Shown: one piece after another, positions 1-64,000 of the stretch | Numbering within the stretch: the first letter of the stretch is position 1 | Layout: each line of letters opens with the position of its first letter | Source: Mycobacteriales bacterium | Lineage (GTDB): Bacteria; Actinomycetota; Actinomycetes; Mycobacteriales; SCTD01 | DNA: 64,000 bases | NCBI GenBank assembly: GCA_040902655.1 | Contig: JBBDWV010000028.1 | Coordinates: 1,627-65,626 of the forward strand | Direction: 5' to 3' | Made by a program: the position numbers and the translations under genes | Notes under the pieces: generated by a model | Databases searched by the model: none | Seen by the model: the letters and a program-made list of their open reading frames with translations, nothing else | Told to the model about the DNA's origin: nothing

Positions 1-122
1 GCGCCCGAGGCGGGGAACAGCAGGTCTCTCACAGCAAGAAACGTACGTCCGTCCACCGACAAAATCAGAAGCCGAAAGCGGCTGCGGCGAAAGAGTTTCT
101 CGTCGGGGCCGACCTACGTGGC

Positions 123-644
123 TCACTCCTCCCGCAGGTCGGTGTGGAAGCGCAGCTGGCGCTGCACGCGCGGCCCGGTGTCCAGCCCGCGGACCATGCC
201 GTCCGGCTCCCAGCCGGAGCTGGCCAGGAACGAGCGCGTCGCGGGGTCGCGCTCCCACGCCCAGGCGACCGCGCGGGTGAAACTGTCGCCGCGCCAGTGC
301 TCGACGCTGGCCGCGACCAGCCGCGAGCCGTGCCCGCGCCGGCCCCAGCGCGGCTCGACCAGCAGCGTCATCAGCTCGACGGTCGTGCCATCCAGCTCTG
401 GATCAGGCCCACTGGCCGCGAAGCCGACCAGCTCGTCGCGCTCCATGGCCACCAGCAGCCGGTGGCGGGGCGAGGGCGGCGACTCCACCGCACCGAGCCA
501 CAGGGCCGCCGCCTGCACCTCGGGCACGTCGAGCGCCTCGGCCGGCAGCAGGTCGCCGTACGCGGTGCGCCAGGTGCTGAGCTGGACCCGCGCGACCCGC
601 TCGGCGTCCTCGGGTCGGGCGGGGCGCACGCTGACGTCGGCCAC
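123..644 (-). CDS. GNAT family N-acetyltransferase
   Basis: This 173-residue protein would transfer an acetyl group from acetyl-CoA to an unknown amine. The GNAT fold is visible: an N-terminal beta-alpha segment (SVRPARPEDAERVARVQ), and at residues 97-110 the acetyl-CoA pyrophosphate loop with core RWGRRGHGSRL, a good Q/RxxGxG/A motif. The GTG start (642-644) is supported by a TAGGCT -10 box on the minus strand (656-651) only 6 nt upstream, so the mRNA is probably leaderless. It is divergent from the aldehyde dehydrogenase gene and shares its promoter region. The substrate cannot be predicted. Confidence is high in the family and low in the specific role. Confidence 0.85.
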   Translation of the reverse strand: MADVSVRPARPEDAERVARVQLSTWRTAYGDLLPAEALDVPEVQAAALWLGAVESPPSPRHRLLVAMERDELVGFAASGPDPELDGTTVELMTLLVEPRWGRRGHGSRLVAASVEHWRGDSFTRAVAWAWERDPATRSFLASSGWEPDGMVRGLDTGPRVQRQLRFHTDLREE

Positions 645-650
645 GCCGCA

Positions 651-660
651 AGCCTAGGGT
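651..660. promoter_or_regulatory. Overlapping divergent -10 boxes
   Basis: On the minus strand TAGGCT (656-651) lies 6 nt before the GTG of the acetyltransferase. On the plus strand TAGGGT (655-660) lies 28 nt before the ATG at 689, which has its own Shine-Dalgarno GGAGGAG (678-684). The two -10 boxes share bases 655-656, so both promoters cannot easily be occupied together. This is read from sequence only. Confidence 0.5.
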
Positions 661-688
661 CGGCAGGACGACCACCCGGAGGAGCAGC

Positions 689-2101
689 ATGGCGATCGCG
701 ACCATCAACCCCACGACCGGCAAGACGCTGCAGACGTTCGCGCCGCTGACGGACGCCGAGCTCGAGGACCGGCTGGCCCGCGCCGCTGCTGCCTTCGCCG
801 CCTACCGCCGCACGTCGTACGACCAGCGCGCCGGCTGGATGCGCAACGCCGCCGATGTGCTGGACACCGACGCCGACGCGCTGGCCGAGCTGATGACGAC
901 CGAGATGGGCAAGACCGTCAAGGCCGCCAAGGCCGAGATCGGCAAGTGCGCGGCCGCCTGTCGGTACTACGCCGACTCCGCCGCCCGGATGCTCGCCGAC
1001 GCGCCGGTCGACCCGGAGACGGTCAAGGCGACACGGGCGTACGTCCGGTGGCAGCCGCTCGGTCCGGTCCTCGCGGTGATGCCCTGGAACTTCCCGATGT
1101 GGCAGGCGATGCGCTTCGCGGCCCCGGCGCTGATGGCCGGCAACGTCGGGCTGCTCAAGCATGCCAGCAACGTCCCGCAGACTGCGCTGTGGATGGAGCA
1201 GCTGTTCCGGCGGGCGGGCTTTCCCGACGACGTCTTCCAGACGCTGCTCATCGGCAGCGACAAGGTCGAGCAGGTGATCCGGGACGAGCGGGTGGTGGCG
1301 GCCACCCTCACCGGCAGCACCCCCGCCGGTCGCTCGGTGGCGAGCATCTCCGGCGACGCGCTGAAGCCGACGGTGCTCGAGCTCGGCGGCAGCGACCCGT
1401 TCGTCGTCATGCCGTCGGCCGACCTGGAGAAGGCGGCTGAGGTGGCCGCCACCGCGCGCTGCCAGAACAACGGGCAGAGCTGCATCGCGGCCAAGCGCTT
1501 CATCGTGCATGCCGAGGTCGCGGAGCGCTTCCAGGAGCTGTTCGCCCAGGCGCTGTCGAAGCTGGTCGTCGGCGACCCGATGGACGACGGCACCGACGTC
1601 GGCCCGCTCGCGACCGAGCAGGGCCGCGCCGACGTGGTCGAGCTGGTGGAGGACGCCGTGAGCAAGGGCGCGACCGTCGCTCTCGGCGGCGACGTCCCGG
1701 ACCGGCCCGGCTGGTTCTATCCCCCGACGCTGCTGACCGGCGTCAGGCCGGACATGCGGATGTTCCGCGAGGAGGTCTTCGGGCCGGTCGCCCAGCTGCA
1801 TGTCGTCGGCGGGATCGACGAGGCGCTGGAGCTGGCCAACGACACCGAGTTCGGGCTGGGCAGCAACGCCTGGACCAACGACGCGCAGGAGCAGGAGCGG
1901 TTCGCCCGCGACCTGGAGGCCGGCATGGTGTTCATCAACGGGATGACCGCCTCCTACCCGCAGCTGCCGTTCGGCGGCGTCAAGGCCTCCGGCTTCGGCC
2001 GGGAGCTGTCCGACCTCGGGATCCGCGAGTTCTGCAACGCCAAGACGGTCTGGGTGGGCGAGTCGTCCTCCGTCGACACCGGCAGCGCCCGGCCCGAGTA
2101 G
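689..2101 (+). CDS. gabD: NAD(P)-dependent succinate-semialdehyde dehydrogenase
   Basis: This 470-residue enzyme belongs to the aldehyde dehydrogenase superfamily, closest in character to the GabD type that oxidises succinate semialdehyde to succinate (4-aminobutyrate shunt). Visible features are PWNFP at 132-136 (oxyanion Asn134), the cofactor-binding TGSTPAG (208-214), the general base in ELGGSDPF (Glu231) and the catalytic cysteine in NNGQSCIAAKRF (Cys265). Length is normal for the family (450-490). The start has a strong GGAGGAG ribosome site. The gene is monocistronic, divergent from the upstream acetyltransferase. No gabT is nearby, so the exact aldehyde is inferred from family resemblance. 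Confidence 0.88.
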   Translation: MAIATINPTTGKTLQTFAPLTDAELEDRLARAAAAFAAYRRTSYDQRAGWMRNAADVLDTDADALAELMTTEMGKTVKAAKAEIGKCAAACRYYADSAARMLADAPVDPETVKATRAYVRWQPLGPVLAVMPWNFPMWQAMRFAAPALMAGNVGLLKHASNVPQTALWMEQLFRRAGFPDDVFQTLLIGSDKVEQVIRDERVVAATLTGSTPAGRSVASISGDALKPTVLELGGSDPFVVMPSADLEKAAEVAATARCQNNGQSCIAAKRFIVHAEVAERFQELFAQALSKLVVGDPMDDGTDVGPLATEQGRADVVELVEDAVSKGATVALGGDVPDRPGWFYPPTLLTGVRPDMRMFREEVFGPVAQLHVVGGIDEALELANDTEFGLGSNAWTNDAQEQERFARDLEAGMVFINGMTASYPQLPFGGVKASGFGRELSDLGIREFCNAKTVWVGESSSVDTGSARPE

Positions 2102-2134
2102 GGCTCAGCGCCTCGGCTGCGGCACGATGCCGGC

Positions 2135-3340
2135 GTGCCGCCCGCTGCGTCGTTGTCGCTGCTCACCGCGCGGCGCATCGCGCTGGCGGCGCAGGGCTTC
2201 GCCGACCCGCGCCCGGCCGGAGGCGTCGACCGCCGGCACCTCAGGCGCGTCGTCGGCCGCACCGGGCTGCTGCAGATCGACAGCGTCAACGTCTTCGAGC
2301 GGGCCCACCACCTGCCACTGTTCAGCCGGCTCGGCCCGTACGACCGCGAGCTGCTGGCGCGCGCGGCGTACGTCCACCGCGACCTGTTCGAGTACTGGGG
2401 GCACGAGGCGTCGCTGCTGCCGGTGGACACCCATCGGCTGCTGCGCTGGCGGATGGAGCGCGCCGCCGCCGGGGAGGAGGGCTGGGGCCGCACGGTGCGG
2501 ATCCTGCGGGAGCGGCCGGACTTCGTCGCGCACGTGCTCCAGCGCATCGTCGAGGAGGGGCCCGCGACCGCCGGCGAGCTGCACGAGGGCGAGCGCCCGA
2601 CCGGCCCTTGGTGGGACTGGTCGTTGACGAAAGTTGCCCTGGAGCATTTGTTCTGGGCCGGCCGGGTCACGACGTCGACCCGGCGCGGGTTCGAGCGGGT
2701 CTACGACGTGCCGGAGCGGGTGCTGCCGCCGCGGGTGCTGGCCGCGCCCACGCCGCCGCGGGAGGAGGCGCAGCGCGAGCTGGTACGGATCGCCGCCCGG
2801 GCGCACGGCGTCGCGACCGGGCGCGACCTGCGCGACTACTTCCGGCTCCGGGTCGACGAGGCCGCGGCGGCGGTGCGCTCGCTGGTCGAGGCGGGCGAGC
2901 TGCTCGCGGTGCAGGTCGAGGGGTGGCGCGGCCCGGCCTACTTGTGGCCCGGCAGCCGGGTGCCGCGCCGGGTGCGCGCCTCGGCCCTGCTGTCGCCGTT
3001 CGACCCGCTGGTCTGGGAGCGCAGCCGCACCTCCCGGCTGTTCGGCTTCGACTACCGGATCGAGATCTACGTGCCCGCGCCGAAGCGGGTGCACGGCTAC
3101 TACGTCCTGCCGTTCCTGCACGACGAGGCACTGCGCGCGCGGGTCGATCTCAAGTCCGACCGCAGGGCCGGCGTCCTGCGGGTCCTCGCGTCGTGGCTCG
3201 AGCCGGGCAGCGATGCCGCGGACACCGCGGAGGCGCTGGCCGCAGAGCTGCGCGAAGCGGCCTGCTGGCAGGGCCTGACGGACGTCGTCGTCGAGCCGCT
3301 GGGTGACCTCGCGCCGGCGCTCGCCGCCGCCTGCAGATGA
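2135..3340 (+). CDS. Winged-helix DNA glycosylase, YcaQ/AlkX type
   Basis: A 401-residue protein of the HTH_42 (YcaQ/AlkZ) family, which excises bulky alkylated bases or unhooks interstrand crosslinks in DNA. The catalytic Q-hydrophobic-D motif is visible as QID at residues 47-49 (context LLQIDSVN). A Q-x-D signature is the YcaQ/AlkX form, whereas antibiotic-cluster AlkZ proteins have Q-x-Q. Typical family blocks follow (RAHHLPLFSRLG, FEYWGHEASLLP, and later LLSPFDPLVWER). Full family length. The GTG start is at 2135 and has no good ribosome site; a weak CACGAT box 6 nt upstream could make it leaderless. It ends at a convergent terminator. Confidence 0.85.
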   Translation: MPPAASLSLLTARRIALAAQGFADPRPAGGVDRRHLRRVVGRTGLLQIDSVNVFERAHHLPLFSRLGPYDRELLARAAYVHRDLFEYWGHEASLLPVDTHRLLRWRMERAAAGEEGWGRTVRILRERPDFVAHVLQRIVEEGPATAGELHEGERPTGPWWDWSLTKVALEHLFWAGRVTTSTRRGFERVYDVPERVLPPRVLAAPTPPREEAQRELVRIAARAHGVATGRDLRDYFRLRVDEAAAAVRSLVEAGELLAVQVEGWRGPAYLWPGSRVPRRVRASALLSPFDPLVWERSRTSRLFGFDYRIEIYVPAPKRVHGYYVLPFLHDEALRARVDLKSDRRAGVLRVLASWLEPGSDAADTAEALAAELREAACWQGLTDVVVEPLGDLAPALAAACR

Positions 3341-3343
3341 CGG

Positions 3344-3375
3344 CGGGCCGCCCGCAGCGTGCTGCGGACGGCCCG
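3344..3375. terminator. Bidirectional hairpin terminator
   Basis: A 14-nt stem (3344-3357 pairing with 3362-3375, one wobble pair) has a 4-nt loop CGTG. It is followed by GCCTTTCC on the plus strand. It sits between the stop codons of two convergent genes (3340 and 3389), the expected place for a shared terminator. Confidence 0.75.
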
Positions 3376-3388
3376 GCCTTTCCTGGAG

Positions 3389-4324
3389 CTAGACGGGACC
3401 GACGTGGGTGACGCCCCCGACCTCCTCGGCGACGTCCTGGTCGCCGGGCCGGCGCGGGCCCAGCTCGACCAGGTACATCGCGCCGAGGACGAGCGCGCCA
3501 CCGACGACCACCCGCGGGCCGAGCCGCTCGCCGCCGAACAGCACGGCGAACAGCGCCGCCCACACCGGCTCCATCGTCATGATGATCGCGGCTCGGGTCG
3601 CGGCCAGGTGCGCCTGCGCCCAGGTCTGGACGACCAGGGCGAGCGCGCCGGCCAGCAGCGCCATGAAGACCAGCGCGGACCAGTCGGCGCCGGTCTGCGG
3701 CAGCACGATCCCGCCGGGAGCGGCGGTCACCCCGCACACCGCCGTGATGGTCAGCAGCTGCACCACCGTCAGGCCCAGGGCGTTGTTGCCGGTGCTCCAC
3801 ACGCCCAGCCCGACGATGTGCGCGGCGTACAGCACGGCCGAGGCCAGGGTCAGCGCCTCTCCGCTCCCGATGGCGAGACCCTGCAGGGAGAGCGCCGCGA
3901 GCCCTGCCGTGGCCAGGGCGACCGCCACCCACACGATGCGCCCGATCCGGGCCCGCAGCAGCACCGCGCCGAGCAGCGGCGTGAACACGACGTACATGCC
4001 GGTGACGAAGCCGGAGACGGACGCCGCGGTCGTCTGCAGGCCGACCGTCTGCAGCAGCTGGGCGAGCCCGTAGACCAGGCCGAGCAGCACGCCGGAGCGG
4101 CGCTGGACCGGGGTCAGCCGGGCGACCGAGCGGGGTGCGAGCAACCAGACGGCGAGCGTGGCCAGCGCGAAGCGTGCAGCCAGGAAGTCGCTGACCGGCA
4201 CCCGCTCGACGACGTCCTTGATCAGGAAGAAGGTGGAACCCCAGGCCGCCGTCACCCCCAGCAGGCCGACGGCGGCCAGCGTCGAGGAGGAGGTGCGACG
4301 GCGGACGCGGGCGGTCGTCGGCAC
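3389..4324 (-). CDS. EamA/RhaT-type drug/metabolite transporter (DMT family)
   Basis: An integral membrane protein of about 311 residues with roughly ten hydrophobic segments in two EamA repeats of five. It begins with LAAVGLLGVTAAWGSTFFLI, a typical first helix containing the WGS/F motif of the family. The second repeat includes the recognisable MTMEPVWAALFAVLFGGE signature. DMT proteins usually export amino acids, nucleosides or other small metabolites; the substrate is unknown here. The open frame extends to 4414, but the added residues are Arg/Pro/Cys-rich and not family-like. GTG at 4324 (protein begins VPTTARVRR) is therefore preferred, with ATG 4354 as the alternative. Confidence 0.82.
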   Translation of the reverse strand: MPTTARVRRRTSSSTLAAVGLLGVTAAWGSTFFLIKDVVERVPVSDFLAARFALATLAVWLLAPRSVARLTPVQRRSGVLLGLVYGLAQLLQTVGLQTTAASVSGFVTGMYVVFTPLLGAVLLRARIGRIVWVAVALATAGLAALSLQGLAIGSGEALTLASAVLYAAHIVGLGVWSTGNNALGLTVVQLLTITAVCGVTAAPGGIVLPQTGADWSALVFMALLAGALALVVQTWAQAHLAATRAAIIMTMEPVWAALFAVLFGGERLGPRVVVGGALVLGAMYLVELGPRRPGDQDVAEEVGGVTHVGPV

Positions 4325-4480
4325 GCGGTCGATGTCACCACACGAGCGGCACATCCCGGGCCGCTGGGCGGCGGGACGGGCGGCCCCGGCGGGTCGGGAC
4401 CCGCACGGGCGCACCGGCGGCTAGCCTGACTCCCGGCCCGGCTTCCCCCGCCACCGAGGGCCTCGTCGTACGGAGAAGAC

Positions 4481-5233
4481 GTGCCCGAGCTCGCCCCGCT
4501 GTCGGTCCAGGTCATCGGCTACACCCACTTCGAGCCGCCGGCCGGCGTGCCGTGGGAGACCGACGTCGACGGGGGGCAGGCGCTCGCCGAGTTCGCCGGG
4601 CGGGCCTGCTACCAGTCGTGGAACAAACCCAATCCGGCCACGGCGACCAACTCTGGCTACCTGCGGCACATCCTCGAGGTGGGCCACCTGTCGGTGCTCG
4701 AGCACGGCAGCGTGACCTTCTACCTCACCGGCATCTCCCGTTCGCTGACGCACGAGCTGATCCGGCACCGGCACTTCAGCTACAGCCAGCTGTCCCAGCG
4801 CTACGTCCCCGAGCGGGACGCCGCGATGGTGGAGCCGGCGGTCATCGCGGAGGACCCCGAGCTGCACGCGATGTTCGAGGAGGCCAGCGAGCAGGCCCTC
4901 GCGTCGTACACCAAGCTGCTCGAGGGGCTGGAGAAGAAGTTCGCCGACGTCGAGAACCTCACCAGCCGGCGCAAGCAGGCCCGGCAGGCGGCGCGGGCGG
5001 TGCTGCCCAACGCCACCGAGACCCGCATCGTGGTGACCGGCAACTACCGGGCGATGCGGCACTTCGTCGCGATGCGGGCGAGCGAACACGCCGACGTGGA
5101 GATCCGTGAGCTGGCCATCGCCATGTTGCGCGAGCTGCAGCGGGTGGCACCGAACGCCTTCGCCGACTTCGAGATCACCTCGCTGCCCGACGGCACCGAG
5201 GTCGCCTCCAGTCCGCTGGTCGGCGAGGGCTAG
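4481..5233 (+). CDS. thyX: FAD-dependent thymidylate synthase ThyX
   Basis: ThyX makes dTMP from dUMP using methylene-tetrahydrofolate, FAD and NADPH, unrelated in fold to ThyA. The diagnostic ThyX motif RHR-x7-S-x-R is present as [13 protein letters not shown] (Arg95-His96-Arg97 to Arg107). Length of 250 residues is normal. The GTG start follows a GGAGAAG ribosome site (4472-4478), and a TAGCCT -10 box at 4422-4427 would give a 5' leader of about 47 nt. The thyX-dapA-rnj order is conserved in actinobacteria. No thyA is seen in this window. Confidence 0.95.
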
Positions 5234-5267
5234 GTCCCGGACGGGAAGCCGGGCGGCGGCTGGTGGG

Positions 5268-5273
5268 TAACCT
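5268..5273 (+). promoter_or_regulatory. -10 box of dapA, probably leaderless
   Basis: TAACCT lies exactly 6 nt before the dapA ATG (5280), which lacks a Shine-Dalgarno. In actinobacteria this spacing means transcription starts at or next to the start codon. Confidence 0.5.
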
Positions 5274-5279
5274 GACCGC

Positions 5280-6185
5280 ATGACGCTGCCTTTCGCACCT
5301 TTCGGTCGGGTGCTGACGGCCATGGTCACGCCGTTCACGGCGGACGGCGCGCTCGACCTCGGCGGGGCCGCCGACCTGGCCCGCCATCTCGTCGACGCGG
5401 GCAACGAGGGGCTCGTCGTGTCCGGGACGACCGGCGAGTCGCCGACGACCAGCGATGCCGAGAAGAGCGATCTGCTGCGGGCGGTCGTCGACGCGGTCGG
5501 TGACCGCGCAGCCGTCCTCGCGGGCGTCGGTACCGCCGACACGCGGCACTCCGTCGAGCTGGCCCGGGCGGCCGGGAAGGCCGGTGCCAGCGGCCTGTTG
5601 CTCGTCACGCCCTACTACAACAGGCCTCCCCAGGCAGGCATCGTCGCCCACATGCAGGCCGTCGCGGGCGCCGGCGACCTGCCGGTGATGCTGTACGACA
5701 TTCCCGGTCGCAGTGCCATGGCGCTGGAGACGTCCACGATCGTCCAACTGGCGGCCCATCCGCAGATCGTGGCGCTCAAGGACGCCAAGCTGGACCTCGA
5801 GGCCACCTCCTGGGTGCTGCGGGAGACCGACCTGGCCTACTACTGCGGGCATGACCCGTGGGTGCTGCCGCTGCTCGCGGTCGGCGCGGCCGGCGTCGTC
5901 GGCACCAGTACGCACTTCACCGCCGGTGGCACGCGCCGGCTGGTCGACGCCTTCCTGGCCGGCGACGTCGACGGCGCCCGGGCTCAGCACAGGACGCTGC
6001 TGCCGGCCTACTCCGGCATCTTCCGCACCCAGGGCACGATCCTGGTCAAGGCGGGCCTGCGGCGGCGGGGACTGCCGGGCGGGCCGGTCCGGTTGCCCCT
6101 CGTCGATGCGACCGACGAGCAGCTGGCGGCGCTGGAGTGCGACTTCGCCCTCGCCGGCATCGCGCTGACGGCGCAGGCCGCATGA
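5280..6185 (+). CDS. dapA: 4-hydroxy-tetrahydrodipicolinate synthase
   Basis: DapA condenses pyruvate with aspartate semialdehyde, the first committed step to lysine and meso-diaminopimelate for peptidoglycan. The TIM-barrel aldolase signatures are clear: SGTTGESPT (pyruvate carboxylate binding, 48-56), catalytic Tyr139 in LYDIPGR, and the Schiff-base lysine Lys167 in VALKDAK. Length of 301 residues is normal. The start is supported by a TAACCT -10 box 6 nt upstream. The stop overlaps the ATG of the RNase J gene as ATGA, so the two are translationally coupled. dapF of the same pathway lies at 53.7 kb. Confidence 0.95.
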   Translation: MTLPFAPFGRVLTAMVTPFTADGALDLGGAADLARHLVDAGNEGLVVSGTTGESPTTSDAEKSDLLRAVVDAVGDRAAVLAGVGTADTRHSVELARAAGKAGASGLLLVTPYYNRPPQAGIVAHMQAVAGAGDLPVMLYDIPGRSAMALETSTIVQLAAHPQIVALKDAKLDLEATSWVLRETDLAYYCGHDPWVLPLLAVGAAGVVGTSTHFTAGGTRRLVDAFLAGDVDGARAQHRTLLPAYSGIFRTQGTILVKAGLRRRGLPGGPVRLPLVDATDEQLAALECDFALAGIALTAQAA

Positions 6186-7870
6186 GCCACCCGCACCCCG
6201 AGCTCGGGCCTCCGCCGACGATGCCGGCCGGCGCGCTGCGGGTCGTCGCCCTCGGCGGCCTCGGCGAGATCGGCCGCAACATGACCGTCTTCGAGCACGC
6301 CGGGCGGTTGCTGATCGTCGACTGCGGTGTGCTGTTCCCCGAGGTGGACCAGCCGGGCATCGACCTGATCCTGCCGGACTTCTCCTACATCCGGGACCGG
6401 CTGGACGACGTCGAGGCGGTCGTCCTGACGCACGGGCACGAGGACCACCTCGGCGCGGTGCCCTACCTGTTGCGGGAGCGTCGCGACCTGCCGATCTTGG
6501 GCAGCCGCTTCACGCTGGCGCTGCTGGCCGCGAAGCTGCGCGAGCACCGCATCGAGCCGGTGCTGCGGCCGGTTGCCGAGGAGCAGACGGTGACCCTGGG
6601 GCCGTTCGGGCTCGAGTTCTTCGCGGTCAACCATTCGATCCCCGACGGGCTCGCCGTCGCGATCCGCACCGGGGCCGGGCTGGTCCTGCACACCGGTGAC
6701 TTCAAGATGGACCAGCTGCCGCTGGACGGCCGGTTGACCGACCTCGGCGGTTTCGCGCGGCTCGGCCGCGAGGGTGTGGACCTGCTGCTGTCGGACTCGA
6801 CGAACGCCGAGGTGCCCGGCTTCGTCACCCCCGAACGGGAGATCGGCCCGGTGGTCGACGAGGTGATGCGCACCTCGTCGGGCCGGGTCATCGTGGCCTG
6901 CTTCGCCTCGCACGTGCACCGCGTCCAGCAGGTGCTCGACGCCGCCGCCGCGCACGGTCGGTCGGTCGCCTTCGTCGGCCGCTCGATGGTGCGCAACATG
7001 GGTGTCGCCCGCGACCTGGGCTACCTGCGGGTACCGCCCGGCCTGATGATCGACCTGAAGGACGTCGAGCACCTGCCGGCGAGCAAGGTCGTGCTGGTCT
7101 CCACCGGGTCGCAGGGCGAGCCGCTGTCGGCGCTGTCCCGGATGGCCAACCGCAGCCACCACCAGATCCGGATCGCGGCCGCCGACACCGTCGTGCTCGC
7201 CTCGTCGCTGATCCCCGGCAACGAGAACGCCGTCTACCGGGTCATCAACGGGCTGTCCCGCTGGGGCGCCCGCGTGGTGCACAAGGGCGTGGCCAAGGTG
7301 CACGTCTCCGGGCACGCCCCCGCCGGCGAGCTGCTCTACCTGCTGAACGCCACCAAGCCCAGCAACCTCATGCCGGTGCACGGTGAGTGGCGTCACCTGC
7401 GGGCGCACGCCGAGCTGGCCCGGCTGACGGGCGTCCCCGAGGAGCGCATCGTGCTGGCCGAGGACGGGGTCGTGGTCGACCTCGTGGACGGCAAGGCCTC
7501 CATCGTGGGCGCCGTGCCGTGCGGCTACGTCTACGTCGACGGTCTCGAGGTCGGCGACGTCGGCGAGAGCACGCTCAAGGACCGCCGCATCCTCGGCGAC
7601 GAGGGCTTCATCTCGGTGACGCTCGCGGTCGACAGCGTCACCGGCAAGATCGCCGGCGGTCCGGACATCTCCGCGCGCGGCTTCACCGACGACCGGGCGG
7701 CCTTCGATCCGGTGCGCGCGCTGATCGAGGACGAGCTGGACCGCTCCGCCGGCGAGGGCGTGGCCGACGCGCACGAGATCGCGCAGAGCGTCCGCCGGAT
7801 CGTCGGCCGCTGGGTCAGCGACACCTACCGGCGGCGCCCGATGATCGTCCCGGTCGTCATCGAGGTCTGA
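6182..7870 (+). CDS. rnj: Ribonuclease J
   Basis: RNase J combines 5'-3' exonuclease and endonuclease activity in RNA maturation and decay, and sits directly after dapA in most actinobacteria. The 562-residue protein has the metallo-beta-lactamase zinc motif HGHEDH (His84, His86, Asp88, His89), the beta-CASP motifs (VIVACFASHVHRVQ, STGSQGEP) and the late histidine block HVSGHAPAGELLYLL. I chose ATG 6182, which overlaps the dapA stop by four bases. The longer open frame back to 5858 reads through dapA in another phase and is rejected. Confidence 0.94.
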   Translation: MSHPHPELGPPPTMPAGALRVVALGGLGEIGRNMTVFEHAGRLLIVDCGVLFPEVDQPGIDLILPDFSYIRDRLDDVEAVVLTHGHEDHLGAVPYLLRERRDLPILGSRFTLALLAAKLREHRIEPVLRPVAEEQTVTLGPFGLEFFAVNHSIPDGLAVAIRTGAGLVLHTGDFKMDQLPLDGRLTDLGGFARLGREGVDLLLSDSTNAEVPGFVTPEREIGPVVDEVMRTSSGRVIVACFASHVHRVQQVLDAAAAHGRSVAFVGRSMVRNMGVARDLGYLRVPPGLMIDLKDVEHLPASKVVLVSTGSQGEPLSALSRMANRSHHQIRIAAADTVVLASSLIPGNENAVYRVINGLSRWGARVVHKGVAKVHVSGHAPAGELLYLLNATKPSNLMPVHGEWRHLRAHAELARLTGVPEERIVLAEDGVVVDLVDGKASIVGAVPCGYVYVDGLEVGDVGESTLKDRRILGDEGFISVTLAVDSVTGKIAGGPDISARGFTDDRAAFDPVRALIEDELDRSAGEGVADAHEIAQSVRRIVGRWVSDTYRRRPMIVPVVIEV

Positions 7871-7956
7871 CGGAACAGGCTGCTGCGACCGCGCCGATCC
7901 TCGGCCGCTCCGGCGTGTCAGGACCTGTGACAGGTGTGACGGGTGGTAGCGGGCGG

Positions 7957-7962
7957 TAGCGT
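7957..7962 (+). promoter_or_regulatory. -10 box of ftsK, probably leaderless
   Basis: TAGCGT lies 6 nt before the ftsK ATG at 7969, with no Shine-Dalgarno between. A CCTGTGACAGG inverted repeat at about 7923-7933 lies just upstream and could be an operator, but nothing identifies the binder. Confidence 0.45.
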
Positions 7963-7968
7963 CCCGCC

Positions 7969-10440
7969 ATGGCCAGCCGCTCGTCCACGCAGACCCGCCC
8001 GCGCACCGGGAGCAGGCCGGCGGCGCGCAAGGCGCCCGGCCGCGCGGCGCCGGCCCGCAAGCCCGCGCAGCAGCGCCGGCCGCCGGCCAGGCGCGGCCCG
8101 GGGCTGGTCGCGCGCACCGCGTACGGCATCGGCCTGCTGGTCCGCGCTGCCTTCCGGCTCGTCGTCGGCCTGTTCACGCTGAGCGCACACGCCGTCGGCG
8201 GCGTCAGCCGCGCCGCCGGCACCGGCGCCCGCGAGATCGACCCGGCGCACCGGCGCGACGGGCTCGGCCTGCTGCTGCTGGCCGGCGCACTGGTCGCCGC
8301 GGGTGGCGCCTGGTGGCACGCCGGGGGTGCCGGGGAGAGCGTCGACGAGCTGCTCACCGTGTTCCTCGGCAAGGGTGCGCTGCTGCTGCCCGTGCTGCTC
8401 GCGCTCGGCGCCTGGCGGGTTCTGCGGCACCCGCAGAGCCGGGGCGGGCGGGGCCGGCTGGCCATCGGCTGGGCCGCCCTGGCGCTCGGCGCCCTCGGCA
8501 TCCTGCACGTCGTCCGGGACGGCGCCCCCGGTGACGAGAAGGGCGGCCTGGTCGGCTTCCTGCTGGGCGATCCGTTGCAGCAGGGCCTCACCGGCTGGCT
8601 CGCGGTGCCCCTGCTCACGTTGCTCTCCCTCTTCGGGCTGCTCGTCGTGACGGCCACGCCGCTGCACCAGGTTCCCGAGGGGCTGAAGGCGCTTCGGGAC
8701 ACCCTCCTGCGCCGCAGCCCGGCGCAGGATCCGGCCGCAGCAGAGCCGTCCCCGCCGCTGGAGCCGCTGCGCCGCAGAGGACCGCGCCGCCGGGTCGGCT
8801 CGCTGGCCGAGCAGGGCAACCCCGAGGACGCCTCGCCCGTCGTCGTCGAGCCGGTGGCGCTCGCGCCTGATCCCGAGCCGGCTCCGGAGGCCGCCCCTGG
8901 TCCGCGGCCGTTCGCCCCGCTGCCCACGACCGCCGAGCAGCTGCAGCTGGCCCCCCTCGAGGGCGGCTACCAGCTGCCGCCGCCGGACATCCTGGCCGCC
9001 GGGACGCCGCCGAAGAAGCGCAGCGCGGTCAACGACGAGGTCATCGCCGCCCTCACCGGTGTGCTCGAGGACTTCCAGGTCGACGCGCGGGTCACCGGCT
9101 TCAGCCGCGGCCCCACCGTCACCCGCTACGAGGTCGAGCTGGGCCCGGCGGTCAAGGTCGAGCGGATCATCCAGCTGTCCCGCAACATCGCCTACGCCGT
9201 GAAGTCCCCGGACGTGCGGATCCTGTCGCCGATCCCGGGCAAGAGCGCGGTCGGCATCGAGATCCCCAACACAGACCGGGAGAACGTCAGCCTCGGCGAC
9301 ATCCTGCGCAGCAACGTCGCCACCAGCGACCACCATCCGATGCTCGTCGCGCTCGGCAAGGACATCGAGGGCGGTTACGTCTGCGCCAACATCGCCAAGA
9401 CCCCGCACATCCTCATCGCCGGTGCGACCGGCGCCGGCAAGTCGGTCTGCATCAACTCGCTGCTCGTCAGCGTGCTGACCCGCGCCACCCCCGACGAGGT
9501 CCGCATGGTGCTGGTCGACCCCAAGCGGGTCGAGCTGACGGCGTACGAAGGAATCCCGCACCTCATCACGCCGATCATCACCAACCCCAAGAAGGCAGCG
9601 GAGGCGCTGCAGTGGGTCGTGCGCGAGATGGACATGCGCTACGACGATCTGGCCGCCTCCGGCTTCCGGCACGTCGACGACTTCAACCGGGCCGTACGCG
9701 CAGGTGAGCTCGTGGCGCCGCCGGGCAGCGAGCGGGTCTACCAGCCGTACCCCTACCTCATGGTGATCATCGACGAGCTGGCCGACCTGATGATGGTGGC
9801 GCCGCGCGACGTCGAGGACTCGATCGTGCGCATCACCCAGCTGGCCCGCGCCGCCGGCATCCACCTGGTCATCGCCACCCAGCGGCCCAGCGTCGACGTC
9901 GTCACCGGCCTGATCAAGGCCAACGTCCCCTCGCGGCTGGCCTTCGCGACCTCCAGCGGCACCGACTCCAAGGTCATCCTCGACCAGCCCGGTGCGGAGA
10001 AGCTGATCGGCAAGGGCGACAGCCTGTTCCTGCCGATGGGCGCCAGCAAGCCGATGCGGATCCAGGGGGCGCTGGTCACCGACGCCGAGGTCGCGGCGGT
10101 CGTGCGGCACTGCAAGGAGCAGCGCCAGCCGGCCTTCCGCGAGGACGTCGTCGCGACCCCCGAGAGCAGGCGCGAGGTCGACGAGGAGATCGGCGACGAC
10201 CTCGACGTGCTCTGCCAGGCGGTGGAGCTGGTGGTCACCACGCAGTTCGGCTCCACCTCGATGCTGCAGCGCAAGCTGCGGGTCGGCTTCGCCAAGGCGG
10301 GGCGGCTGATGGACCTGATGGAGAGCCGCGGCATCGTCGGGCCGTCCGAGGGCAGCAAGGCGCGCGACGTGCTGATCCGTCCGGACGAGCTGGACAGCGT
10401 GCTCGTCGTGCTGCGCGGCGGCGACCCGGTCGAGGTCTGA
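7969..10440 (+). CDS. ftsK: FtsK/SpoIIIE-type DNA translocase
   Basis: FtsK is a septum-anchored hexameric ATPase that pumps chromosome termini apart during division. The 823-residue protein starts with a basic cytoplasmic tail, then four membrane helices (about residues 85-230, for example DGLGLLLLAGALVAAGG), then a Pro/Glu-rich linker. The motor follows: Walker A GATGAGKSV at 485-493 and Walker B VIIDE with Asp602-Glu603. The C-terminal gamma domain (about 745-823, TTQFGSTSMLQRKLRVGF) reads KOPS sites. The position after rnj is conserved. The start is set by the -10 box 6 nt upstream. Confidence 0.95.
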   Translation: MASRSSTQTRPRTGSRPAARKAPGRAAPARKPAQQRRPPARRGPGLVARTAYGIGLLVRAAFRLVVGLFTLSAHAVGGVSRAAGTGAREIDPAHRRDGLGLLLLAGALVAAGGAWWHAGGAGESVDELLTVFLGKGALLLPVLLALGAWRVLRHPQSRGGRGRLAIGWAALALGALGILHVVRDGAPGDEKGGLVGFLLGDPLQQGLTGWLAVPLLTLLSLFGLLVVTATPLHQVPEGLKALRDTLLRRSPAQDPAAAEPSPPLEPLRRRGPRRRVGSLAEQGNPEDASPVVVEPVALAPDPEPAPEAAPGPRPFAPLPTTAEQLQLAPLEGGYQLPPPDILAAGTPPKKRSAVNDEVIAALTGVLEDFQVDARVTGFSRGPTVTRYEVELGPAVKVERIIQLSRNIAYAVKSPDVRILSPIPGKSAVGIEIPNTDRENVSLGDILRSNVATSDHHPMLVALGKDIEGGYVCANIAKTPHILIAGATGAGKSVCINSLLVSVLTRATPDEVRMVLVDPKRVELTAYEGIPHLITPIITNPKKAAEALQWVVREMDMRYDDLAASGFRHVDDFNRAVRAGELVAPPGSERVYQPYPYLMVIIDELADLMMVAPRDVEDSIVRITQLARAAGIHLVIATQRPSVDVVTGLIKANVPSRLAFATSSGTDSKVILDQPGAEKLIGKGDSLFLPMGASKPMRIQGALVTDAEVAAVVRHCKEQRQPAFREDVVATPESRREVDEEIGDDLDVLCQAVELVVTTQFGSTSMLQRKLRVGFAKAGRLMDLMESRGIVGPSEGSKARDVLIRPDELDSVLVVLRGGDPVEV

Positions 10441-10494
10441 GCCCGCGGCGGGTGCTGTGCCGATCCGGCCGGGTCAGCGGCAGCAGCCCGGCCG

Positions 10495-10500
10495 TAGACT
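10495..10500 (+). promoter_or_regulatory. -10 box of rimO, probably leaderless
   Basis: TAGACT is separated by 6 nt from the rimO ATG at 10507, with no ribosome site. Confidence 0.5.
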
Positions 10501-10506
10501 CGCCGG

Positions 10507-11925
10507 ATGACCGCTCCGCGCCGCGTCTCGCTGGTGACGCTGGGCTGCGCCCGTAACGAGGTCGACTCCGAGGAGCTGGCCGGCCGGCTCGACGCGGCCG
10601 GGTGGGAGCTGTCCGACCAGGCCCCGGACGTCGTCGTGGTCAACACCTGCGGCTTCGTCGAGAGTGCCAAGAAGGACTCGATCGACACGCTGCTCGCCGC
10701 CTCCGACACCGGGGCGAAGGTCGTCGCCGTCGGCTGTCTGGCCGAGCGGTACGGCGAACAGCTCGCCGAACAGCTGCCCGAGGCGGATGCGGTGCTGGGC
10801 TTCGACGCCTACACGGCGCTGCCCGATTCGCTCGGGGCGGTCCTGCGCGGGGAGGCCGTCGCCAGCCACACCCCCGGCGACCGCCGCACGCTGCTGCCGA
10901 TCAGCCCGGTCGAGCGGGCGAGGGCCGTCGAGCCGGGGGTGATCGACATCGGCCTGCCCGGCCACGCGGGCGGGCCGACCGTCCTGCGCCGCCGGCTGGA
11001 CGACAGCCCGGTCGCGCCGCTGAAGCTGGCCTCCGGCTGCGACCGCCGCTGCGCGTTCTGCGCCATCCCGAGCTTTCGCGGCTCGTTCGTCTCCCGGCGG
11101 CCCTCCGACGTGCTCGCCGAGGCGCGCTGGCTGGCCGGGCACGGCGTCCGCGAGCTCGTGCTGGTGAGCGAGAACTCCACGTCCTACGGCAAGGATCTCG
11201 GTGACCTGCGGCTGCTCGAGACGCTGCTCCCCGAGCTGGCGGCGCTGGACGGCGTCGAGCGGGTGCGGCTGTCCTACCTGCAGCCGGCGGAGATGCGGCC
11301 GGGTCTGGTCGAGGTGCTGACCGGCACGCCGGGCGTCGCGCCGTACTTCGACATGAGCTTCCAGCACGCCTCGCCGTCGGTGCTGCGCCGGATGCGCCGC
11401 TTCGGCAGCACCGAGACGTTCCTGGCGCTGCTGGAGCAGATCCGGGCCGGCGACCCGGCCGCCGCCGTCCGCAGCAACGTCATCGTCGGCTTTCCCGGCG
11501 AGACCGAGGACGACGTCGCGGAGCTCGAGCGGTTCCTGGTCGCGGCCCGGCTCGATGCGGTCGGCGTCTTCGGCTACTCCGACGAGGACGGCACCGAGGC
11601 CGAGTCGCTGCCGGACCACCTGCCGCAGGAGGTCATCGATGCCCGCGTCACCCGGCTGACCCGCCTGGTCGAGGAGCTGACCAGCCAGCGGGCGGAGGAG
11701 CGCGTGGGGGAGGTGGTCGAGGTGCTCGTGGAGTCCGTCGGCGACGGCGTCGTCGAGGGCCGCACCGCCGGCCAGGCGCCGGAGGTGGACGGCGCGACGA
11801 CGCTGACCGGTCCGGGCCTTGACCGGTTGGCCGTGGGCGACCTCGTGCGCGTCCGGGTCGCCCGCAGCGAGGGCGTCGATCTGGTCGCCGAGCTGGCCGA
11901 GCTGCACAGCCCCGCGCTGGCGTGA
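10507..11925 (+). CDS. rimO: Ribosomal protein S12 methylthiotransferase RimO
   Basis: RimO methylthiolates the conserved aspartate of ribosomal protein S12 by radical-SAM chemistry. Three N-terminal cysteines hold the auxiliary [4Fe-4S] cluster (Cys14 in LGCARNEVD, Cys48 in NTCGF, Cys77 in VGCLAERY). The radical-SAM triad is CDRRCAFC (Cys178, Cys182, Cys185), and a TRAM domain ends the 472-residue protein. The [11 protein letters not shown] start is characteristic of RimO rather than MiaB; miaB is separate at 43.8 kb. The rimO stop overlaps the GTG of pgsA as GTGA. Confidence 0.95.
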
Positions 11926-12536
11926 TCGGCCCTGATCCCGTGGCGGCCGCCGCGCCGGTCAGCCCGTGGAACCTGGCGAACTACCTCACCGTCCTGCGCC
12001 TGCTGCTCGTCCCGGTCTTCCTCGCCGTGCTGTTCGCGCGCGGCGGTCAGGACGCCGGGTTACGGCTGATTGCCGCCGCGGTCTTCGTCCTCGCTGCGCT
12101 GACCGACCGCATCGACGGCCAGATCGCCCGCAGCCGTGGGCTGGTCACCTCCTTCGGCAAGCTGATGGACCCGATCGCCGACAAGGCGCTGATCGGTGCG
12201 GCGCTGATCGGGCTGTCGCTGCTCGGCGAGCTGCCGTGGTGGGTGACGGTGCTGGTCCTCGTGCGGGAGATCGGCGTGACGCTGCTGCGGCTGGTCGTGC
12301 TGCGCCACGGCGTCCTGCCTTCCGGCCGCGGCGGCAAGCTCAAGACGGCGCTCCAGGGCGTGGCTCTCACGCTCTACCTGCTGCCGCTGAGCGGTGTCCT
12401 GCACACCGGGGCCGGCGTCCTGATGGCGGTTGCGGTGCTGCTGACCGTCGTCACCGGCGTCGAGATCGTGGTCCGGGCCCTGGTGCTGCGGGCCACCTCC
12501 GAGCGGGCCGAGACGAAGCGGCGACGCCGCGCGTGA
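11922..12536 (+). CDS. pgsA: CDP-diacylglycerol-glycerol-3-phosphate phosphatidyltransferase
   Basis: PgsA makes phosphatidylglycerol phosphate, precursor of phosphatidylglycerol and cardiolipin. The CDP-alcohol phosphotransferase signature D-x2-DG-x2-AR-x8-G-x3-D-x3-D is complete (Asp62, Asp65-Gly66, Ala69-Arg70, Gly79, Asp83, Asp87). About five membrane helices surround it. Length is 204 residues. The start GTG overlaps the rimO stop, and its own stop overlaps the cinA GTG, so rimO-pgsA-cinA look like one coupled operon. The rimO-pgsA-cinA-clgR order is widespread in actinobacteria. Confidence 0.93.
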
Positions 12537-13777
12537 GGTCTGCCGTCGTCGCGGTGGGTGACGAGCTGCTGCTCGGCGACATCGTCAACGGCAACGCGGC
12601 CTGGCTCGGTGCCGAGCTGGCCGCCGTCGGTGCGCCCGTCGTGCACTCCTCGATGGTCGGGGACGACGCGACCCGCATCGTCACGGCGGTACGACGGGCC
12701 CTCGAGGACGCCGACGTCGTGGTCGTCACCGGCGGCCTGGGGCCGACCGTCGACGACCTCACCCGGCACGCGGTCGCCGAGGTCGCGGGCGTGCCGCTGG
12801 ATCGGCAGGCCCACCTCGAGGAGCGGCTGCGGGGTCAGTTCGCGGCCTACGGCTACGACCTGCCGGACGCGGCCCTGCAGCAGGCCGACCTGCCGCGGGG
12901 CGCGACCGCGCTGGAGAACCCGGTCGGCACCGCCCCCGGGCTGCGGGTGGAGCTGGGGGACCGGCTGGTCTTCGCCCTGCCCGGCCCGCCGCACGAGCTG
13001 GCCGCGGTCATGAGTGGCGGGGTGCTCGCCGAGATCGCCGCCCGCAGCGGCCAGGTGGTGCTGACCCGGACGTTGCACTGCGCCGGGCTCGGCGAGAGCG
13101 CCGTCGCCGGTCTGGTCGATGCGGCCGTTCCCGTGCCCGCCGGAGTCGCGCTGGCCTACCTCGCCGCAGGCGGCATCGTGCGGGTCCGCCTGACGACGGC
13201 TGCGGCCGGTGCGGCGGAGGCCGACCGGGTCCTGCACCCGCTGGTGGAGGCCGCCCGCGAGGTCCTGGGTGACAGCGTGTTCGGCCACGACGCCGACAAC
13301 CTCGCGGCGGTCGTCGTCCGGCGGCTCGCGGCGGCCGGCGCCACCCTGGCCGTGGCCGAATCGCTGACCGCCGGGCTGCTGGGCGCGGCCGTGACGGAGA
13401 TCCCCGGCAGCAGCGCGGTCTTCCGCGGCGGGGTGCAGGTCTATGCGAGCGACCTCAAGGTGAGCCTGGCCGGTGTGCCGGAGCAGGTGCTCGCCGCGCA
13501 CGGCGCGGTCTCCTCGCCGACCGCCGCCGCCCTGGCCGACGGTGTCCGCGCGCGGCTCGGTGCGACGTACGGCCTGGGGCTCACCGGCGTGGCCGGGCCG
13601 GACCTGCAGGAGGGGCAGCCGGCCGGGACGCTGCACGTCGGCCTGTCCGGGCCGGCCGGCACGACGATCCGCTCGCTGCGCGTGCCGGGGGACCGGTCCA
13701 GGGTCCGGCTGCTGGCGGTGACCGCCGCCCTGGACCTGCTGCGGCGGGCGCTCCCGGCGGAATCCGGCGGCGGCTGA
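12533..13777 (+). CDS. cinA: CinA: nicotinamide-nucleotide amidase / competence-damage protein
   Basis: This 414-residue two-domain protein has an N-terminal MoaB/MogA-like COG1058 domain ([15 protein letters not shown], then [15 protein letters not shown]). The C-terminal CinA domain (from about residue 265, [20 protein letters not shown]) has PncC-type nicotinamide mononucleotide deamidase activity that recycles NMN. GTG at 12533 overlaps the pgsA stop as GTGA, which fixes the start; the longer open frame to 11966 lies over pgsA and is rejected. A 99-bp gap follows before clgR. Confidence 0.92.
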
Positions 13778-13876
13778 GCGGGTTCTTACGCTGGCAGCGG
13801 ACGCAGGCGCATCCGCACAGCTCTCGCTGGGCAGGACGGCGGCGAGTAACGTGGCGGCGGACGAGGAGGTGGGAAC

Positions 13877-14242
13877 GTGGCGGTGCTCCGCACCCTGCTG
13901 GGCGAGGCCCTGCGCACCAGTCGACTGAGCCAGGAGCGCACCCTGCGCGAGGTCTCCTCGGCGGCGCGGGTCAGCCTGGGCTACCTCTCGGAGGTCGAGC
14001 GCGGACAGAAGGAGGCCTCCTCGGAGCTGCTGGCCAGCATCTGCCGTGCGCTGGGCGTCCGGCTGTCCGATGTCCTGCGCGAGGTCAGCGAGAGCCTGTC
14101 GGTGCTGGAGCCCGAGCCGGCGCCCGGCCCGCAGACCCTCCCCGCCCGGCTGCCGGCGCTGGAGCCGGTCGGTGCGCACGGCCCGCCCGTGCCGCGGCGC
14201 GCCGGCGTGCCCGCGGTGCACGACGTGGTCGCCGCTGCCTGA
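13877..14242 (+). CDS. clgR: Cro/CI-family regulator, ClgR-like
   Basis: A 121-residue helix-turn-helix protein. Residues about 7-65 form an XRE domain ([40 protein letters not shown]), followed by a Pro-rich tail. Sequence and position between cinA and pspA match ClgR, which in mycobacteria and corynebacteria activates clp protease genes and the psp operon under envelope stress. A strong ribosome site, GAGGAGGTGGGA, precedes the GTG. A TAACGT hexamer upstream may be the -10 box. The C-terminal degradation signal described for other ClgR proteins cannot be judged here. Confidence 0.85.
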
Positions 14243-14298
14243 GGCGGCCGGGCTGCCAGACTGCGCACCAGGTAGTACGAGCGAACAGGAGCACCGAG

Positions 14299-15147
14299 AT
14301 GGCCAACCCCTTCGTCAAGGGCTGGAAGTACCTGATGGCGCTGCTGTCCGGGAAGCTGGACGAGTACAGCGATCCCAAGATCCAGATCCAGCAGGCGATC
14401 GAGGAGGCCCAGCGGTCGCATCAGCAGCTGACACAGCAGGCGGCGGCCGTCATCGGCAACCAGCGCCAGCTGGAGATGAAGCTGGCCCGCCAGATGAGCG
14501 AGGTCGAGAAGCTGCAGGGCTCCGCGCGCCAGGCGCTCGTGCTGGCCGACCAGTCCCGCGCCGCGGGCGACGAGGCCAAGGCACAGCAGTACGAGCAGAC
14601 CGCCAACACCTTCGCCACCCAGCTGGTCGCCGGGGAGCAGTCGATGGAGGACCTGAAGAGCCTGCACGACCAGGCGCTGCGGGCCGCGGAGCAGGCCAAG
14701 ACGGCCGTCGAGCAGAACGCCCAGCACGTCCAGCAGAAGCTGGCCGAGCGCAGCCAGCTGCTCACCCAGCTCGAGCAGGCCAAGATGCAGGAGCAGGTCT
14801 CGGCCAGCCTGTCCTCGATGTCGGAGCTGTCCGCGCCGGGCAGCACGCCGAACCTCAACGAGGTGCGCGACAAGATCGAGGCGCGCTACGCCAAGGCCCT
14901 CGGCACCGCCGAGCTCGCCCAGAACAGCGTCGAAGGGCGGATGCGCGAGGTGCAGACCTCCTCGCTGGAGATGGCGGGTGCCTCACGGCTGGACCAGATC
15001 CGCGCCAGCATGGCCGGTCACCAGCTCAGCGCCCCGCCGGCCGCCTCCCCGTCGCTGACCAGCGGGACGCCCACCGCCGCACCGGCCGACAGCGGGACGC
15101 CCAGCATCGCACCGGCCACCGAGGCCGACCCCGACAAGGCCCCCTAG
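14299..15147 (+). CDS. pspA: PspA/IM30 family envelope-stress protein
   Basis: PspA-family proteins form membrane-bound oligomers that protect a leaky cytoplasmic membrane. The 282-residue protein starts [19 protein letters not shown], the amphipathic N-terminal helix, and continues as a long Gln/Glu/Ala-rich coiled coil to about residue 235 with no other hydrophobic stretch. The tail is Ala/Pro/Ser/Thr-rich with a short internal repeat (SGTP...APA twice). It corresponds to the mycobacterial 35-kDa antigen Rv2744c, also next to clgR. The upstream spacing of 56 bp suggests cotranscription with clgR. Confidence 0.93.
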
Positions 15148-15153
15148 AGCGCC

Positions 15154-15873
15154 GTGCTCCCGGGAGCCGGCGACCGGCAGCTGGCCTGGCGGCTGTCGCG
15201 TCGTGCGCGGGTCGCCTCGCGGGCGCAGGCTCGCACCGAGGCGGCCCTCGCCCGGGCCGCGCAGCGGCGCGAGCGCCGGCGGGACAAGGCCCGCGCTGCG
15301 CTGCCGAAGCAGGCGGCCGCCTTCGCGGTGCTCGGGCTGGCCAGCATTGCGCTCGACGGGGGGCCGCAGGCGCTCGTGGGCGGCGTCGCGTTCTTCTCCG
15401 GTCTGGCCGCCGCGCGGTCCTTCAGCATCCTGTACAGCCCGGAGCCGCTGCTGTTCCGGGCGCTGCCGGCGGCCACGGCCCCCGCTGCGCCCGTACCGCT
15501 GCCGCCGGCGGTGGGGAGTGTGGCGTTCCCCTTCGTCCGCCGGCTGGAGGTCGTCCGCGAGGAGCTGCGCCGGCTGGTGCCGCTCGTCTCGCCCGCCGGT
15601 CGGGAGGCCGCCGAGGAGGCGTGGCAGGCCGCGGCCGAGGCCGACACCGCGCTGCGCTGGCAGGCGGTGCGGCTGGCCGCCGTCGAGCCGCACCGCGGCG
15701 CCGACCCGGCGCTGCTGCGTGCCCTCGAGGAGGGCGTGGGCTGCCAGGAACGGCTGGTGACCGCGGTCGCCGACCTGGTCGCCGCCAGCGCGGACCCGCT
15801 CGCGACCAGCCGGCTCCAGGAGGCCGCCGACCGGCTGCACGGGCTGGCGCAGGGCCTGCGCGAGGTGTCCTGA
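15154..15873 (+). CDS. pspM: PspM-like membrane partner of PspA
   Basis: A 239-residue protein six bases after pspA. It has an Arg/Ala-rich basic N-terminus (residues 10-50) and two close membrane helices (about 53-68 and 71-88), then a soluble helical domain of about 150 residues. This layout and the clgR-pspA-X order match Rv2743c (PspM), which tethers PspA to the membrane. The fourth mycobacterial member (Rv2742c, PspN) is not found; an aldo/keto reductase follows instead. The GTG start is at 15154 with a poor ribosome site, so translation is likely coupled to pspA. Confidence 0.75.
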   Translation: MLPGAGDRQLAWRLSRRARVASRAQARTEAALARAAQRRERRRDKARAALPKQAAAFAVLGLASIALDGGPQALVGGVAFFSGLAAARSFSILYSPEPLLFRALPAATAPAAPVPLPPAVGSVAFPFVRRLEVVREELRRLVPLVSPAGREAAEEAWQAAAEADTALRWQAVRLAAVEPHRGADPALLRALEEGVGCQERLVTAVADLVAASADPLATSRLQEAADRLHGLAQGLREVS

Positions 15874-15934
15874 CCCGGCGCGCCGGAAGTGCGCGGACGT
15901 TTTCCGTCCGCCGGCTGCCGGGCAGGGACGCGGG

Positions 15935-16714
15935 ATGACTCCTGCCGTCCCCGCCCTGTCCGCGTCGCTCCCGTCCGGCGGCGCCATCCCGCTGCTGGGC
16001 TTCGGGACCTGGCGGCTCGAGGGCCCGGCCGCTCAGCAGTCGGTCGAGCAGGCGTTGGAGGCGGGCTACCGGCACCTGGACACCGCCACGATCTACGGCA
16101 ACGAGCGGGAGGTGGGCGCGGGGCTGCGCTCGTCGGGAGTGCCCCGCGAGGAGGTCTTCGTGACCACGAAGTGCCCGCCGGACAGGGCCACCGAGGCGCG
16201 GGTCGTGCTGGAGCAGTCGCTGGAGGCGCTCGGCCTGGACGCGGTGGACCTGTGGCTCGTCCACTGGCCGCCTGCGGCGCCGGTGCCGCTGTGGGAGCAC
16301 TTCCTGCACGCTCGTGAGCACGGGCTCGCCACGGACGTGGGTGTCAGCAACTTCAGCCTGGAGCAGCTGGACGAGCTGGAGCAGGCGACGGGGGTGCTGC
16401 CGGCCGTGAACCAGGTCAAGTGGAGCCCACTGCTGTACGACCAGGCCGTCGAGAACGGCCACCGCGAGCGGGGCGTCGTCCTGGAGGGCTACAGCGGCCT
16501 CAAGGGCGGCACCCTGGAGCACCCCGTCGTCACCGGCACCGCCGCGCGGCTGGGGCGGACCCCGGCGCAGGTCGTCAACCGCTGGCACCTGCAGCACGGC
16601 GTGGTCACGATCCCGAAGTCGTCCACCCCGGAGCGGATCCGGTCCAACGCCGACCTCGACGGCTTCTCGCTCAGCCCCGAGGACCTGGCCGCGCTGGACG
16701 CTCTGGGCCGATAG
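15935..16714 (+). CDS. Aldo/keto reductase
   Basis: A 259-residue NADPH-dependent carbonyl reductase of the AKR5-like group (2,5-diketo-gluconate reductase type). The catalytic tetrad is visible: Asp49 (YRHLDT), Tyr54 (IYGNE), Lys79 (VTTKCPPD) and His109 (LVHWPP). The cofactor motif near the C-terminus is TIPKSSTPERIRSN. The ATG has an AGGGA ribosome site. Its 3' end overlaps the convergent nei gene by 44 bp. The physiological substrate is unknown; methylglyoxal and related aldehydes are typical. Confidence 0.9.
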   Translation: MTPAVPALSASLPSGGAIPLLGFGTWRLEGPAAQQSVEQALEAGYRHLDTATIYGNEREVGAGLRSSGVPREEVFVTTKCPPDRATEARVVLEQSLEALGLDAVDLWLVHWPPAAPVPLWEHFLHAREHGLATDVGVSNFSLEQLDELEQATGVLPAVNQVKWSPLLYDQAVENGHRERGVVLEGYSGLKGGTLEHPVVTGTAARLGRTPAQVVNRWHLQHGVVTIPKSSTPERIRSNADLDGFSLSPEDLAALDALGR

Positions 16715-17492
16715 GGCCCAGCTGGCAGCGCGGGCACCAGTAGGTCAGCCGTGCGGCGGGCGGCTCGCCCTGCTCCGCCGACAGGACGCGGGTGCCGCAG
16801 CGCCGGCACGGACGACCGGCCCGTTCGAACACCCAGTGCTGCTCACCGCCCCGCAGCGAGCCGGTCGTGGACTGCTCCCAGTGCTCGCGGTTGGCCAGCA
16901 TCAGCCGGCGGCCCTTCTCCACCAGCCCGGGCAGGTCGGGCACGTCCCCGACGGCCACCCACGGCGTCAGGCCGCGCAGGAAGAGCACCTCTGTGCGGTA
17001 GAGGTTGCCGAGCCCGGCCAGGTTGCGCTGGTCCAGCAGCGCCAGCCCCACCTCACGCGCCGGGTCGGCTCTGAGCCGGTGCAGCGCCTCCTCGAGGTCC
17101 CAGTCCTCGGCGAGCAGGTCCGGGCCGAGGTGCCCCACCGCGGCGCTCTCGTCGGTCACCAGCTCGACGACCGGCAGCCGGTAACCGACCGCCTGCCGGT
17201 CGGCGGTCTCGAGGACCACGCGCACCTGCCAGGCCGGCCCGCCGGTCCACCGGTCGCCCGGCCGGTAGAGGTGCCAGGACCCGTCCATCCGGAAGTGGGT
17301 GTGCAGCGTCAGCCCGCCGGACAGCCGGGTGAGCAGGTGCTTGCCCCGGGGCACCACCGCGAGCACCGTCCGGCCCGCCAGGTCCACCGTCGCCAGTGAC
17401 GGGACCCGGAAGTCGCTGCGCGTGAGCCGCTGCCCGGCGAGCGCCTCGTGCAGCCGCTTCGCCGCGAGCCAGACGGTGTCGCCCTCAGGCAC
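16671..17492 (-). CDS. nei: Fpg/Nei family DNA glycosylase (endonuclease VIII-like)
   Basis: A bifunctional glycosylase/AP lyase that removes oxidised bases. It begins MPEGDTVWLAAKRL: Pro2 is the Schiff-base nucleophile and Glu3 the partner acid, and PEGDT is the Nei rather than the Fpg (PELPE) version. The helix-two-turn-helix segment DQRNLAGLGNLYRTEVLF follows, and a C4 zinc finger closes the protein (Cys229, Cys232, Cys253, Cys256 by count). Length is 273 residues. It faces the aldo/keto reductase with overlapping 3' ends. Confidence 0.92.
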   Translation of the reverse strand: MPEGDTVWLAAKRLHEALAGQRLTRSDFRVPSLATVDLAGRTVLAVVPRGKHLLTRLSGGLTLHTHFRMDGSWHLYRPGDRWTGGPAWQVRVVLETADRQAVGYRLPVVELVTDESAAVGHLGPDLLAEDWDLEEALHRLRADPAREVGLALLDQRNLAGLGNLYRTEVLFLRGLTPWVAVGDVPDLPGLVEKGRRLMLANREHWEQSTTGSLRGGEQHWVFERAGRPCRRCGTRVLSAEQGEPPAARLTYWCPRCQLGPIGPERPARPGPRG

Positions 17493-17688
17493 GTGCGGAT
17501 CTCATCGGCCCATCCTGCCGCCCCTGCCGCGCCCCGGAGCCGGAGCAGGCCCGGGCGAGCTTTCCGGGAGTCTCCTCGACCGGTCACCGGGACCGCCGAC
17601 GCCACAGCAGCAGGAGGTCGGGGGTCCCGCGTCGAACACCACCGGGTGCGCGGCTCGCGCGCCGCACGTTGTGGAAGGACCTCCCTGC

Positions 17689-20600
17689 ATGTCCCGACGC
17701 CCCGTCCTGCTCATGGTGGTGGCAGCCTCGCTGCTCGCCGCGGCGCTCACCGTGCCGGCCGTCGCGCACCCGGCCAAGCCGGCCGGCCGGGCAGCCCCGG
17801 CGCCGCTGGTCGCCGACGCCGGTGACAGCGCCTTCGTGCAGGCCGGGGAGGTCGTCACGCTGCTCGGCAACGGCTACGGCGGGGCCGGCGGCTACTCCTA
17901 CGCCTGGACGGCCGACGCCGGCACGCTCCGTATCGGCGACCAGCCGGCCGCCGCGCTCGACACGACGAAGGTCGAGCCGGGCCGGCACACCGTCACGCTC
18001 GCCGTGCGGGACTCCTCGGGCCGGAAGGCCACCGACACCGTCACCGTGGTCGTCGCCGAGGCCGCCGGCGAGCGGACCGAGCTGGCGAGCCAGACGGTGG
18101 CCGATCCCACGCCCGGGACGTTCGCCACCGGTTCCAGCCGGGAGTTCCCGCTGGTCGTGCCGGCCGGCCTGTCGTCGCTGCGGGTCGCGCTGAAGTGGGC
18201 CAACCCGGCCAACGACTACGACCTGGTGCTGCGTGACCCGACCGGCGAGGAAGCTGCCTCCAGCGGCAACGCCCCGCCGGACTTCGAGGAGGCAGAGGTC
18301 GCCTCCCCGGTCGGGGGCACCTGGACCGTGCTCGCGACCCGTTGGGCCACCACGGGTGATCCGGCGCTGACGATGACGGCCTCCGTCACGACGGTGGCCG
18401 GCGGTGACCCGCGACCGGTCGTCGACGCCGGCGGCCCGTACCGCTTCGTGGACGGCGCGAAGCAGCAGCTGGCGGCGACTCTGACGGGCGGCACCGGGCG
18501 GGTCACCGCCGGCTGGGACCTCGACCAGGACGGCGTGACCGACCTGTCCGGGACCACCGTCCGGCCGTCGCTGCCGGCCGGCCGCCACCTGGTGACCTTC
18601 CGCGCCAAGGACAGCACCGGCCTGGAGCGCCAGCGCACCACGTCGGTCTTCGTCGGCACGGCCGAGCAGGTCCGCGAGCAGCAGGTCCCGATCACCGTGA
18701 TCGGGATCGCCGACAGCGGCATCAACCCCTACCACGCCGAGTTCTCCGCCGGGGCCTACCCCGACCCCGAGGTGCTGGAGTTGACCCGCAACTTCACCCG
18801 GCACCCGTCGGAGTATCTCCCCGGTTACCCGAAGGACGCCCGGGCGCTGCCGGTCAGCACCGACGCCGGCTACTTGCCCGAGCGTGACGAGTTCCTGTTC
18901 GACGGCAACCGGGTCATCTCGCCCGGGCAGCTGTACTGGATCCCCGGCACAAAGATCATCGGCGCGTACGACGCCGGTGGCTCCACCGGTGCGACCAGCG
19001 GCGCGGACACCCACCCGATCCTGGACGACAACGGCCACGGCACCGGCTCGTCGTCGGTGTCGGCCGGCAACCGCTACGGCTACTGCCCGACCTGCCTGCT
19101 GGTGCACGTCGAGGCGCTCGACGAGAGCGTCGTCGCCGGCTTCGACTGGGTCGACATCAGCTCCAACAGCTTCGGCTACATCGGCGGCCTCCCGATCGGC
19201 CCGCTGGTCGGCGACGACGTCACCAAGAAGGCCGCCGAGCGCGGGCAGACGACGCTGTTCGCCGCCGGCAACGGCGTCGGCAACGCCTTCGACGTGCCGA
19301 TCGTGACCTACGGCTCGGACCAGACCGGCCCGGACTGGAACGTCACCGTCGGCGCGCTGCGCCGCGACAACCAGGGCGCCATCGTCGGCGACGGCATCCC
19401 CGCCGACGTCTCCGCCTGGGGCGACGGCAACCTGCCGTCCGCCTGCCGTACGACGATCGTCGGCCAGTGCGCGTTCGGCGGGACCTCGGCGGCCACGCCG
19501 TACACCGCCGGCGTCTTCGGCAGCGTGCTGACCGAGGTGCGCGACCGGCTCGGTGACGGCGCGCCCGGGCAGAAGGGCAAGCAGGTCGTGGCCCAGGGCG
19601 CGGCGGTCGGCGGCAGCACGTTCCTCGCCGACGGCAAGCTGACCCGCGAGGAGCTGCGCGGCGTGGTGCTCAAGACCACCCAGGCGCTCGAGGAGCCCGG
19701 CGCGCAGAGCCGGTTCCCGTTCCCGGCCACCTACACCGGCACCCAGTCGCGGTACGCCTTCGAGGGCTACGGCGCGGCGACCCCGAACAGCGCGACCCGG
19801 GCGCTGGCCGTGTTGCTGGGGGAGCAGGGCCTGCCCGACCGGAGCGAGGAGGACGCCTTCTTCCGTGAGGTGTGCGAGCAGCGCTACGACGTCTACGGCG
19901 ACTTCGACCGCGACGGCGACGGCAAGCCCGACGCCTGCAGCACCGGCTACACCACGGACGAGCGCTTCGACGGCACCGGCGAGCCGACGACCGCCCCGGC
20001 GGCTCCCGGGCTCACCGCCTACGACCGGAACCGGGCGCGCTTCGTCCAACCGGCGCCGACGGAGGGTTTCACCTACCAGCTGCACCGGACCAGCGAGCTC
20101 GGCGGCGCGAAGCCCGGCGCCGGTGCCGACGGTCCCTGCGCGGCCTCGGACAGCGAGTACATGACGCGGACCGACGCCACGGGTGATCGCGAGCCCTGCT
20201 ACGGCAGCCGCATCACCTCGGTGGCCGCGGCGTACCGCCCGATTGGCATCTGGGCCGCTGCGGACATGCTCGACGCGCCGCTGCCCGCCGGCTCGAAGGT
20301 CACCGCGACCGTCTACCTCGCCACCGAGCAGGCGGCGGCGGAGGTCACCGGCGTGCTCGTCGCGACCGACCGCGAGATCGGGCGGGGGTCCGGCGGGCTG
20401 CAGCCCACCCGGCCGACCGCCGACGCCGCGGTCTGCGAGGCGCTCGGTGAGCAGTGCTGGACGAAGTTCGAGATGACCTTCACCACCGACCGGCCGGCCG
20501 TCGCGGGGGAGCAGCTGACCTTCCAGGCCGAGCACCTCGGCGTCCGGACCTGGGCCTACGGCTACGAGGGTGCGCACGCCTCGCAGCTCACCGTCACCCC

Positions 20601-20937
20601 GGCGAAGCTGCCCAGGACCGGGCTGGAGTTCGGCGCGACCATCGACCAGCTCACCGGCGGCACGCGCGGTCGGCCGGTGGTGGCCGGCGGGGCGGTGGCC
20701 TTCCCGGATCTGGGCGCCGACCCGCAGGCCGCCGGCTTCCACCCCAGCGTCGAGCACGTGCAGGTGTCCGTCGGCGACCCGACGTTCGCCCGGCCCGTCC
20801 ACGCGATGCTGGACGCGGCCACGGGGTCCTGGAGCGTCCAGCTGCCGGACGTCGGCGTCGGCTCGCGGGTCTACGTCCGGGCGGTCCGTGACGGGCTGCC
20901 TTCGCCGGCCGGGTCGAGGATCCTGAAGCGGCGCTGA
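17689..20937 (+). CDS. Secreted subtilisin-like (S8) protease with PKD domains
   Basis: A 1082-residue exported protease. The signal peptide (residues 1 to about 26, ending AVA) is followed by a PKD-like domain (about 40-125), a pre-peptidase or proprotein-like beta domain (about 128-245, with WANPANDYDLVLRDPTG), a second PKD-like stretch (about 245-325), then the S8 domain. The triad is Asp342 (IADSGINPYH), His450 (DDNGHGTGS) and Ser600 (GGTSAATPYTAG). The Asp-His spacing of 108 residues is long for the family, so an insertion is present. About 400 C-terminal residues form further beta-rich domains. ATG 17689 with GGAAGGACC fits the signal peptide; the frame is open back to 17299. Confidence 0.85.
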   Translation: MSRRPVLLMVVAASLLAAALTVPAVAHPAKPAGRAAPAPLVADAGDSAFVQAGEVVTLLGNGYGGAGGYSYAWTADAGTLRIGDQPAAALDTTKVEPGRHTVTLAVRDSSGRKATDTVTVVVAEAAGERTELASQTVADPTPGTFATGSSREFPLVVPAGLSSLRVALKWANPANDYDLVLRDPTGEEAASSGNAPPDFEEAEVASPVGGTWTVLATRWATTGDPALTMTASVTTVAGGDPRPVVDAGGPYRFVDGAKQQLAATLTGGTGRVTAGWDLDQDGVTDLSGTTVRPSLPAGRHLVTFRAKDSTGLERQRTTSVFVGTAEQVREQQVPITVIGIADSGINPYHAEFSAGAYPDPEVLELTRNFTRHPSEYLPGYPKDARALPVSTDAGYLPERDEFLFDGNRVISPGQLYWIPGTKIIGAYDAGGSTGATSGADTHPILDDNGHGTGSSSVSAGNRYGYCPTCLLVHVEALDESVVAGFDWVDISSNSFGYIGGLPIGPLVGDDVTKKAAERGQTTLFAAGNGVGNAFDVPIVTYGSDQTGPDWNVTVGALRRDNQGAIVGDGIPADVSAWGDGNLPSACRTTIVGQCAFGGTSAATPYTAGVFGSVLTEVRDRLGDGAPGQKGKQVVAQGAAVGGSTFLADGKLTREELRGVVLKTTQALEEPGAQSRFPFPATYTGTQSRYAFEGYGAATPNSATRALAVLLGEQGLPDRSEEDAFFREVCEQRYDVYGDFDRDGDGKPDACSTGYTTDERFDGTGEPTTAPAAPGLTAYDRNRARFVQPAPTEGFTYQLHRTSELGGAKPGAGADGPCAASDSEYMTRTDATGDREPCYGSRITSVAAAYRPIGIWAAADMLDAPLPAGSKVTATVYLATEQAAAEVTGVLVATDREIGRGSGGLQPTRPTADAAVCEALGEQCWTKFEMTFTTDRPAVAGEQLTFQAEHLGVRTWAYGYEGAHASQLTVTPAKLPRTGLEFGATIDQLTGGTRGRPVVAGGAVAFPDLGADPQAAGFHPSVEHVQVSVGDPTFARPVHAMLDAATGSWSVQLPDVGVGSRVYVRAVRDGLPSPAGSRILKRR

Positions 20938-20942
20938 GGGGT

Positions 20943-21078
20943 GCGCCCCCTCCGGTGATCCACACGACCCCCTCCATGATCCACGCGAGCTTTGAGGTGG
21001 AATCCCGGGCCGATGCCGCGTCAAACTCCCCGTGGATCACCGGCGGGCTCGCGCGGTGCGTCACCGGAGGGGGTGCGC
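20943..21078. repeat. Nested palindrome between convergent genes
   Basis: CCGGTGATCCAC (20952-20963) is matched perfectly by its complement GTGGATCACCGG (21032-21043). An outer pair, GCGCCCCCTCCGGTGA (about 20943-20958) and TCACCGGAGGGGGTGC (21061-21076), is complementary over about 14 bases. TGATCCAC occurs again at 20977. The element fills the 157-bp space between the stops of the protease and lhr, so it may act as a terminator, but the loops are long. Confidence 0.6.
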
Positions 21079-21094
21079 GGGGTGGAGCTGCCGA

Positions 21095-24000
21095 TCACGC
21101 GCGCAGGCGCAGCCCCCGCGGGGTCGGGCGGAACCCGGCGGCCTCCAGCGCCAGCCCCAGCGGGGAGGTCAGCGCCGCCTCGCCGTCGGCCTTGGTCACG
21201 GTGAGCCGACCGAGGGCGCCCTCGCGTACGGCCAGCGCGAGCGCGTCGACGGCGGGTCCGAGGCAGCCGTCGTCGTCGCGGAAGCTGAGTAGCGTCCTGC
21301 CGCCGCGCTCGACGTAGAGCACCAGCGCGCCGTCGACGAGCACCACCAGCGCCCCGGCCTTGCGGGCCGGCCGGTGCCCGCCCTCGGCCTCCCGCTCCGG
21401 CCAGGGCAGCGCGCCGCCGTATGGGTTCGCCGGATCGGTGGCCGCCAGCACCACCGCCCGCGCCTCGTCCCGGCGCCGGCGCTGCTGCGTTGCGTACGCG
21501 GAGCTGCCCCGGCCGCCGGGTACCGGCGTCTCCCACGGCGGCTCGTCGCCGGCCGGCTGCGCGGCGGCCAGCGCCCGCATCCGGTCCACGGCTCCCGGTG
21601 CGGCGAACTGGGCGGCGCCCAACCCCTCGACGAAGTAGCCGCGGCGGACCCGGCCGGCCTCCTCGAGCGCCTTGAGCACGGCGTAGACGGCGGCGAAGCC
21701 GCCCGGCGCGCGCTCGGCCATGACCGCGCCCCGGGTGACGATGCCGTGCCGGTCGAGCAGCGCCACGGCCAGCGCGTGCGTACGACGCGTCGTGTCGACG
21801 TCGCGGTCCGGGCGCCGCGACCACCGTCCGGCCACCGTCGGCGGACCGGTACGGGTGGGCAGGACCGACCGGCCGTAGCGGGACCGCTGGCGGACCGGCG
21901 CGCGCTTGGAGCTGTGGGCCGTACGGCCTGTGCCGAGCAGCGCGCGCAGCGGGCCGAGGGTGTCATTGGTGAGGTGGCCGGCCCAGACCAGGTCCCACAG
22001 CGCGGTCTGCAGCTCGCTGTCCGCCGGCGACTCGACCCGGTCGGCCAGCTGCCGGAAGAACAGCGCCTGGCCGCCCTCGAGCTCGGCCAGCACCCGGTCG
22101 TGCAGGGGAGTGGACGACCTCTCCAGCGGCGGCGGGAGCAGCAGGTCGGCGCTGTCGGCCAGCTGCAGCGACACCCACCCGTCGTTGCCGGGCAGCGAGC
22201 CCTGGCCGGCCCAGAGCACCTCGCCGGAGGCGGTCAGCTCGTCGAGCATCGAGGGGGTGTAGCCGGCGACGCGGGAGGGGAGCACCAGCGTCTCGAGCGA
22301 GGACGCCGGCACAGAGGCGCCCTGCAGCTGTTCGATCGCCCGGAGCAGCGCGTCCGTGCCTCGGCCGCTGGAAACCGAAATGCCCTGCCACTGTGGCAGG
22401 AAGCGCGCAAGCGCCTCCGGTGGGACCGGTTCGACCTCCTTGCGCAGCTTGGCCAGTGACCGGCGGCGCAGCGACCGCAGCACCTCGGTGTCGCACCACT
22501 CCAGGCCGCTGCCACCTGGACGGAACTCGCCGTGCACGACCCGTCCGCTGACGGCCAGCCGCGCGAGAGCGCCGTCCACCACGGCGATCCCGAGGCCGAA
22601 GCGTGCCGCCACCTCGGCCGGGGAGAACGGGCCGTGCGTGCGGGCGAAGCGCGAGACCAGGTCGCCGACCGGGTCCTGCACCGGCTCGAGAAACGCCTCA
22701 GCCACCCCGACCGGCAGAGCCGTGCCCAGCGCGTCCCGCAGCCGGCCGGCGTCCTCGACCGCGACCCAGCGCTCCTCACCGGCGATCCGGACCCGCAGCG
22801 CCCGGCGCTGGCCCTCCAGCTCGACCAGCCACCCCGACTCGCCGCCACGCTGCTCGACCTCTGCCGTGGTGAGGTCACCGAGCATCCGCAGCAGGTCCGC
22901 GACGCCCTCGTGGTCCTTCGCGCGCCGGCCCTCGGCCAGTCGTTGCACCTCGGTCTCGACCTCGGCCAGCGCGTCGGCGTCGATCAGCTCGCGCAGCTCC
23001 GCCTGCCCCAGCAGCTCGGCCAGCAACGCGCTGTCGAGCGAGAGTGCCTGGGCGCGCCGCTCCGCCAGTGGGGCATCCCCCTCGTACATGAAGGCGCCGA
23101 GGTAGCCGAACAGCAGCGAGCGGGCGAACGGCGATGGCTGGGACGTCTCCACCTCGACGAGGCGGACCCTGCGCGCCTCCACGTCCCTCATCAGCTGGAC
23201 CAGGCCGGGCACGTCGAACACGTCCTGGAGAACCTCCCGCATCGTCTCCAGGACGACCGGGAAGCTGCCGTACTGCGACGCCACGCCGAGCAGCTGGGCC
23301 GACCGCTGCCGCTGCTGCCACAGCGGGGTGCGGCGGGCCGGGTTGCGGCGGGGGAGCAGCAGCGCCCGGGCTGCGCACTCACGGAAGCGGCTGGCGAACA
23401 GCGCGCTTCCGCCGACCTCGGTCTGCACGGCCGGCTCGACGTCGTCGGGGGCGAAGACCGCGACCGACCCGTCCGGAGCCTCCTCGGTCTCGGGGAGGCG
23501 CAGCACGATGCCGTCGTCGGAGTGCATCGACTGCACGTCCACGCCGTAGCTCTCGCGCAGCCGCGCGGCCAGGGCCAGCGCCCACGGCTGGTTGACCTGT
23601 GCGCCGAACGGCGAATGGATCGCCAGCCGCCAGTCGCCGAGCTCGTCGCGGAAGCGCTCGACCAGGATCGTGCGGTCGTCGGGCAGCGTGCCTGTCGCCT
23701 CCCGTTGTTCGGCCAGATAGGCGAGCAGGTTCTGTGTCGCGTTCAGGTCCAGCCCGGCGTCGGTCAACCGCGCCGTCGCCTCGTCCGGCGTCATCGCCGA
23801 CAGCTCACGCAGGAACGCGCCGAGGGCGCGGCCGAGCTCGACCGGCCGGCCGGGTGCGTCGCCGTGCCAGTACGGCATCCGCCCCGGCTGTCCCGGCGCC
23901 GGTGTGACGAGGACCCGGTCGTGGGTGATGTCCTCGATCCGCCACGCGCTGGATCCCAGCAGGAAGATGTCGCCGACCCGCGACTCGTAGACCATCTCCT

Positions 24001-25744
24001 CGTCGAGCTCGCCGACGCGGGAGCCCTTGTCGCCGACCAGGAACACGCCGAACATCCCGCGGTCGGGAATGGTCCCACCGGAGGTGACCGCCAGCCGCTG
24101 CGCACCGGGCCGCCCGGCGAGGGTGCCGGTGACGCGGTCCCAGGTGATGCGCGGCCGCAGCTCGGCGAAGTCGTCGCTGGGGTAGCGGCCGGACAGCATG
24201 TCGAGCACCGCCTCGAGCGCGCTCTGCGGCAGGGCGGCGAACGGCGCCGCGCGGCGCACGACGGCGGCGAGATCGTCGAGCTGCCAGGCCTCCAGCGCGC
24301 ACATGGCCACGATCTGCTGGGCCAGCACGTCCAGCGGGTTGCGCGGGTAGGTGGTGGCCTCGATACCGCCGCCCGTCATGCCTTCCGCGACCACGGCGCA
24401 CTGGACCAGGTCGCCCCGGTACTTCGGCAGGATGACACCCCGGCTGATCGCGCCCACCTGGTGGCCGGCGCGGCCGATCCGCTGCAGACCGGAGGCCACG
24501 CTCGGCGGCGACTCCACCTGTACGACCAGGTCGACCGCGCCCATGTCGATGCCGAGCTCGAGACTGCTCGTGGCGACCACCGCCGGTAGCCGGCCGGACT
24601 TCAGCGCCTCCTCGATCGACAGCCGCTGCTCACGCGACACCGACCCGTGGTGGGCGCGGGCGATCTCGAGGACCTCCCCGCCTGCGGGCGTGCCGTTGCC
24701 CCATGGCGCGCTGCCTGCGCCGACCCCGCCCTGTCCGGGATGTGCTGCGGGACAAGCCCTTGCGTCATGCTCGATGAGCGGCAAGACGCTCCCCTCAGCA
24801 TGACGCAAGGACTCCGTCCGCTCGGTCGCGATCTCGTTGAGCCGGCTGGTGAGCCGCTCGGCCTGCCGGCGGCTGTTGCTGAACACGATGGTCGCCCGGT
24901 GGGATGCGATCAGGTCGACGATGCGCTCCTCGAGCGCCGGCCAGATCGAGGAGCGCGGCTCGCTGCCGGCCGCCGAGCCTCCGCGTACCGGACCGGTGCT
25001 CTCGCCGAGCGCGCTCATGTCCTCGACCGGGACGACGATCTGCACCTCGATGGTCTTGTTGCTCGGCGGCTGCACCACGACCACCTCGCGGGTGCCGCCG
25101 AGGAAGCGCGCGACCTCGTCGACCGGGCGGACCGTCGCCGACAGCCCGATGCGCTGCGCCGGCCGGTCCAGCAGCTCGTCCAGCCGTTCCAGCGACAGCG
25201 CGAGGTGCGCCCCGCGCTTGCTCCCGGCGACAGCGTGCACCTCGTCGACGATGACCGTCTGCACGCCGCGCAGCGATTCCCGGGCAGCGCTGGTCAGCAC
25301 CAGGAACAGCGACTCCGGCGTGGTGATGAACACGTCCGGCGGGACCCTGTTGAACCGGCGTCGCTGCTCGGCCGGGGTGTCACCGGAGCGGATCCCGACG
25401 GTGATGTCGGGCACCGGCAGGTCGAGCCGCTGGGCGGCCTGCCGGATGCCGGTGAGCGGGGCGCGCAGGTTGCGTTCGACGTCGACGGCCAGCGCCTTGA
25501 GCGGGCTGACGTACAGCACCCGGCAGCGGTGCCGCGGCTCCTGCGCAGGCGGGGTGGACGCGAGCCGGTCCAGCGACCACAGGAAGGCGGACAGCGTCTT
25601 ACCGCTGCCGGTCGGCGCGACGACCAGGGTGTCCCGGCCGCTGGAGATGGCGTCCCACGCGCCTTCCTGAGCGGGCGTGGGCGCCTCGAAGGCGTCGTGG
25701 AACCAGGCCCGCGTCGCGGGGGAGAAGCGGGCGAGCGCGGTCAC
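21095..25744 (-). CDS. lhr: Lhr-type ATP-dependent DNA helicase
   Basis: This very long (1549 residues) superfamily 2 helicase resembles the Lhr family of 3'-5' DNA translocases found in mycobacteria and streptomycetes. The helicase core is N-terminal: Walker A APTGSGKT (43-50), DEVH box (VIVDEVHAVAG), motif III LSATV, and motif VI QRIGRAGHQ. A large Lhr-specific region with winged-helix domains follows. GTG 25744 overlaps the stop of the upstream small acetyltransferase as GTGA, so the two are coupled. A palindrome (24758-24810) sits inside the coding frame in a variable linker between helicase motifs. Confidence 0.9.
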   Translation of the reverse strand: MTALARFSPATRAWFHDAFEAPTPAQEGAWDAISSGRDTLVVAPTGSGKTLSAFLWSLDRLASTPPAQEPRHRCRVLYVSPLKALAVDVERNLRAPLTGIRQAAQRLDLPVPDITVGIRSGDTPAEQRRRFNRVPPDVFITTPESLFLVLTSAARESLRGVQTVIVDEVHAVAGSKRGAHLALSLERLDELLDRPAQRIGLSATVRPVDEVARFLGGTREVVVVQPPSNKTIEVQIVVPVEDMSALGESTGPVRGGSAAGSEPRSSIWPALEERIVDLIASHRATIVFSNSRRQAERLTSRLNEIATERTESLRHAEGSVLPLIEHDARACPAAHPGQGGVGAGSAPWGNGTPAGGEVLEIARAHHGSVSREQRLSIEEALKSGRLPAVVATSSLELGIDMGAVDLVVQVESPPSVASGLQRIGRAGHQVGAISRGVILPKYRGDLVQCAVVAEGMTGGGIEATTYPRNPLDVLAQQIVAMCALEAWQLDDLAAVVRRAAPFAALPQSALEAVLDMLSGRYPSDDFAELRPRITWDRVTGTLAGRPGAQRLAVTSGGTIPDRGMFGVFLVGDKGSRVGELDEEMVYESRVGDIFLLGSSAWRIEDITHDRVLVTPAPGQPGRMPYWHGDAPGRPVELGRALGAFLRELSAMTPDEATARLTDAGLDLNATQNLLAYLAEQREATGTLPDDRTILVERFRDELGDWRLAIHSPFGAQVNQPWALALAARLRESYGVDVQSMHSDDGIVLRLPETEEAPDGSVAVFAPDDVEPAVQTEVGGSALFASRFRECAARALLLPRRNPARRTPLWQQRQRSAQLLGVASQYGSFPVVLETMREVLQDVFDVPGLVQLMRDVEARRVRLVEVETSQPSPFARSLLFGYLGAFMYEGDAPLAERRAQALSLDSALLAELLGQAELRELIDADALAEVETEVQRLAEGRRAKDHEGVADLLRMLGDLTTAEVEQRGGESGWLVELEGQRRALRVRIAGEERWVAVEDAGRLRDALGTALPVGVAEAFLEPVQDPVGDLVSRFARTHGPFSPAEVAARFGLGIAVVDGALARLAVSGRVVHGEFRPGGSGLEWCDTEVLRSLRRRSLAKLRKEVEPVPPEALARFLPQWQGISVSSGRGTDALLRAIEQLQGASVPASSLETLVLPSRVAGYTPSMLDELTASGEVLWAGQGSLPGNDGWVSLQLADSADLLLPPPLERSSTPLHDRVLAELEGGQALFFRQLADRVESPADSELQTALWDLVWAGHLTNDTLGPLRALLGTGRTAHSSKRAPVRQRSRYGRSVLPTRTGPPTVAGRWSRRPDRDVDTTRRTHALAVALLDRHGIVTRGAVMAERAPGGFAAVYAVLKALEEAGRVRRGYFVEGLGAAQFAAPGAVDRMRALAAAQPAGDEPPWETPVPGGRGSSAYATQQRRRRDEARAVVLAATDPANPYGGALPWPEREAEGGHRPARKAGALVVLVDGALVLYVERGGRTLLSFRDDDGCLGPAVDALALAVREGALGRLTVTKADGEAALTSPLGLALEAAGFRPTPRGLRLRA
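24758..24810. repeat. Palindrome inside the lhr coding sequence
   Basis: The 14-nt arm CCTTGCGTCATGCT (24758-24771) and its perfect complement AGCATGACGCAAGG (24797-24810) enclose a 25-nt loop. With one mismatch the arms extend by three bases. The reading frame of lhr stays open through it, giving the low-complexity stretch around SLRHAEGSVLPL. Confidence 0.75.
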
Positions 25745-26013
25745 GTCCCCATTGTCGACCGGCCGTTCTTCTGGAGCCAGGAGCGGACGTACGAACACTG
25801 CGGCTCGATGCTGAGCCCCTCACCGCGGGCCCAGTTGGCGGCGGTCTCCACGATGCGGCCGGCGATGCCGCGTCCCTCGAGGTGACGCGGGACCACGGTG
25901 TGGGTCATGACCGCCGTCCCGCCTGTCCGCTCGTAGGTCAGGAAGGCGACGGCGCCCTCGACCTCGGCCTCGAAGCGGGAGCGCTCGGGCAGGTGCACCA
26001 CGTCGACGTCCAT
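25741..26013 (-). CDS. Small GNAT-like protein (Acetyltransf_CG family)
   Basis: A 90-residue single-domain acetyltransferase-like protein. It keeps the core signature of the short GNAT subfamily: AFLTYERTGGTAVMTHTVV, then HLEGRGIAGRIVE (acetyl-CoA loop with GRGIAG) and LSIEPQCSYVRSWLQKN near the end. Proteins of this size (for example the YidJ/YjdJ type) lack a full GNAT fold and their substrates are mostly unknown. The ATG is at 26013. The stop overlaps the lhr start, making a two-gene transcription unit with the helicase. Confidence 0.85.
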   Translation of the reverse strand: MDVDVVHLPERSRFEAEVEGAVAFLTYERTGGTAVMTHTVVPRHLEGRGIAGRIVETAANWARGEGLSIEPQCSYVRSWLQKNGRSTMGT

Positions 26014-26133
26014 GCCTCGCGCCCTGCCCCGGCGGGCGGGTGCTCAGCCGTGCGGATCGTCCTCGAGTTCCACCCCGGCGACTCCCGCCAGCAGCACGGT
26101 CCGTCGGCACCGGGTGCTCGTCCGGTCGGTGCC

Positions 26134-26139
26134 TATCGT
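26134..26139 (+). promoter_or_regulatory. -10 box of the DUF3046 gene, probably leaderless
   Basis: TATCGT lies 7 nt before GTG 26147. It supports the short start rather than the longer open frame that begins at 26012. Confidence 0.5.
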
Positions 26140-26146
26140 GGATCGG

Positions 26147-26341
26147 GTGCGGCTGAGCGAGTTCTGGAAGCGGATGGAGAGCCGGTTCGGCGTGTCGTAC
26201 GCCCGCTCCTACGCCACCGACCAGGTCCTCGCGACGCTCGGCGGCCGTACGGTCGAGCGGGCCCTCGCGGACGGCGACGACGCGAAGACGGTCTGGCGGG
26301 CGGTGTGCGAGGCGACGCAGGCGCCGGCTTCCGAACGATGA
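26147..26341 (+). CDS. DUF3046 family protein
   Basis: A 64-residue protein starting VRLSEFWKRMESRFGVSYAR and containing GGRTVERALADGDDAKTVWR, the conserved core of DUF3046. This family lies immediately upstream of recA in many actinobacteria (for example Rv2738c); its function is unknown. The family N-terminus (RL-x-FW) and the -10 box at 26134-26139 both point to GTG 26147; the open frame upstream to 26012 is Ser/Pro/Arg-rich and unlike the family. Confidence 0.88.
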   Translation: MRLSEFWKRMESRFGVSYARSYATDQVLATLGGRTVERALADGDDAKTVWRAVCEATQAPASER

Positions 26342-26361
26342 GCCCGGCGTGTCGCCCGGTT

Positions 26362-26377
26362 TCGAACGGGCGTTCGG
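26362..26377 (+). promoter_or_regulatory. LexA (SOS) box of recA, promoter P1
   Basis: TCGAACGGGCGTTCGG matches the actinobacterial SOS box TCGAAC-N4-GTTCGA at 15 of 16 positions if the spacer is free. A -10 hexamer TAGCGT follows at 26380-26385, so LexA bound here would block the promoter. The expected leader to the recA ATG is about 118 nt. Confidence 0.85.
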
Positions 26378-26431
26378 GCTAGCGTCTGCCTCGTCCGGGT
26401 GTCCACAGAGCGGCTGCACCTCCTTCCGAAG

Positions 26432-26460
26432 TGTCGGGGGTCGCTCCTAGCGTCACCGCC
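26432..26460 (+). promoter_or_regulatory. RecA-NDp-like (PafBC-type) second recA promoter, P2
   Basis: The stretch has TGTCGGGGG at 26432-26440, TAGCGT at 26448-26453 and GTCACCGCC at the end. It aligns without gaps to the mycobacterial RecA-NDp consensus (TTGTCRGTGG-N8-TAgtGTcacGGCC), the LexA-independent damage promoter bound by PafBC. The alignment is by eye. Confidence 0.7.
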
Positions 26461-26509
26461 GATCGGACCGCAGCTACGGGCGCCAGCTCGTCGACCAACG
26501 GAGAAGCAG

Positions 26510-28849
26510 ATGGCAGGACCGGATCGCGAGAAGGCGCTGGAGATGGCGCTGGCCCAGATCGACAAGAGCTTCGGCAAGGGCTCGGTGATGCGTCTGGGCG
26601 ACGAGGTGCGGGTGCCGATCGGGGTGATCCCGACCGGCTCGATCGCGCTCGACGTGGCCCTCGGGATCGGCGGCCTGCCGCGCGGTCGGGTGGTGGAGAT
26701 CTACGGACCGGAGAGCAGCGGGAAGTGCCTGACGGCCGATACCCACGTGTGGACGGACATCGGCCTGGAGACGGTTGCAGAACTCTTCACGCGCGCCGGC
26801 ATGAAGGCCAGTTGCACGTCGCGCGTCACGGACGTCCAGGAGCTCGGACTGCGTGCGGTCAACGAGCGCGGCGAGCTCGAGAGCGTGGCCGCACTGACCC
26901 ACAACAATCGCAAGCCGGTGCTCGACGTGAGACTTGCCTCCGGCCGAGGCGTCAAGGCGACGCACAACCACCCGCTGCGTGTCGTGAGCGAGCGTGGCTT
27001 CGTCGTGTGGCGCAACGCCGGTGACATCAAGGTCGGCGACACGGTGGTGTCCGCAACCTTCGGTGCGGTGGAGGCCGCGAGCGGGGACGGCGTCAGTGAA
27101 GGGCTCGCCGTGTTCCTCGGCTACCTCATCGCCGAGGGCACCCTGACGAGTCGCACGAAGATCCGCTTCACGAACAAGGACGCTGACGTCGCCGCCGAAT
27201 ACCTCTCCCTTGTCGAGCAGCACTTCCCCGGCATGGAGGTCCGCTGCTACAACGACCAGGAGTACGACATCCTCAAGCCGACCGTGCTGCGGGAGTCCCT
27301 CCGGCACGAGTACGGCCTGGATCTCGTGACGGCGCACCACAAGACGGTGCCGTACGTCATCCGAACCGCGGGCCACAAGGCGCAGCGTGCCTTCCTGTCG
27401 GCGCTGTTCGAAGGCGACGGTTGGATCGACGTCTCGTCCACGGTCGGTCTCGGAACCGCGTCGGAGCAGCTCGCCCACGAGGTTCAGCTCCTGCTGCTCG
27501 GCCTCGGCGTACCGAGCACGGTGGCGGCGACCTGGCGCGAGGACTATCAGCGCCACTACTGGTCGGTGACGATCAATCCTGCTTCGGCGCAGCGTTTCCT
27601 GGACGAGGTCGGCTTCCGATCCCCACGTCGTCGGGCCCAGGTGGCGCGCAACTTCCGGGCTTCCGTTCGCGACCCGCAGTTCGAGAACATCCCGCATCTG
27701 TCAGGTCTCATCAAGGACCTGCGCGACGACATCGGCGGCGACCGTGACTTCGACCGCATCGCCGGCGACCTCTTCCGCACGGAGATGGACCTCAGTTGTT
27801 CGCGTACCAGACTGGCCCGCATCGTCGCCTGGGCCGACCTCCACCGCGAACGGCTGTCCTCCGGGGGGCGTGCTGTGCTCGAGCATCTTGCCGGTCTCAC
27901 CGCGGCGCGGCAGACGTACGAGAAGGTCGTGGCGGTCGAGGACGCCGGCCTGCAGCCGACCTTCGACCTGATGCTGCCGCAGACGCACAGCTTTCTGGCC
28001 AACGGCGTGCTGTCCCACAACACCACGGTGGCGCTGCATGCGGTGGCGAACGCGCAGGCGCTGGGCGGTATCGCGGCGTTCATCGACGCCGAGCACGCGC
28101 TTGATCCGGACTACGCCAAGAAGTTGGGCGTCGACACCGATGCCCTGCTGGTCTCGCAGCCGGACACGGGGGAGCAGGCCCTCGAGATCGCCGACATGCT
28201 GGTCCGCTCCGGTGCACTCGACATCATCGTCATCGACTCGGTGGCCGCCCTCGTGCCGCGAGCCGAGATCGAGGGGGAGATGGGTGACAGCCACGTGGGA
28301 CTGCAGGCCCGCCTCATGAGCCAGGCGCTGCGCAAGATGACCGGTGCGCTGAGCAACACGAATACCACCGCAATCTTCATCAACCAATTGCGGGAAAAGA
28401 TAGGAATTATGTTCGGTTCGCCCGAGACGACCACGGGCGGAAAGGCTTTGAAATTCTATGCGTCTGTGCGGATCGACGTCCGCCGGATCGAAACCCTCAA
28501 GGATGGTACGGACGCCGTCGGAAACAGAACCCGTGCAAAAATCGTCAAGAACAAGGTCAGCCCCCCTTTCAAAATTGCGGAATTCGACATCATCTACGGC
28601 CACGGCATCAGCCGCGAGGGCTCGCTGGTCGACATGGGCGTCGAACACGGCATCGTGCGGAAGAGCGGTGCCTGGTACACCTACGAGGGCGACCAGCTCG
28701 GCCAGGGCAAGGAGAACGCGCGCGCCTTTCTGCGCGACAACCCCGACCTCGCCGACGAGATCGAGAAGCGCATCAAGGAGAAGCTCAACATCGGTCCGCA
28801 GCTCGATGCAGAGGCCGAGATGCCCGCGCCGGTCCCGGTCGACCTTTAG
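26510..28849 (+). CDS. recA: RecA recombinase precursor with an intein
   Basis: The 779-residue precursor contains RecA (347 residues after splicing) interrupted by a 432-residue intein. RecA binds single-stranded DNA, drives strand exchange and activates LexA self-cleavage. Exteins show [20 protein letters not shown], Walker A GPESSGK (66-72) joined after splicing to TT, Walker [11 protein letters not shown], and the loop-2 region [22 protein letters not shown] 26510 has a GGAGAAG ribosome site. Since the intein splits Walker A between Lys72 and Thr, unspliced protein cannot bind ATP. A stretch of the C-extein (about 28375-28590) is clearly AT-richer than its flanks. recX overlaps the stop by one base. 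Confidence 0.97.
26726..28021 (+). other. RecA intein with LAGLIDADG homing endonuclease
   Basis: This in-frame 432-residue protein intron starts at Cys73 (block [21 protein letters not shown]). It has block B around [16 protein letters not shown], two LAGLIDADG motifs ([11 protein letters not shown] and [11 protein letters not shown]), and ends in block [12 protein letters not shown] with the +1 residue Thr. All splice residues needed are present: Cys1, block-B Thr/His, penultimate His, last Asn. The endonuclease motifs keep their acidic residues (Glu and Asp), so the element may still home. Base composition is lower in GC than the surrounding genes. The insertion point is Lys-Thr of Walker A. 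Confidence 0.95.
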
Positions 28850-29469
28850 TGGGCTTCGCCTCGCGGCCGTCGCCGTCCCGCTCCTCCTCGCGAGCGCGCG
28901 GGCGAGACGGCCGCGACGGCGTTCCCGACCAGGGGACTGCCTGGACCACGCCCCCCGCCGACCCGGTCGACACCGCTCGGCAGATCTGCCTGCACCAGCT
29001 GGAGTACGCCCCGCGTACCCGCGCCGAGCTGGCCGTTGTGCTCCGCAAGAAGGGTGTCGAGGACGACGTCGCTGAACAGGTGCTGAGCCGGTTCACCGAG
29101 GTCGGCATGATCGACGACGCGCTGTTCGCGCAGATGTGGGTCACCTCGCGCCACCGCGGCAAGGGGCTGGCCGGCCGTGCCCTGTCCCAGGAGCTGCGCC
29201 GCAAGGGGGTGGCCGACGGCGACGTGGCCGAAGCTGTCGCCATGATCGATCCCGACGTGGAGCTCGCGACCGCCCGCGCGCTGGTGGACCGCAAGCTGCG
29301 GACCACCGCCGGTCTGGCCACCGACGCCCGGGTGCGCCGGCTCGCCGGCATGCTCGCCCGCAAGGGTTACCCGGCGGGCCTCGCCTTCCGGGTGGTCCGG
29401 GAGGCGCTGGCTGCCGAGGGCGAGGAGGCCGAGCTGGGCTTCGACGAGCTGCAGGTGCTGGACGAGTGA
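28849..29469 (+). CDS. recX: RecX, regulator of RecA
   Basis: RecX caps RecA filaments and inhibits their growth. The 206-residue protein has a disordered Ser/Arg-rich N-terminus (1-35), then the three-helix RecX repeats: ICLHQLEYAPRTRAELAVVL, RFTEVGMIDDALFAQMWV, KGLAGRALSQELRRKGV, and the C-terminal MLARKGYPAGLAFRVVREAL. GTG 28849 shares one base with the recA TAG stop (TAGTG), giving coupled translation from the recA promoters. Confidence 0.93.
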   Translation: MGFASRPSPSRSSSRARGRDGRDGVPDQGTAWTTPPADPVDTARQICLHQLEYAPRTRAELAVVLRKKGVEDDVAEQVLSRFTEVGMIDDALFAQMWVTSRHRGKGLAGRALSQELRRKGVADGDVAEAVAMIDPDVELATARALVDRKLRTTAGLATDARVRRLAGMLARKGYPAGLAFRVVREALAAEGEEAELGFDELQVLDE

Positions 29470-29960
29470 TCGCTTGCTGGGCACTCAGCTCTAGCGTCTG
29501 AACCACGCAGCTGCCCGGGGCCGATCTCCTGGACGACCTCAGGATCAGGCAGGTGGCCGCCAGGGTGGATCCACATATCTGCAGGCACACCTGCCTGCTC
29601 GGCTGCCCACGCCTGCGCCCATCCTCGCTCGGGGCAACCTGTTTCTCCGTAGTTCAGAAGCATCGGCGTGCGCCGTGCTGCAGCCTGCAGGTGACGATGC
29701 GGGAGCGCGGCCGCGGCGACCTGAGGCTGGATGAGAAGGGCACCTATGTGGCGTCGGCTCGTCGGCAGTTGATCTTCTGGATGCTGGATTCGCAGCAGAC
29801 GCGCCGGCGTGTCCGCTGCCGATCCAGCAACCAGAAGATCACCAGGCGTGAAGATCTTGGTCGGCCCGCACGGGTAGTGGCGGCGCGCGCCTGTTGCAGA
29901 ACGGCTTCTGCATCGTCCGCGAAGAGCACCTATGTGACGTCGACGCTTTGCCCGGTCGTC
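29470..29960. other. Repeat-rich gap after recX
   Basis: About 490 bp without a convincing gene. It holds a large palindrome (29770-29841) flanked by imperfect direct repeats (29735-29756 and 29921-29942). A minus-strand open frame (29367-29663) starts MLLNYGETGCPERGWAQAWA but has mixed third-position bases and runs antisense into recX. It may be a decayed gene fragment; I cannot assign it. Confidence 0.5.
29735..29942. repeat. 72-bp palindrome framed by 22-bp direct repeats
   Basis: The palindrome 29770-29841 has 36-bp arms and no loop: 31-nt outer arms (29770-29800 against 29811-29841) agree at 27 positions, and the centre GCGCC/GGCGT completes it. On each side lies a copy of GAAGRGCACCTATGTGRCGT, at 29735 and 29921, differing at two positions. 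The layout resembles a small non-autonomous element, but no transposase is present. Confidence 0.7.
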
Positions 29961-30218
29961 CTAGGGAAACTGCCTGTCGTCGTTCTCATGGTGCTGCTGC
30001 CACCCAGACGCCTCGCGATGCGCCTGCCGGTTCCGGCGTTGACGCCGTAGCGAACCCTCAGTCGCGCGGTACTCGGCGAGGGCGAAGCCCGCCGTGAGGG
30101 CGAGAACTGAGCCGATGCCCAGCGCGGCGACATCCACGCCCAGGGCCGCCAGCAACAACACGAAACCGAGGCAGACGACCAGCGCGGTCAGCCAGTTGAG
30201 CGTCGTCCCGTTTCGCAT
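29961..30218 (-). CDS. Small putative membrane protein
   Basis: An 85-residue open frame with two adjacent hydrophobic helices (LNWLTALVVCLGFVLLLAAL, about 8-27, and IGSVLALTAGFALAE, about 34-48) and a basic, Gln/His-rich tail. No family is recognised. ATG 30218 lacks a clear ribosome site. It is kept because the hydrophobic pattern is hard to explain by chance and no better frame exists opposite it. It could also be a small phage- or plasmid-derived leftover. Confidence 0.4.
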   Translation of the reverse strand: MRNGTTLNWLTALVVCLGFVLLLAALGVDVAALGIGSVLALTAGFALAEYRATEGSLRRQRRNRQAHREASGWQQHHENDDRQFP

Positions 30219-30508
30219 CTGTCAACCCGTCGCAGCGGTTGGTGGTCCTAAACAGTCCCGTCGCAAGACCGCAGCCTAGTCCTGATGCTCTGAGACGTTG
30301 CAGGCCTTGCGATCGGGCAGCCGCTACCGGCGCGTCAACCGCGCCGGGGTGGGCCGACATGAGACCAAGATCTTCGGAACATCCACAGGGCCAGGGTCCT
30401 GTGGATGTTCCGAAGATCTTGCTCCGGCCTCGGCGGCACGTTGTGCCACAGTCAGCGGAGTCAGACCGACGCGTTGCTGAGGGGGACGACTGCCGTGACC
30501 CCCCGACA
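30219..30508. other. Gap with a long perfect hairpin
   Basis: No gene is seen in these 290 bp. The only notable structure is the perfect inverted repeat at 30367-30420, listed separately. Confidence 0.5.
30367..30420. repeat. Perfect 23-bp inverted repeat (hairpin)
   Basis: Arms 30367-30389 and 30398-30420 are exactly complementary over 23 bp with the 8-nt loop GCCAGGGT. The ends read AAGATCTTCGG and CCGAAGATCTT. No T-run follows, so a simple terminator is not certain. The perfect pairing suggests recent origin or active maintenance. Confidence 0.9.
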
Positions 30509-30904
30509 ATGGCCGGCGCTGTGCCGCCGCCGCCCGCTGCGCCGCCGCCGCCCGCTGCGCCGGCCCCACCCGCTGTGCCACCCGCTGGGCCACCCGCTGC
30601 GCCACCGAACGCCATGAAGCGCCGTCGGTTCTCCCTCGCCCTCCTCGCCCTGGGCGTGGCCGCGGCGTCGGCGGCGTTCGTCTTCCCGGTCACCGCGGAC
30701 GGCTACGGCTCCTGCGGACCGGCCGGAAGCTGGTTCCCGTACCTGGGGGATCCCTCCGGCCCGACGGACCTACCGGAGATCTACGCCGAGCACGTCGCCT
30801 GTGGGCAGGCCGCGGCCGTGCCGCACCTCGTCCTGGTCATCAGCCTGCTCGTCGTCGTGGTCTGTCTGGCTGCCCTGCTCGTCCAGCGATCCCGGCTGCC
30901 GTAG
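30509..30904 (+). CDS. Small Pro-rich two-helix membrane protein
   Basis: A 131-residue protein with no recognised family. Residues 1-35 are almost only Pro and Ala, from GC-rich tandem codons. Then come a basic stop (KRRR), membrane helix 1 (about 40-58), a loop of about 45 residues with two cysteines (GSCGPAG, HVACGQ), helix 2 (LVLVISLLVVVVCLAALLV) and a short basic end. The outer loop could be disulfide-bonded. ATG 30614, just before helix 1, is a possible shorter start; neither start has a good ribosome site. It is followed at once by the 14-bp tandem repeat. Confidence 0.55.
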   Translation: MAGAVPPPPAAPPPPAAPAPPAVPPAGPPAAPPNAMKRRRFSLALLALGVAAASAAFVFPVTADGYGSCGPAGSWFPYLGDPSGPTDLPEIYAEHVACGQAAAVPHLVLVISLLVVVVCLAALLVQRSRLP

Positions 30905-30916
30905 CCCAGACCGATC

Positions 30917-31000
30917 AGCGCACACCTGCCAGCGCACACCTGCCAGCGCACACCTGCCAGCGCACACCTGCCAGCGCACGTATGTCACCGCACGCATGTC
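30917..31000. repeat. 14-bp tandem repeat, six units
   Basis: Four perfect copies of AGCGCACACCTGCC (30917-30972) are followed by two diverged units on the same 14-bp period (30973-30986 and 30987-31000, sharing CGCACGYATGTC). The array ends 16 bp before a CAGGAT -10-like hexamer and 29 bp before the dynamin-like start codon. Confidence 0.9.
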
Positions 31001-31028
31001 GTACTCCGCCTCGGGCAGGATCGGCCCC

Positions 31029-32756
31029 ATGATTGCTCCGGCCGAGCCAGGCGCCCTCCGGCTGCCGGAGGCGCTGCAGGTGCTGCGCGACGAGGTCGAC
31101 CGGGTCGAGCTCGCCCTGGCCACGCCGGACCGTGACGCCGCACACAGCGCCGCGCGGGCGGTCGTGGACCAGGTCGACGACTACCTGCTGCCGCGGCTGC
31201 GGGACCTCGACGCCCCGCTGCTGACCGTCGTCGGCGGTTCCACCGGCGCGGGCAAGTCGACCCTCGTCAACAGCATCCTGGGCGCGACGGTCACCGCGCC
31301 CGGCGTGCTGCGCCCGACCACCCGGGCCCCGGTGCTCGTCTGCGCCGCGGCCGATGTGTCGTACTTCTCCGACGAGCGCGTCCTGCCCGGCCTGGCCCGC
31401 ACCACCGGCACCGGTCCCGACGCCGGACCGGGCGCCCTCCGGCTCGTCCCGCACCCCGACCTTCCCTCGGGCCTGGCCCTGCTCGACGCCCCCGACGTCG
31501 ACTCGGTCGTCGAGTCCAATCGCGCGCTGGCCGGGCAGTTGCTGGCCGCCGCCGACCTGTGGGTCTTCGTCACCACAGCTGCCCGCTACGCCGACGCCGT
31601 CCCGTGGGACCTGCTGCGTACGGCTCAGGAGCGCGGCACCGCGCTGGCCGTCGTGCTGGACCGGGTGCCGCCCGAGGCGGTGACCGAGGTGCGCGACGAC
31701 CTGGCCGCCATGCTGCACCGCGCCGGCCTCGACAGCGCCCGGCTGTTCGTTGTCGAGGAGCGCCCGCTCGTCGCCGGTCTCCTGCCGCCGGACCAGGTCG
31801 CGCCGCTGCGCGACTGGCTGCACACGCTGGCCGCCGACCAGGAGCAGCGTGCCGCTGTCGTGCGCCAGACGTTGTCCGGTGCGCTGGACAGCCTCACCGG
31901 CCGGGTCGAGCAGCTCGCCGTTGCCGTCCACGCGCAGGACGTCGCGGCGGGCGCACTGGCCGACGCGGTGCAGGCGGCATACGACACGGCAGTCGCGGGT
32001 GTCGACGACGGCATGCGCAGCGGCATCCTGTTGCGTGGCGAGGTGCTCGCGCGCTGGCAGGAATTCGTCGGCACGGGGGAGTGGATGCGCAGCCTGCAGG
32101 CGCAGGTGGGGCGGCTGCGTGACCGGGTCGCGGCTGCGGTCACCGGTCGGCCGGCGCCCGGTGAGGGACTCAAGGTCGCGCTCGAGAGCAGCGTCGGGCA
32201 GCTGCTGCGTACCGAGGCCGACCGTGCCGCGGAGCGCGCCGCCACCTCCTGGCGCGGTCTGCCCGGCGGCAGCGGGCTGCTCGGCGACCGGCTCCGCGAG
32301 CTGGAGACCGTCAGCCCCGGCTTCGCTGCAGCCGCGCAGGACGAGGTGCGCGACTGGCAGGGTTACGTCCTCGACCTCGTACGCCGCGAGGGCGCGGGCA
32401 AGCGCTCGACCGCAAGGGTCCTCAGCCTCGGCGTCAACGGGGCCGGACTCGTCGTCATGGTCGCCGTCTTCGCGCACACCGGAGGCCTGACCGGCGGTGA
32501 GGTGGCGGTGGCCGGGGGCACCTCGGCGCTGGGCCAGCGGCTGCTCGAGGCGGTCTTCGGCGACGCCGCCGTGCGATCGCTGGCGGCCAAGGCCCGGGAG
32601 GACCTGCGCGACCGGACCAGCCGGCTGCTCCGCAGCGAGCAGGCCCGCTTCGACGCGCTGCTGAACGCGGCCACGCCTGTTCCGGGCAGCGCCGGGCGGC
32701 TCCGGGCGGCTGCGGCGGCGCTGGCCACCGCCCGCCGCGCACAGGCGCCCGCGTGA
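31029..32756 (+). CDS. Dynamin-like GTPase, first of a pair
   Basis: A 575-residue large GTPase. The G1 loop is GGSTGAGKS (69-77), followed by switch I (GVLRPTTRAP), a G3-like LLDAPDVDS and helical middle and C-terminal regions. Hydrophobic segments near residues 463-505 (GAGLVVMVAVFAHTGGLTGG) would insert in the membrane. Together with the next gene it resembles the paired bacterial dynamins of actinobacteria (DynA/DynB of Streptomyces, IniA/IniC of mycobacteria), which remodel membrane at division septa or under cell-wall stress. ATG 31029 is chosen from the CAGGAT hexamer 7 nt upstream; ATG 30996 is an alternative. Confidence 0.78.
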   Translation: MIAPAEPGALRLPEALQVLRDEVDRVELALATPDRDAAHSAARAVVDQVDDYLLPRLRDLDAPLLTVVGGSTGAGKSTLVNSILGATVTAPGVLRPTTRAPVLVCAAADVSYFSDERVLPGLARTTGTGPDAGPGALRLVPHPDLPSGLALLDAPDVDSVVESNRALAGQLLAAADLWVFVTTAARYADAVPWDLLRTAQERGTALAVVLDRVPPEAVTEVRDDLAAMLHRAGLDSARLFVVEERPLVAGLLPPDQVAPLRDWLHTLAADQEQRAAVVRQTLSGALDSLTGRVEQLAVAVHAQDVAAGALADAVQAAYDTAVAGVDDGMRSGILLRGEVLARWQEFVGTGEWMRSLQAQVGRLRDRVAAAVTGRPAPGEGLKVALESSVGQLLRTEADRAAERAATSWRGLPGGSGLLGDRLRELETVSPGFAAAAQDEVRDWQGYVLDLVRREGAGKRSTARVLSLGVNGAGLVVMVAVFAHTGGLTGGEVAVAGGTSALGQRLLEAVFGDAAVRSLAAKAREDLRDRTSRLLRSEQARFDALLNAATPVPGSAGRLRAAAAALATARRAQAPA

Positions 32757-32784
32757 GGCGGCCCGGCCCGTGCAGGAGGGAGCG

Positions 32785-34359
32785 GTGAGGCGGCGTGAGC
32801 TGCCGCTGACCGACCGGCTCGCCGCGCTGCGTGAGGCGGTCGAGCTGGCCGAGGAGCGCCTCGACGTCCCCGAGGTCGGCTCCGCCCGTGCGCTGCTGGC
32901 CAAGGCCGGCGCCCGCGAGGCCCTGGGCGACGCGACCGTCGTGGCGCTGGCCGGCGCGACCGGCAGCGGCAAGTCGACGCTGTTCAACGCGCTCGTGGGT
33001 GCCGAGGTCTCCACGCCGGGCGTACGCCGGCCCACGACCGGCGTGGCCCATGCCGCCGTGTGGGGCAGCGACCCGGCCGACCGGCTGCTCGACTGGCTGC
33101 AGGTCCCGCGACGGCACCTGGTCGAGGCCCGCGACGAGCAGCTCGACGGCCTGGTGCTGCTCGACCTGCCCGACCACGACTCCACCGTCGTCGAGCACCG
33201 GCTGGAGGTGGACCGGCTGGTGCAGCTGGTCGACGTGCTGGTGTGGGTGCTCGACCCGCAGAAGTACGCCGACGCGGCCGTCCACGACCGTTACCTGGCG
33301 CCGTACGCCGACCACGCCGGCGTCCTGCTGGTCGTGCTGAACCAGGCCGACCGGCTCGACGAGGCGGCGGCGAAGGCCTGCCTGAGCGACCTGCGCGGCC
33401 TGCTGGACGCCGAGGGGCTGCAGGCCACGCCACTGCTGGCCGCCGCCGGACGCACCGGCGCCGGCCTGCCCGAGCTCCGCGCCGAGCTGGGCCGGCGGGT
33501 GAGCGCCCGGCGCGCCGCCACGGACCGGCTCGTCGCCGACGCCCGCACTGCCGCGCGCGCCCTGCAGGCGCATTGCGGCGAGAGCGGCGACCCGCTGGCC
33601 GAGGCCGATCGCCGCCAGCTGATCGGTGCCCTCGCCGGCGCGGCCGGTGTGCCGACGGTGGTCGGCGCTGTGGAGCGCTCGGCTCGCCGTGACGGCCGCG
33701 CGCACACCGGTTGGCCGCTGGTCCGCTGGACGGCCAAACTCCGCCCGGACCCGCTCCGCCGCCTGCACGTCGGCAGCGCCGAGTCCCGCACCAGCCTGCC
33801 GCCTGCCACCGGCGCGCAGCAGGTGGCGGTCAGCAGCGCCCTGCGCCGGGTGCGCGACGCCGCCGGCGACCGCCTCCCGCAGGCCTGGCGTGACGACCTG
33901 CGTCGCACCGTCGAGGCGCGCGAGGAGCGGCTGGCCGACCGGCTCGACCGCGCCGTCGCCGGTGCCCAGCCCACCGCGGGCCGCACCCCGCTCTGGCAGC
34001 GGGTCGTGGGCGGCCTGCAGTGGCTGCTGGCGCTCACGGCCCTGGCCGGCGGCCTGTGGCTGCTGGCCCTGGTCGGTCTGGGCTTCCTGCAGCTCGCCGA
34101 CGTCGTCCCCCTGCCGCGGGTGGAGGGCATCGCGCTGCCGACGCTGCTCCTGGGCGGCGGGCTGCTGTGCGGCTTCCTGGTGTCGGTGCTGGCACGGCCG
34201 TTCGTGCGGGCCTCAGCGCGCCGGCGGGCCGGACGGACCGAGCGCCGGCTGCACCAGGCCGTGGAGCAGGTCACCGAGCAGGAGCTGCTCGAGCCGCTGG
34301 CGCGGGAAGTGGCTGCCCACAGCGACTTCTGCGCGGCCCTGCAGCGCGCAGCGCAGTAG
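32785..34359 (+). CDS. Dynamin-like GTPase, second of a pair
   Basis: A 524-residue GTPase with G1 GATGSGKS (57-64), G3 LLDLPDHDS and G4 LNQADRLD, so all nucleotide contacts are present. A membrane hairpin near the C-terminus (about 412-440 and 447-468) precedes a basic amphipathic end. It follows the first GTPase by 28 bp, and the partners are expected to hetero-oligomerise. GTG 32785 follows AGGAGGG (32774-32780) at good spacing; GTG 32770 lies upstream of that ribosome site and is less likely. Confidence 0.78.
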   Translation: MRRRELPLTDRLAALREAVELAEERLDVPEVGSARALLAKAGAREALGDATVVALAGATGSGKSTLFNALVGAEVSTPGVRRPTTGVAHAAVWGSDPADRLLDWLQVPRRHLVEARDEQLDGLVLLDLPDHDSTVVEHRLEVDRLVQLVDVLVWVLDPQKYADAAVHDRYLAPYADHAGVLLVVLNQADRLDEAAAKACLSDLRGLLDAEGLQATPLLAAAGRTGAGLPELRAELGRRVSARRAATDRLVADARTAARALQAHCGESGDPLAEADRRQLIGALAGAAGVPTVVGAVERSARRDGRAHTGWPLVRWTAKLRPDPLRRLHVGSAESRTSLPPATGAQQVAVSSALRRVRDAAGDRLPQAWRDDLRRTVEAREERLADRLDRAVAGAQPTAGRTPLWQRVVGGLQWLLALTALAGGLWLLALVGLGFLQLADVVPLPRVEGIALPTLLLGGGLLCGFLVSVLARPFVRASARRRAGRTERRLHQAVEQVTEQELLEPLAREVAAHSDFCAALQRAAQ

Positions 34360-34397
34360 TCGCCGCGCCGCCGCCGCAGCCGCGTGCTCCCACACCG

Positions 34398-34461
34398 TGA
34401 TCAACGCCGGTTTTCGTACGGTCCTGGTCGACGATTTTCGTACGAATCCCGGCGTTGATCA
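34398..34461. repeat. 64-bp palindromic element, copy 1
   Basis: It begins TGATCAACGCCGG (34398-34410) and ends with its complement CCGGCGTTGATCA (34449-34461). Inside, TTTTCGTACG occurs twice as a direct repeat. Imperfect pairing continues outward to about 34386 and 34474 (GCTCCCACA against TGTGGGGGAGC). It lies between the second dynamin-like gene and a convergent gene. A second element of the same length and ends lies at 43592-43655. Confidence 0.85.
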
Positions 34462-34475
34462 GCCTGTGGGGGAGC

Positions 34476-35792
34476 TCATCTGGTAGCGCGCAGTCGCGCG
34501 TTCGCTGCGCCCATGACGCCCCGTGCCAACGCCGCGGGGTCAGCGTCGTCGGCCACCGGAAGGTTCAGCACCGTCAGCCACGGCCCCGTCCGCATGACGG
34601 CCAGGTAGCTCGCGCGCCCGCCGCACGACTCGCAGGCGTAGGTGGTGCGCACCAGCACCAGGTCCGGCGACTGTTCCACCACCTCGTGCGTCGCAACGCT
34701 GAGCACGACGCGCGGCTCCGCCGGCCAGTCCAGGATCTCCTCTTCTGGGCAGGCACGAATGGCCTCGACATGCGCCGCGAGCTGCCTTGCTGCTTCGGCG
34801 TCATCCGGGTGGCGGACCGTGGACTGCTGCACGAGCGCACCATCCGCGTCGCGCACCAGCCGGGCCCATCCGCCCACGTCCGGGTAGCCCTGCGGCAGCC
34901 CGGTCGTCGCGGCGCGCATGCACTCGGTGAGGCCGCCCTCCGGGTCGGTGAGCTCGTCGACGCTCCACGCACCGAGGCCGGCGGCCGCCAGGTCCTGTGC
35001 CCGGAGCAGGCCAGCCGCACCGACTGCGGTCGGGTCGTCCGCCGCCGCCGGCTCGGGCGCGGCAAAGGGGCCGCCCGCCACCTCGGCCGCGGCAGCGTCG
35101 GCGAGCGGAGGGATGCCGTCCAGCTCGAAGGAGCGGATCGCGACTCCGCTCAGCACCGCGCCGATGCGCTCGATCGCGAAGACGACCGTGTCGTCTCCCT
35201 GACGGGACGTGCCGTACCTGCGCGACGGTCCCGAGCCGGGCACACCCGGCTGCAGCTGATAGGCCGGCATCGACTCGCCACATGACTCGATCGAGGAGAT
35301 GACCCGGCGAAAGGCGTCCTGGGCCTCCGCCCCGTTGCTGTAGGCCTTCAACGAGTGGGCGAAGGTCTCCGGCGGAGGGCCGTCCAGGAACCGCAGCGCC
35401 GTCTCGGCAGGAGATCCGAACACTGCCGGACCGTCAAAGCAGCCGGCCGGCAGCGGATCGAACGGCAGGTCGTAGGTCGCGCGCAGCCGCCAGTTGCCGC
35501 CGCGGATCTGTGCGACGTCCTCGGGGTCGAGCAGCGAGGCGGACAACCCCTCCTTCTCGCCAGGTCCAGGATCCCCGACCGGCGGCACGACGCGATCCGC
35601 GCCTCCGGTGAGGGCCGCCCCGGCCGTGACGGCAAGCGCCAGCACCAGAGCACCGGTGAGGGCGAGCACAGCGCGGCTGCGCCTGGCCCGCTGCGCACCG
35701 CGGGCGCGGGCGGCCGCGGCGCCCGGCAGTGGCCCGCTGGGCATCCGGTCGAGGGCCGCCAACCGGTCGGCGAGCTCGTCGTACTCAGGCAT
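34476..35792 (-). CDS. Membrane-anchored partner of an ECF sigma factor
   Basis: A 438-residue protein with a short basic cytoplasmic N-terminus, one membrane helix (about 41-61, VLALTGALVLALAVTAGAAL) and a large outer domain of two related halves. A CESC pair sits near the end (TTYACESCGG). No family is recognised. It is cotranscribed with the sigma factor gene: its ATG lies within the sigma stop (ATGCCTGA, 8-bp overlap). This placement suggests an anti-sigma-like regulator or sensor, but the N-terminus lacks a zinc-binding anti-sigma motif, so the role is inferred. Confidence 0.7.
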   Translation of the reverse strand: MPEYDELADRLAALDRMPSGPLPGAAAARARGAQRARRSRAVLALTGALVLALAVTAGAALTGGADRVVPPVGDPGPGEKEGLSASLLDPEDVAQIRGGNWRLRATYDLPFDPLPAGCFDGPAVFGSPAETALRFLDGPPPETFAHSLKAYSNGAEAQDAFRRVISSIESCGESMPAYQLQPGVPGSGPSRRYGTSRQGDDTVVFAIERIGAVLSGVAIRSFELDGIPPLADAAAAEVAGGPFAAPEPAAADDPTAVGAAGLLRAQDLAAAGLGAWSVDELTDPEGGLTECMRAATTGLPQGYPDVGGWARLVRDADGALVQQSTVRHPDDAEAARQLAAHVEAIRACPEEEILDWPAEPRVVLSVATHEVVEQSPDLVLVRTTYACESCGGRASYLAVMRTGPWLTVLNLPVADDADPAALARGVMGAANARLRATR

Positions 35793-36279
35793 CGCTGTGC
35801 TCCTCGTCGCGCAGCAGAGAGGCGAGCGTGGCGCGCCCGCGGGACAGCCGGGCCTTCACGGTGCCGTCCGGTACGTCGCACTCGACGGCGACCTCGGCGA
35901 CCGACAGACCCATCACGTGGTGGAGCACGATCGCTCGCCGCTGCGGCTCCGGGATCTGGCGCAAGGCAGCCACGAGCGCGACGTGGTCCGGCTGCAGCGG
36001 CGGCACCTCCGGAGGCGGCCCGTGTCGGCGCAGCTTGCCCAGTCCCACCTTCGCCCGCCGAACCCGGGACACGGCCAGCCGCCAGGCGACCTGCCGCACC
36101 CATGCCTCGGGAGAGTCGTACGTCCGGATCGTGCCCCAGCGCTGCCAGGCCCGGGCGTAGGCCTCCTGTACGACGTCCTGCGCCTCGGCGACATCGCCGG
36201 TCATCGCGTGCAGCGCCCGCGTCACCCGCTCGGACGACGACGCGTAGAACATGTCGAAGTCGGTGTCGGCGCCGCTCAC
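35785..36279 (-). CDS. ECF RNA polymerase sigma factor (SigE/SigM-like)
   Basis: A sigma-70 family factor of about 164 residues. Region 2 is seen as GDVAEAQDVVQEAYARAWQR with DSPEAWVRQVAWRLAVSRVR, and region 4 as IPEPQRRAIVLHHVMGLSVA with a helix-turn-helix (VAVECDVPDGTVKARLSRGR). It would direct RNA polymerase to stress promoters. The start is uncertain: GGAGG upstream best fits GTG 36279, while GTG 36288 and ATG 36324 are in frame. It is divergent from the CysRS-like gene and coupled to the membrane partner downstream. Confidence 0.85.
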   Translation of the reverse strand: MSGADTDFDMFYASSSERVTRALHAMTGDVAEAQDVVQEAYARAWQRWGTIRTYDSPEAWVRQVAWRLAVSRVRRAKVGLGKLRRHGPPPEVPPLQPDHVALVAALRQIPEPQRRAIVLHHVMGLSVAEVAVECDVPDGTVKARLSRGRATLASLLRDEEHSDA

Positions 36280-36389
36280 GCTCTGCACATCCTCCACACG
36301 CACGGCACACGGCAACGGTTGCATGGACGGGCCTTCGACGTGGAGTGGCAGGCTGAGCGCAACCCGTCCGCGAACCCCCTGGAGCGACC

Positions 36390-37511
36390 GTGCACTCCGC
36401 GTCCGTCCCCGTACCGCCCCGCCTGCGCCTCGGCGGCCGATCGCTGTCGGTGGTCGGCCGCGCCCGGATCTACGTCTGCGGCGTGACGCCCTACGACGTG
36501 ACGCATCTTGGCCACGCCGCCACCTTCGTGTGGGTGGACGCCGCCGACCGGCTGCTGCGGCGGCTGGGTGTGCAGGTCGAGGTCTGCCGCAACGTCACCG
36601 ACGTCGACGACGTGCTCTTCCAGGCCGCCTCGCGGGCCGGCGCGCAGTACGACCGGTTCGCGGCTGTGCAGCAGTGGCACTTCGAGCGCGACATGGACGC
36701 CCTCGGCGTCCGGCGGCCGGCGTACGAGCCACGCGCCCACAGCTACGTCACCCAGGTCGTCGAGCTGGCCGCCGCCCTGATCGACAACGGTGCGGCCTAC
36801 GTCTCCGCCGGCAGCGTCTACTTCCGCGGCGCCGCGGTCCCGGGCGGGCACGGCCTGCTCCGGGACGAGGCGGAGAAGTTGCTGGCGGCGGGCGGCGGGC
36901 GCAACGACGACCCGGCGAAGGCCGACGTGCTGGACCAGGCGGTCTGGCAGGCCAGCGCTGCGGGCGAGCCGGCCTGGCCGTCCCCCTGGGGCCCGGGCCG
37001 CCCGGGCTGGCACGCCGAATGCACCGCGATGGCGCTGTCGACCTACGGCTCGTCGCTGGACCTGCACGCCGGCGGCGCCGATCTGCGCTTCCCGCACCAC
37101 GCGTACGAAGCGGCGCAGGCCGAGGCGGCCACCGGAGTGACGCCGTTCGCCCGCTCCTGGCTGCACGTCGGGACGGTGCGGCTCGAAGGCGAGAAGATGG
37201 CCAAATCGGTCGGCAACCTCGTCTTCGCCGCCGACCTGGTCGAGCGGACCAGTGGGCCGGCCGTCCGGACCCTCCTGCTCGACCGGAACTACGCCACCCC
37301 GTGGGACTACACCGACGCCGCGCTCGAGCAGGCGGGTGTCCGCCTCGACGCGCTGCGGTCCGCGGCCGGCAAGCCACACGGCATCGAGACCGGGCCGCAG
37401 GCCGTTCTCGACGCGCTGGTCGACGACCTCGACGTCCCGCGCGCGCTCGACATCGCGATTGAGGACGGCGGCCAGGCCGCACGCGACCTGATCGGCCTGC
37501 TGGCGCTCTGA
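36390..37511 (+). CDS. Cysteinyl-tRNA synthetase/MshC-like ligase without anticodon domain
   Basis: A 373-residue class I aminoacyl-tRNA synthetase-type enzyme that should activate cysteine with ATP. Zinc ligands matching CysRS are all present by count: Cys30 (YVCGVTPYD), Cys211 (WHAEC), His236 and Glu240 (FPHHAYEAA). HIGH is HLGH (39-42) and KMSKS is KMAKS (269-273). The C-terminal DALR/anticodon region of true CysRS is missing, as in MshC, which ligates cysteine to glucosamine-inositol in mycothiol synthesis. It could be MshC, a diverged paralogue, or a carrier-protein ligase. GGAG precedes the GTG start. No other mycothiol gene is near. Confidence 0.75.
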   Translation: MHSASVPVPPRLRLGGRSLSVVGRARIYVCGVTPYDVTHLGHAATFVWVDAADRLLRRLGVQVEVCRNVTDVDDVLFQAASRAGAQYDRFAAVQQWHFERDMDALGVRRPAYEPRAHSYVTQVVELAAALIDNGAAYVSAGSVYFRGAAVPGGHGLLRDEAEKLLAAGGGRNDDPAKADVLDQAVWQASAAGEPAWPSPWGPGRPGWHAECTAMALSTYGSSLDLHAGGADLRFPHHAYEAAQAEAATGVTPFARSWLHVGTVRLEGEKMAKSVGNLVFAADLVERTSGPAVRTLLLDRNYATPWDYTDAALEQAGVRLDALRSAAGKPHGIETGPQAVLDALVDDLDVPRALDIAIEDGGQAARDLIGLLAL

Positions 37512-37541
37512 CCGCGCACCTGTCCGGCCGCGGCCCGGGCA

Positions 37542-39395
37542 TCAGATCGTCGTGCTCCCCGAGGCGCATCGGGTGCTGCCCGTCTCGCAGATCGTGTACG
37601 TGACGGTGCCCGTACCGCTCCAGTTCTCGGTCAGGCTGCCGTCGTTGGCGGTGGCGAAGGTGCTGCCGCTGCGGGTCACGTCGACCTCCGCGCCGGCGAA
37701 TCCCTTCCACGTCACGGTCACCGGTGTGACGCCGCGCTTCTTCTGCCCGGCGGTGACCGTCACCTCCGGCACGCTCTCGCTGACCGTGACGTCCTGCGTG
37801 CGGCTGTCGGAGCCCAGCGCATTGGCCACCGCCAGCGTCACCTCGTAGGTCCCGGCCGCAGCGAAGGTGTGCGTGTACGTCGGGGTGGTCGCGACCTGCT
37901 GCCCCTCGATCGACCAGGTCCAGGAGGTGGGGGTCCCGGTGCTGGTGTCGGTGAAGGTGCAGGACAGGCCGCTGCAACTGCTCGTGAAGTCGGCGCCGGG
38001 CGAGGCGGGCGCCGGTGGCACCAGCAGTGCGCCGGCGTCCAGCCGCCCTCCCGTCACGGTCCGGCCGGCCAGCGAGGCGGTGGCGGCGGTGGAGGACAGC
38101 AGCGCCTGCCGGACGTCCGCGGCGCTGCTGCCCGGGTTCGCCGCCGTGTACAACGCCACCGCCCCGGTGACGTGCGGGGTCGCCATCGACGTCCCGTTGT
38201 AGGAGGAGTAGCCGTTGTACGCGGTGGTGGACCAGATCCCGACCCCCGGCGCACCCAGGTCGACGGTCTGCGCTCCGTACTGGCTGAACGACGCCAGTTC
38301 ACCGGTGCTGTCGATCGCGGCGACCGCGACGACCGCGTCGTAGCCGGCGGCCGCCGTCGTGTCGTAGTTCGAGGGGTAGGAGGCGTCGGTGTCGTTGTCC
38401 GTGCCGCTGTTGCCGGCGGCGGCGACGAACAGGATCTCCCGCTCGGCTGCCCGCACGATGGCGTCGAGCATCGCCTGCGAGAAGCCGCCGCCTCCCCAGC
38501 TGTTGCTGGTGGCGACCAGGTTCAGCCCGTGCCGCGTCTTGAGGTCGGTGAAGTAGTCGACGGCCTGTACGGCGTCGGCCAGCGACCCGCCGCGCCGGCC
38601 GAGGAACTTGCCGCTGATCAGCTGGGCGCCCCAGCTGACGCCGACGACGCCCTCCGTGTTGCTGGCTGCCGCGATCGTCCCGGAGACGTGGGTGCCGTGG
38701 TCGTCCAGGCTGCCCCGGGTGCCGCCGTCGTAGACGGTGTTGTCGTCACCGTCGAAATCCCAGCCGTGCACGTCGTCGACGTAGCCGTTCCCGTCGTTGT
38801 CGACGCCGTCGCCAGGCGCGTCGTAGGGATTGGTCCACACCTGACCGGCCAGGTCCGGGTGGTCGTACTGGATGCCCTCGTCGATGACGCCGATCAGGAC
38901 CGTGCCCGTCGCCGGTGCTGTGCCGAGGTGCCCCGCGGCCCAGGCCTCGGCCGCCTGGCTGCCGTAGCGGTTCGAGGGTGCGCCGGCGTCGCCGTACATC
39001 CCCCACAGCCGGCCGTCGGTGAAGTAGGGGTCGCTGGAGGTCGCCTGGTGCGTGTAGAGCCAGTTCGGCTCGGCGTAGGCCACCGCCGGGTCGCTCTCGA
39101 GCTCACCGATGGCCTGCTCACGGTCCTTGCCCCTCGGCAGGCGGACCAGCTCGACAGCGGTGCGGTCGGCGCCCGCCTGCACCACCTGCTCCTGCCGCTG
39201 TGCGCCGGCGCGGCTGCGGGCCCGCTCGCGGTCCTGGGCGTTCGCCCCGGCGACGTAGCCGACCAGCAGCTCGTCCGGCACGGCGGCAGCGGCCTGGCCG
39301 GCCGGCGGTGGCGGCGCGGCGACAGCCGGCCCGGAGACCGCCAGTCCGGTCGCGGCCAGGGCGGCGATGCACAGCAGGGACAGCGGACGGCGCAC
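37542..39395 (-). CDS. Secreted subtilisin-like (S8) protease with PKD domain
   Basis: A 617-residue secreted subtilase. The signal peptide ends near AVAAPPP (residue 27), followed by an I9-type inhibitory propeptide (about 38-115, ending AVAYAEPNW). The triad is Asp172 (GVIDEGIQYDHPDL), His233 (DDHGTHVSG) and Ser403 (NGTSMATPH), with oxyanion Asn329 (AAAGNSG). A calcium-binding loop DNDGNGYVDD lies at 199-208. A PKD domain follows (about 460-545), then a short C-terminal beta domain with paired cysteines. GTG 39395 with AGGAG fits the signal peptide; the open frame upstream is Arg/Pro-rich. It is divergent from ectA. Confidence 0.9.
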   Translation of the reverse strand: MRRPLSLLCIAALAATGLAVSGPAVAAPPPPAGQAAAAVPDELLVGYVAGANAQDRERARSRAGAQRQEQVVQAGADRTAVELVRLPRGKDREQAIGELESDPAVAYAEPNWLYTHQATSSDPYFTDGRLWGMYGDAGAPSNRYGSQAAEAWAAGHLGTAPATGTVLIGVIDEGIQYDHPDLAGQVWTNPYDAPGDGVDNDGNGYVDDVHGWDFDGDDNTVYDGGTRGSLDDHGTHVSGTIAAASNTEGVVGVSWGAQLISGKFLGRRGGSLADAVQAVDYFTDLKTRHGLNLVATSNSWGGGGFSQAMLDAIVRAAEREILFVAAAGNSGTDNDTDASYPSNYDTTAAAGYDAVVAVAAIDSTGELASFSQYGAQTVDLGAPGVGIWSTTAYNGYSSYNGTSMATPHVTGAVALYTAANPGSSAADVRQALLSSTAATASLAGRTVTGGRLDAGALLVPPAPASPGADFTSSCSGLSCTFTDTSTGTPTSWTWSIEGQQVATTPTYTHTFAAAGTYEVTLAVANALGSDSRTQDVTVSESVPEVTVTAGQKKRGVTPVTVTWKGFAGAEVDVTRSGSTFATANDGSLTENWSGTGTVTYTICETGSTRCASGSTTI

Positions 39396-39559
39396 GGGAA
39401 CTCCTGACGAGGGCCGGGAGCCGCACTGTGACAGCTGACGGCGAACTTGGTGGGACTTCGCGAGAAGCGACCCGAACGGACCAGCGCCGGTCGGTCCGCG
39501 GGCGTCGCTCACGCCGCGGACGCCCCCTTCCGCTGGTCGGTCCGCTACCGTCCTCGCAC

Positions 39560-40069
39560 GTGGACGAGCACCCCGGCGACGAGCGGCCGGAGGTGGTGTT
39601 CGAGCGGCCGACGGTCGCCGACGGCGGCGCGCTGTGGCGGATCGCCCGCGACTCCCGGACGCTGGACCTGAACTCCTCCTACAGCTACCTGCTCTGGTGC
39701 CGGGACTTCGCACACACCTGCGTCCTGGCCCGCTGCGGCGGCGAGGCCTGCGGCTTCGTGATCGGCTACCGGCGGCCGGAGGCCGGCGACACGCTGTTCG
39801 TCTGGCAGGTCGCCGTGGACGCGGAACGGCGCGGCCAACGGCTGGCCCGCCGGATGCTCGACCACCTGGTCGACCGACCTGCGCCGCAGCCGGTCCGCTG
39901 GCTGGAGACCACCATCACGGCCGACAACGCCGCTTCCGTGGCGCTGTTCACCGGCTTCGCGCGGGCTCGCGGCGCGTCGCTGAGCAGGGACGTGCTGTTC
40001 TCTGCGGCGCACTTCCCGGACGGCCACCAGGCCGAGCTGCTCTTCCGGATCGGTCCGCTGGGCGAGTAG
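39560..40069 (+). CDS. ectA: L-2,4-diaminobutyrate acetyltransferase
   Basis: EctA acetylates diaminobutyrate, the second step of ectoine synthesis. The 169-residue protein is a GNAT enzyme with the EctA hallmarks LDLNSSYSYLLWCRDF near residue 40 and the acetyl-CoA loop VDAERRGQRLARRML. GTG 39560 follows a TACCGT hexamer at 39546-39551 (8-nt gap, no ribosome site), so a leaderless start is likely; the frame upstream is not EctA-like. It is the first ect gene but is separated from ectB by 330 bp, unlike the usual tight ectABC operon. Confidence 0.92.
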   Translation: MDEHPGDERPEVVFERPTVADGGALWRIARDSRTLDLNSSYSYLLWCRDFAHTCVLARCGGEACGFVIGYRRPEAGDTLFVWQVAVDAERRGQRLARRMLDHLVDRPAPQPVRWLETTITADNAASVALFTGFARARGASLSRDVLFSAAHFPDGHQAELLFRIGPLGE

Positions 40070-40399
40070 CCGGCTGCCGGTCCCGTAGCACATGGCTGAT
40101 GCGACAACGGTGTGACGGTTCTGTGCGAAAGCCGTGACACGCCCCTTCCCAGGGTGAGCTGGCTGTGTCTGTTTCGCTAGGTTGTCCCCAGTCAGTGGCG
40201 CACCCGGCTGCACTACGGGTCAGGGGCGACGCGCCACCGTTCATGTAGCGGTCGAAGATCACGACGCAGTCCGCTGCGCCGGTCTTCTCGAGGTGGAAGC
40301 GGTCGCCCCGCCACCTCGCTCAGCCTCCTCGCGAGGGGGAGCGCCGGCGCCCGGAGCCCGGCCTCCACGGGCAGGCCGCTGCTGAACCCCTGGAGGATC
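40070..40399 (+). promoter_or_regulatory. 330-bp spacer between ectA and ectB
   Basis: No open frame here looks real. A TAGGTT hexamer (40178-40183) could be a -10 box for an ectB transcript with a leader of about 210 nt, and a GGAGG ribosome site lies at 40392-40396. I see no recognisable -35 box, riboswitch or operator. The length suggests that ectBCD has its own regulation. Confidence 0.4.
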
Positions 40400-41662
40400 A
40401 TGAATATTTTCGAGTCACTCGAGTCAGACGTACGCAGCTACTGCCGCGGCTGGCCGGTCGTCTTCGACCGCGCACAGGGCAGCGAGGTCTTCGACGAGTC
40501 CGGCCGCGCGTACCTCGACTTCTTCGCCGGCGCCGGTGCCCTCAACTACGGCCACAACCCGCGTCCGCTCAAGCAGGCGCTGCTCGAGTACCTCGGGCGG
40601 GACGGCATCACCCACAGCCTGGATCAGTACACCGTGGCCAAGCGGACCTTCCTCGAGCGCTTCTCCGAGGTGGTCCTGACCCCCAGAGGCCTCGACTACA
40701 AGGTCCAGTTCCCCGGGCCGACCGGCACCAATGCGGTGGAGGCGGCGCTCAAGCTCGCCCGCAAGGTGACCGGCCGCGAGTCCGTCGTCAGCTTCACCAA
40801 CGCCTTCCACGGCATGACGCTGGGTTCCCTCGCCGTGACGGGCAACTCGATGAAGCGCGGCGGCGCAGGTATCCCGCTCGTGCACGCCACGCCGATGCCG
40901 TACGACAACTACCTCGACGGACGTACGCCGGACTTCCTGTGGTTCGAGAGCCTGCTGAGCGACAGCGGGAGCGGGCTGAACAAGCCGGCCGCCGTGATCG
41001 TCGAGACCGTGCAGGGCGAGGGCGGCATCAACGTCGCGAGCCCGGAGTGGCTGCGCGCCCTGGCCGACCTCTGCGCACGCCACGACATCCTGCTCGTGGT
41101 GGACGACGTGCAGGCGGGCTGTGGTCGCACCGGCCCGTTCTTCAGCTTCGAGTCGGCCGGCATCACGCCGGACATCGTCTGCCTGTCCAAGTCGCTCAGC
41201 GGCTACGGGCTCCCCCTGGCGCTCACGTTGTTCAGGCCGGAGCTCGACGTCTGGGAGCCGGGCGAGCACAACGGCACCTTCCGCGGGCACAACCCGGCCT
41301 TCGTCACCGGCGCCGCCGCGCTGGACTTCTGGGCCGACGGCACCCTGGAGGTCGACACGTCGGTCAAGGGGGAGCAGGTGTCGACCGGGCTGGCCACCAT
41401 CGCCTCGCGGCACGAGAGTGACATCGTGGACGTGCGCGGTCGCGGGCTGCTGTGGGGTATGGAGTTCGCCGACCGGGCCGTGGCGCCGGCGGTGTGTGCC
41501 GATGCCTTCGACAGCGGGCTGCTGGTCGAGACCTCGGGCCCGGACGGCGAGGTGGTCAAGGTGATGCCGCCGCTGACCACCACACCCGAGGAGCTGGAGC
41601 GGGGTCTGGACATCCTCGCCAGGTCGATCAAGCAGGTCTGCTCTGCGGCTCCGGCCGCCTGA
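40400..41662 (+). CDS. ectB: Diaminobutyrate-2-oxoglutarate transaminase
   Basis: EctB converts aspartate semialdehyde to L-2,4-diaminobutyrate with glutamate as amino donor. The 420-residue class III PLP aminotransferase has FPGPTGTNAVEAALKLARKV (phosphate binding), Asp235 in VVDDVQAGCGRTG, and the PLP lysine Lys264 in CLSKSLSGYG. The start ATG has a GGAGG ribosome site. It is followed by ectC after 21 bp. Aspartate semialdehyde is shared with DapA (5.3 kb). Confidence 0.95.
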   Translation: MNIFESLESDVRSYCRGWPVVFDRAQGSEVFDESGRAYLDFFAGAGALNYGHNPRPLKQALLEYLGRDGITHSLDQYTVAKRTFLERFSEVVLTPRGLDYKVQFPGPTGTNAVEAALKLARKVTGRESVVSFTNAFHGMTLGSLAVTGNSMKRGGAGIPLVHATPMPYDNYLDGRTPDFLWFESLLSDSGSGLNKPAAVIVETVQGEGGINVASPEWLRALADLCARHDILLVVDDVQAGCGRTGPFFSFESAGITPDIVCLSKSLSGYGLPLALTLFRPELDVWEPGEHNGTFRGHNPAFVTGAAALDFWADGTLEVDTSVKGEQVSTGLATIASRHESDIVDVRGRGLLWGMEFADRAVAPAVCADAFDSGLLVETSGPDGEVVKVMPPLTTTPEELERGLDILARSIKQVCSAAPAA

Positions 41663-41683
41663 CAGCGCGAAGGAAGAACCACT

Positions 41684-42112
41684 GTGATCGTACGAACCAT
41701 CGACGAGCTGGACGGGACGGACCGTGACGTCCGGCACGGCAACTGGCGCAGTCGCCGGATTCTGCTCGCCGGTGACGGCGTGGGGTTCTCGCTGCACGAG
41801 ACCGTCCTCTACGCGGGCACCGAGACGACGATGTGGTACGCCCACCACGTCGAGGCCGTCTACTGCGTGGAGGGTGAGGCAGAGCTCACCGACCACGAGA
41901 CCGGTCAGACCCACCGCATCGTGCCCGGCACGATGTACCTGCTCGACGGGCACGAGCGGCACACGGTGCGGGTGACGAAGGAGCTGCGCACCGTGTGCGT
42001 GTTCAACCCGCCCGTGACCGGACGGGAGGTCCACGACGAGCGCGGTGTCTACCCGCTGATCATCGAGGAGCCCGCCGGACCCGGACGCGACAACCTGGAG
42101 GTGACGGCATGA
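41684..42112 (+). CDS. ectC: L-ectoine synthase
   Basis: EctC closes the ring of N-gamma-acetyl-diaminobutyrate to give ectoine. The 142-residue cupin contains [20 protein letters not shown] and [13 protein letters not shown] (cupin motif 1) and [15 protein letters not shown] (motif 2), standard for EctC. GTG 41684 lies shortly after an AAGGAAG ribosome site. The stop overlaps the ectD ATG as ATGA. Confidence 0.95.
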
Positions 42113-43011
42113 CCGCCGTGCAGGACCGCAGGATCGACCGCTATCCCACCCGGCAGGCCGCTGAGCCCAGCCTGCTGCCACGCACGGACCCGGTGGTGTG
42201 GGGTGGCGCAGGCGACGGCCCGATCGACGAGGCCGGGCTGGCCGGCTTCGACGCCGACGGCTACCTGGCCGTGGACGCGCTGCTGCGCCCGGACGAGGTC
42301 GACCGCTACCGCGCCGAGCTGGTCCGGCTCTCGGCCGACCCGGCGATGCGGGCCGACGAGCGCACGATCATCGAGCGGAACTCCCAGGAGGTCCGGTCCA
42401 TCTTCGAGGTGCATCGCAGCAGCGAGATCTTCGCCGAGCTCGTCGCGGATCCGCGGGTCGTCGGCCGGGCCCGGCAGCTGCTCGGCTCGGACGTGTATGT
42501 CCACCAGAGCCGGGTCAACGTCAAGCCGGCCTTCTCCGGCAACGGCTTCTACTGGCACTCCGACTTCGAGACCTGGCACGCCGAGGACGGCATGCCGGCG
42601 ATGCGGGCCGTGAGCATCTCGATCGCGCTGACCGAGAACCATGTCCACAACGGCGCGTTGATGATCATGCCGGGCTCGCACCGGACGTACGCCTCCTGCG
42701 TCGGCGAGACTCCTGCCGACCACTACCGGGAGTCGCTGCGCAGCCAGGAGATCGGCACGCCCGACACCGGCAGCCTGACGGCGCTCGCCGAGCCCCGCGG
42801 GATCCAGCTGTTCACGGGGTCGGCAGGTTCCGCCACCCTCTTCGACTGCAACTGCATGCACGGCTCCGGCAACAACATCACGCCGTACGCGCGGTCGAAC
42901 GTCTTCATCGTGTTCAACAGCGTCGAGAACGCCTGCCAGGAGCCCTTCGCCGCTCCGTCGCCCCGCCCGACGTTCGTCGCGAGCCGGGACTTCATGCCGG
43001 TCGGCGGCTGA
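42109..43011 (+). CDS. ectD: Ectoine 5-hydroxylase
   Basis: EctD is an Fe(II)/2-oxoglutarate dioxygenase that makes 5-hydroxyectoine, useful under heat and desiccation. The family signature [15 protein letters not shown] gives iron ligands His150 and Asp152, with distal His251 in [16 protein letters not shown]. Length is 300 residues. ATG 42109 overlaps the ectC stop, so ectBCD is one coupled unit. Presence of ectD means the host can make both ectoine and hydroxyectoine. Confidence 0.95.
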
Positions 43012-43045
43012 CCGTTCGTCGGGCCGGCCCGGCAGACTCGGCGGC

Positions 43046-43594
43046 GTGCGAAGGCCACCGGTCCTGCGGACGGGACCATCAGGTGTCCTGCTGGGCGCGC
43101 TGCTGCTCGCGGGCTGTGCCGCCGAACCGGCGCCGACCCGCACCACCGCGCCTACCGGGCTGCCGGTGCCACCCGACGCGCAGGAGGCCACCGTCGTCCG
43201 GCTCGTCGACGGCGACACCGTCCAGCTGCGCGGCCGGGGTGTCGGCCCGCTGCCAGCCGGGCCGACGCGCGTACGCCTTCTGCTCATCGACACTCCGGAG
43301 GTGCACGCTGAGCAGGAGTGCTTCGGCGAGCAGGCCTCCGACCGGGCGGCGCAGCTGTTGCCGGCCGGCTCCCGCGTCCGGGTTCAGGCCGACCGTGACC
43401 CGCAGGACCGGTTCGGACGCGCGCTGCTACACCTCTGGAACACCGACGGCGTGAACGTGGGCGAGGCGCTGGTGCGTGAGGGCTTCGCCGAGGTGCTGCT
43501 CGTGCGGCCGAACGAGCGTTACCTCGGCGCCTTCGAGCAGGCCGAGCGGGAGGCCCGCGACGCCGGCCGGGGGCTCTGGTCGGCCTGCGGTTGA
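43046..43594 (+). CDS. Thermonuclease-like lipoprotein
   Basis: A 182-residue exported protein with a lipobox LLAGC (Cys about 23), so probably lipid-anchored. The body is a staphylococcal-nuclease (SNc) fold: VVRLVDGDTVQL, TRVRLLLIDTPEV (with the catalytic Arg and Asp), DRFGRALLHLW, and NVGEALVREGFAEVL. It would cut DNA or RNA outside the membrane using calcium. GTG 43046 lies 7 nt after a CAGACT hexamer (43033-43038), so it may be leaderless. Its stop TGA is the first triplet of the 64-bp palindromic element at 43592. Confidence 0.88.
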   Translation: MRRPPVLRTGPSGVLLGALLLAGCAAEPAPTRTTAPTGLPVPPDAQEATVVRLVDGDTVQLRGRGVGPLPAGPTRVRLLLIDTPEVHAEQECFGEQASDRAAQLLPAGSRVRVQADRDPQDRFGRALLHLWNTDGVNVGEALVREGFAEVLLVRPNERYLGAFEQAEREARDAGRGLWSACG

Positions 43595-43655
43595 TCAACG
43601 CCGCCCTTCCGCAGATTCTGAGCCGCGAAAATGTGCGCCAAGCCGGCGTTGATCA
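43592..43655. repeat. 64-bp palindromic element, copy 2
   Basis: It begins TGATCAACGCCG (43592-43603) and ends with the complement CGGCGTTGATCA (43644-43655), exactly the same length and ends as the copy at 34398-34461; the inner 40 bp differ. It abuts the nuclease gene and supplies its stop codon. Confidence 0.85.
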
Positions 43656-43715
43656 TGACCAGGGGCGTCAGCCGGCGCCCGCCTCGCGCCCTCGGTCCCG
43701 GCTCCGCACCGCCGG

Positions 43716-43721
43716 TAGGAT
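43716..43721 (+). promoter_or_regulatory. -10 box of the miaB transcript
   Basis: TAGGAT lies 7 nt before ATG 43729. This predicts a transcript that begins at the small upstream ORF rather than at miaB itself. Confidence 0.5.
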
Positions 43722-43728
43722 CGGCGTC

Positions 43729-43833
43729 ATGTTGCCGTTCCCTTCGCTGCTGCTCATCGCGGTGATCCCGTCCGTCGCGTGCACGCATCGGGCGGCCGAC
43801 CGGTCAGGGCCGGGGAAGCGACGTCACCGCTAG
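43729..43833 (+). CDS. 34-residue leaderless upstream ORF of miaB
   Basis: The peptide starts [20 protein letters not shown] and ends in a basic tail (GPGKRRHR), so it looks like a short membrane or signal-like peptide. Its TAG stop shares a base with the miaB GTG (TAGTG), in a different frame from miaB. The -10 box TAGGAT 7 nt upstream supports it as the first translated unit of the transcript. It may set miaB expression by coupling. No homologue is known to me, and it might not be functional as a peptide. Confidence 0.45.
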
Positions 43834-45305
43834 TGCCGGTCACCAACGAGGAAGCTGCACGCACGTACGAGGTGCGCACCTACGGCTGCCAGATGAACGT
43901 GCACGACAGCGAGCGCATCGCCGGCCTGCTCGACGCCGCCGGTTATCGACCGGCGCCACCCGACGCGACGCCCGACGTCGTGGTGTTCAACACCTGTGCG
44001 GTGCGGGAGAACGCCGACAACCGGCTCTACGGCAACCTCGGCCACCTCAAGCCGGTCAAGGACGGCAAGCCGGGCATGCAGATCGCCGTCGGTGGCTGCC
44101 TCGCGCAGAAGGACCAGGGGCTCATCACCCGCAAGGCGCCGTGGGTCGACGTCGTCTTCGGCACCCACAACGTGGGATCGCTGCCGGTGCTGCTCGAGCG
44201 GGCCCGCATCGAGGAGCGGGCGCAGGTCGAGCTGCTCGAGTCGCTCGAGGTCTTTCCGAGCACGCTGCCCGCCCGCCGCGAGTCGACCTACAGCGCCTGG
44301 GTCTCGATCAGTGTCGGCTGCGACAACACCTGCACGTTCTGCATCGTGCCGAGCCTGCGCGGCAAGGAGGAGGACCGCCGGCCCGGTGACGTGTTGCGCG
44401 AGGTCGAGGTGCTGGCAGCGCAAGGGGTGCTCGAGGTGACCCTGCTCGGCCAGAACGTCAACTCCTACGGCCGCTCCTTCGGCGACCGCGGCGCCTTCGG
44501 CAAGCTGCTGCGTGCCGTCGGCGCCGTCGAAGGCATCGAGCGGGTCCGCTTCACCAGTCCGCACCCCCGCGACTTTCCCTCCGACGTCATCACCGCGATG
44601 GCGGAGACCCCGGCGGTCTGCCCGAGCCTGCACATGCCGCTGCAGTCCGGCAGCGACGCGGTGCTCAAGGCGATGCGCCGCAGCTACCGCAGCGAGCGTT
44701 TCCTCGGCATCCTGGCGCGGGTGCGTGAGCAGCTGCCGGCCGCCGCGATCACGACCGACATCATCGTCGGCTTTCCCGGCGAGACCGACGCCGACTTCGA
44801 GGACACCCTGCGCGTGGTGGAGGCCAGCCGCTTCGCCGGCGCCTTCACCTTCCAGTACTCCCCACGCCCCGGGACCCCCGCTGCCGACCTGCCGCCGCTG
44901 CCCAAGGCGGTCGTGACCGAGCGGTACGACCGCCTCGTCGCGCTCCAGGACCGGATCTCGTACGAGGGGATGCAGTCGCAGGTCGGCCGGACCGTCGAGG
45001 TGCTGGTCAGCCGGGGGGAGGGGCGCAAGGACGCCGATGGCAGGCGAACCGGACGCGCGCGTGACAACCGGCTGGTGCACCTGGCTGCCGCTCCGGGCGT
45101 ACGGCCCGGGGATGTCGTCGAGACGGTCGTGACCAGGGCCGGCCCGCACTACCTGGTCGCCGACGGGCCGCTGCTGTCGCACCGGCGCACCGCCGCCGGC
45201 GACGCGTGCGAGACCGGCCGCACCCCGCGTACCGCCGGCGTCGGCCTCGGCATGCCCGGGGTCGGCGCGCCGCCTCCGCTGCCGGTCGCGACGGCCTGCG
45301 GGTGA
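43833..45305 (+). CDS. miaB: tRNA-2-methylthio-N6-dimethylallyladenosine synthase
   Basis: MiaB adds the 2-methylthio group to i6A37 of tRNA by radical-SAM chemistry; MiaA (52.8 kb) makes the substrate. The 490-residue protein begins with [13 protein letters not shown] (Cys19), then FNTCAVREN and GGCLAQKD for the auxiliary cluster. The radical-SAM triad is CDNTCTFC (Cys163, Cys167, Cys170), and a TRAM domain follows. GTG 43833 is chosen because family similarity begins there and it abuts the upstream ORF stop. The C-terminal 45 residues after TRAM are Gly/Pro-rich and not conserved. Confidence 0.94.
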
Positions 45306-45343
45306 GGGGCCGGCAGCCCTTCCTGGCGTGCCCGGCGGCACCG

Positions 45344-45367
45344 CCCGCCCGGCTGCACCCGGGCGGG
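45344..45367 (+). terminator. Hairpin after miaB
   Basis: A 9-bp GC-only stem (45344-45352 with 45359-45367) has a 6-nt loop CTGCAC, 39 nt after the miaB stop. No long T-run follows (TGCTTCCC), as is common for actinobacterial terminators. Confidence 0.5.
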
Positions 45368-45449
45368 TGCTTCCCACCGACCGCCTTCCCGGTGTTGACT
45401 GCTCCCGTCCGCCCCGATCCCGGGGCGCAGCACCCGGGAGGTCGGTCGG

Positions 45450-45737
45450 ATGCCCGTCAAGGACGACGCTGCTGCTGCTCGGCGCACCGTGCAGGCCCTC
45501 AAGCAGGCCGTGGCCGGGCTCACGCGGCACTACTCGGATTCCGTCGACGTGCGCCGGCTCCAGACCGATGTCGGGCGGCTCGACGCCGACCTGGACCTGC
45601 TGTGCGGGACGGCGCTGCCCCGGGAGGTCGACGATGCGCCGCGCGAGCCGCTGGAGGTCATCGCGGACCGGGAGTACTCGCACGACTTCTGGATGGACGC
45701 CGAGGACGAGGGGCTGGGCAGGTCCGACATCCGCTGA
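45450..45737 (+). CDS. Hypothetical protein upstream of sdhC
   Basis: A 95-residue soluble protein, not recognised. The N-terminal half is helical (ARRTVQALKQAVAGLTRHYS, then VRRLQTDVGRLDADLDLL), the C-terminal half acidic and aromatic (EYSHDFWMDAEDEGLG). A GGGAGGT ribosome site precedes the ATG. It ends 35 bp before sdhC, so it may be cotranscribed with the succinate dehydrogenase genes. Confidence 0.7.
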   Translation: MPVKDDAAAARRTVQALKQAVAGLTRHYSDSVDVRRLQTDVGRLDADLDLLCGTALPREVDDAPREPLEVIADREYSHDFWMDAEDEGLGRSDIR

Positions 45738-45772
45738 TCCGCGTCCGCCCCGAGTAGAGGAGCCCGTCCCGC

Positions 45773-46567
45773 ATGACCACCACCGTTCCGTCGGGAACCG
45801 ACGCGCCCGGCCGGGCGAGCATCGCCGCGAGGACCCTGCGCACGGACAGGTGGTGGCTGCAGCCGCTGATCACCGTCACGGTCTTGGTGCTGTTCATCGC
45901 CTACTCGACCTGGCGGGCGTTCGAGAACGCGCACTTCTACATCTCGCCCTACCTGTCTCCCTTCTACTCGCCGTGCATCGCCACCGGCTGCGAGGACACG
46001 GCCTTCCCCGTGCTGATCCCGGGACCGTCGTTCATCAGCCCGGCGCTGTACATCCTGATCATCCCGCTGGGCTTCCGGTTGACCTGCTACTACTACCGCA
46101 AGGCCTACTACCGGTCGTTCTGGCTGTCGCCGCCGGCCTGCGCGGTCGCCGAGCCGCACACGACCTACACCGGGGAGACCCGCTCCCCGCTGATCTTCCA
46201 GAACCTGCACCGGTACTTCTTCTACCTCGGCCTGCTCTACCCGGTGGTCCTCACCTACGACGCGGCACACAGCATCTGGGCCCGCGACGACGGCAACTGG
46301 CTGGGCCTGGGCACGATCATCCTGTTCGTCAACGCCGCGCTGCTGGCGCTCTACTCGCTGTCCTGCCACTCCTGCCGGCACCTGGTCGGCGGGCGGCTCG
46401 TGCACTTCTCCAAGCACCCGGTCCGCTACCGGTTGTGGACCTGGGCGTCGAAGCTCAACGGCTCGCACATGAAGTGGGCCTGGGTCAGCCTGGTCTTCGT
46501 CGCGCTGACCGACCTCTACGTGCGGCTGCTGTCCACCGGTGCCATCTCCGACCCGATCCTCTTCTGA
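45773..46567 (+). CDS. sdhC: Succinate dehydrogenase membrane anchor (Sdh1 type)
   Basis: A 264-residue protein with five or so membrane helices (WWLQPLITVTVLVLFIAYST, ALYILIIPLGFRL, YFFYLGLLYPVVL, TIILFVNAALLALYSL, MKWAWVSLVFVALTDLY). Conserved His residues (NLHRYFF, SCHSCRHLVG) are candidates for haem or metal ligands. It resembles the membrane subunit of mycobacterial Sdh1 (Rv0249c), an anchor unrelated in length to short SdhC/SdhD. GAGG precedes the ATG. sdhA follows after 31 bp. Confidence 0.85.
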   Translation: MTTTVPSGTDAPGRASIAARTLRTDRWWLQPLITVTVLVLFIAYSTWRAFENAHFYISPYLSPFYSPCIATGCEDTAFPVLIPGPSFISPALYILIIPLGFRLTCYYYRKAYYRSFWLSPPACAVAEPHTTYTGETRSPLIFQNLHRYFFYLGLLYPVVLTYDAAHSIWARDDGNWLGLGTIILFVNAALLALYSLSCHSCRHLVGGRLVHFSKHPVRYRLWTWASKLNGSHMKWAWVSLVFVALTDLYVRLLSTGAISDPILF

Positions 46568-46598
46568 AACCACCTACGACGACAGGGACTCCCGCTCG

Positions 46599-48395
46599 AT
46601 GACAGACCTCGAACGCCGCTCCTACGACGTCGTCGTGATCGGTGCCGGCGGTGCCGGACTGCGTGCGGCCATCGAGGCGCAGGAGCAGGGGGCACGTACG
46701 GCCGTCGTCTGCAAGTCGCTGCTCGGCAAGGCGCACACCGTCATGGCCGAGGGCGGCATCGCCGCGGCGATGGGCAACGTCTACGCCGAGGACGGCTGGC
46801 AGGTGCACTTCCGCGACACGATGCGTGGCGGCAAGATGCTCAACCACTGGCGGATGGCGCAGCTGCACGCGCAGGAGGCGCCGGACCGGGTCCGGGAGCT
46901 GGAGGACTGGGGCGCGCTGTTCGACCGCACCCCCGAGGGGCTGATCTCCCAGCGCGACTTCGGTGGGCACCGCTACGCGCGACTGGCCCACGTCGGCGAC
47001 CGCACCGGACTCGAGCTGATCCGCACCCTGCAGCAGCGGACGGTCGCGCTCGGCATCGACGTCTACATGGAGTGCACCGTCACCCAGCTGCTGACCGGGG
47101 AGGACGGCAGCATCAACGGCGCGTTCGGCTACCGCCGGGAGAGCGGGCGCTTCGTGGTCTGGCAGGCACCGTCGGTCGTGCTGGCCACCGGCGGCATCGG
47201 CAAGTCGTACAAGGTCACGTCGAACTCCTGGGAGTACACCGGCGACGGGCACTCGCTGGCGCTGCAGGCCGGCGCGACCCTGGTGAACATGGAGTTCGTC
47301 CAGTTCCACCCGACGGGGATGGTCTGGCCGCCGTCGGTGCGCGGCATCCTGGTCACCGAATCGGTGCGCGGTGACGGCGGGATCCTCAAGAACTCCGCCG
47401 GCAACCGCTTCATGTTCGACTACATCCCGGACTTCTTCCGCAAGGAGACGGCCGAGACCGAGGCGGAGGCGGACCGCTGGTACACCGACAAGAAGAACAA
47501 CCGCCGCCCGCCTGAGCTGCTGCCGCGTGACGAGGTCGCCCGGGCCATCAACAGCGAGGTCAAGGCCGGCCGTGGCTCACCGCACGGCGGGGTCTTCCTC
47601 GACATCGCCTCCCGCCACGACGCGGACTACATCCGCAAGCGGCTGCCCTCGATGTACCACCAGTTCATGGAGCTGGCCGAGGTCGACATCACGAAGGAGC
47701 CGATGGAGGTCGGCCCCACCTGCCACTACGTGATGGGCGGCGTGGAGGTCGACCCGGAGAGCGCCGCGGCGGTCGTGCCGGGGCTCTACGCCGCCGGCGA
47801 GGTGGCGGGCGGCATGCACGGCAGCAACCGGCTCGGCGGCAACTCGCTGTCGGACCTGCTGGTGTTCGGCCGACGCGCGGGCACCGCCGCCACCGAGCGG
47901 GCGAAGACGACGAAGGCGTCGGTGCTCCGGGAAGAGGCCATCTCGGTCGCGGCGCGCGCCGCGCTGGAGCCGTTCGAGCGGGAGGGCGGGGAGAATCCCT
48001 ACACGATCCACCAGGAGCTGCAGACGGCGATGAACGACCTGGTCGGCATCATCCGGACCGCCGACGAGATCCGGCAGGCCCTCATGCGCATCGAGGAGCT
48101 GAAGGTCAGGACCAAGGCGCTGACCGTCGAGGGGCACCGGCAGTACAACCCGGGCTGGCACCTGGCCCTGGACCTGCCGCACATGCTGCGCGTGTCCGAA
48201 TGCATCGCCAAGGCGGCGCTCGAGCGCGAGGAGAGCCGGGGCGGGCACACCCGCGACGACTTCCCCGGACCTCGCGACGAGTGGGGTGCCCTCAACGTCA
48301 TCTGCACCGCCGACGGCGAGGGCATCGCGCTGTCGCGCAAGCCGTTGCCCGTGATGCCCGCCGAGCTGGCCCAGATCTTCGAGGAGAGCGTATGA
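46599..48395 (+). CDS. sdhA: Succinate dehydrogenase/fumarate reductase flavoprotein
   Basis: SdhA oxidises succinate to fumarate and passes electrons through SdhB to quinone. The 598-residue protein has the FAD-binding VVVIGAGGAGLRAA, the FAD-linked histidine in KAHTVMAEGGIAAAMG (His46), HPTGMVWPPSVRGILVTE near the substrate site and the second FAD segment GLYAAGEVAGGMHGSNRLGG. ATG 46599 gives the family N-terminus; a longer frame to 46539 overlaps sdhC. The stop overlaps the sdhB ATG as ATGA. Confidence 0.95.
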   Translation: MTDLERRSYDVVVIGAGGAGLRAAIEAQEQGARTAVVCKSLLGKAHTVMAEGGIAAAMGNVYAEDGWQVHFRDTMRGGKMLNHWRMAQLHAQEAPDRVRELEDWGALFDRTPEGLISQRDFGGHRYARLAHVGDRTGLELIRTLQQRTVALGIDVYMECTVTQLLTGEDGSINGAFGYRRESGRFVVWQAPSVVLATGGIGKSYKVTSNSWEYTGDGHSLALQAGATLVNMEFVQFHPTGMVWPPSVRGILVTESVRGDGGILKNSAGNRFMFDYIPDFFRKETAETEAEADRWYTDKKNNRRPPELLPRDEVARAINSEVKAGRGSPHGGVFLDIASRHDADYIRKRLPSMYHQFMELAEVDITKEPMEVGPTCHYVMGGVEVDPESAAAVVPGLYAAGEVAGGMHGSNRLGGNSLSDLLVFGRRAGTAATERAKTTKASVLREEAISVAARAALEPFEREGGENPYTIHQELQTAMNDLVGIIRTADEIRQALMRIEELKVRTKALTVEGHRQYNPGWHLALDLPHMLRVSECIAKAALEREESRGGHTRDDFPGPRDEWGALNVICTADGEGIALSRKPLPVMPAELAQIFEESV

Positions 48396-49141
48396 GCTAC
48401 GAGGCCACGCTGCGGGTCTGGCGCGGGGACGCCACCGGTGGAGAGCTGCGCGACTTCACCGTGCCGGTGAACGAGGGAGAGGTCGTCCTCGACATCATCC
48501 ACCGGCTGCAGGCCACCCAGGCGCCGGACCTCGCGGTGCGGTGGAACTGCAAGGCGGGCAAGTGCGGCTCGTGCAGCGCCGAGATCAACGGCCGGCCGCG
48601 GCTGATGTGCCTCACCCGCATGGGCACCTTCGCCGAGGAGGAGGTCATCACGGTCACGCCGCTCCGCGCCTTCCCGGTCATGCGCGACCTGGTGACCGAC
48701 GTCGGCTTCAACTACGAGAAGGCCGCGCAGATACCGGCGTTCGCGCCACGACAGCGCGACACCGACGGCAACCACAGGATGCAGCAGGTGGACGTCGAGC
48801 GGTCCCAGGAGTTCCGCAAGTGCATCGAGTGCTTCCTGTGCCAGGACACCTGCCACGTCGTGCGCGACCACGAGGAGAACAAGAGCGCCTTCGCCGGTCC
48901 GCGCTTCCTCATGCGGGTCGCCGAGCTCGACATGCACCCCCTCGACACGGTCGACCGGCGCCAGCTCGCCCAGGACGAGTTCGGACTCGGGATGTGCAAC
49001 ATCACCAAGTGCTGCAGCGAGGTGTGCCCGGAGGGGATCCACATTACCGACAACGCCCTCATCCCGCTGAAGGAGAGGGTCGTCGACCGCAGGTTCACGC
49101 CACGCACCTGGCTCGGCCGGACCATCCGCCGCCGGGAGTGA
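48392..49141 (+). CDS. sdhB: Succinate dehydrogenase iron-sulfur subunit
   Basis: A 249-residue electron-transfer subunit. The [2Fe-2S] ligands are Cys53, Cys58, Cys61 and Cys73 (NCKAGKCGSC, LMC). The [4Fe-4S] and [3Fe-4S] ligands are CIECFLCQDTC and CNITKCCSEVCPEGI. ATG 48392 is fixed by overlap with the sdhA stop. Order C-A-B with a long anchor is the Sdh1 layout. Its stop nearly meets the convergent dodecin gene. Confidence 0.95.
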   Translation: MSYEATLRVWRGDATGGELRDFTVPVNEGEVVLDIIHRLQATQAPDLAVRWNCKAGKCGSCSAEINGRPRLMCLTRMGTFAEEEVITVTPLRAFPVMRDLVTDVGFNYEKAAQIPAFAPRQRDTDGNHRMQQVDVERSQEFRKCIECFLCQDTCHVVRDHEENKSAFAGPRFLMRVAELDMHPLDTVDRRQLAQDEFGLGMCNITKCCSEVCPEGIHITDNALIPLKERVVDRRFTPRTWLGRTIRRRE

Positions 49142-49150
49142 CGCAGCCGT

Positions 49151-49360
49151 TCAGCCGTCCAGGCGGAAGCCGACCTTCAGCGTGACCTGGAAGGCGGCGA
49201 TCTGGCCCTCCTCGACGCGGCCACGGATCTCCGTAGCTTCGAACCACTCGACGTTGCGCACGGTCCGCGACACGCGCGAGATCCCGTTGCGGATCGCCTG
49301 CTGCACCGACTCGTCCGACGAGCCGACGACCTCGGTGACCCGGTAGATGTGGTCGCTCAC
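49151..49360 (-). CDS. Dodecin family flavin-binding protein
   Basis: A 69-residue protein that forms dodecamers storing flavins or coenzyme A. It shows the family pattern IYRVTEVVGSSDESVQQAI, then VEWFEATEIRGRVEEGQIAA (Trp as flavin stack, Gln in EEGQIAAFQV) and VTLKVGFRLDG. GTG 49360 has a very strong AGGAGGAGG ribosome site. It is convergent to sdhB and divergent from gluA. Confidence 0.93.
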   Translation of the reverse strand: MSDHIYRVTEVVGSSDESVQQAIRNGISRVSRTVRNVEWFEATEIRGRVEEGQIAAFQVTLKVGFRLDG

Positions 49361-49510
49361 GGGGACCTCCTCCTAGATGGTGAAACCGCAGGATGCCACT
49401 CCGCCGGGCGTTCGCGCACGTGGGCGGCCCGGATCCTGCCGGCGCTAACGGTCGGGTCACGATCCCGCTCCCCCGCCCGGCGGGTGCGTTGCCGCCAGGC
49501 GTAGCGGCGA

Positions 49511-49516
49511 TAGGGT
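49511..49516 (+). promoter_or_regulatory. -10 box of gluABCD
   Basis: TAGGGT lies 36 nt before the gluA GTG, leaving room for the ACAGGAG ribosome site in a short leader. Confidence 0.4.
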
Positions 49517-49552
49517 CTCTCGACCTCATCCCGACCGGACAGGAGAGCTGGC

Positions 49553-50293
49553 GTGCCGGAGCCGCTCGTTGTCCTGTCGGGGGTCAACAAGCACTTCGGT
49601 GACCTCCACGTCCTGAAGGACATCGATCTGACCGTGGACCGCGGTGAGGTCGTGGTCGTCATCGGCCCGTCCGGTTCCGGCAAGTCGACGCTGTGCCGGG
49701 CCATCAATCGGCTCGAGACCATCGACGACGGCACCATCGCCATCGACGGCGAGCCGCTGCCGGCGGAGGGCAAGCAGCTCGCCCAGCTGCGGGCGAAGGT
49801 GGGCATGGTCTTCCAGTCCTTCAACCTGTTCGCACACAAGACCGTGCTGGAGAACGTGACGCTCGGGCCGGTCAAGGTGAAGGGCGTCAAGAAGTCCGAG
49901 GCCGAGCGGCGCGGCAAGGAGCTGCTCGACCGGGTCGGGATCGGCAACCAGTCCGACAAGTACCCCGCGCAGCTGTCCGGCGGTCAGCAGCAGCGCGTCG
50001 CCATCGCGCGGGCGCTGGCGATGGACCCGATGGTCATGCTCTTCGACGAGCCGACCTCGGCCCTCGATCCGGAGATGATCAACGAGGTGCTGGACGTCAT
50101 GACGTCGCTGGCCAAGTCCGGCATGACGATGGTGGTGGTGACCCATGAGATGGGCTTCGCCCGGCGTGCCGCGGACCGGGTGGTGTTCATGGACCAGGGC
50201 AGCATCGTCGAGCAGGCGAGCCCGGAGCAGTTCTTCTCCCACCCTGAATCCGACCGCGCACAAGACTTCCTGTCCAAGATCCTGTCCCACTGA
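49553..50293 (+). CDS. gluA: Glutamate ABC transporter ATP-binding protein
   Basis: A 246-residue ATPase of the polar amino acid (PAAT) uptake family. Walker [10 protein letters not shown] (38-46), Q-loop [12 protein letters not shown], signature [17 protein letters not shown], Walker [15 protein letters not shown] and H-loop VTHEM are all present. It powers GluC/GluD. The gluABCD set next to recA/miaA genes is also seen in corynebacteria, where it imports glutamate. An AGGAG ribosome site precedes the GTG. Confidence 0.94.
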
Positions 50294-50349
50294 CCGTCCC
50301 ACCCGGAGGGCCGGCGCTGCCGAGTCCCGACAACCAGAAGGACACGTCC

Positions 50350-51243
50350 ATGCGAACTCTGCGCTTCAACTCGCTCGCCCTCGCGGCGGCGCTCTCCCTG
50401 ACCCTGGCCGCCTGCGGAGGGGGCGGCGGGAACGACGACGACACGGCGGCGCCGGTCGACACCGAGGCCAGCTTCGAGGCCGGCACCCGGATGGCCGAGC
50501 TGGCCGCGGCCGGCAAGATCCGGGTCGGCACGAAGTTCGACCAGCCGCTGTTCGGTCAGAAGGGACTGTCCGGCGAGCCGGAGGGCTTCGACGTCGAGAT
50601 CGCTAAGATCATCGCCGCCAAGCTCGGCATCTCCGAGGACAACATCGAGTTCATCGAGGCCGTGTCGGCCAACCGCGAGCCGTTCCTCCAGCAGAACCGG
50701 GTGGACATGGTCGTGGCGACCTACACCATGAACGACAAGCGCGACGAGGTCGTCGACTTCGCCGGGCCGTACTTCCAAGCCGGCCAGGACATCCTGGTGG
50801 CCAAGGGCAACCCGAAGGGGATCAACGGCCCCGAGGACCTCAAGGGCAAGAAGACCTGCTCGGTCAGCGGCTCCACCCCGGCCGCCACCGTCCAGGAGGA
50901 GTACGGCATCACCACGGCCGAGCTGACCCTGTTCGACACCTACACCAAGTGCCGCGACGCGCTCGGCAACGGTCAGGTGGACGCCGTCACCACCGACAAC
51001 GTCATCCTCGCGGGCTATGCCAGTGAGGCCCCGGACAAGTACGAGCTGGTGGGCGCGCCGTTCACCGAGGAGCCGTACGGCATCGGCATCCCGGAGGGAC
51101 AGGAGGAGTTCTGCGACTTCATCAACGACACGCTGGCCGAGGCTGCCGAGGACGGTTCCTACGCCAAGGCGTTCGAGAGCACGGCCGGCACCGTCATCGA
51201 GGACACACCGGAGCTGCCGGAGCCCAAGGGCTGCGAGAACTAG
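50350..51243 (+). CDS. gluB: Glutamate ABC transporter substrate-binding lipoprotein
   Basis: A 297-residue extracytoplasmic binding protein. The signal peptide ends in a lipobox LAAC (Cys about 22) followed by a Gly/Asp linker. The mature part is an SBP_bac_3 domain: IRVGTKFDQPLFGQK, GFDVEIAKIIAAKLG, and NRVDMVVATYTMNDKRDEVVDFAGPYF. It has an AGAAGGA ribosome site. Glutamate is the most likely ligand from operon context; aspartate or glutamine cannot be excluded. Confidence 0.94.
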   Translation: MRTLRFNSLALAAALSLTLAACGGGGGNDDDTAAPVDTEASFEAGTRMAELAAAGKIRVGTKFDQPLFGQKGLSGEPEGFDVEIAKIIAAKLGISEDNIEFIEAVSANREPFLQQNRVDMVVATYTMNDKRDEVVDFAGPYFQAGQDILVAKGNPKGINGPEDLKGKKTCSVSGSTPAATVQEEYGITTAELTLFDTYTKCRDALGNGQVDAVTTDNVILAGYASEAPDKYELVGAPFTEEPYGIGIPEGQEEFCDFINDTLAEAAEDGSYAKAFESTAGTVIEDTPELPEPKGCEN

Positions 51244-51276
51244 CCGTTCCCGTCTGACAAAGGGGTCGATCGGTCC

Positions 51277-51924
51277 GTGGACGCTGTCCTTGACAACCTC
51301 GACGTCTTCGCCGAGGGCTTCAGGACCACCGTCTCGCTGACGTTGCTGGCGGCGATGGGGGCGCTCGTGCTGGGCACCCTCATCGCCGCCATGCGCGTCT
51401 CGCCGGTCCCGCCGCTGAGGTGGGCGGGCGCCACCTACGTCAACCTGGTCCGCAACACCCCGCTGACCGTGGTGTTCTTCCTCGTGGTGTTCGGCCTGCC
51501 CGAGGTCGACGTCATCGTGTCCTTCTACCGGTTCGCCGTCATCGCGCTGTCGCTCTACACCGCGGCCTTCGTGGCCGAGGTCGTGCGTTCGGGCATCAAC
51601 AGCGTGGCCGCCGGCCAGGCCGAGGCGTCCCGTGCCGTCGGGATGACCTTCGGTCAGACACTGCGGCTGGTCGTCCTGCCGCAGGCCTTCGTCAACATCG
51701 TCCCGCCGATGGCGAGCGTCTTCATCGCGCTGTTGAAGAACACCTCGATCGCTTACGCGTTCGGCGTGTTCGAGGCGACGCAGGCGATGAACCGGCTGAT
51801 CACGGCCAACGGCGCCGACGTCATCGCGATCGTGGCGACCGCCGCCCTGACCTACCTCGCGCTCGCGTTGCTGGCCAGCGCCGCCTTCGGCTTCCTCGAG
51901 CGTGCCGTGACGGCCAGCCGATGA
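51277..51924 (+). CDS. gluC: Glutamate ABC transporter permease GluC
   Basis: A 215-residue His/Glu/Gln/Arg/opine family permease with five helices. The EAA loop (GQAEASRAVGMTFGQTLRLV followed by LPQAF) that docks on GluA is clear. GTG 51277 follows a weak AGGGG ribosome site. The stop overlaps the gluD ATG. Confidence 0.93.
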   Translation: MDAVLDNLDVFAEGFRTTVSLTLLAAMGALVLGTLIAAMRVSPVPPLRWAGATYVNLVRNTPLTVVFFLVVFGLPEVDVIVSFYRFAVIALSLYTAAFVAEVVRSGINSVAAGQAEASRAVGMTFGQTLRLVVLPQAFVNIVPPMASVFIALLKNTSIAYAFGVFEATQAMNRLITANGADVIAIVATAALTYLALALLASAAFGFLERAVTASR

Positions 51925-52772
51925 CGACGCCGGTCCTCTACGACGTCCAGGGGCCGCGCGCGCGGCGCCGGGTGCTCCTCAGCAGCCTGGTCGGCGGCGT
52001 CGTGCTGCTCGGCCTGCTCGCCCTGGCGGCCCGCCGGCTGCATGCCAACGACCAGTTCGAGTACGCGAAGTACGAGCCCTTCCTCACCGAACCGCTGCTC
52101 TACGAGCGGCTGCTGGAAGGGCTGCAGAACACGCTCACCGCGGCGGCGTACTCCCTGGTCCTGGCGCTGCTGTTCGGGGTGGTGTTCGCCTTCGGGCGGC
52201 TGTCGCACGCCTGGTTCGTACGGCTGCCCGCCACCGCGGTCATCGAGTTCTTCCGCGGCGTACCGCTGCTGCTGCTCATCCTCGCGCTGTTCCTCGCCTT
52301 CCCGCTCGTCGTCGGCGTCGAGCTGCCCGCGCTGTGGGCGCTGGTCATCGCCCTCACCCTGTACAACGGCTCGGTCATCGCCGAGATCATCCGCGCCGGC
52401 ATCCAGGCGATTCCGAAGGGCCAGACCGAGGCGGCGTACGCGACCGGGCTCGGCCGCGGGCAGACCCTGCGCCTGGTGCTGCTGCCGCAGGCGGTCCGGG
52501 TGATGCTGCCGGCCCTGGTCAGCCAGCTGGTCGTGTTGCTCAAGGACACCTCGCTCGGCTTCGTCATCGGCTACGCCGAGCTGCTGCGCACCGGGGGTCA
52601 GCTCGTGCAGGTGCTCAACAACCCGATCCAGCTCTACCTGGCCATCGCGCTCATCTACATCGTGCTCAACTCCTCGCTGTCCGCGCTGGCCGGTTACCTG
52701 GAGAGCCGCCAGCGCCGCACCGTGGGGGCGACCGCGGCGCTCGCGCCGACCGAGAGCGGCGCCGTCCTCTGA
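51921..52772 (+). CDS. gluD: Glutamate ABC transporter permease GluD
   Basis: A 283-residue permease, longer than GluC by an N-terminal cytoplasmic segment and one helix. The EAA loop is GQTEAAYATGLGRGQTLRLV followed by LPQA. ATG 51921 overlaps the gluC stop (ATGA), which argues against the longer open frame. miaA follows after 8 bp, probably on the same transcript. Confidence 0.93.
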   Translation: MTTPVLYDVQGPRARRRVLLSSLVGGVVLLGLLALAARRLHANDQFEYAKYEPFLTEPLLYERLLEGLQNTLTAAAYSLVLALLFGVVFAFGRLSHAWFVRLPATAVIEFFRGVPLLLLILALFLAFPLVVGVELPALWALVIALTLYNGSVIAEIIRAGIQAIPKGQTEAAYATGLGRGQTLRLVLLPQAVRVMLPALVSQLVVLLKDTSLGFVIGYAELLRTGGQLVQVLNNPIQLYLAIALIYIVLNSSLSALAGYLESRQRRTVGATAALAPTESGAVL

Positions 52773-52780
52773 GTCCGCAC

Positions 52781-53668
52781 GTGCTCGCCGTCGTCGGCCC
52801 GACCGCCGCCGGCAAGTCTGACCTCGGCATCGCGCTGGCCCGGGCGGTCGGCGGCGAGGTCGTCAACGCCGACTCCATGCAGCTCTACCGCGGCATGGAC
52901 GTCGGCACGGCGAAGCTGACCGCCGAGGAGCGGCAGGGCGTGCCGCACCACCTGCTCGACGTGTGGCCGGTCACCCGTACCGCCACCGCCGCCGACTACC
53001 AGGCGCTGTGCCGGGGCGTCGTCGACGACCTGCTCGCCCGCGCCGTGGTGCCCGTCCTGGTCGGCGGCTCCGGGCTGTACCTGCGGGCGGCGCTGGACGA
53101 CCTGCACTTCCCCGGCACCGACCCCGCGCTGCGTGCGGAGCTCGAGGCCGAGCTCGAGCGGGACGGCCCGCTCGCCCTGCACCGCCGGCTCGCCGCGCTG
53201 GATCCCGACGCCGCCACCCGGATGGAGCCCAGCAACGGCCGGCGGGTCGTGCGGGCGCTCGAGGTCGTGCTGCTCACCGGCTCGATGCCCGGGCAGTTGA
53301 CGTCCTACGGCGAGCACTATCCGACGACGTACGTCGGTGTCGACCGGCCCGACCTCGCCGACCGGATCGCCACCCGCGTGGACCGGATGTGGGCGGCAGG
53401 GCTGGTGGCGGAGGTGCGCCGGCTCGAGGGTGAGGGGCTGCGCGAGGGAGTCACCGCCAGCCGCGCGCTCGGTTACGCCCAGGTGCTCGGTGTACTCGAC
53501 GGCCGGTGGGACCAGGCGCACGCGCGCGAGCTCACGGTCACCGCGACCCGGCGGTTCGCCAGGCGGCAGCGGGCGTGGTTCCGCCGGGACCCGCGGGTGC
53601 ACTGGCTGGACCCCGCACAGGACCTGCTGCAGCAGTCGCTGGCCCTCGTGCCGGGCGCCGTAGGCTGA
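52781..53668 (+). CDS. miaA: tRNA dimethylallyltransferase
   Basis: MiaA prenylates A37 of tRNAs reading UNN codons, the step before MiaB. The 295-residue protein starts at its P-loop (VVGPTAAGKS, Lys12), then VNADSMQLYRGMDVGTAK with the general-base Asp, and HHLLDVWPV. A QRAWFRRD block (RRQRAWFRRDPRVHWLD) near the end contacts the tRNA. GTG 52781 lacks a ribosome site and is presumably coupled to gluD; the open frame to 52334 overlaps gluD and is rejected. Confidence 0.94.
   Translation: MLAVVGPTAAGKSDLGIALARAVGGEVVNADSMQLYRGMDVGTAKLTAEERQGVPHHLLDVWPVTRTATAADYQALCRGVVDDLLARAVVPVLVGGSGLYLRAALDDLHFPGTDPALRAELEAELERDGPLALHRRLAALDPDAATRMEPSNGRRVVRALEVVLLTGSMPGQLTSYGEHYPTTYVGVDRPDLADRIATRVDRMWAAGLVAEVRRLEGEGLREGVTASRALGYAQVLGVLDGRWDQAHARELTVTATRRFARRQRAWFRRDPRVHWLDPAQDLLQQSLALVPGAVG
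53661..53666 (+). promoter_or_regulatory. -10 box of dapF, probably leaderless
   Basis: TAGGCT, inside the last codons of miaA, lies 6 nt before the dapF GTG. This gives dapF its own start besides read-through from miaA. Confidence 0.45.
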
Positions 53669-53672
53669 TGCG

Positions 53673-54479
53673 GTGACCGCCGGCCTGCACTTCCTCAAGG
53701 GGCACGGCACCGAGAACGACTTCGTGCTCCTGCCCGACCCCGACGGCCGGATCGACCTGACCCCCCGGCTGGTGCAGCGGCTCTGCGACCGGCGTGCCGG
53801 GCTCGGAGCCGACGGGGTGCTCCGCGTCGTGCCGAGCGCGCTGGAGCCCGATGCCGCGCCGTACGCCGACCAGGCCCACTGGTTCATGGACTACCGCAAC
53901 GCCGACGGCTCGGTCGCCGAGATGTGCGGCAACGGGGTGCGGGTCTACGCCCGCTACCTGCTGCACGCCGGCTTGGCCGCGCCCGGTCACCTGCGGCTGG
54001 CCACCCGCGGCGGGATCAAGGAGGTCGACGTCTCGGCGGGGGACGGGCCGGTCAGCGTCGACATGGGGCCGGCTCTGGTCGGCGAGCCGGTCGACGTGGA
54101 CGGGGTCCCGGCGACCGCGGTCGACATGGGCAACCCGCACGCCGTCGTGCCCGTCGCGTCCGTCGCCGCCCTGGGGGAGCTGAAGACCTCCCGGCTGGAC
54201 CTCAACGTCGAGTACGTCGAGGACCTCTCGGCCACCGCGATCCGGATGCGGGTGCACGAGCGCGGGGTGGGGGAGACCCGCAGCTGCGGCACCGGTGCGT
54301 GCGCGGCCGTGGTCGCCACCGCGCTGCGGACCGGCGCCCCGCGCGACACGCCGTACGACGTCGACGTGCCCGGCGGCTCACTGACCGTGACCTGGCGCGA
54401 GGACGGGCACGTGGTGCTGACCGGGCCGGCGGTCCTGCTGGCGGAGGGAACGGTGAGCGAGCAGTGGCTGACGGCCTGA
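53673..54479 (+). CDS. dapF: Diaminopimelate epimerase
   Basis: DapF interconverts LL- and meso-diaminopimelate for peptidoglycan and lysine. The 268-residue protein has two catalytic cysteines, Cys85 in MCGNGVRVYARYL and Cys205 in RSCGTGACAAVV, and the N-terminal KGHGTENDFVLL. The start is supported by a -10 box 6 nt upstream. The next gene overlaps its end by 16 bp. It acts in the same pathway as dapA at 5.3 kb. Confidence 0.95.
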   Translation: MTAGLHFLKGHGTENDFVLLPDPDGRIDLTPRLVQRLCDRRAGLGADGVLRVVPSALEPDAAPYADQAHWFMDYRNADGSVAEMCGNGVRVYARYLLHAGLAAPGHLRLATRGGIKEVDVSAGDGPVSVDMGPALVGEPVDVDGVPATAVDMGNPHAVVPVASVAALGELKTSRLDLNVEYVEDLSATAIRMRVHERGVGETRSCGTGACAAVVATALRTGAPRDTPYDVDVPGGSLTVTWREDGHVVLTGPAVLLAEGTVSEQWLTA

Positions 54480-55204
54480 CACCGGCGCAGGCGGCCGCGG
54501 CCGTGAAGGATGCCGTCGGCGGGTGGGGTTTCACCTGGATGAGCGACGCCGGGGTGCGCGCCCGCGGCAAGGCCGAGCTCGGCCTGCGCGGTCGCCCGCT
54601 CTACCACCTGGGCCGCGGCGGGGCGCTCGGTGACGTGCCGGTCGAGGTGGTCGTCGCCGCCGAGGCCTTCTTCCCGCCGGAGGTGGTGCGCGCCGCCTGG
54701 GAGCAGGGGCGGGCGGTGGTGGAGCCGCTGGCCGCGGCGGTGGCCTACGCCGGCTTCTGTGCCGATGTCTTTCGCGAGCGGCACGGCGACCGGGCCGGGC
54801 TGCCGCGTCTGGTCGAGCTGCTCGAGCCGGTGGTGGACGGCGCCGAGGCCGCCGGCCTGCCGCTGTTCGCCGGCTGGCGGGCGCTGCCACGCCCCGACGA
54901 CGCCGCCGGACGGGCCGGCCTGCTGCTGAACGTGCTGCGCGAGCACCGCGGGTCGGTGCACGCGGCCGCCTGCGCGGCGGTCGGCCTCGGTCCGCTCGAG
55001 GCGATCATGGCGGGGTCGTACGGGGAGGCGAACGCACGGTTCTTCGAGTGGCCGGAGCCCTATCCGGATCCGGCGCCGTACCGCGCGCGGTGGGATGCGG
55101 CGGAGGAGCTGACCGCCGCGGCCGCCGGCCCTCCGTACGACATGGTCAGCGCAGCCGAGCGGGTCGAGCTGGTGGACCTGGTGAACGGCACGCTCGCGGG
55201 GTGA
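54464..55204 (+). CDS. SCO6745-family protein
   Basis: A 246-residue soluble protein resembling the uncharacterised actinobacterial SCO6745 family. It carries the recognisable stretch LGRGGALGDVPVEVVVAAEA followed by FFPPEVVRAAWE, an all-helical body, and a C-terminal RWDAAEELTAAAAGPPYDMV. Annotation pipelines sometimes call the family helix-turn-helix proteins, but I see no clear HTH. Its GTG lies within the dapF end, in another frame, indicating coupling. The function is unknown. Confidence 0.75.
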   Translation: MADGLTPAQAAAAVKDAVGGWGFTWMSDAGVRARGKAELGLRGRPLYHLGRGGALGDVPVEVVVAAEAFFPPEVVRAAWEQGRAVVEPLAAAVAYAGFCADVFRERHGDRAGLPRLVELLEPVVDGAEAAGLPLFAGWRALPRPDDAAGRAGLLLNVLREHRGSVHAAACAAVGLGPLEAIMAGSYGEANARFFEWPEPYPDPAPYRARWDAAEELTAAAAGPPYDMVSAAERVELVDLVNGTLAG

Positions 55205-55254
55205 TGCGGGGCGCGGGCGGTGTGGGTGTCGGGGCAGTGCGGGGTGTCGCTATA

Positions 55255-55334
55255 CGTGGTGCCGGTGCCGCGGTGACTGTCCGGCGTGGTCGTCATACCC
55301 GAGGCCACCCGTACGTGCTGCCGGTGCCTCGGTG
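55255..55334. repeat. Direct repeats upstream of hflX
   Basis: CGTGGTGCCGGTGCCGCGGT begins at 55255 and a copy with two differences begins at 55314, 59 bp apart on the same strand. The 184-bp gap before hflX holds no gene. The repeats could be operator sites for hflX. Confidence 0.45.
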
Positions 55335-55388
55335 GAGGCCGGGACAACTGCGTAGCCGCGTCGCGCCGGGCGTGGCACGCTGACGGGG

Positions 55389-56873
55389 ATGACCGAGCCT
55401 GCCGCGCGCGTTGACCAGTCGATGACTGCTGAACCCGCCTCCCTTCCCTCCGACGGCGCCGTCCGTCTCGACGACGACCTGCTGCCCTCGGAGTTCCACG
55501 AGATCGAGGGCGAGGGCTTCGACCTCGAGCAGCGCCAGGGGCTGCGCCGGGTCGCCGGCATCCGTACCGATCTCGAGGATGTCAGCGAGGTCGAGTACCG
55601 CCAGCTGCGCCTCGAACGGGTCGTGCTCATGGGCGTCTACGGCTACGGCGACGCGATCGGGGCCGAGAACTCCCTCGCCGAGCTGCAGGCCCTTGCCGAG
55701 ACGGCCGGCTGTGAGGTGCTCGAGGGCTTGGCACAGCGGCGCGAGAAGCCCGACCCGAAGACCTACGTCGGCTCCGGCAAGGCCAGGGAGCTGCGTGACG
55801 CGGTGCTGGCGTCCGGCGCCGACACCGTGATCTGCGACGGGGAGCTCTCGCCCGGCCAGCTGCGGAGCCTCGAGGAGATCGTCAAGGTCAAGGTCATCGA
55901 CCGGACCTGGCTGATCCTGGACATCTTCGCCCAGCACGCCACCTCGCGGGAGGGCAAGGCGCAGGTCGAGCTGGCGCAGATGACCTACATGCTGCCGCGG
56001 CTGCGCGGGTGGGGTGAGTCGCTGTCCCGGCAGGGTGGCGGCGCCGGCGGGTCGGGCTCCGGCGGTGTCGGCACGCGTGGGCCCGGTGAGACCAAGATCG
56101 AGACCGACCGACGCCGGATCCGCAACCGCAAGGCCAAGCTGGCCGGCGAGATCAAGCTGATGAAGACCGCGCGCGACACCAAGCGCCAGGAGCGTGAGCG
56201 CAATGCCGTCCCGTCGGTGGCGATCGCCGGCTACACCAACGCGGGGAAGAGCTCGCTGCTCAACCGCCTGACCGGCGCCGGCGTGCTGGTGGAGAACGCG
56301 CTATTCGCCACCCTGGACCCGACCGTCCGCAAGGCCGCCACTCCCTCCGGCCGGGAGTTCACGCTGTCCGACACCGTCGGATTCGTCCGGATGCTGCCGC
56401 ACCAGCTGGTCGAGGCCTTTCGCTCGACCCTCGAGGAGGTGGCCGGCGCCGACCTGATCCTGCACGTCGTGGACGGCTCGCACCCGGACCCCGAGGGGCA
56501 GCTCGCCGCCGTCCGTGAGGTCTTCGCCGAGATCGACGCGCACCGCATCCCAGAGGTGGTCGTCATCAACAAGTGCGACCTCGCCGACCCGGTGGTGCTC
56601 GGGCGGCTGCAGCGTCGCGAAAAGCACGTGGTGGCGGTGTCGGCGCTGACCGGCGAGGGTCTGCCGGAGCTGCTGCAGGTGCTCGAGCAGGAGGTGCCGC
56701 ACCCGGACATGCTGGTCCGCGTGTTGCTGCCCTACGCCGAGGGAGGCCTCGTCTCTCGGATCCACAGTGAAGGCGAGGTGCTCGCGGAGGAGCACACGGA
56801 GACGGGGACCCGGCTCGAGGCGCGCGTCGGTCCGTCGCTGGCGGCCGAGCTGAACGGGTACCTCGTCGCCTGA
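55389..56873 (+). CDS. hflX: Ribosome-associated GTPase HflX
   Basis: HflX splits stalled or stressed ribosomes; in mycobacteria it affects macrolide tolerance. The 494-residue protein has a variable N-terminus (1-60), the HflX domain (VGSGKARELRD, then GRGGxGxRGxGE-like GVGTRGPGETKIETDRRRI), and a GTPase domain: G1 GYTNAGKSS (281-289), switch I TLDPTVRKA, G3 DTVGFVRMLP and G4 NKCD. ATG 55389 has a weak GGGG ribosome site. The miaA-dapF-hflX order is conserved in actinobacteria. Confidence 0.94.
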   Translation: MTEPAARVDQSMTAEPASLPSDGAVRLDDDLLPSEFHEIEGEGFDLEQRQGLRRVAGIRTDLEDVSEVEYRQLRLERVVLMGVYGYGDAIGAENSLAELQALAETAGCEVLEGLAQRREKPDPKTYVGSGKARELRDAVLASGADTVICDGELSPGQLRSLEEIVKVKVIDRTWLILDIFAQHATSREGKAQVELAQMTYMLPRLRGWGESLSRQGGGAGGSGSGGVGTRGPGETKIETDRRRIRNRKAKLAGEIKLMKTARDTKRQERERNAVPSVAIAGYTNAGKSSLLNRLTGAGVLVENALFATLDPTVRKAATPSGREFTLSDTVGFVRMLPHQLVEAFRSTLEEVAGADLILHVVDGSHPDPEGQLAAVREVFAEIDAHRIPEVVVINKCDLADPVVLGRLQRREKHVVAVSALTGEGLPELLQVLEQEVPHPDMLVRVLLPYAEGGLVSRIHSEGEVLAEEHTETGTRLEARVGPSLAAELNGYLVA

Positions 56874-56965
56874 GCTCCTGCCCCGCGAGGGGAGGGCGGC
56901 GCTGCTGGTGGCTGCTTGTCCACAGCGGCCCCTGCGGCGGGTGATCCGCCGCTACTCTCCCGGTC

Positions 56966-57508
56966 GTGAGGATCCGGGCCGCCGCTGCCGCGCTGGTCAT
57001 GGCGACCGCCGTCGTGGCCTGCAGCAGCGATCCCGCGCCCAGTCCGCTGCCGACGCTGCCGACGTCGTCGCCGACGCCCAGCCCGCTGTCGGTGCCGGCT
57101 GAGGCGCTGGCCGAGACGCCGCATGGAGCTGCGGCGTTCACCCGGTACTTCTTCGACCAGGTGAACCGGGCCTATGTCGCGCGCGACGCAACTGTTGTCC
57201 AACGGCTGAGCACATCCGCCTGCGGCTCATGTGCTGCCGTGGTCGGCGACATCCAGCGCTTGAGGCGTGAAGGTCATCAGGTTGCTGGCCAGCGCTACAA
57301 GTTGACGTTCTCAGAGGCGGCACCAGCAGACAGCGAAGGCCGGATGATTGTCGACTTCGGCTTCACTGCTGACCCATACGTGGAGAGGGACAGCAGCAGC
57401 GCCATCGTCAAGGAGTTTCCAGAGAAAGGGCCACAGGAGGGTCAGACGATGTTGGTCCGCGTCGATGACCAGTGGAGAGTCGCGGCAGTGCGCTTGGTAA
57501 CCGCATGA
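56966..57508 (+). CDS. DUF6318-like exported lipoprotein, copy 1
   Basis: A 180-residue lipoprotein with a short signal peptide and lipobox VVAC (Cys about 18), a Pro/Ser/Thr linker, then the conserved ETPHGAAAFTRYFFDQVNRA and a CGSC motif (STSACGSC). It resembles the DUF6318 family of actinobacterial exported proteins, function unknown. A TACTCT -10 box lies 7 nt before GTG 56966, so the mRNA is probably leaderless. The stop overlaps the next gene as ATGA. The 5' 270 bp are nearly identical to copy 2 at 58.7 kb while the rest diverges. Confidence 0.8.
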   Translation: MRIRAAAAALVMATAVVACSSDPAPSPLPTLPTSSPTPSPLSVPAEALAETPHGAAAFTRYFFDQVNRAYVARDATVVQRLSTSACGSCAAVVGDIQRLRREGHQVAGQRYKLTFSEAAPADSEGRMIVDFGFTADPYVERDSSSAIVKEFPEKGPQEGQTMLVRVDDQWRVAAVRLVTA

Positions 57509-58386
57509 AGAAGAGCCGGGCTTCGCGACTGGCGTTCGCCCTCCTGCCTCTGACCTCCTTCCTCTGTTCTTGGATGGAGCAGGAGGCGGTTGCCACTCCG
57601 TCATGCCCGCCTACTTGCCTCGACGTAGATGAAAATGCATTTAGCGTCACGGTTGAGCAGGTTTCACATGGGGGAGCGTCGGCCGCAAAGCCGTCCAGCG
57701 GCCAGAAGGGCACCATCCCTACCCGCATCATCCAAAGGACCTACGTCCCCACCTGCAGCGGTAATTCGGGTGCTGCTTCGGGGGACTTGTGTCGTTCGGC
57801 GGTGGAGAGCTGTCCGGTGGAGGGGGAGGTGCGTTTTTGGGTGTTCACCCGTGAGTTCGACGTGGTGGCCGCTGCGCCGGTGACCGGGTGGAGGCGGGTG
57901 GCGGAGCCGTCGACGGTCTGTTTGGGGCCGGAGGATCCGGTGGTCGATCCGGTGGTGGCGATTCCGGCTCTGGTGCAGCGGGAGTTCCGGCGGGTCGTGG
58001 TGGTCAAGGGTGTGGCGGAGGTGTCGCCGAGGCCGCAGACGTTGGTGAACATTGCGACGGTGTTCACGACGAGTACGCCGGGCAGCTATGACATTCCGTT
58101 GACGTTGTTGGGCCGGTCGGTGGTCATCACGGCGATGGCGCAGCGGTGGACGTGGCATTTCGGGGACGGCGGGTCGGCGGCCACGTCGGTGCAGGGGTCG
58201 CAGGGATGGGTGGAGCATGAGTACCGGCGTGCCGGTGACGTGCAGGCGTACGTGGTGATCGACTGGTCCGGTAGCTACCGGGTCGGCGGTGGACCTTCGC
58301 GGTCGATCGCGGGTGTGGCGACCACGACGGGTGAGCCGGTGCCGGTGCAGGTCCGGCAGGCCCGCGCCGAGCTGGTGCGCGAGTAG
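57505..58386 (+). CDS. Secreted PKD-domain protein
   Basis: A 293-residue exported protein. It has a signal peptide (KKSRASRLAFALLPLTS), a divergent middle with several cysteines, and a PKD domain near the C-terminus (QRWTWHFGDGGSAATS, then VEHEYRRAGDVQAYVVIDWS). The first 300 bp use AT-richer codons than the flanking genes (for example 57620-57665), a sign of different ancestry from the C-terminal half. It is translationally coupled to the DUF6318 gene. PKD folds bind proteins or carbohydrate outside the cell; no enzyme motif is seen. Its last 126 bp recur at 59168-59293. Confidence 0.75.
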   Translation: MKKSRASRLAFALLPLTSFLCSWMEQEAVATPSCPPTCLDVDENAFSVTVEQVSHGGASAAKPSSGQKGTIPTRIIQRTYVPTCSGNSGAASGDLCRSAVESCPVEGEVRFWVFTREFDVVAAAPVTGWRRVAEPSTVCLGPEDPVVDPVVAIPALVQREFRRVVVVKGVAEVSPRPQTLVNIATVFTTSTPGSYDIPLTLLGRSVVITAMAQRWTWHFGDGGSAATSVQGSQGWVEHEYRRAGDVQAYVVIDWSGSYRVGGGPSRSIAGVATTTGEPVPVQVRQARAELVRE

Positions 58387-58679
58387 ACGGCCGCGTCGCT
58401 GGTCTGCCAGTAGCCCGGATGCGCTGGACCGCGGTCAGGTAGACCAGGGCCGTGTGACCCCGGACATGCACCCGGCGACGCAGCCGCCTTCTTCCGTCGA
58501 CGCTACGACGTCTGGCCGCTTCCCGCGAGCTACCACCGTGATCACGACAACCCGAAGTCGGCTGGATCATGCTTGGAGCTCGCGGGAAGTGCGGACGCGG
58601 CCTGGCGATGCGGCGCTGTTGGTGGCTGCTTGTCCACAGCGGCCCTTGCGGCGGGCGATCCGCCGCTACCCTCCCGGTC
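58387..58679. other. Spacer between the two array units
   Basis: No gene is seen. It contains a palindrome (58519-58589) and the duplicated promoter region that precedes copy 2 (from about 58615). Confidence 0.5.
58519..58589. repeat. 71-bp palindromic element
   Basis: Arms CTTCCCGCGAGCT (58519-58531) and AGCTCGCGGGAAG (58577-58589) are perfectly complementary over 13 bp. An inner TGATCA-like pair (58539 and about 58564) resembles the GATC-centred inner parts of the other palindromes in this window. Confidence 0.75.
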
Positions 58680-59213
58680 GTGAGGATCCGGGCCGCTGCT
58701 GCCGCGCTCGTCATGTCGACCGCCGTCGTGGCCTGCAGCAGCGATCCTGCGCCCAGTCCGCTGCCGGTGCTGCCGACGTCGTCGCCGACGCCCAGCGCGC
58801 TGTCGGTGCCGCCTGAGGCGCTGGCCGAGACACCGCATGGTGCTGCGGCGTTCACCCGGTACTTCTTCGACCTGCTGAACCAGGCTTTTGATAACGCTGA
58901 CGCCTCTGCGGTTCGGCGCATTAGCGACTCGGCGTGCGGTGGCTGCAACAACCTGATCGAAGCAATCGAACAGGAACCAATTCCAGGTGAACGAGTAGAG
59001 GGAGGTGATTTTCAGGTGGTCTTTGCCGAGGCGCCGCCTGTAGAGGACGGTGAAGTCGTCGTTGACCTGCGCTACGCACTGGCGGAGGGTCGTGTCGTCG
59101 CTGGTGACGGCCGCATACGCGAAGTCACTCCCGCCAACCCAGGGATAGATGCGCAACTACGGCTCGGGACTGGTCCGGTAGCTACCGGGTCGACGGTGGA
59201 CCTTCGCGGCTGA
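58680..59213 (+). CDS. DUF6318-like lipoprotein, copy 2 (altered C-terminus)
   Basis: A 177-residue paralogue of the 56966 gene. Promoter (TACCCT 7 nt before GTG), signal peptide, lipobox VVAC and linker are nearly identical; the domain after AAAFTRYFFDLLNQ is clearly homologous but diverged (SACGGCNN in place of SACGSC). The last residues (GTGPVATGSTVDLRG) come from reading the tail of a PKD gene in the wrong frame. The native C-terminus and most of the neighbouring PKD gene were therefore lost by a deletion ending at about 59168. Confidence 0.7.
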   Translation: MRIRAAAAALVMSTAVVACSSDPAPSPLPVLPTSSPTPSALSVPPEALAETPHGAAAFTRYFFDLLNQAFDNADASAVRRISDSACGGCNNLIEAIEQEPIPGERVEGGDFQVVFAEAPPVEDGEVVVDLRYALAEGRVVAGDGRIREVTPANPGIDAQLRLGTGPVATGSTVDLRG

Positions 59214-59293
59214 TCGCCGGTGTGGCGACCACTACGGGTGAGCCGGTGCCGGTGCAGGTCCGGCAGGCCCGGGCCGAGCTGGTCCGCGAGTAG
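59168..59293 (+). pseudogene. 3' remnant of a PKD-protein gene
   Basis: These 126 bp read, in their own frame, DWSGSYRVDGGPSR to ARAELVRE and a stop, matching the last 42 codons of the PKD gene (58261-58386) with few differences. There is no start; the segment overlaps the end of DUF6318 copy 2 in another frame. It marks the right end of a deleted second unit. Confidence 0.85.
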
Positions 59294-59416
59294 CCGGCCT
59301 GCGCCCGAACTGATCCGGGACGAGCCGACCGCGCCGCTGGTCGGCCGTCAGCAGGTCCGCGCCGAGCCGGTCCGCCGGCCGTCGGCGCCACCACGCCGTA
59401 CGGCCTCCGACCTCTG

Positions 59417-60133
59417 TCACACCTTGCGCAGCACCGTGACGACCCGACCCAGGATGACGGCGTCGTCGCCAGGGATGGGGGAGTAGGCCTCGTTGTGCGG
59501 CATCAGCCAGATGTGGCCGTCGCGCTTCTTGTAGGTCTTGACGGTGGCTTCGCCCTCGATCATCGCCGCGACGATGTCGCCGTTCTCGGCATCGGGCTGC
59601 TGCCGGACCACCACCCAGTCGCCGTCGGCGATCGCTGCGTCGACCATCGAGTCACCGATCACCTTGAGCATGAACAGCGTGCCGGTGCCGACCAGCTCGC
59701 GAGGCAGCGGGAAGACGTCCTCGACGGCCTGCTCGGCCAGGACCGGGCCGCCGGCGGCGATCCGGCCGATGACCGGGACGTACGCGGGGACCGGGTGGGC
59801 GGCCCGCGCGGCGGCCTCGTCCTGCAGCTGGTTGGCGGCTGCCGTCTCGCCGGGCAGCCGCACGTCGACGGCGCGCGGACGGGACGGGTCGCGGCGCAGG
59901 AAGCCCTTCTTCTGCAGCATGGCCAGCTGGTGCGACACGCTGCTGGTGCTCGCGAGGCCGACCGCCTCACCGATCTCCCGCACGGTGGGCGGATAGCCGC
60001 GGCGCTCGACGGAGTCGCGGATCACCTCGAGCACCTTGCGCTGCCTCGGGGTCAGCCCCGCCTCGTCCGGCGGGCCGTCGGGAAGGTCGCGGACCACGCC
60101 GCCGTCGTTCGCGGCTGCCTGCTTGCGCGCCAT
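59417..60133 (-). CDS. lexA: LexA, SOS repressor
   Basis: LexA represses SOS genes until RecA filaments trigger its self-cleavage. The 238-residue protein has a winged helix-turn-helix (residues about 28-92, [39 protein letters not shown]) and an S24 domain: cleavage bond Ala127-Gly128 (RIAAGGPVL), Ser162 (IGDSMVDAA) and Lys199 (ATVKTYKK). ATG 60133 has a GGAG ribosome site. The longer frame to 60202 overlaps the promoter. A -10 TAACGT (60186-60181) and an SOS box (60206-60221) lie upstream, so it is autoregulated. Confidence 0.96.
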
Positions 60134-60205
60134 GGGATCTCCGTCTGCTCGTGGGCCTCGCCGCCCGGGTGACGGTTGGGACGTTAACCCTCCCGAGGTC
60201 ACGAA

Positions 60206-60221
60206 TCAAACACGTGTTCGA
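60206..60221 (-). promoter_or_regulatory. LexA (SOS) box of lexA
   Basis: TCAAACACGTGTTCGA differs from the consensus TCGAAC-N4-GTTCGA at one base. It lies about 20 bp upstream of the lexA -10 hexamer, over the -35 region. Confidence 0.88.
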
Positions 60222-60235
60222 GCGTGTCTGGTCTT

Positions 60236-60258
60236 TTGTCGGAGCACCTGGGTATGGT
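60236..60258 (+). promoter_or_regulatory. RecA-NDp-like promoter of the LysM gene
   Basis: TTGTCGG (60236-60242) and the -10 hexamer TATGGT (60253-60258) have the same 17-bp start-to-start spacing as the recA P2 elements (26431 and 26448). This suggests a PafBC-type, LexA-independent input. Confidence 0.5.
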
Positions 60259-60276
60259 GCCGCTCAGACGTTCGAA

Positions 60277-60292
60277 TCGAACACCTGTTCAG
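60277..60292 (+). promoter_or_regulatory. LexA (SOS) box of the LysM gene
   Basis: TCGAACACCTGTTCAG matches the SOS consensus except for the last two bases. It lies 23 bp before the LysM ATG, just after the expected transcription start, where LexA would act as a roadblock. Confidence 0.85.
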
Positions 60293-60314
60293 TCTCGATA
60301 CCCGGGGAGCCCTG

Positions 60315-60638
60315 ATGACGCCCACCACCTCCGCCCACAGCCTCCGCCTCACCCGCCGGGGCCGCGCGCTGCTCGTCCTGCTGCTGGCCGGGCTGTTGCT
60401 CGCCGCCTTCTCCCTCGGCTCGCAGGCCAGCCAGGCCTCGGACGTCGTGGCGGGTGGCGTCGACGACCGGTTCGAGCAGACGACGGTCCAGCCGGGTGAG
60501 TCCCTGTGGTCGGTCGCTCAGCGCATCGCGCCGGATCACGACCCGCGGGAGGTCGTGACCCAGATCCGGCGGCTGAACGACCTGTCGAGTTCGCAGCTCC
60601 AGGTGGGCCAGCACCTGCTCCTGCCAACTGCCGGCTGA
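60315..60638 (+). CDS. LysM-domain membrane protein, SOS-controlled division inhibitor candidate
   Basis: A 107-residue protein with a cytoplasmic basic start, one membrane helix (about 18-38, ALLVLLLAGLLLAAFSLGSQ) and a single LysM peptidoglycan-binding domain (about 57-105, VQPGESLWSVAQRIAPDHDP ... LQVGQHLLLP). Divergent lexA and this layout match Rv2719c (ChiZ) and YneA/DivS-type proteins that delay division during DNA damage. SOS control is visible in its promoter. A GGGGAG ribosome site precedes ATG 60315. The mechanism is inferred. Confidence 0.88.
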   Translation: MTPTTSAHSLRLTRRGRALLVLLLAGLLLAAFSLGSQASQASDVVAGGVDDRFEQTTVQPGESLWSVAQRIAPDHDPREVVTQIRRLNDLSSSQLQVGQHLLLPTAG

Positions 60639-60665
60639 GCGGGACGAACGATCTTGCGCCGGGTG

Positions 60666-62528
60666 CTACTGCTTGACCGCGCTGAGCAGCTTCAGCGTCT
60701 CCTCGAGCAGGAGGTCACCGGTGCAGCGATCGATGGCGTAGCTGTCCTCGTAGTTGACGAAGAAGTAGCCGCCGGCGAAGAAGCCGAGCCCCTGCTGGCC
60801 CACCGGGTGGATCTCGAACGATTGCGGCATGTAGCCGAGTGCGTCGTTGGTCTGCGCCAGTGGGAAGGTAATCCTACCGGTGTTCTTCTCCTTGACGGTG
60901 TTCGTGTAGTTGGCGAACACCTCGCCGGGCGCCGCGGTCAGCACGATGTCGTTGCCGATCCGGGCGGCGCTCACTGGCAGCTCCACCGACTGCGGCGACG
61001 CCGACAGGCACGGCGCCTCGGCACTTTCCCCGACGCTGACGACGGCCGGCGTCGTGCTGAACTTGCGGTCGAACAGACCCGGCGTCCCCAGCGCCGTCAG
61101 CGGGACGTTCGTCAGCGCCGAGGTGGTCGTCGTCTGCGTGACCTTGACCGTCGTGTCGTCCACCTGTCGACCGGAGCCGACAGGCGGGACGAGGTTTGCC
61201 AGGTTGGTGCCCATGGTCCGGCCGCCGGCGTTGGACAGGTTGCCCAGGCCGGTCATGAAGTGCAGGCCGATCCCGCCGAAGCGCTCCTCGAGCCGCTTCT
61301 CGAACTGGCCGGGCCAGTCGGGGTGCGCGATGCCATCGTTGGTGCCCCACGAGGTGGGGTGCGCGGCGTAGGCGCCGAGGGTGGCGATGACCCGCGGTGT
61401 GGCCGGCTCCGTCGGCTCGGTGGACGGAGTCGGGGAGGGCTCGTCCTTCCCGCGCGGCGCCCCGTCGCTGCGACCTGGTGCGGCCGGCCCAGCGGCCGGC
61501 CCAGCGGTCGGCCCCCCAGCGGTCGGCCCCCCGGCGATCGGCCCCCCGGTCGTCGTGTCATCCCCGGCCGCCGTGTCGTCCGCGGTCGCCGGGCTCGACA
61601 CGGCCACCGCCCGCAGCCAGCTGAGCTGCGCCTCCTCTGCCGCCCGGTAGGTGTCCCGCCGCTCGGAGTTGAAGGCGCGCGCCTCCTGCTCGCCCGCCTC
61701 GAGCGTGGCGGGCTCCATCGTGATGACGGCCTGCTTGGCTGTGGCCTTGATGGCTTCGGTGACCTGGGCCATGTACCAGTTCGGGACGAAGCCCCAGCCG
61801 CCGATGAAGTCCGGGGCGGCGTGCGAGTGGGTGGCGTGCAGGATGTGTGAGGCGGCGGTGACGCCGCGCTGCTTCAGCTCCGGGTCCGCGGCCAAGGCCG
61901 CGTTGATCTGCTTCGCGCCGCAGTCGGTGCACTTCCTCTCGTAGTCCCACAGCCAGCCCTCACCGTCGAGGACGGTGGTGACGAGGGTCTGCGTCCCATC
62001 GCTGAAGGCCATGCTGCGTACCCAGAGCCCGTACTCCTCGTCGAAGGCCCGTACCGGGTTCACCGGGCCGAGGCTGAAGCCCCCCTGGTAGATGCAGTCC
62101 GGGTTCTCCGGCCACACCGAGCCGGGATTGGCGATGCCGTCGAGGGCATTGACAGCAGCGGTCGGCAGGTCCTGGAACCACGCCGGCTGGGTGGTCTTGC
62201 ACGCGGCCGGGTCGGTCTCCCAGCGCGCGTCCGGGAAGCCCTTGCCCTGCATGAGTTCCGGCTGCGGGAGCATCGAGGTCTTGGCCGCACCGACGAGCAG
62301 CTGGCCCGCCCCCAGCGCCGCAAGATCGACACCGGCGCTCGCCGCCGCGACCGCGTCGGATTCCTCCCCGCCGGATTCCTCCCCGACGGGATCCGACTGC
62401 GACACCGCGCCGGCCGTCGGCAGCGACGGGACCGGGACCGGGACGATGCCGATGCCGGCCCAGGCCGCGGAGACCATGAGCGTGCCGGTGAGACCGGCGA
62501 GCAGGGTGGAACGGACGACGGTGCGCAT
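60666..62528 (-). CDS. Secreted neutral ceramidase-like protein
   Basis: A 620-residue exported protein resembling the neutral/alkaline (non-lysosomal) ceramidase family, which hydrolyses the amide of ceramides. The signal peptide ends near residue 24. LLVGAAKTSM is the usual opening; HATHSHAAPD (His234-Ser-His236) corresponds to the zinc motif HTHSxP. A low-complexity Gly/Pro/Ala/Thr linker (about 325-385, GC-rich tandem codons) interrupts the domain, and LTAAPGEVFANY follows. CTGGAG precedes ATG 62528. Substrate is uncertain; actinobacteria rarely contain ceramide, so an environmental lipid or another amide is possible. Confidence 0.68.
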   Translation of the reverse strand: MRTVVRSTLLAGLTGTLMVSAAWAGIGIVPVPVPSLPTAGAVSQSDPVGEESGGEESDAVAAASAGVDLAALGAGQLLVGAAKTSMLPQPELMQGKGFPDARWETDPAACKTTQPAWFQDLPTAAVNALDGIANPGSVWPENPDCIYQGGFSLGPVNPVRAFDEEYGLWVRSMAFSDGTQTLVTTVLDGEGWLWDYERKCTDCGAKQINAALAADPELKQRGVTAASHILHATHSHAAPDFIGGWGFVPNWYMAQVTEAIKATAKQAVITMEPATLEAGEQEARAFNSERRDTYRAAEEAQLSWLRAVAVSSPATADDTAAGDDTTTGGPIAGGPTAGGPTAGPAAGPAAPGRSDGAPRGKDEPSPTPSTEPTEPATPRVIATLGAYAAHPTSWGTNDGIAHPDWPGQFEKRLEERFGGIGLHFMTGLGNLSNAGGRTMGTNLANLVPPVGSGRQVDDTTVKVTQTTTTSALTNVPLTALGTPGLFDRKFSTTPAVVSVGESAEAPCLSASPQSVELPVSAARIGNDIVLTAAPGEVFANYTNTVKEKNTGRITFPLAQTNDALGYMPQSFEIHPVGQQGLGFFAGGYFFVNYEDSYAIDRCTGDLLLEETLKLLSAVKQ

Positions 62529-62632
62529 ACGGGCTCCAGGCTCGGTGGGTTGCTGTCGTGGTGTTCGCCGCCGCCGCGGGCCGCCCTGCTGGGCGGGGTC
62601 CGACGTCGGTGCGGCCGGGTTGTGGCAGGCCA

Positions 62633-64000
62633 CTACTGCAGCCTCAACTCGCGCGCGTTCGTCTCGCCGTACTCGTCCCGGACGGCACCCGCGGCCACCG
62701 AGGCGGAGTCTCCGTCGGTGAGCGCGGTCCGGGCGAACCAGCGGCCGGCGACAAGCTCGGCCCGCACCTGCTCGACGGTGCCGTCGGCGCGTGTGACGGA
62801 CACGAGCGCGGACACGGGTGAGCCGGTGGCCGCCCACGGCCGGAACGAGCAGGTCCGGCAGAACGCGCTCCTGCCGCCGTTGTCACCGTCGTCGCGGATC
62901 GTCCGGAAGACCGACCCGTAGCTTCGTGGATAGCGGCTGTCCGGCACCACGAACGAGACGTCACCCGCGGCGTCCACCTGCCCGTCCGTCACCTGTACAC
63001 CCGTCCACGGCGTCACCCGGAACGGCTCCGAGCTGAGCGAGTACGGCGCATCCGCTCCGGTCGTACGGGAGAGGCCGTCGACGACGAACCGGTAGCTCCC
63101 CGTCGGCGTCGACCCGAGCCGGGCCGGGAACGCGTCGTACGCCTCGAAGCCTGCGGTCCACAGCCACTCCTGTTGCCCGGTGTGGGCGTCGGCAATGCCC
63201 TGTACCCCTCGTGGGAAGGCGACCTGGGTCTGCACTTCGCCGGTCATGTCCGCGAAGGCCTCCCACTGGCCGCCGACCTGCCGCTCCACGCGCACGACCG
63301 GGTTGTCGACAGCGTTGCTGCCGCCGCGCCAGGTGAACGTCGCCGCGTCGAAGCGGGAGATGTCCTTCGGTTGCTGCACCGGCTCGACCGGCCCGACGTC
63401 TGCCGGGAGCGAGGCGCGCCAGGCGTCGTAGGCAGGGCCGGAGATCTTGCCGATCGCCCTGGCCAGCGACTCCTGCCGAGCCTCGTCGGCCTGCGCGGTC
63501 GCGTCGTGCAGCTCGGGCGCCAGCTCCGGACCGCCCTTGAGGGAGCTGGCCATCCGGACCAGCCGGGTCGCCATGTAATCCGCGGTGTGCGGTCCGTACG
63601 CGGTCAGCGCCTTGCGGTAGTGGTCGCGGCTCTGGTACTCGCGATAGGAGACGGTGTAGCCGTTGTAGTCGCCGGCGTGGCCGATGCCGACCGGCAGCGC
63701 GAAGCCGCGCTCAGCCGGCAGCTCCTGCTTCGTGAAGTTGCCCAGGATCTGCGCGGGATCGGCCGGCTCGCTCGTCGCCCGGTCGAGGTTCTCCGGCGCG
63801 TCCCAACCCGCGGCGTCGTTGTGCACCTGGGCCTTCATCCGTACGACCGCTGGGTCGTCCATCGGCTTGCCGCCGCAGGTCGTCCGGCCGTCGTCGGGGC
63901 ACCAGTCGTAGCCGTCGAAGATGTCGCCCTCGACGTCGTTGGCGCGGCTCTCCAGGTTGAGGATCAGGTCGACCTGCGCCTCGCAGGCGCAGGACGCGAG
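62633..64000 (-). CDS. Ceramidase-like secreted protein, 5' end outside window
   Basis: An open frame of 455 residues runs to the window edge on the minus strand without a start, so the N-terminus is missing. The visible part has LASCACEAQVDLI at the edge, GHAGDYNGYTVSYREYQSRD, and HTADYMATRLVRMASSLKGG, as in the middle of neutral ceramidases. Two C-terminal beta-type regions (about 63000-63330 and 62640-62990) follow. It lies 104 bp upstream of the other ceramidase-like gene on the same strand, so the two probably form a tandem pair. Confidence 0.65.
   Translation of the reverse strand, partial: LASCACEAQVDLILNLESRANDVEGDIFDGYDWCPDDGRTTCGGKPMDDPAVVRMKAQVHNDAAGWDAPENLDRATSEPADPAQILGNFTKQELPAERGFALPVGIGHAGDYNGYTVSYREYQSRDHYRKALTAYGPHTADYMATRLVRMASSLKGGPELAPELHDATAQADEARQESLARAIGKISGPAYDAWRASLPADVGPVEPVQQPKDISRFDAATFTWRGGSNAVDNPVVRVERQVGGQWEAFADMTGEVQTQVAFPRGVQGIADAHTGQQEWLWTAGFEAYDAFPARLGSTPTGSYRFVVDGLSRTTGADAPYSLSSEPFRVTPWTGVQVTDGQVDAAGDVSFVVPDSRYPRSYGSVFRTIRDDGDNGGRSAFCRTCSFRPWAATGSPVSALVSVTRADGTVEQVRAELVAGRWFARTALTDGDSASVAAGAVRDEYGETNARELRLQ

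Follow-up and report, generated by a model that had tools for sequence, protein, structure and literature searches.

How can two tandem copies of a gene for an exported lipoprotein be almost the same at their 5' ends and yet carry strongly diverged downstream domains, and is such a locus the product of an ordinary duplication or of repeated exchange of cassettes between strains? The question is raised by a 64,000-nt stretch of DNA of a Mycobacteriales bacterium (GCA_040902655.1, contig JBBDWV010000028.1, positions 1,627 to 65,626), referred to below as the window, in which two units lie between hflX and lexA (Table 1). A sequence-only reading of the window had described a nearly identical leader with promoter, signal peptide and lipobox, diverged domains behind it, a second PKD gene reduced to its last 126 bp and fused out of frame to copy 2, and AT-richer middles hinting at imported cassettes; it had proposed either a diversifying surface system or a polymorphic effector/immunity array. 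What was observed there is confirmed by the present analysis and proves to be part of something larger, a two-gene locus found in nearly every genome of a neighbouring family, the Geodermatophilaceae.

Table 1. Features of the hflX–lexA interval of the window (positions in the window).
Position	Strand	Feature	Basis
55389..56873	+	hflX (GTPase), left flank	ORF; orthologues 88-91% identical in the own genus; empty site in locus L064
56896..57176	+	constant 5' module, copy 1 (upstream ~70 nt, signal peptide, lipobox, linker, start of first helix)	direct repeat D1
56966..57508	+	unit 1 lipoprotein, DUF6318, intact	Pfam E 2.9e-9; NTF2-like fold predicted by homologue model
57177..57505	+	variable cassette, first half: C-domain of the unit 1 lipoprotein (allele class shared with G005)	DNA and protein identity profiles
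57505..58386	+	unit 1 partner: secreted protein with six cysteines in its N-half and a C-terminal PKD-like domain; ATG overlaps the TGA of the lipoprotein gene	ORF; signal peptide; Pfam and structural comparison
57505..57925	+	variable cassette, second half: N-domain of the PKD protein	right boundary placed by homology to the Geodermatophilaceae breakpoint at aligned PKD codon ~120-132
57926..58386	+	constant 3' half of the PKD gene, including the PKD-like domain	
58261..58392	+	3' repeat, copy 1 (end of the PKD gene)	direct repeat D2
58519..58589		25-nt palindrome between the units (84% complementary, 21-nt spacer)	
58610..58890	+	constant 5' module, copy 2	direct repeat D1
58680..59213	+	unit 2 lipoprotein, DUF6318; last ~10 family positions replaced by an out-of-frame tail	
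58891..59167	+	variable C-domain of unit 2, a different allele class (closest to G006, G007, G008, G014)	
59168..59293	+	remnant: last 126 nt of the unit 2 PKD gene (deletion scar at ~59168)	
59168..59299		3' repeat, copy 2	direct repeat D2
59417..60202	-	lexA, right flank	

Each unit consists, or consisted, of a DUF6318 lipoprotein gene followed, with an ATGA overlap, by a gene for a secreted PKD-like protein. The 5' modules of the two units are 93% identical over 281 nt and the 3' ends of the PKD genes are 94% identical over 132 nt; after the 5' repeat, DNA identity falls from 88-97% to 28-50% per 60 nt, and at the protein level the N-parts of the lipoproteins are 93% and the C-parts only 30% identical. 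Both 5' modules carry a GTG start, a signal peptide and a lipobox (VVAC|SS), whose cysteine is nearly invariant in 80 sequences, and both proteins exceed the Pfam cut-off for DUF6318 (PF19843), with 37.8 and 29.0 bits against 23.8; the relatives scanned belong to this family too. No sigma-70-like promoter and no Rfam hit was found in the repeat, so the promoter assigned to it earlier is unsupported. The core of the palindrome between the units occurs nowhere else in the genome, so it is not a dispersed repeat. The GC content of the lipoprotein C-part is 0.61-0.62 against 0.71-0.73 in the 5' module, but the same low value (mean 0.62) is seen in this domain across 78 relatives; it is a property of the variable domain and not by itself a sign of foreign origin, and the argument from AT-richness was therefore rejected.

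Single-copy fixation in relatives, together with uniform divergence along the gene, had been named beforehand as the outcome that would reveal an ordinary duplication, and neither was found. In a tblastn map with composition correction, the own-genus relative G003 has hflX 22 bp from lexA with no pair between them, while other relatives have one unit, up to three tandem units, or remnants. Divergence is sharply non-uniform in the same way in every multi-copy genome and sister-species pair examined closely, apart from one pair that shares an allele. Within the own genus the C-domain of copy 1 is closest to that of the relative G005 (47%), and that of copy 2 to those of the relatives G006, G007, and G008 (47, 44, and 41%) and even to G014 of another genus (37%, against 23% for copy 1), although the N-parts of the two copies are near-identical; the two copies thus carry two old allele classes behind one recent leader. 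As a side argument for variation or repeats at this place, contigs of 8 genomes of the own family break inside the unit where 2.7 breaks are expected from contig counts (P 0.006; contig numbers were rounded). In G005 the lipoprotein-PKD pair is flanked by 70-nt inverted repeats, 86% identical (locus L087, 4419-4485 and 5935-6004), and an M14-type carboxypeptidase-like ORF lies between the PKD gene and lexA. The interpretation as a diversifying surface system with imported cassettes is strongly supported, that as an effector/immunity array is not; the earlier reading also missed that the cassette crosses the gene junction and includes the N-half of the PKD protein.

A scan of genome contigs with the window lipoprotein found nothing, but a profile from an alignment of PKD proteins led by a Modestobacter sequence gave 78 loci, including loci from Modestobacter, Blastococcus, Geodermatophilus, Klenkia, Goekera, and Trujillonella. 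Of 99 Geodermatophilaceae genomes, 97 have a PKD match and 97 a lipoprotein match; the pair occurs in 97 of them, usually once, and 11 genomes have two or more lipoprotein matches. In Blastococcus sp. TF02A-35 three tandem units have 95-100% identical ends and middles at random level; B. xanthinilyticus and the dispersed copies of Blastococcus sp. TF02-09 behave the same, with one more diverged copy in the latter. At the orthologous site in sister species (Modestobacter sp. VKM Ac-2977 against M. caceresii; VKM Ac-2984 against VKM Ac-2985) 2.4 kb on each side is mostly 86-100% identical, while about 900 bp in the middle, running from mid-lipoprotein to mid-PKD gene, is 29-57% identical; for the former pair the flanks are mostly 93-100% and the cassette 37-48% identical, i.e., at random level. 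The right breakpoint falls at aligned PKD codon 120-132 in most comparisons and the left one mostly at DUF codon 48-72; in the window only the left boundary can be seen directly, because the PKD gene of unit 2 is deleted. One close pair, Blastococcus KM273128 and MG754426, has the same allele and diverges evenly, so the pattern is not an alignment artefact. In Blastococcus an ORF that looks like a DUF222/HNH endonuclease, not confirmed by a family search, follows the pair (loci L203, 5868-7304, and L109, 9790-11334) and might relate to recombination at the site.

In 78 pairs the mean amino-acid p-distances are 0.47 for the lipoprotein N-part, 0.66 for the lipoprotein C-part, 0.68 for the PKD N-part, and 0.27 for the PKD C-part. 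Nearest neighbours agree for the two constant parts in 34 of 78 and for the two variable parts in 29 of 78, but only in 12-20 of 78 across, and the partial Mantel correlation of the variable halves given the constant parts is 0.29 (p 0.001). Of 30 well-supported splits in the constant tree, 26 are contradicted by the lipoprotein C-domain tree and 21 by the PKD N-domain tree; genus changes number 12 on the constant tree and 24 on the lipoprotein C tree. Among 40 pairs with a PKD-constant distance below 0.08, which are not independent, 24 differ by more than 0.5 in both variable halves. The two variable halves usually travel together, but not always: of 44 pairs with similar PKD N-domains (distance <0.4), 21 also have similar lipoprotein C-domains (background 3%, i.e., about 15 times above background), but 17 have unrelated ones (distance >0.55). 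Geodermatophilus amargosae and G. aquaeductus share 82-86% of the PKD N-part DNA while the lipoprotein C-part is replaced, which argues against strict toxin/immunity or lock-and-key pairing.

Similar alleles evolve under purifying selection (dN/dS 0.08-0.25), with synonymous divergence above that of the constant ends in several pairs, as expected for old alleles; positive selection within classes was tested and not found. The GC content of the cassette is 0.62/0.67 against 0.76/0.71 in the constant parts. No relatives were found in the viral contigs, phages, or plasmids searched, so within these sets the cassette is not phage-borne or plasmid-borne. Single-copy genomes, including assemblies in one contig (G174, G277, and G158), hold no further cassettes or fragments at E<=0.01. 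In the window's own genome a distant PKD-partner-like match (E 2e-10) lies elsewhere (contig C38, 15851-16126).

The structural models are of a Geodermatophilaceae homologue, not of the window proteins. The lipoprotein was modelled for the M. caceresii homologue from 80 sequences; the model (pLDDT 92) has an NTF2-like fold, helices packed on a curved sheet, and its best PDB matches, at E ~1e-5 to 1e-3, include ARC6/PARC6 domains, ketosteroid-isomerase-like and NTF2-like proteins, with TM 0.4-0.55 by query, i.e., at the fold level only. An invariant CxxC lies in the variable domain. The partner protein has cysteines conserved across both families in its variable half; its constant half scores 20.4 bits for Pfam PKD against a cut-off of 23.5, and the top structural match is the collagenase PKD domain 4u6t (target TM 0.59, E 0.01), which leaves its membership of the PKD family undecided, hence "PKD-like". 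A sequence search of solved structures found no relative, and searches of PADLOC, PHROGs, NCBIfam, and Pfam gave no hits beyond DUF6318 and weak PKD. DUF6318 has no known function, the PKD partner and the cassette structure are not part of its description, and no paper in the library searched names it or was found to describe such a locus in this group; the partner family also lacks a known function.

We consider the locus, with a probability of about 0.6, an allotypic (many-allele) cell-surface locus diversified by exchange between strains and kept diverse by balancing selection. In this view a membrane-anchored NTF2-like lipoprotein and a translationally coupled secreted PKD protein are exported together and probably form a complex outside the cell; their signal sequences, the lipoprotein anchor region and the PKD-like domain are constant, while the rest of the NTF2 domain and the cysteine-bearing N-domain of the PKD protein form the exposed specificity part. 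Incoming DNA from other strains would recombine through the constant ends and replace the cassette; a crossover at only one end would leave a tandem of two units, later resolved by deletion, and the window would be caught at that stage, with unit 1 intact and unit 2 carrying another class and a deleted PKD gene. Arrays, orphan lipoprotein genes and PKD 3' remnants (in the window, the relative G022, and B. xanthinilyticus) are what such one-ended events and later deletions would leave. The constant/variable/constant mosaic, the recurrent breakpoints, the incongruent trees, the near-universal presence in Geodermatophilaceae, the purifying selection within an allele type, and the arrays and remnants are demonstrated by the data, whereas the surface complex, the replacement by homologous recombination and the balancing selection are deduced from them. 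No functional data exist, and neither complex formation, for which no co-fold was modelled, nor surface exposure is shown; several strains of one species were not compared, so the negative frequency-dependent selection thought to keep old allele classes rests on sister species and old alleles, and the low dN/dS gives no sign of ongoing positive selection. The loose matching of the two halves weakens any model needing exact pairing. As to the selecting agent, which is unproven, we lean tentatively to avoidance of recognition by phages, predators or competitors, with self/non-self or partner recognition a possible second and other causes only slightly less likely. Replacement of the middle of a core gene pair between sister species, in surroundings that stay about 93-100% identical, is a pattern that marks the places where bacteria are recognised by phages, predators, competitors, or kin, and the natural allele set, with sister strains differing at the cassette, makes it directly testable what these desert and rock bacteria are being recognised by.

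Of the alternatives, the one that survives best, though it is unlikely on present evidence, is a self/non-self recognition locus (kin recognition or partner choice), in which the variable faces decide which neighbours a cell adheres to or exchanges with; if true, this would be a previously undescribed two-protein recognition system of actinobacteria, core to the Geodermatophilaceae and spread between strains as a cassette, whose exposed domains define interaction groups. It is favoured by the core, single-copy state, by a cassette spanning adjoining halves of two coupled genes, by the co-travel of these halves and by old allele classes shared between species; however, no sensor kinase or signalling partner was seen next to the pair, neighbours differ between genera, pairing is not strict, and a phage- or predator-driven surface locus would look the same. 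In the Staphylococcus agr locus a hypervariable stretch likewise runs across the boundaries of adjacent genes (agrB/agrD/agrC), with allelic groups (PMC10482373), but agr encodes a membrane protease, a peptide, and a sensor kinase, whereas here the block holds only the genes of a lipoprotein and a secreted PKD protein, and the two halves can be exchanged separately. The Bacillus comQXPA pherotype locus shows intraspecific diversity of an adjacent gene set forming distinct communication groups (PMC4408185); its proteins are different, and no pheromone gene or kinase is present here, although the exact extent of the comQXP variable region was not compared. TraA/TraB of myxobacteria is a widespread, highly polymorphic surface locus whose variable domain sets many recognition groups across an order (PMC6372800); TraA is one outer-membrane receptor with the variation in one gene, while here two adjoining half-genes vary in a Gram-positive lineage. 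No homology to it was tested or found, and allele-specific cell-cell recognition was not assayed.

A polymorphic toxin/immunity array, with the PKD protein as effector, the lipoprotein as its immunity protein and lone lipoprotein genes as orphan immunity genes, is improbable. Constant leaders with a changing C-domain, tandem units, and orphan genes are shared with polymorphic toxin systems, and lipoprotein genes without PKD do occur (unit 2 of the window, copy 2 of B. xanthinilyticus in locus L201), while PKD without lipoprotein occurs only at contig ends or as fragments. In polymorphic toxin systems, however, the C-domains are often unrelated toxins with a dedicated immunity gene; here the pair is present in nearly all genomes, usually once, all alleles are one family with one fold, no known toxin or defence model was matched, and the combination of nearly the same PKD N-domain with unrelated lipoprotein C-domains would break immunity. 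Antigenic variation within one genome from silent cassettes, although arrays of up to three units exist, is very unlikely given the absence of a silent reservoir in single-copy genomes. Ordinary tandem duplication with fast divergence of an unconstrained domain, the ends being kept alike by gene conversion, is suggested only by the two side-by-side copies, one of them degraded, and is refuted by the cross-species class structure, the same pattern at the orthologous place in single-copy sister species, and the constraint within a class.

In the genome G273 (contig C1, 1611152-1613266) a lipoprotein gene is split into an N-part and a C-part about 1.6 kb apart, as if interrupted by an insertion, beside an intact PKD gene. 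In G032, a 2.4-Mb genome of another family, there are six PKD-like partner matches, several of them paired with DUF6318 (loci L113 and L114), a possible expanded set.
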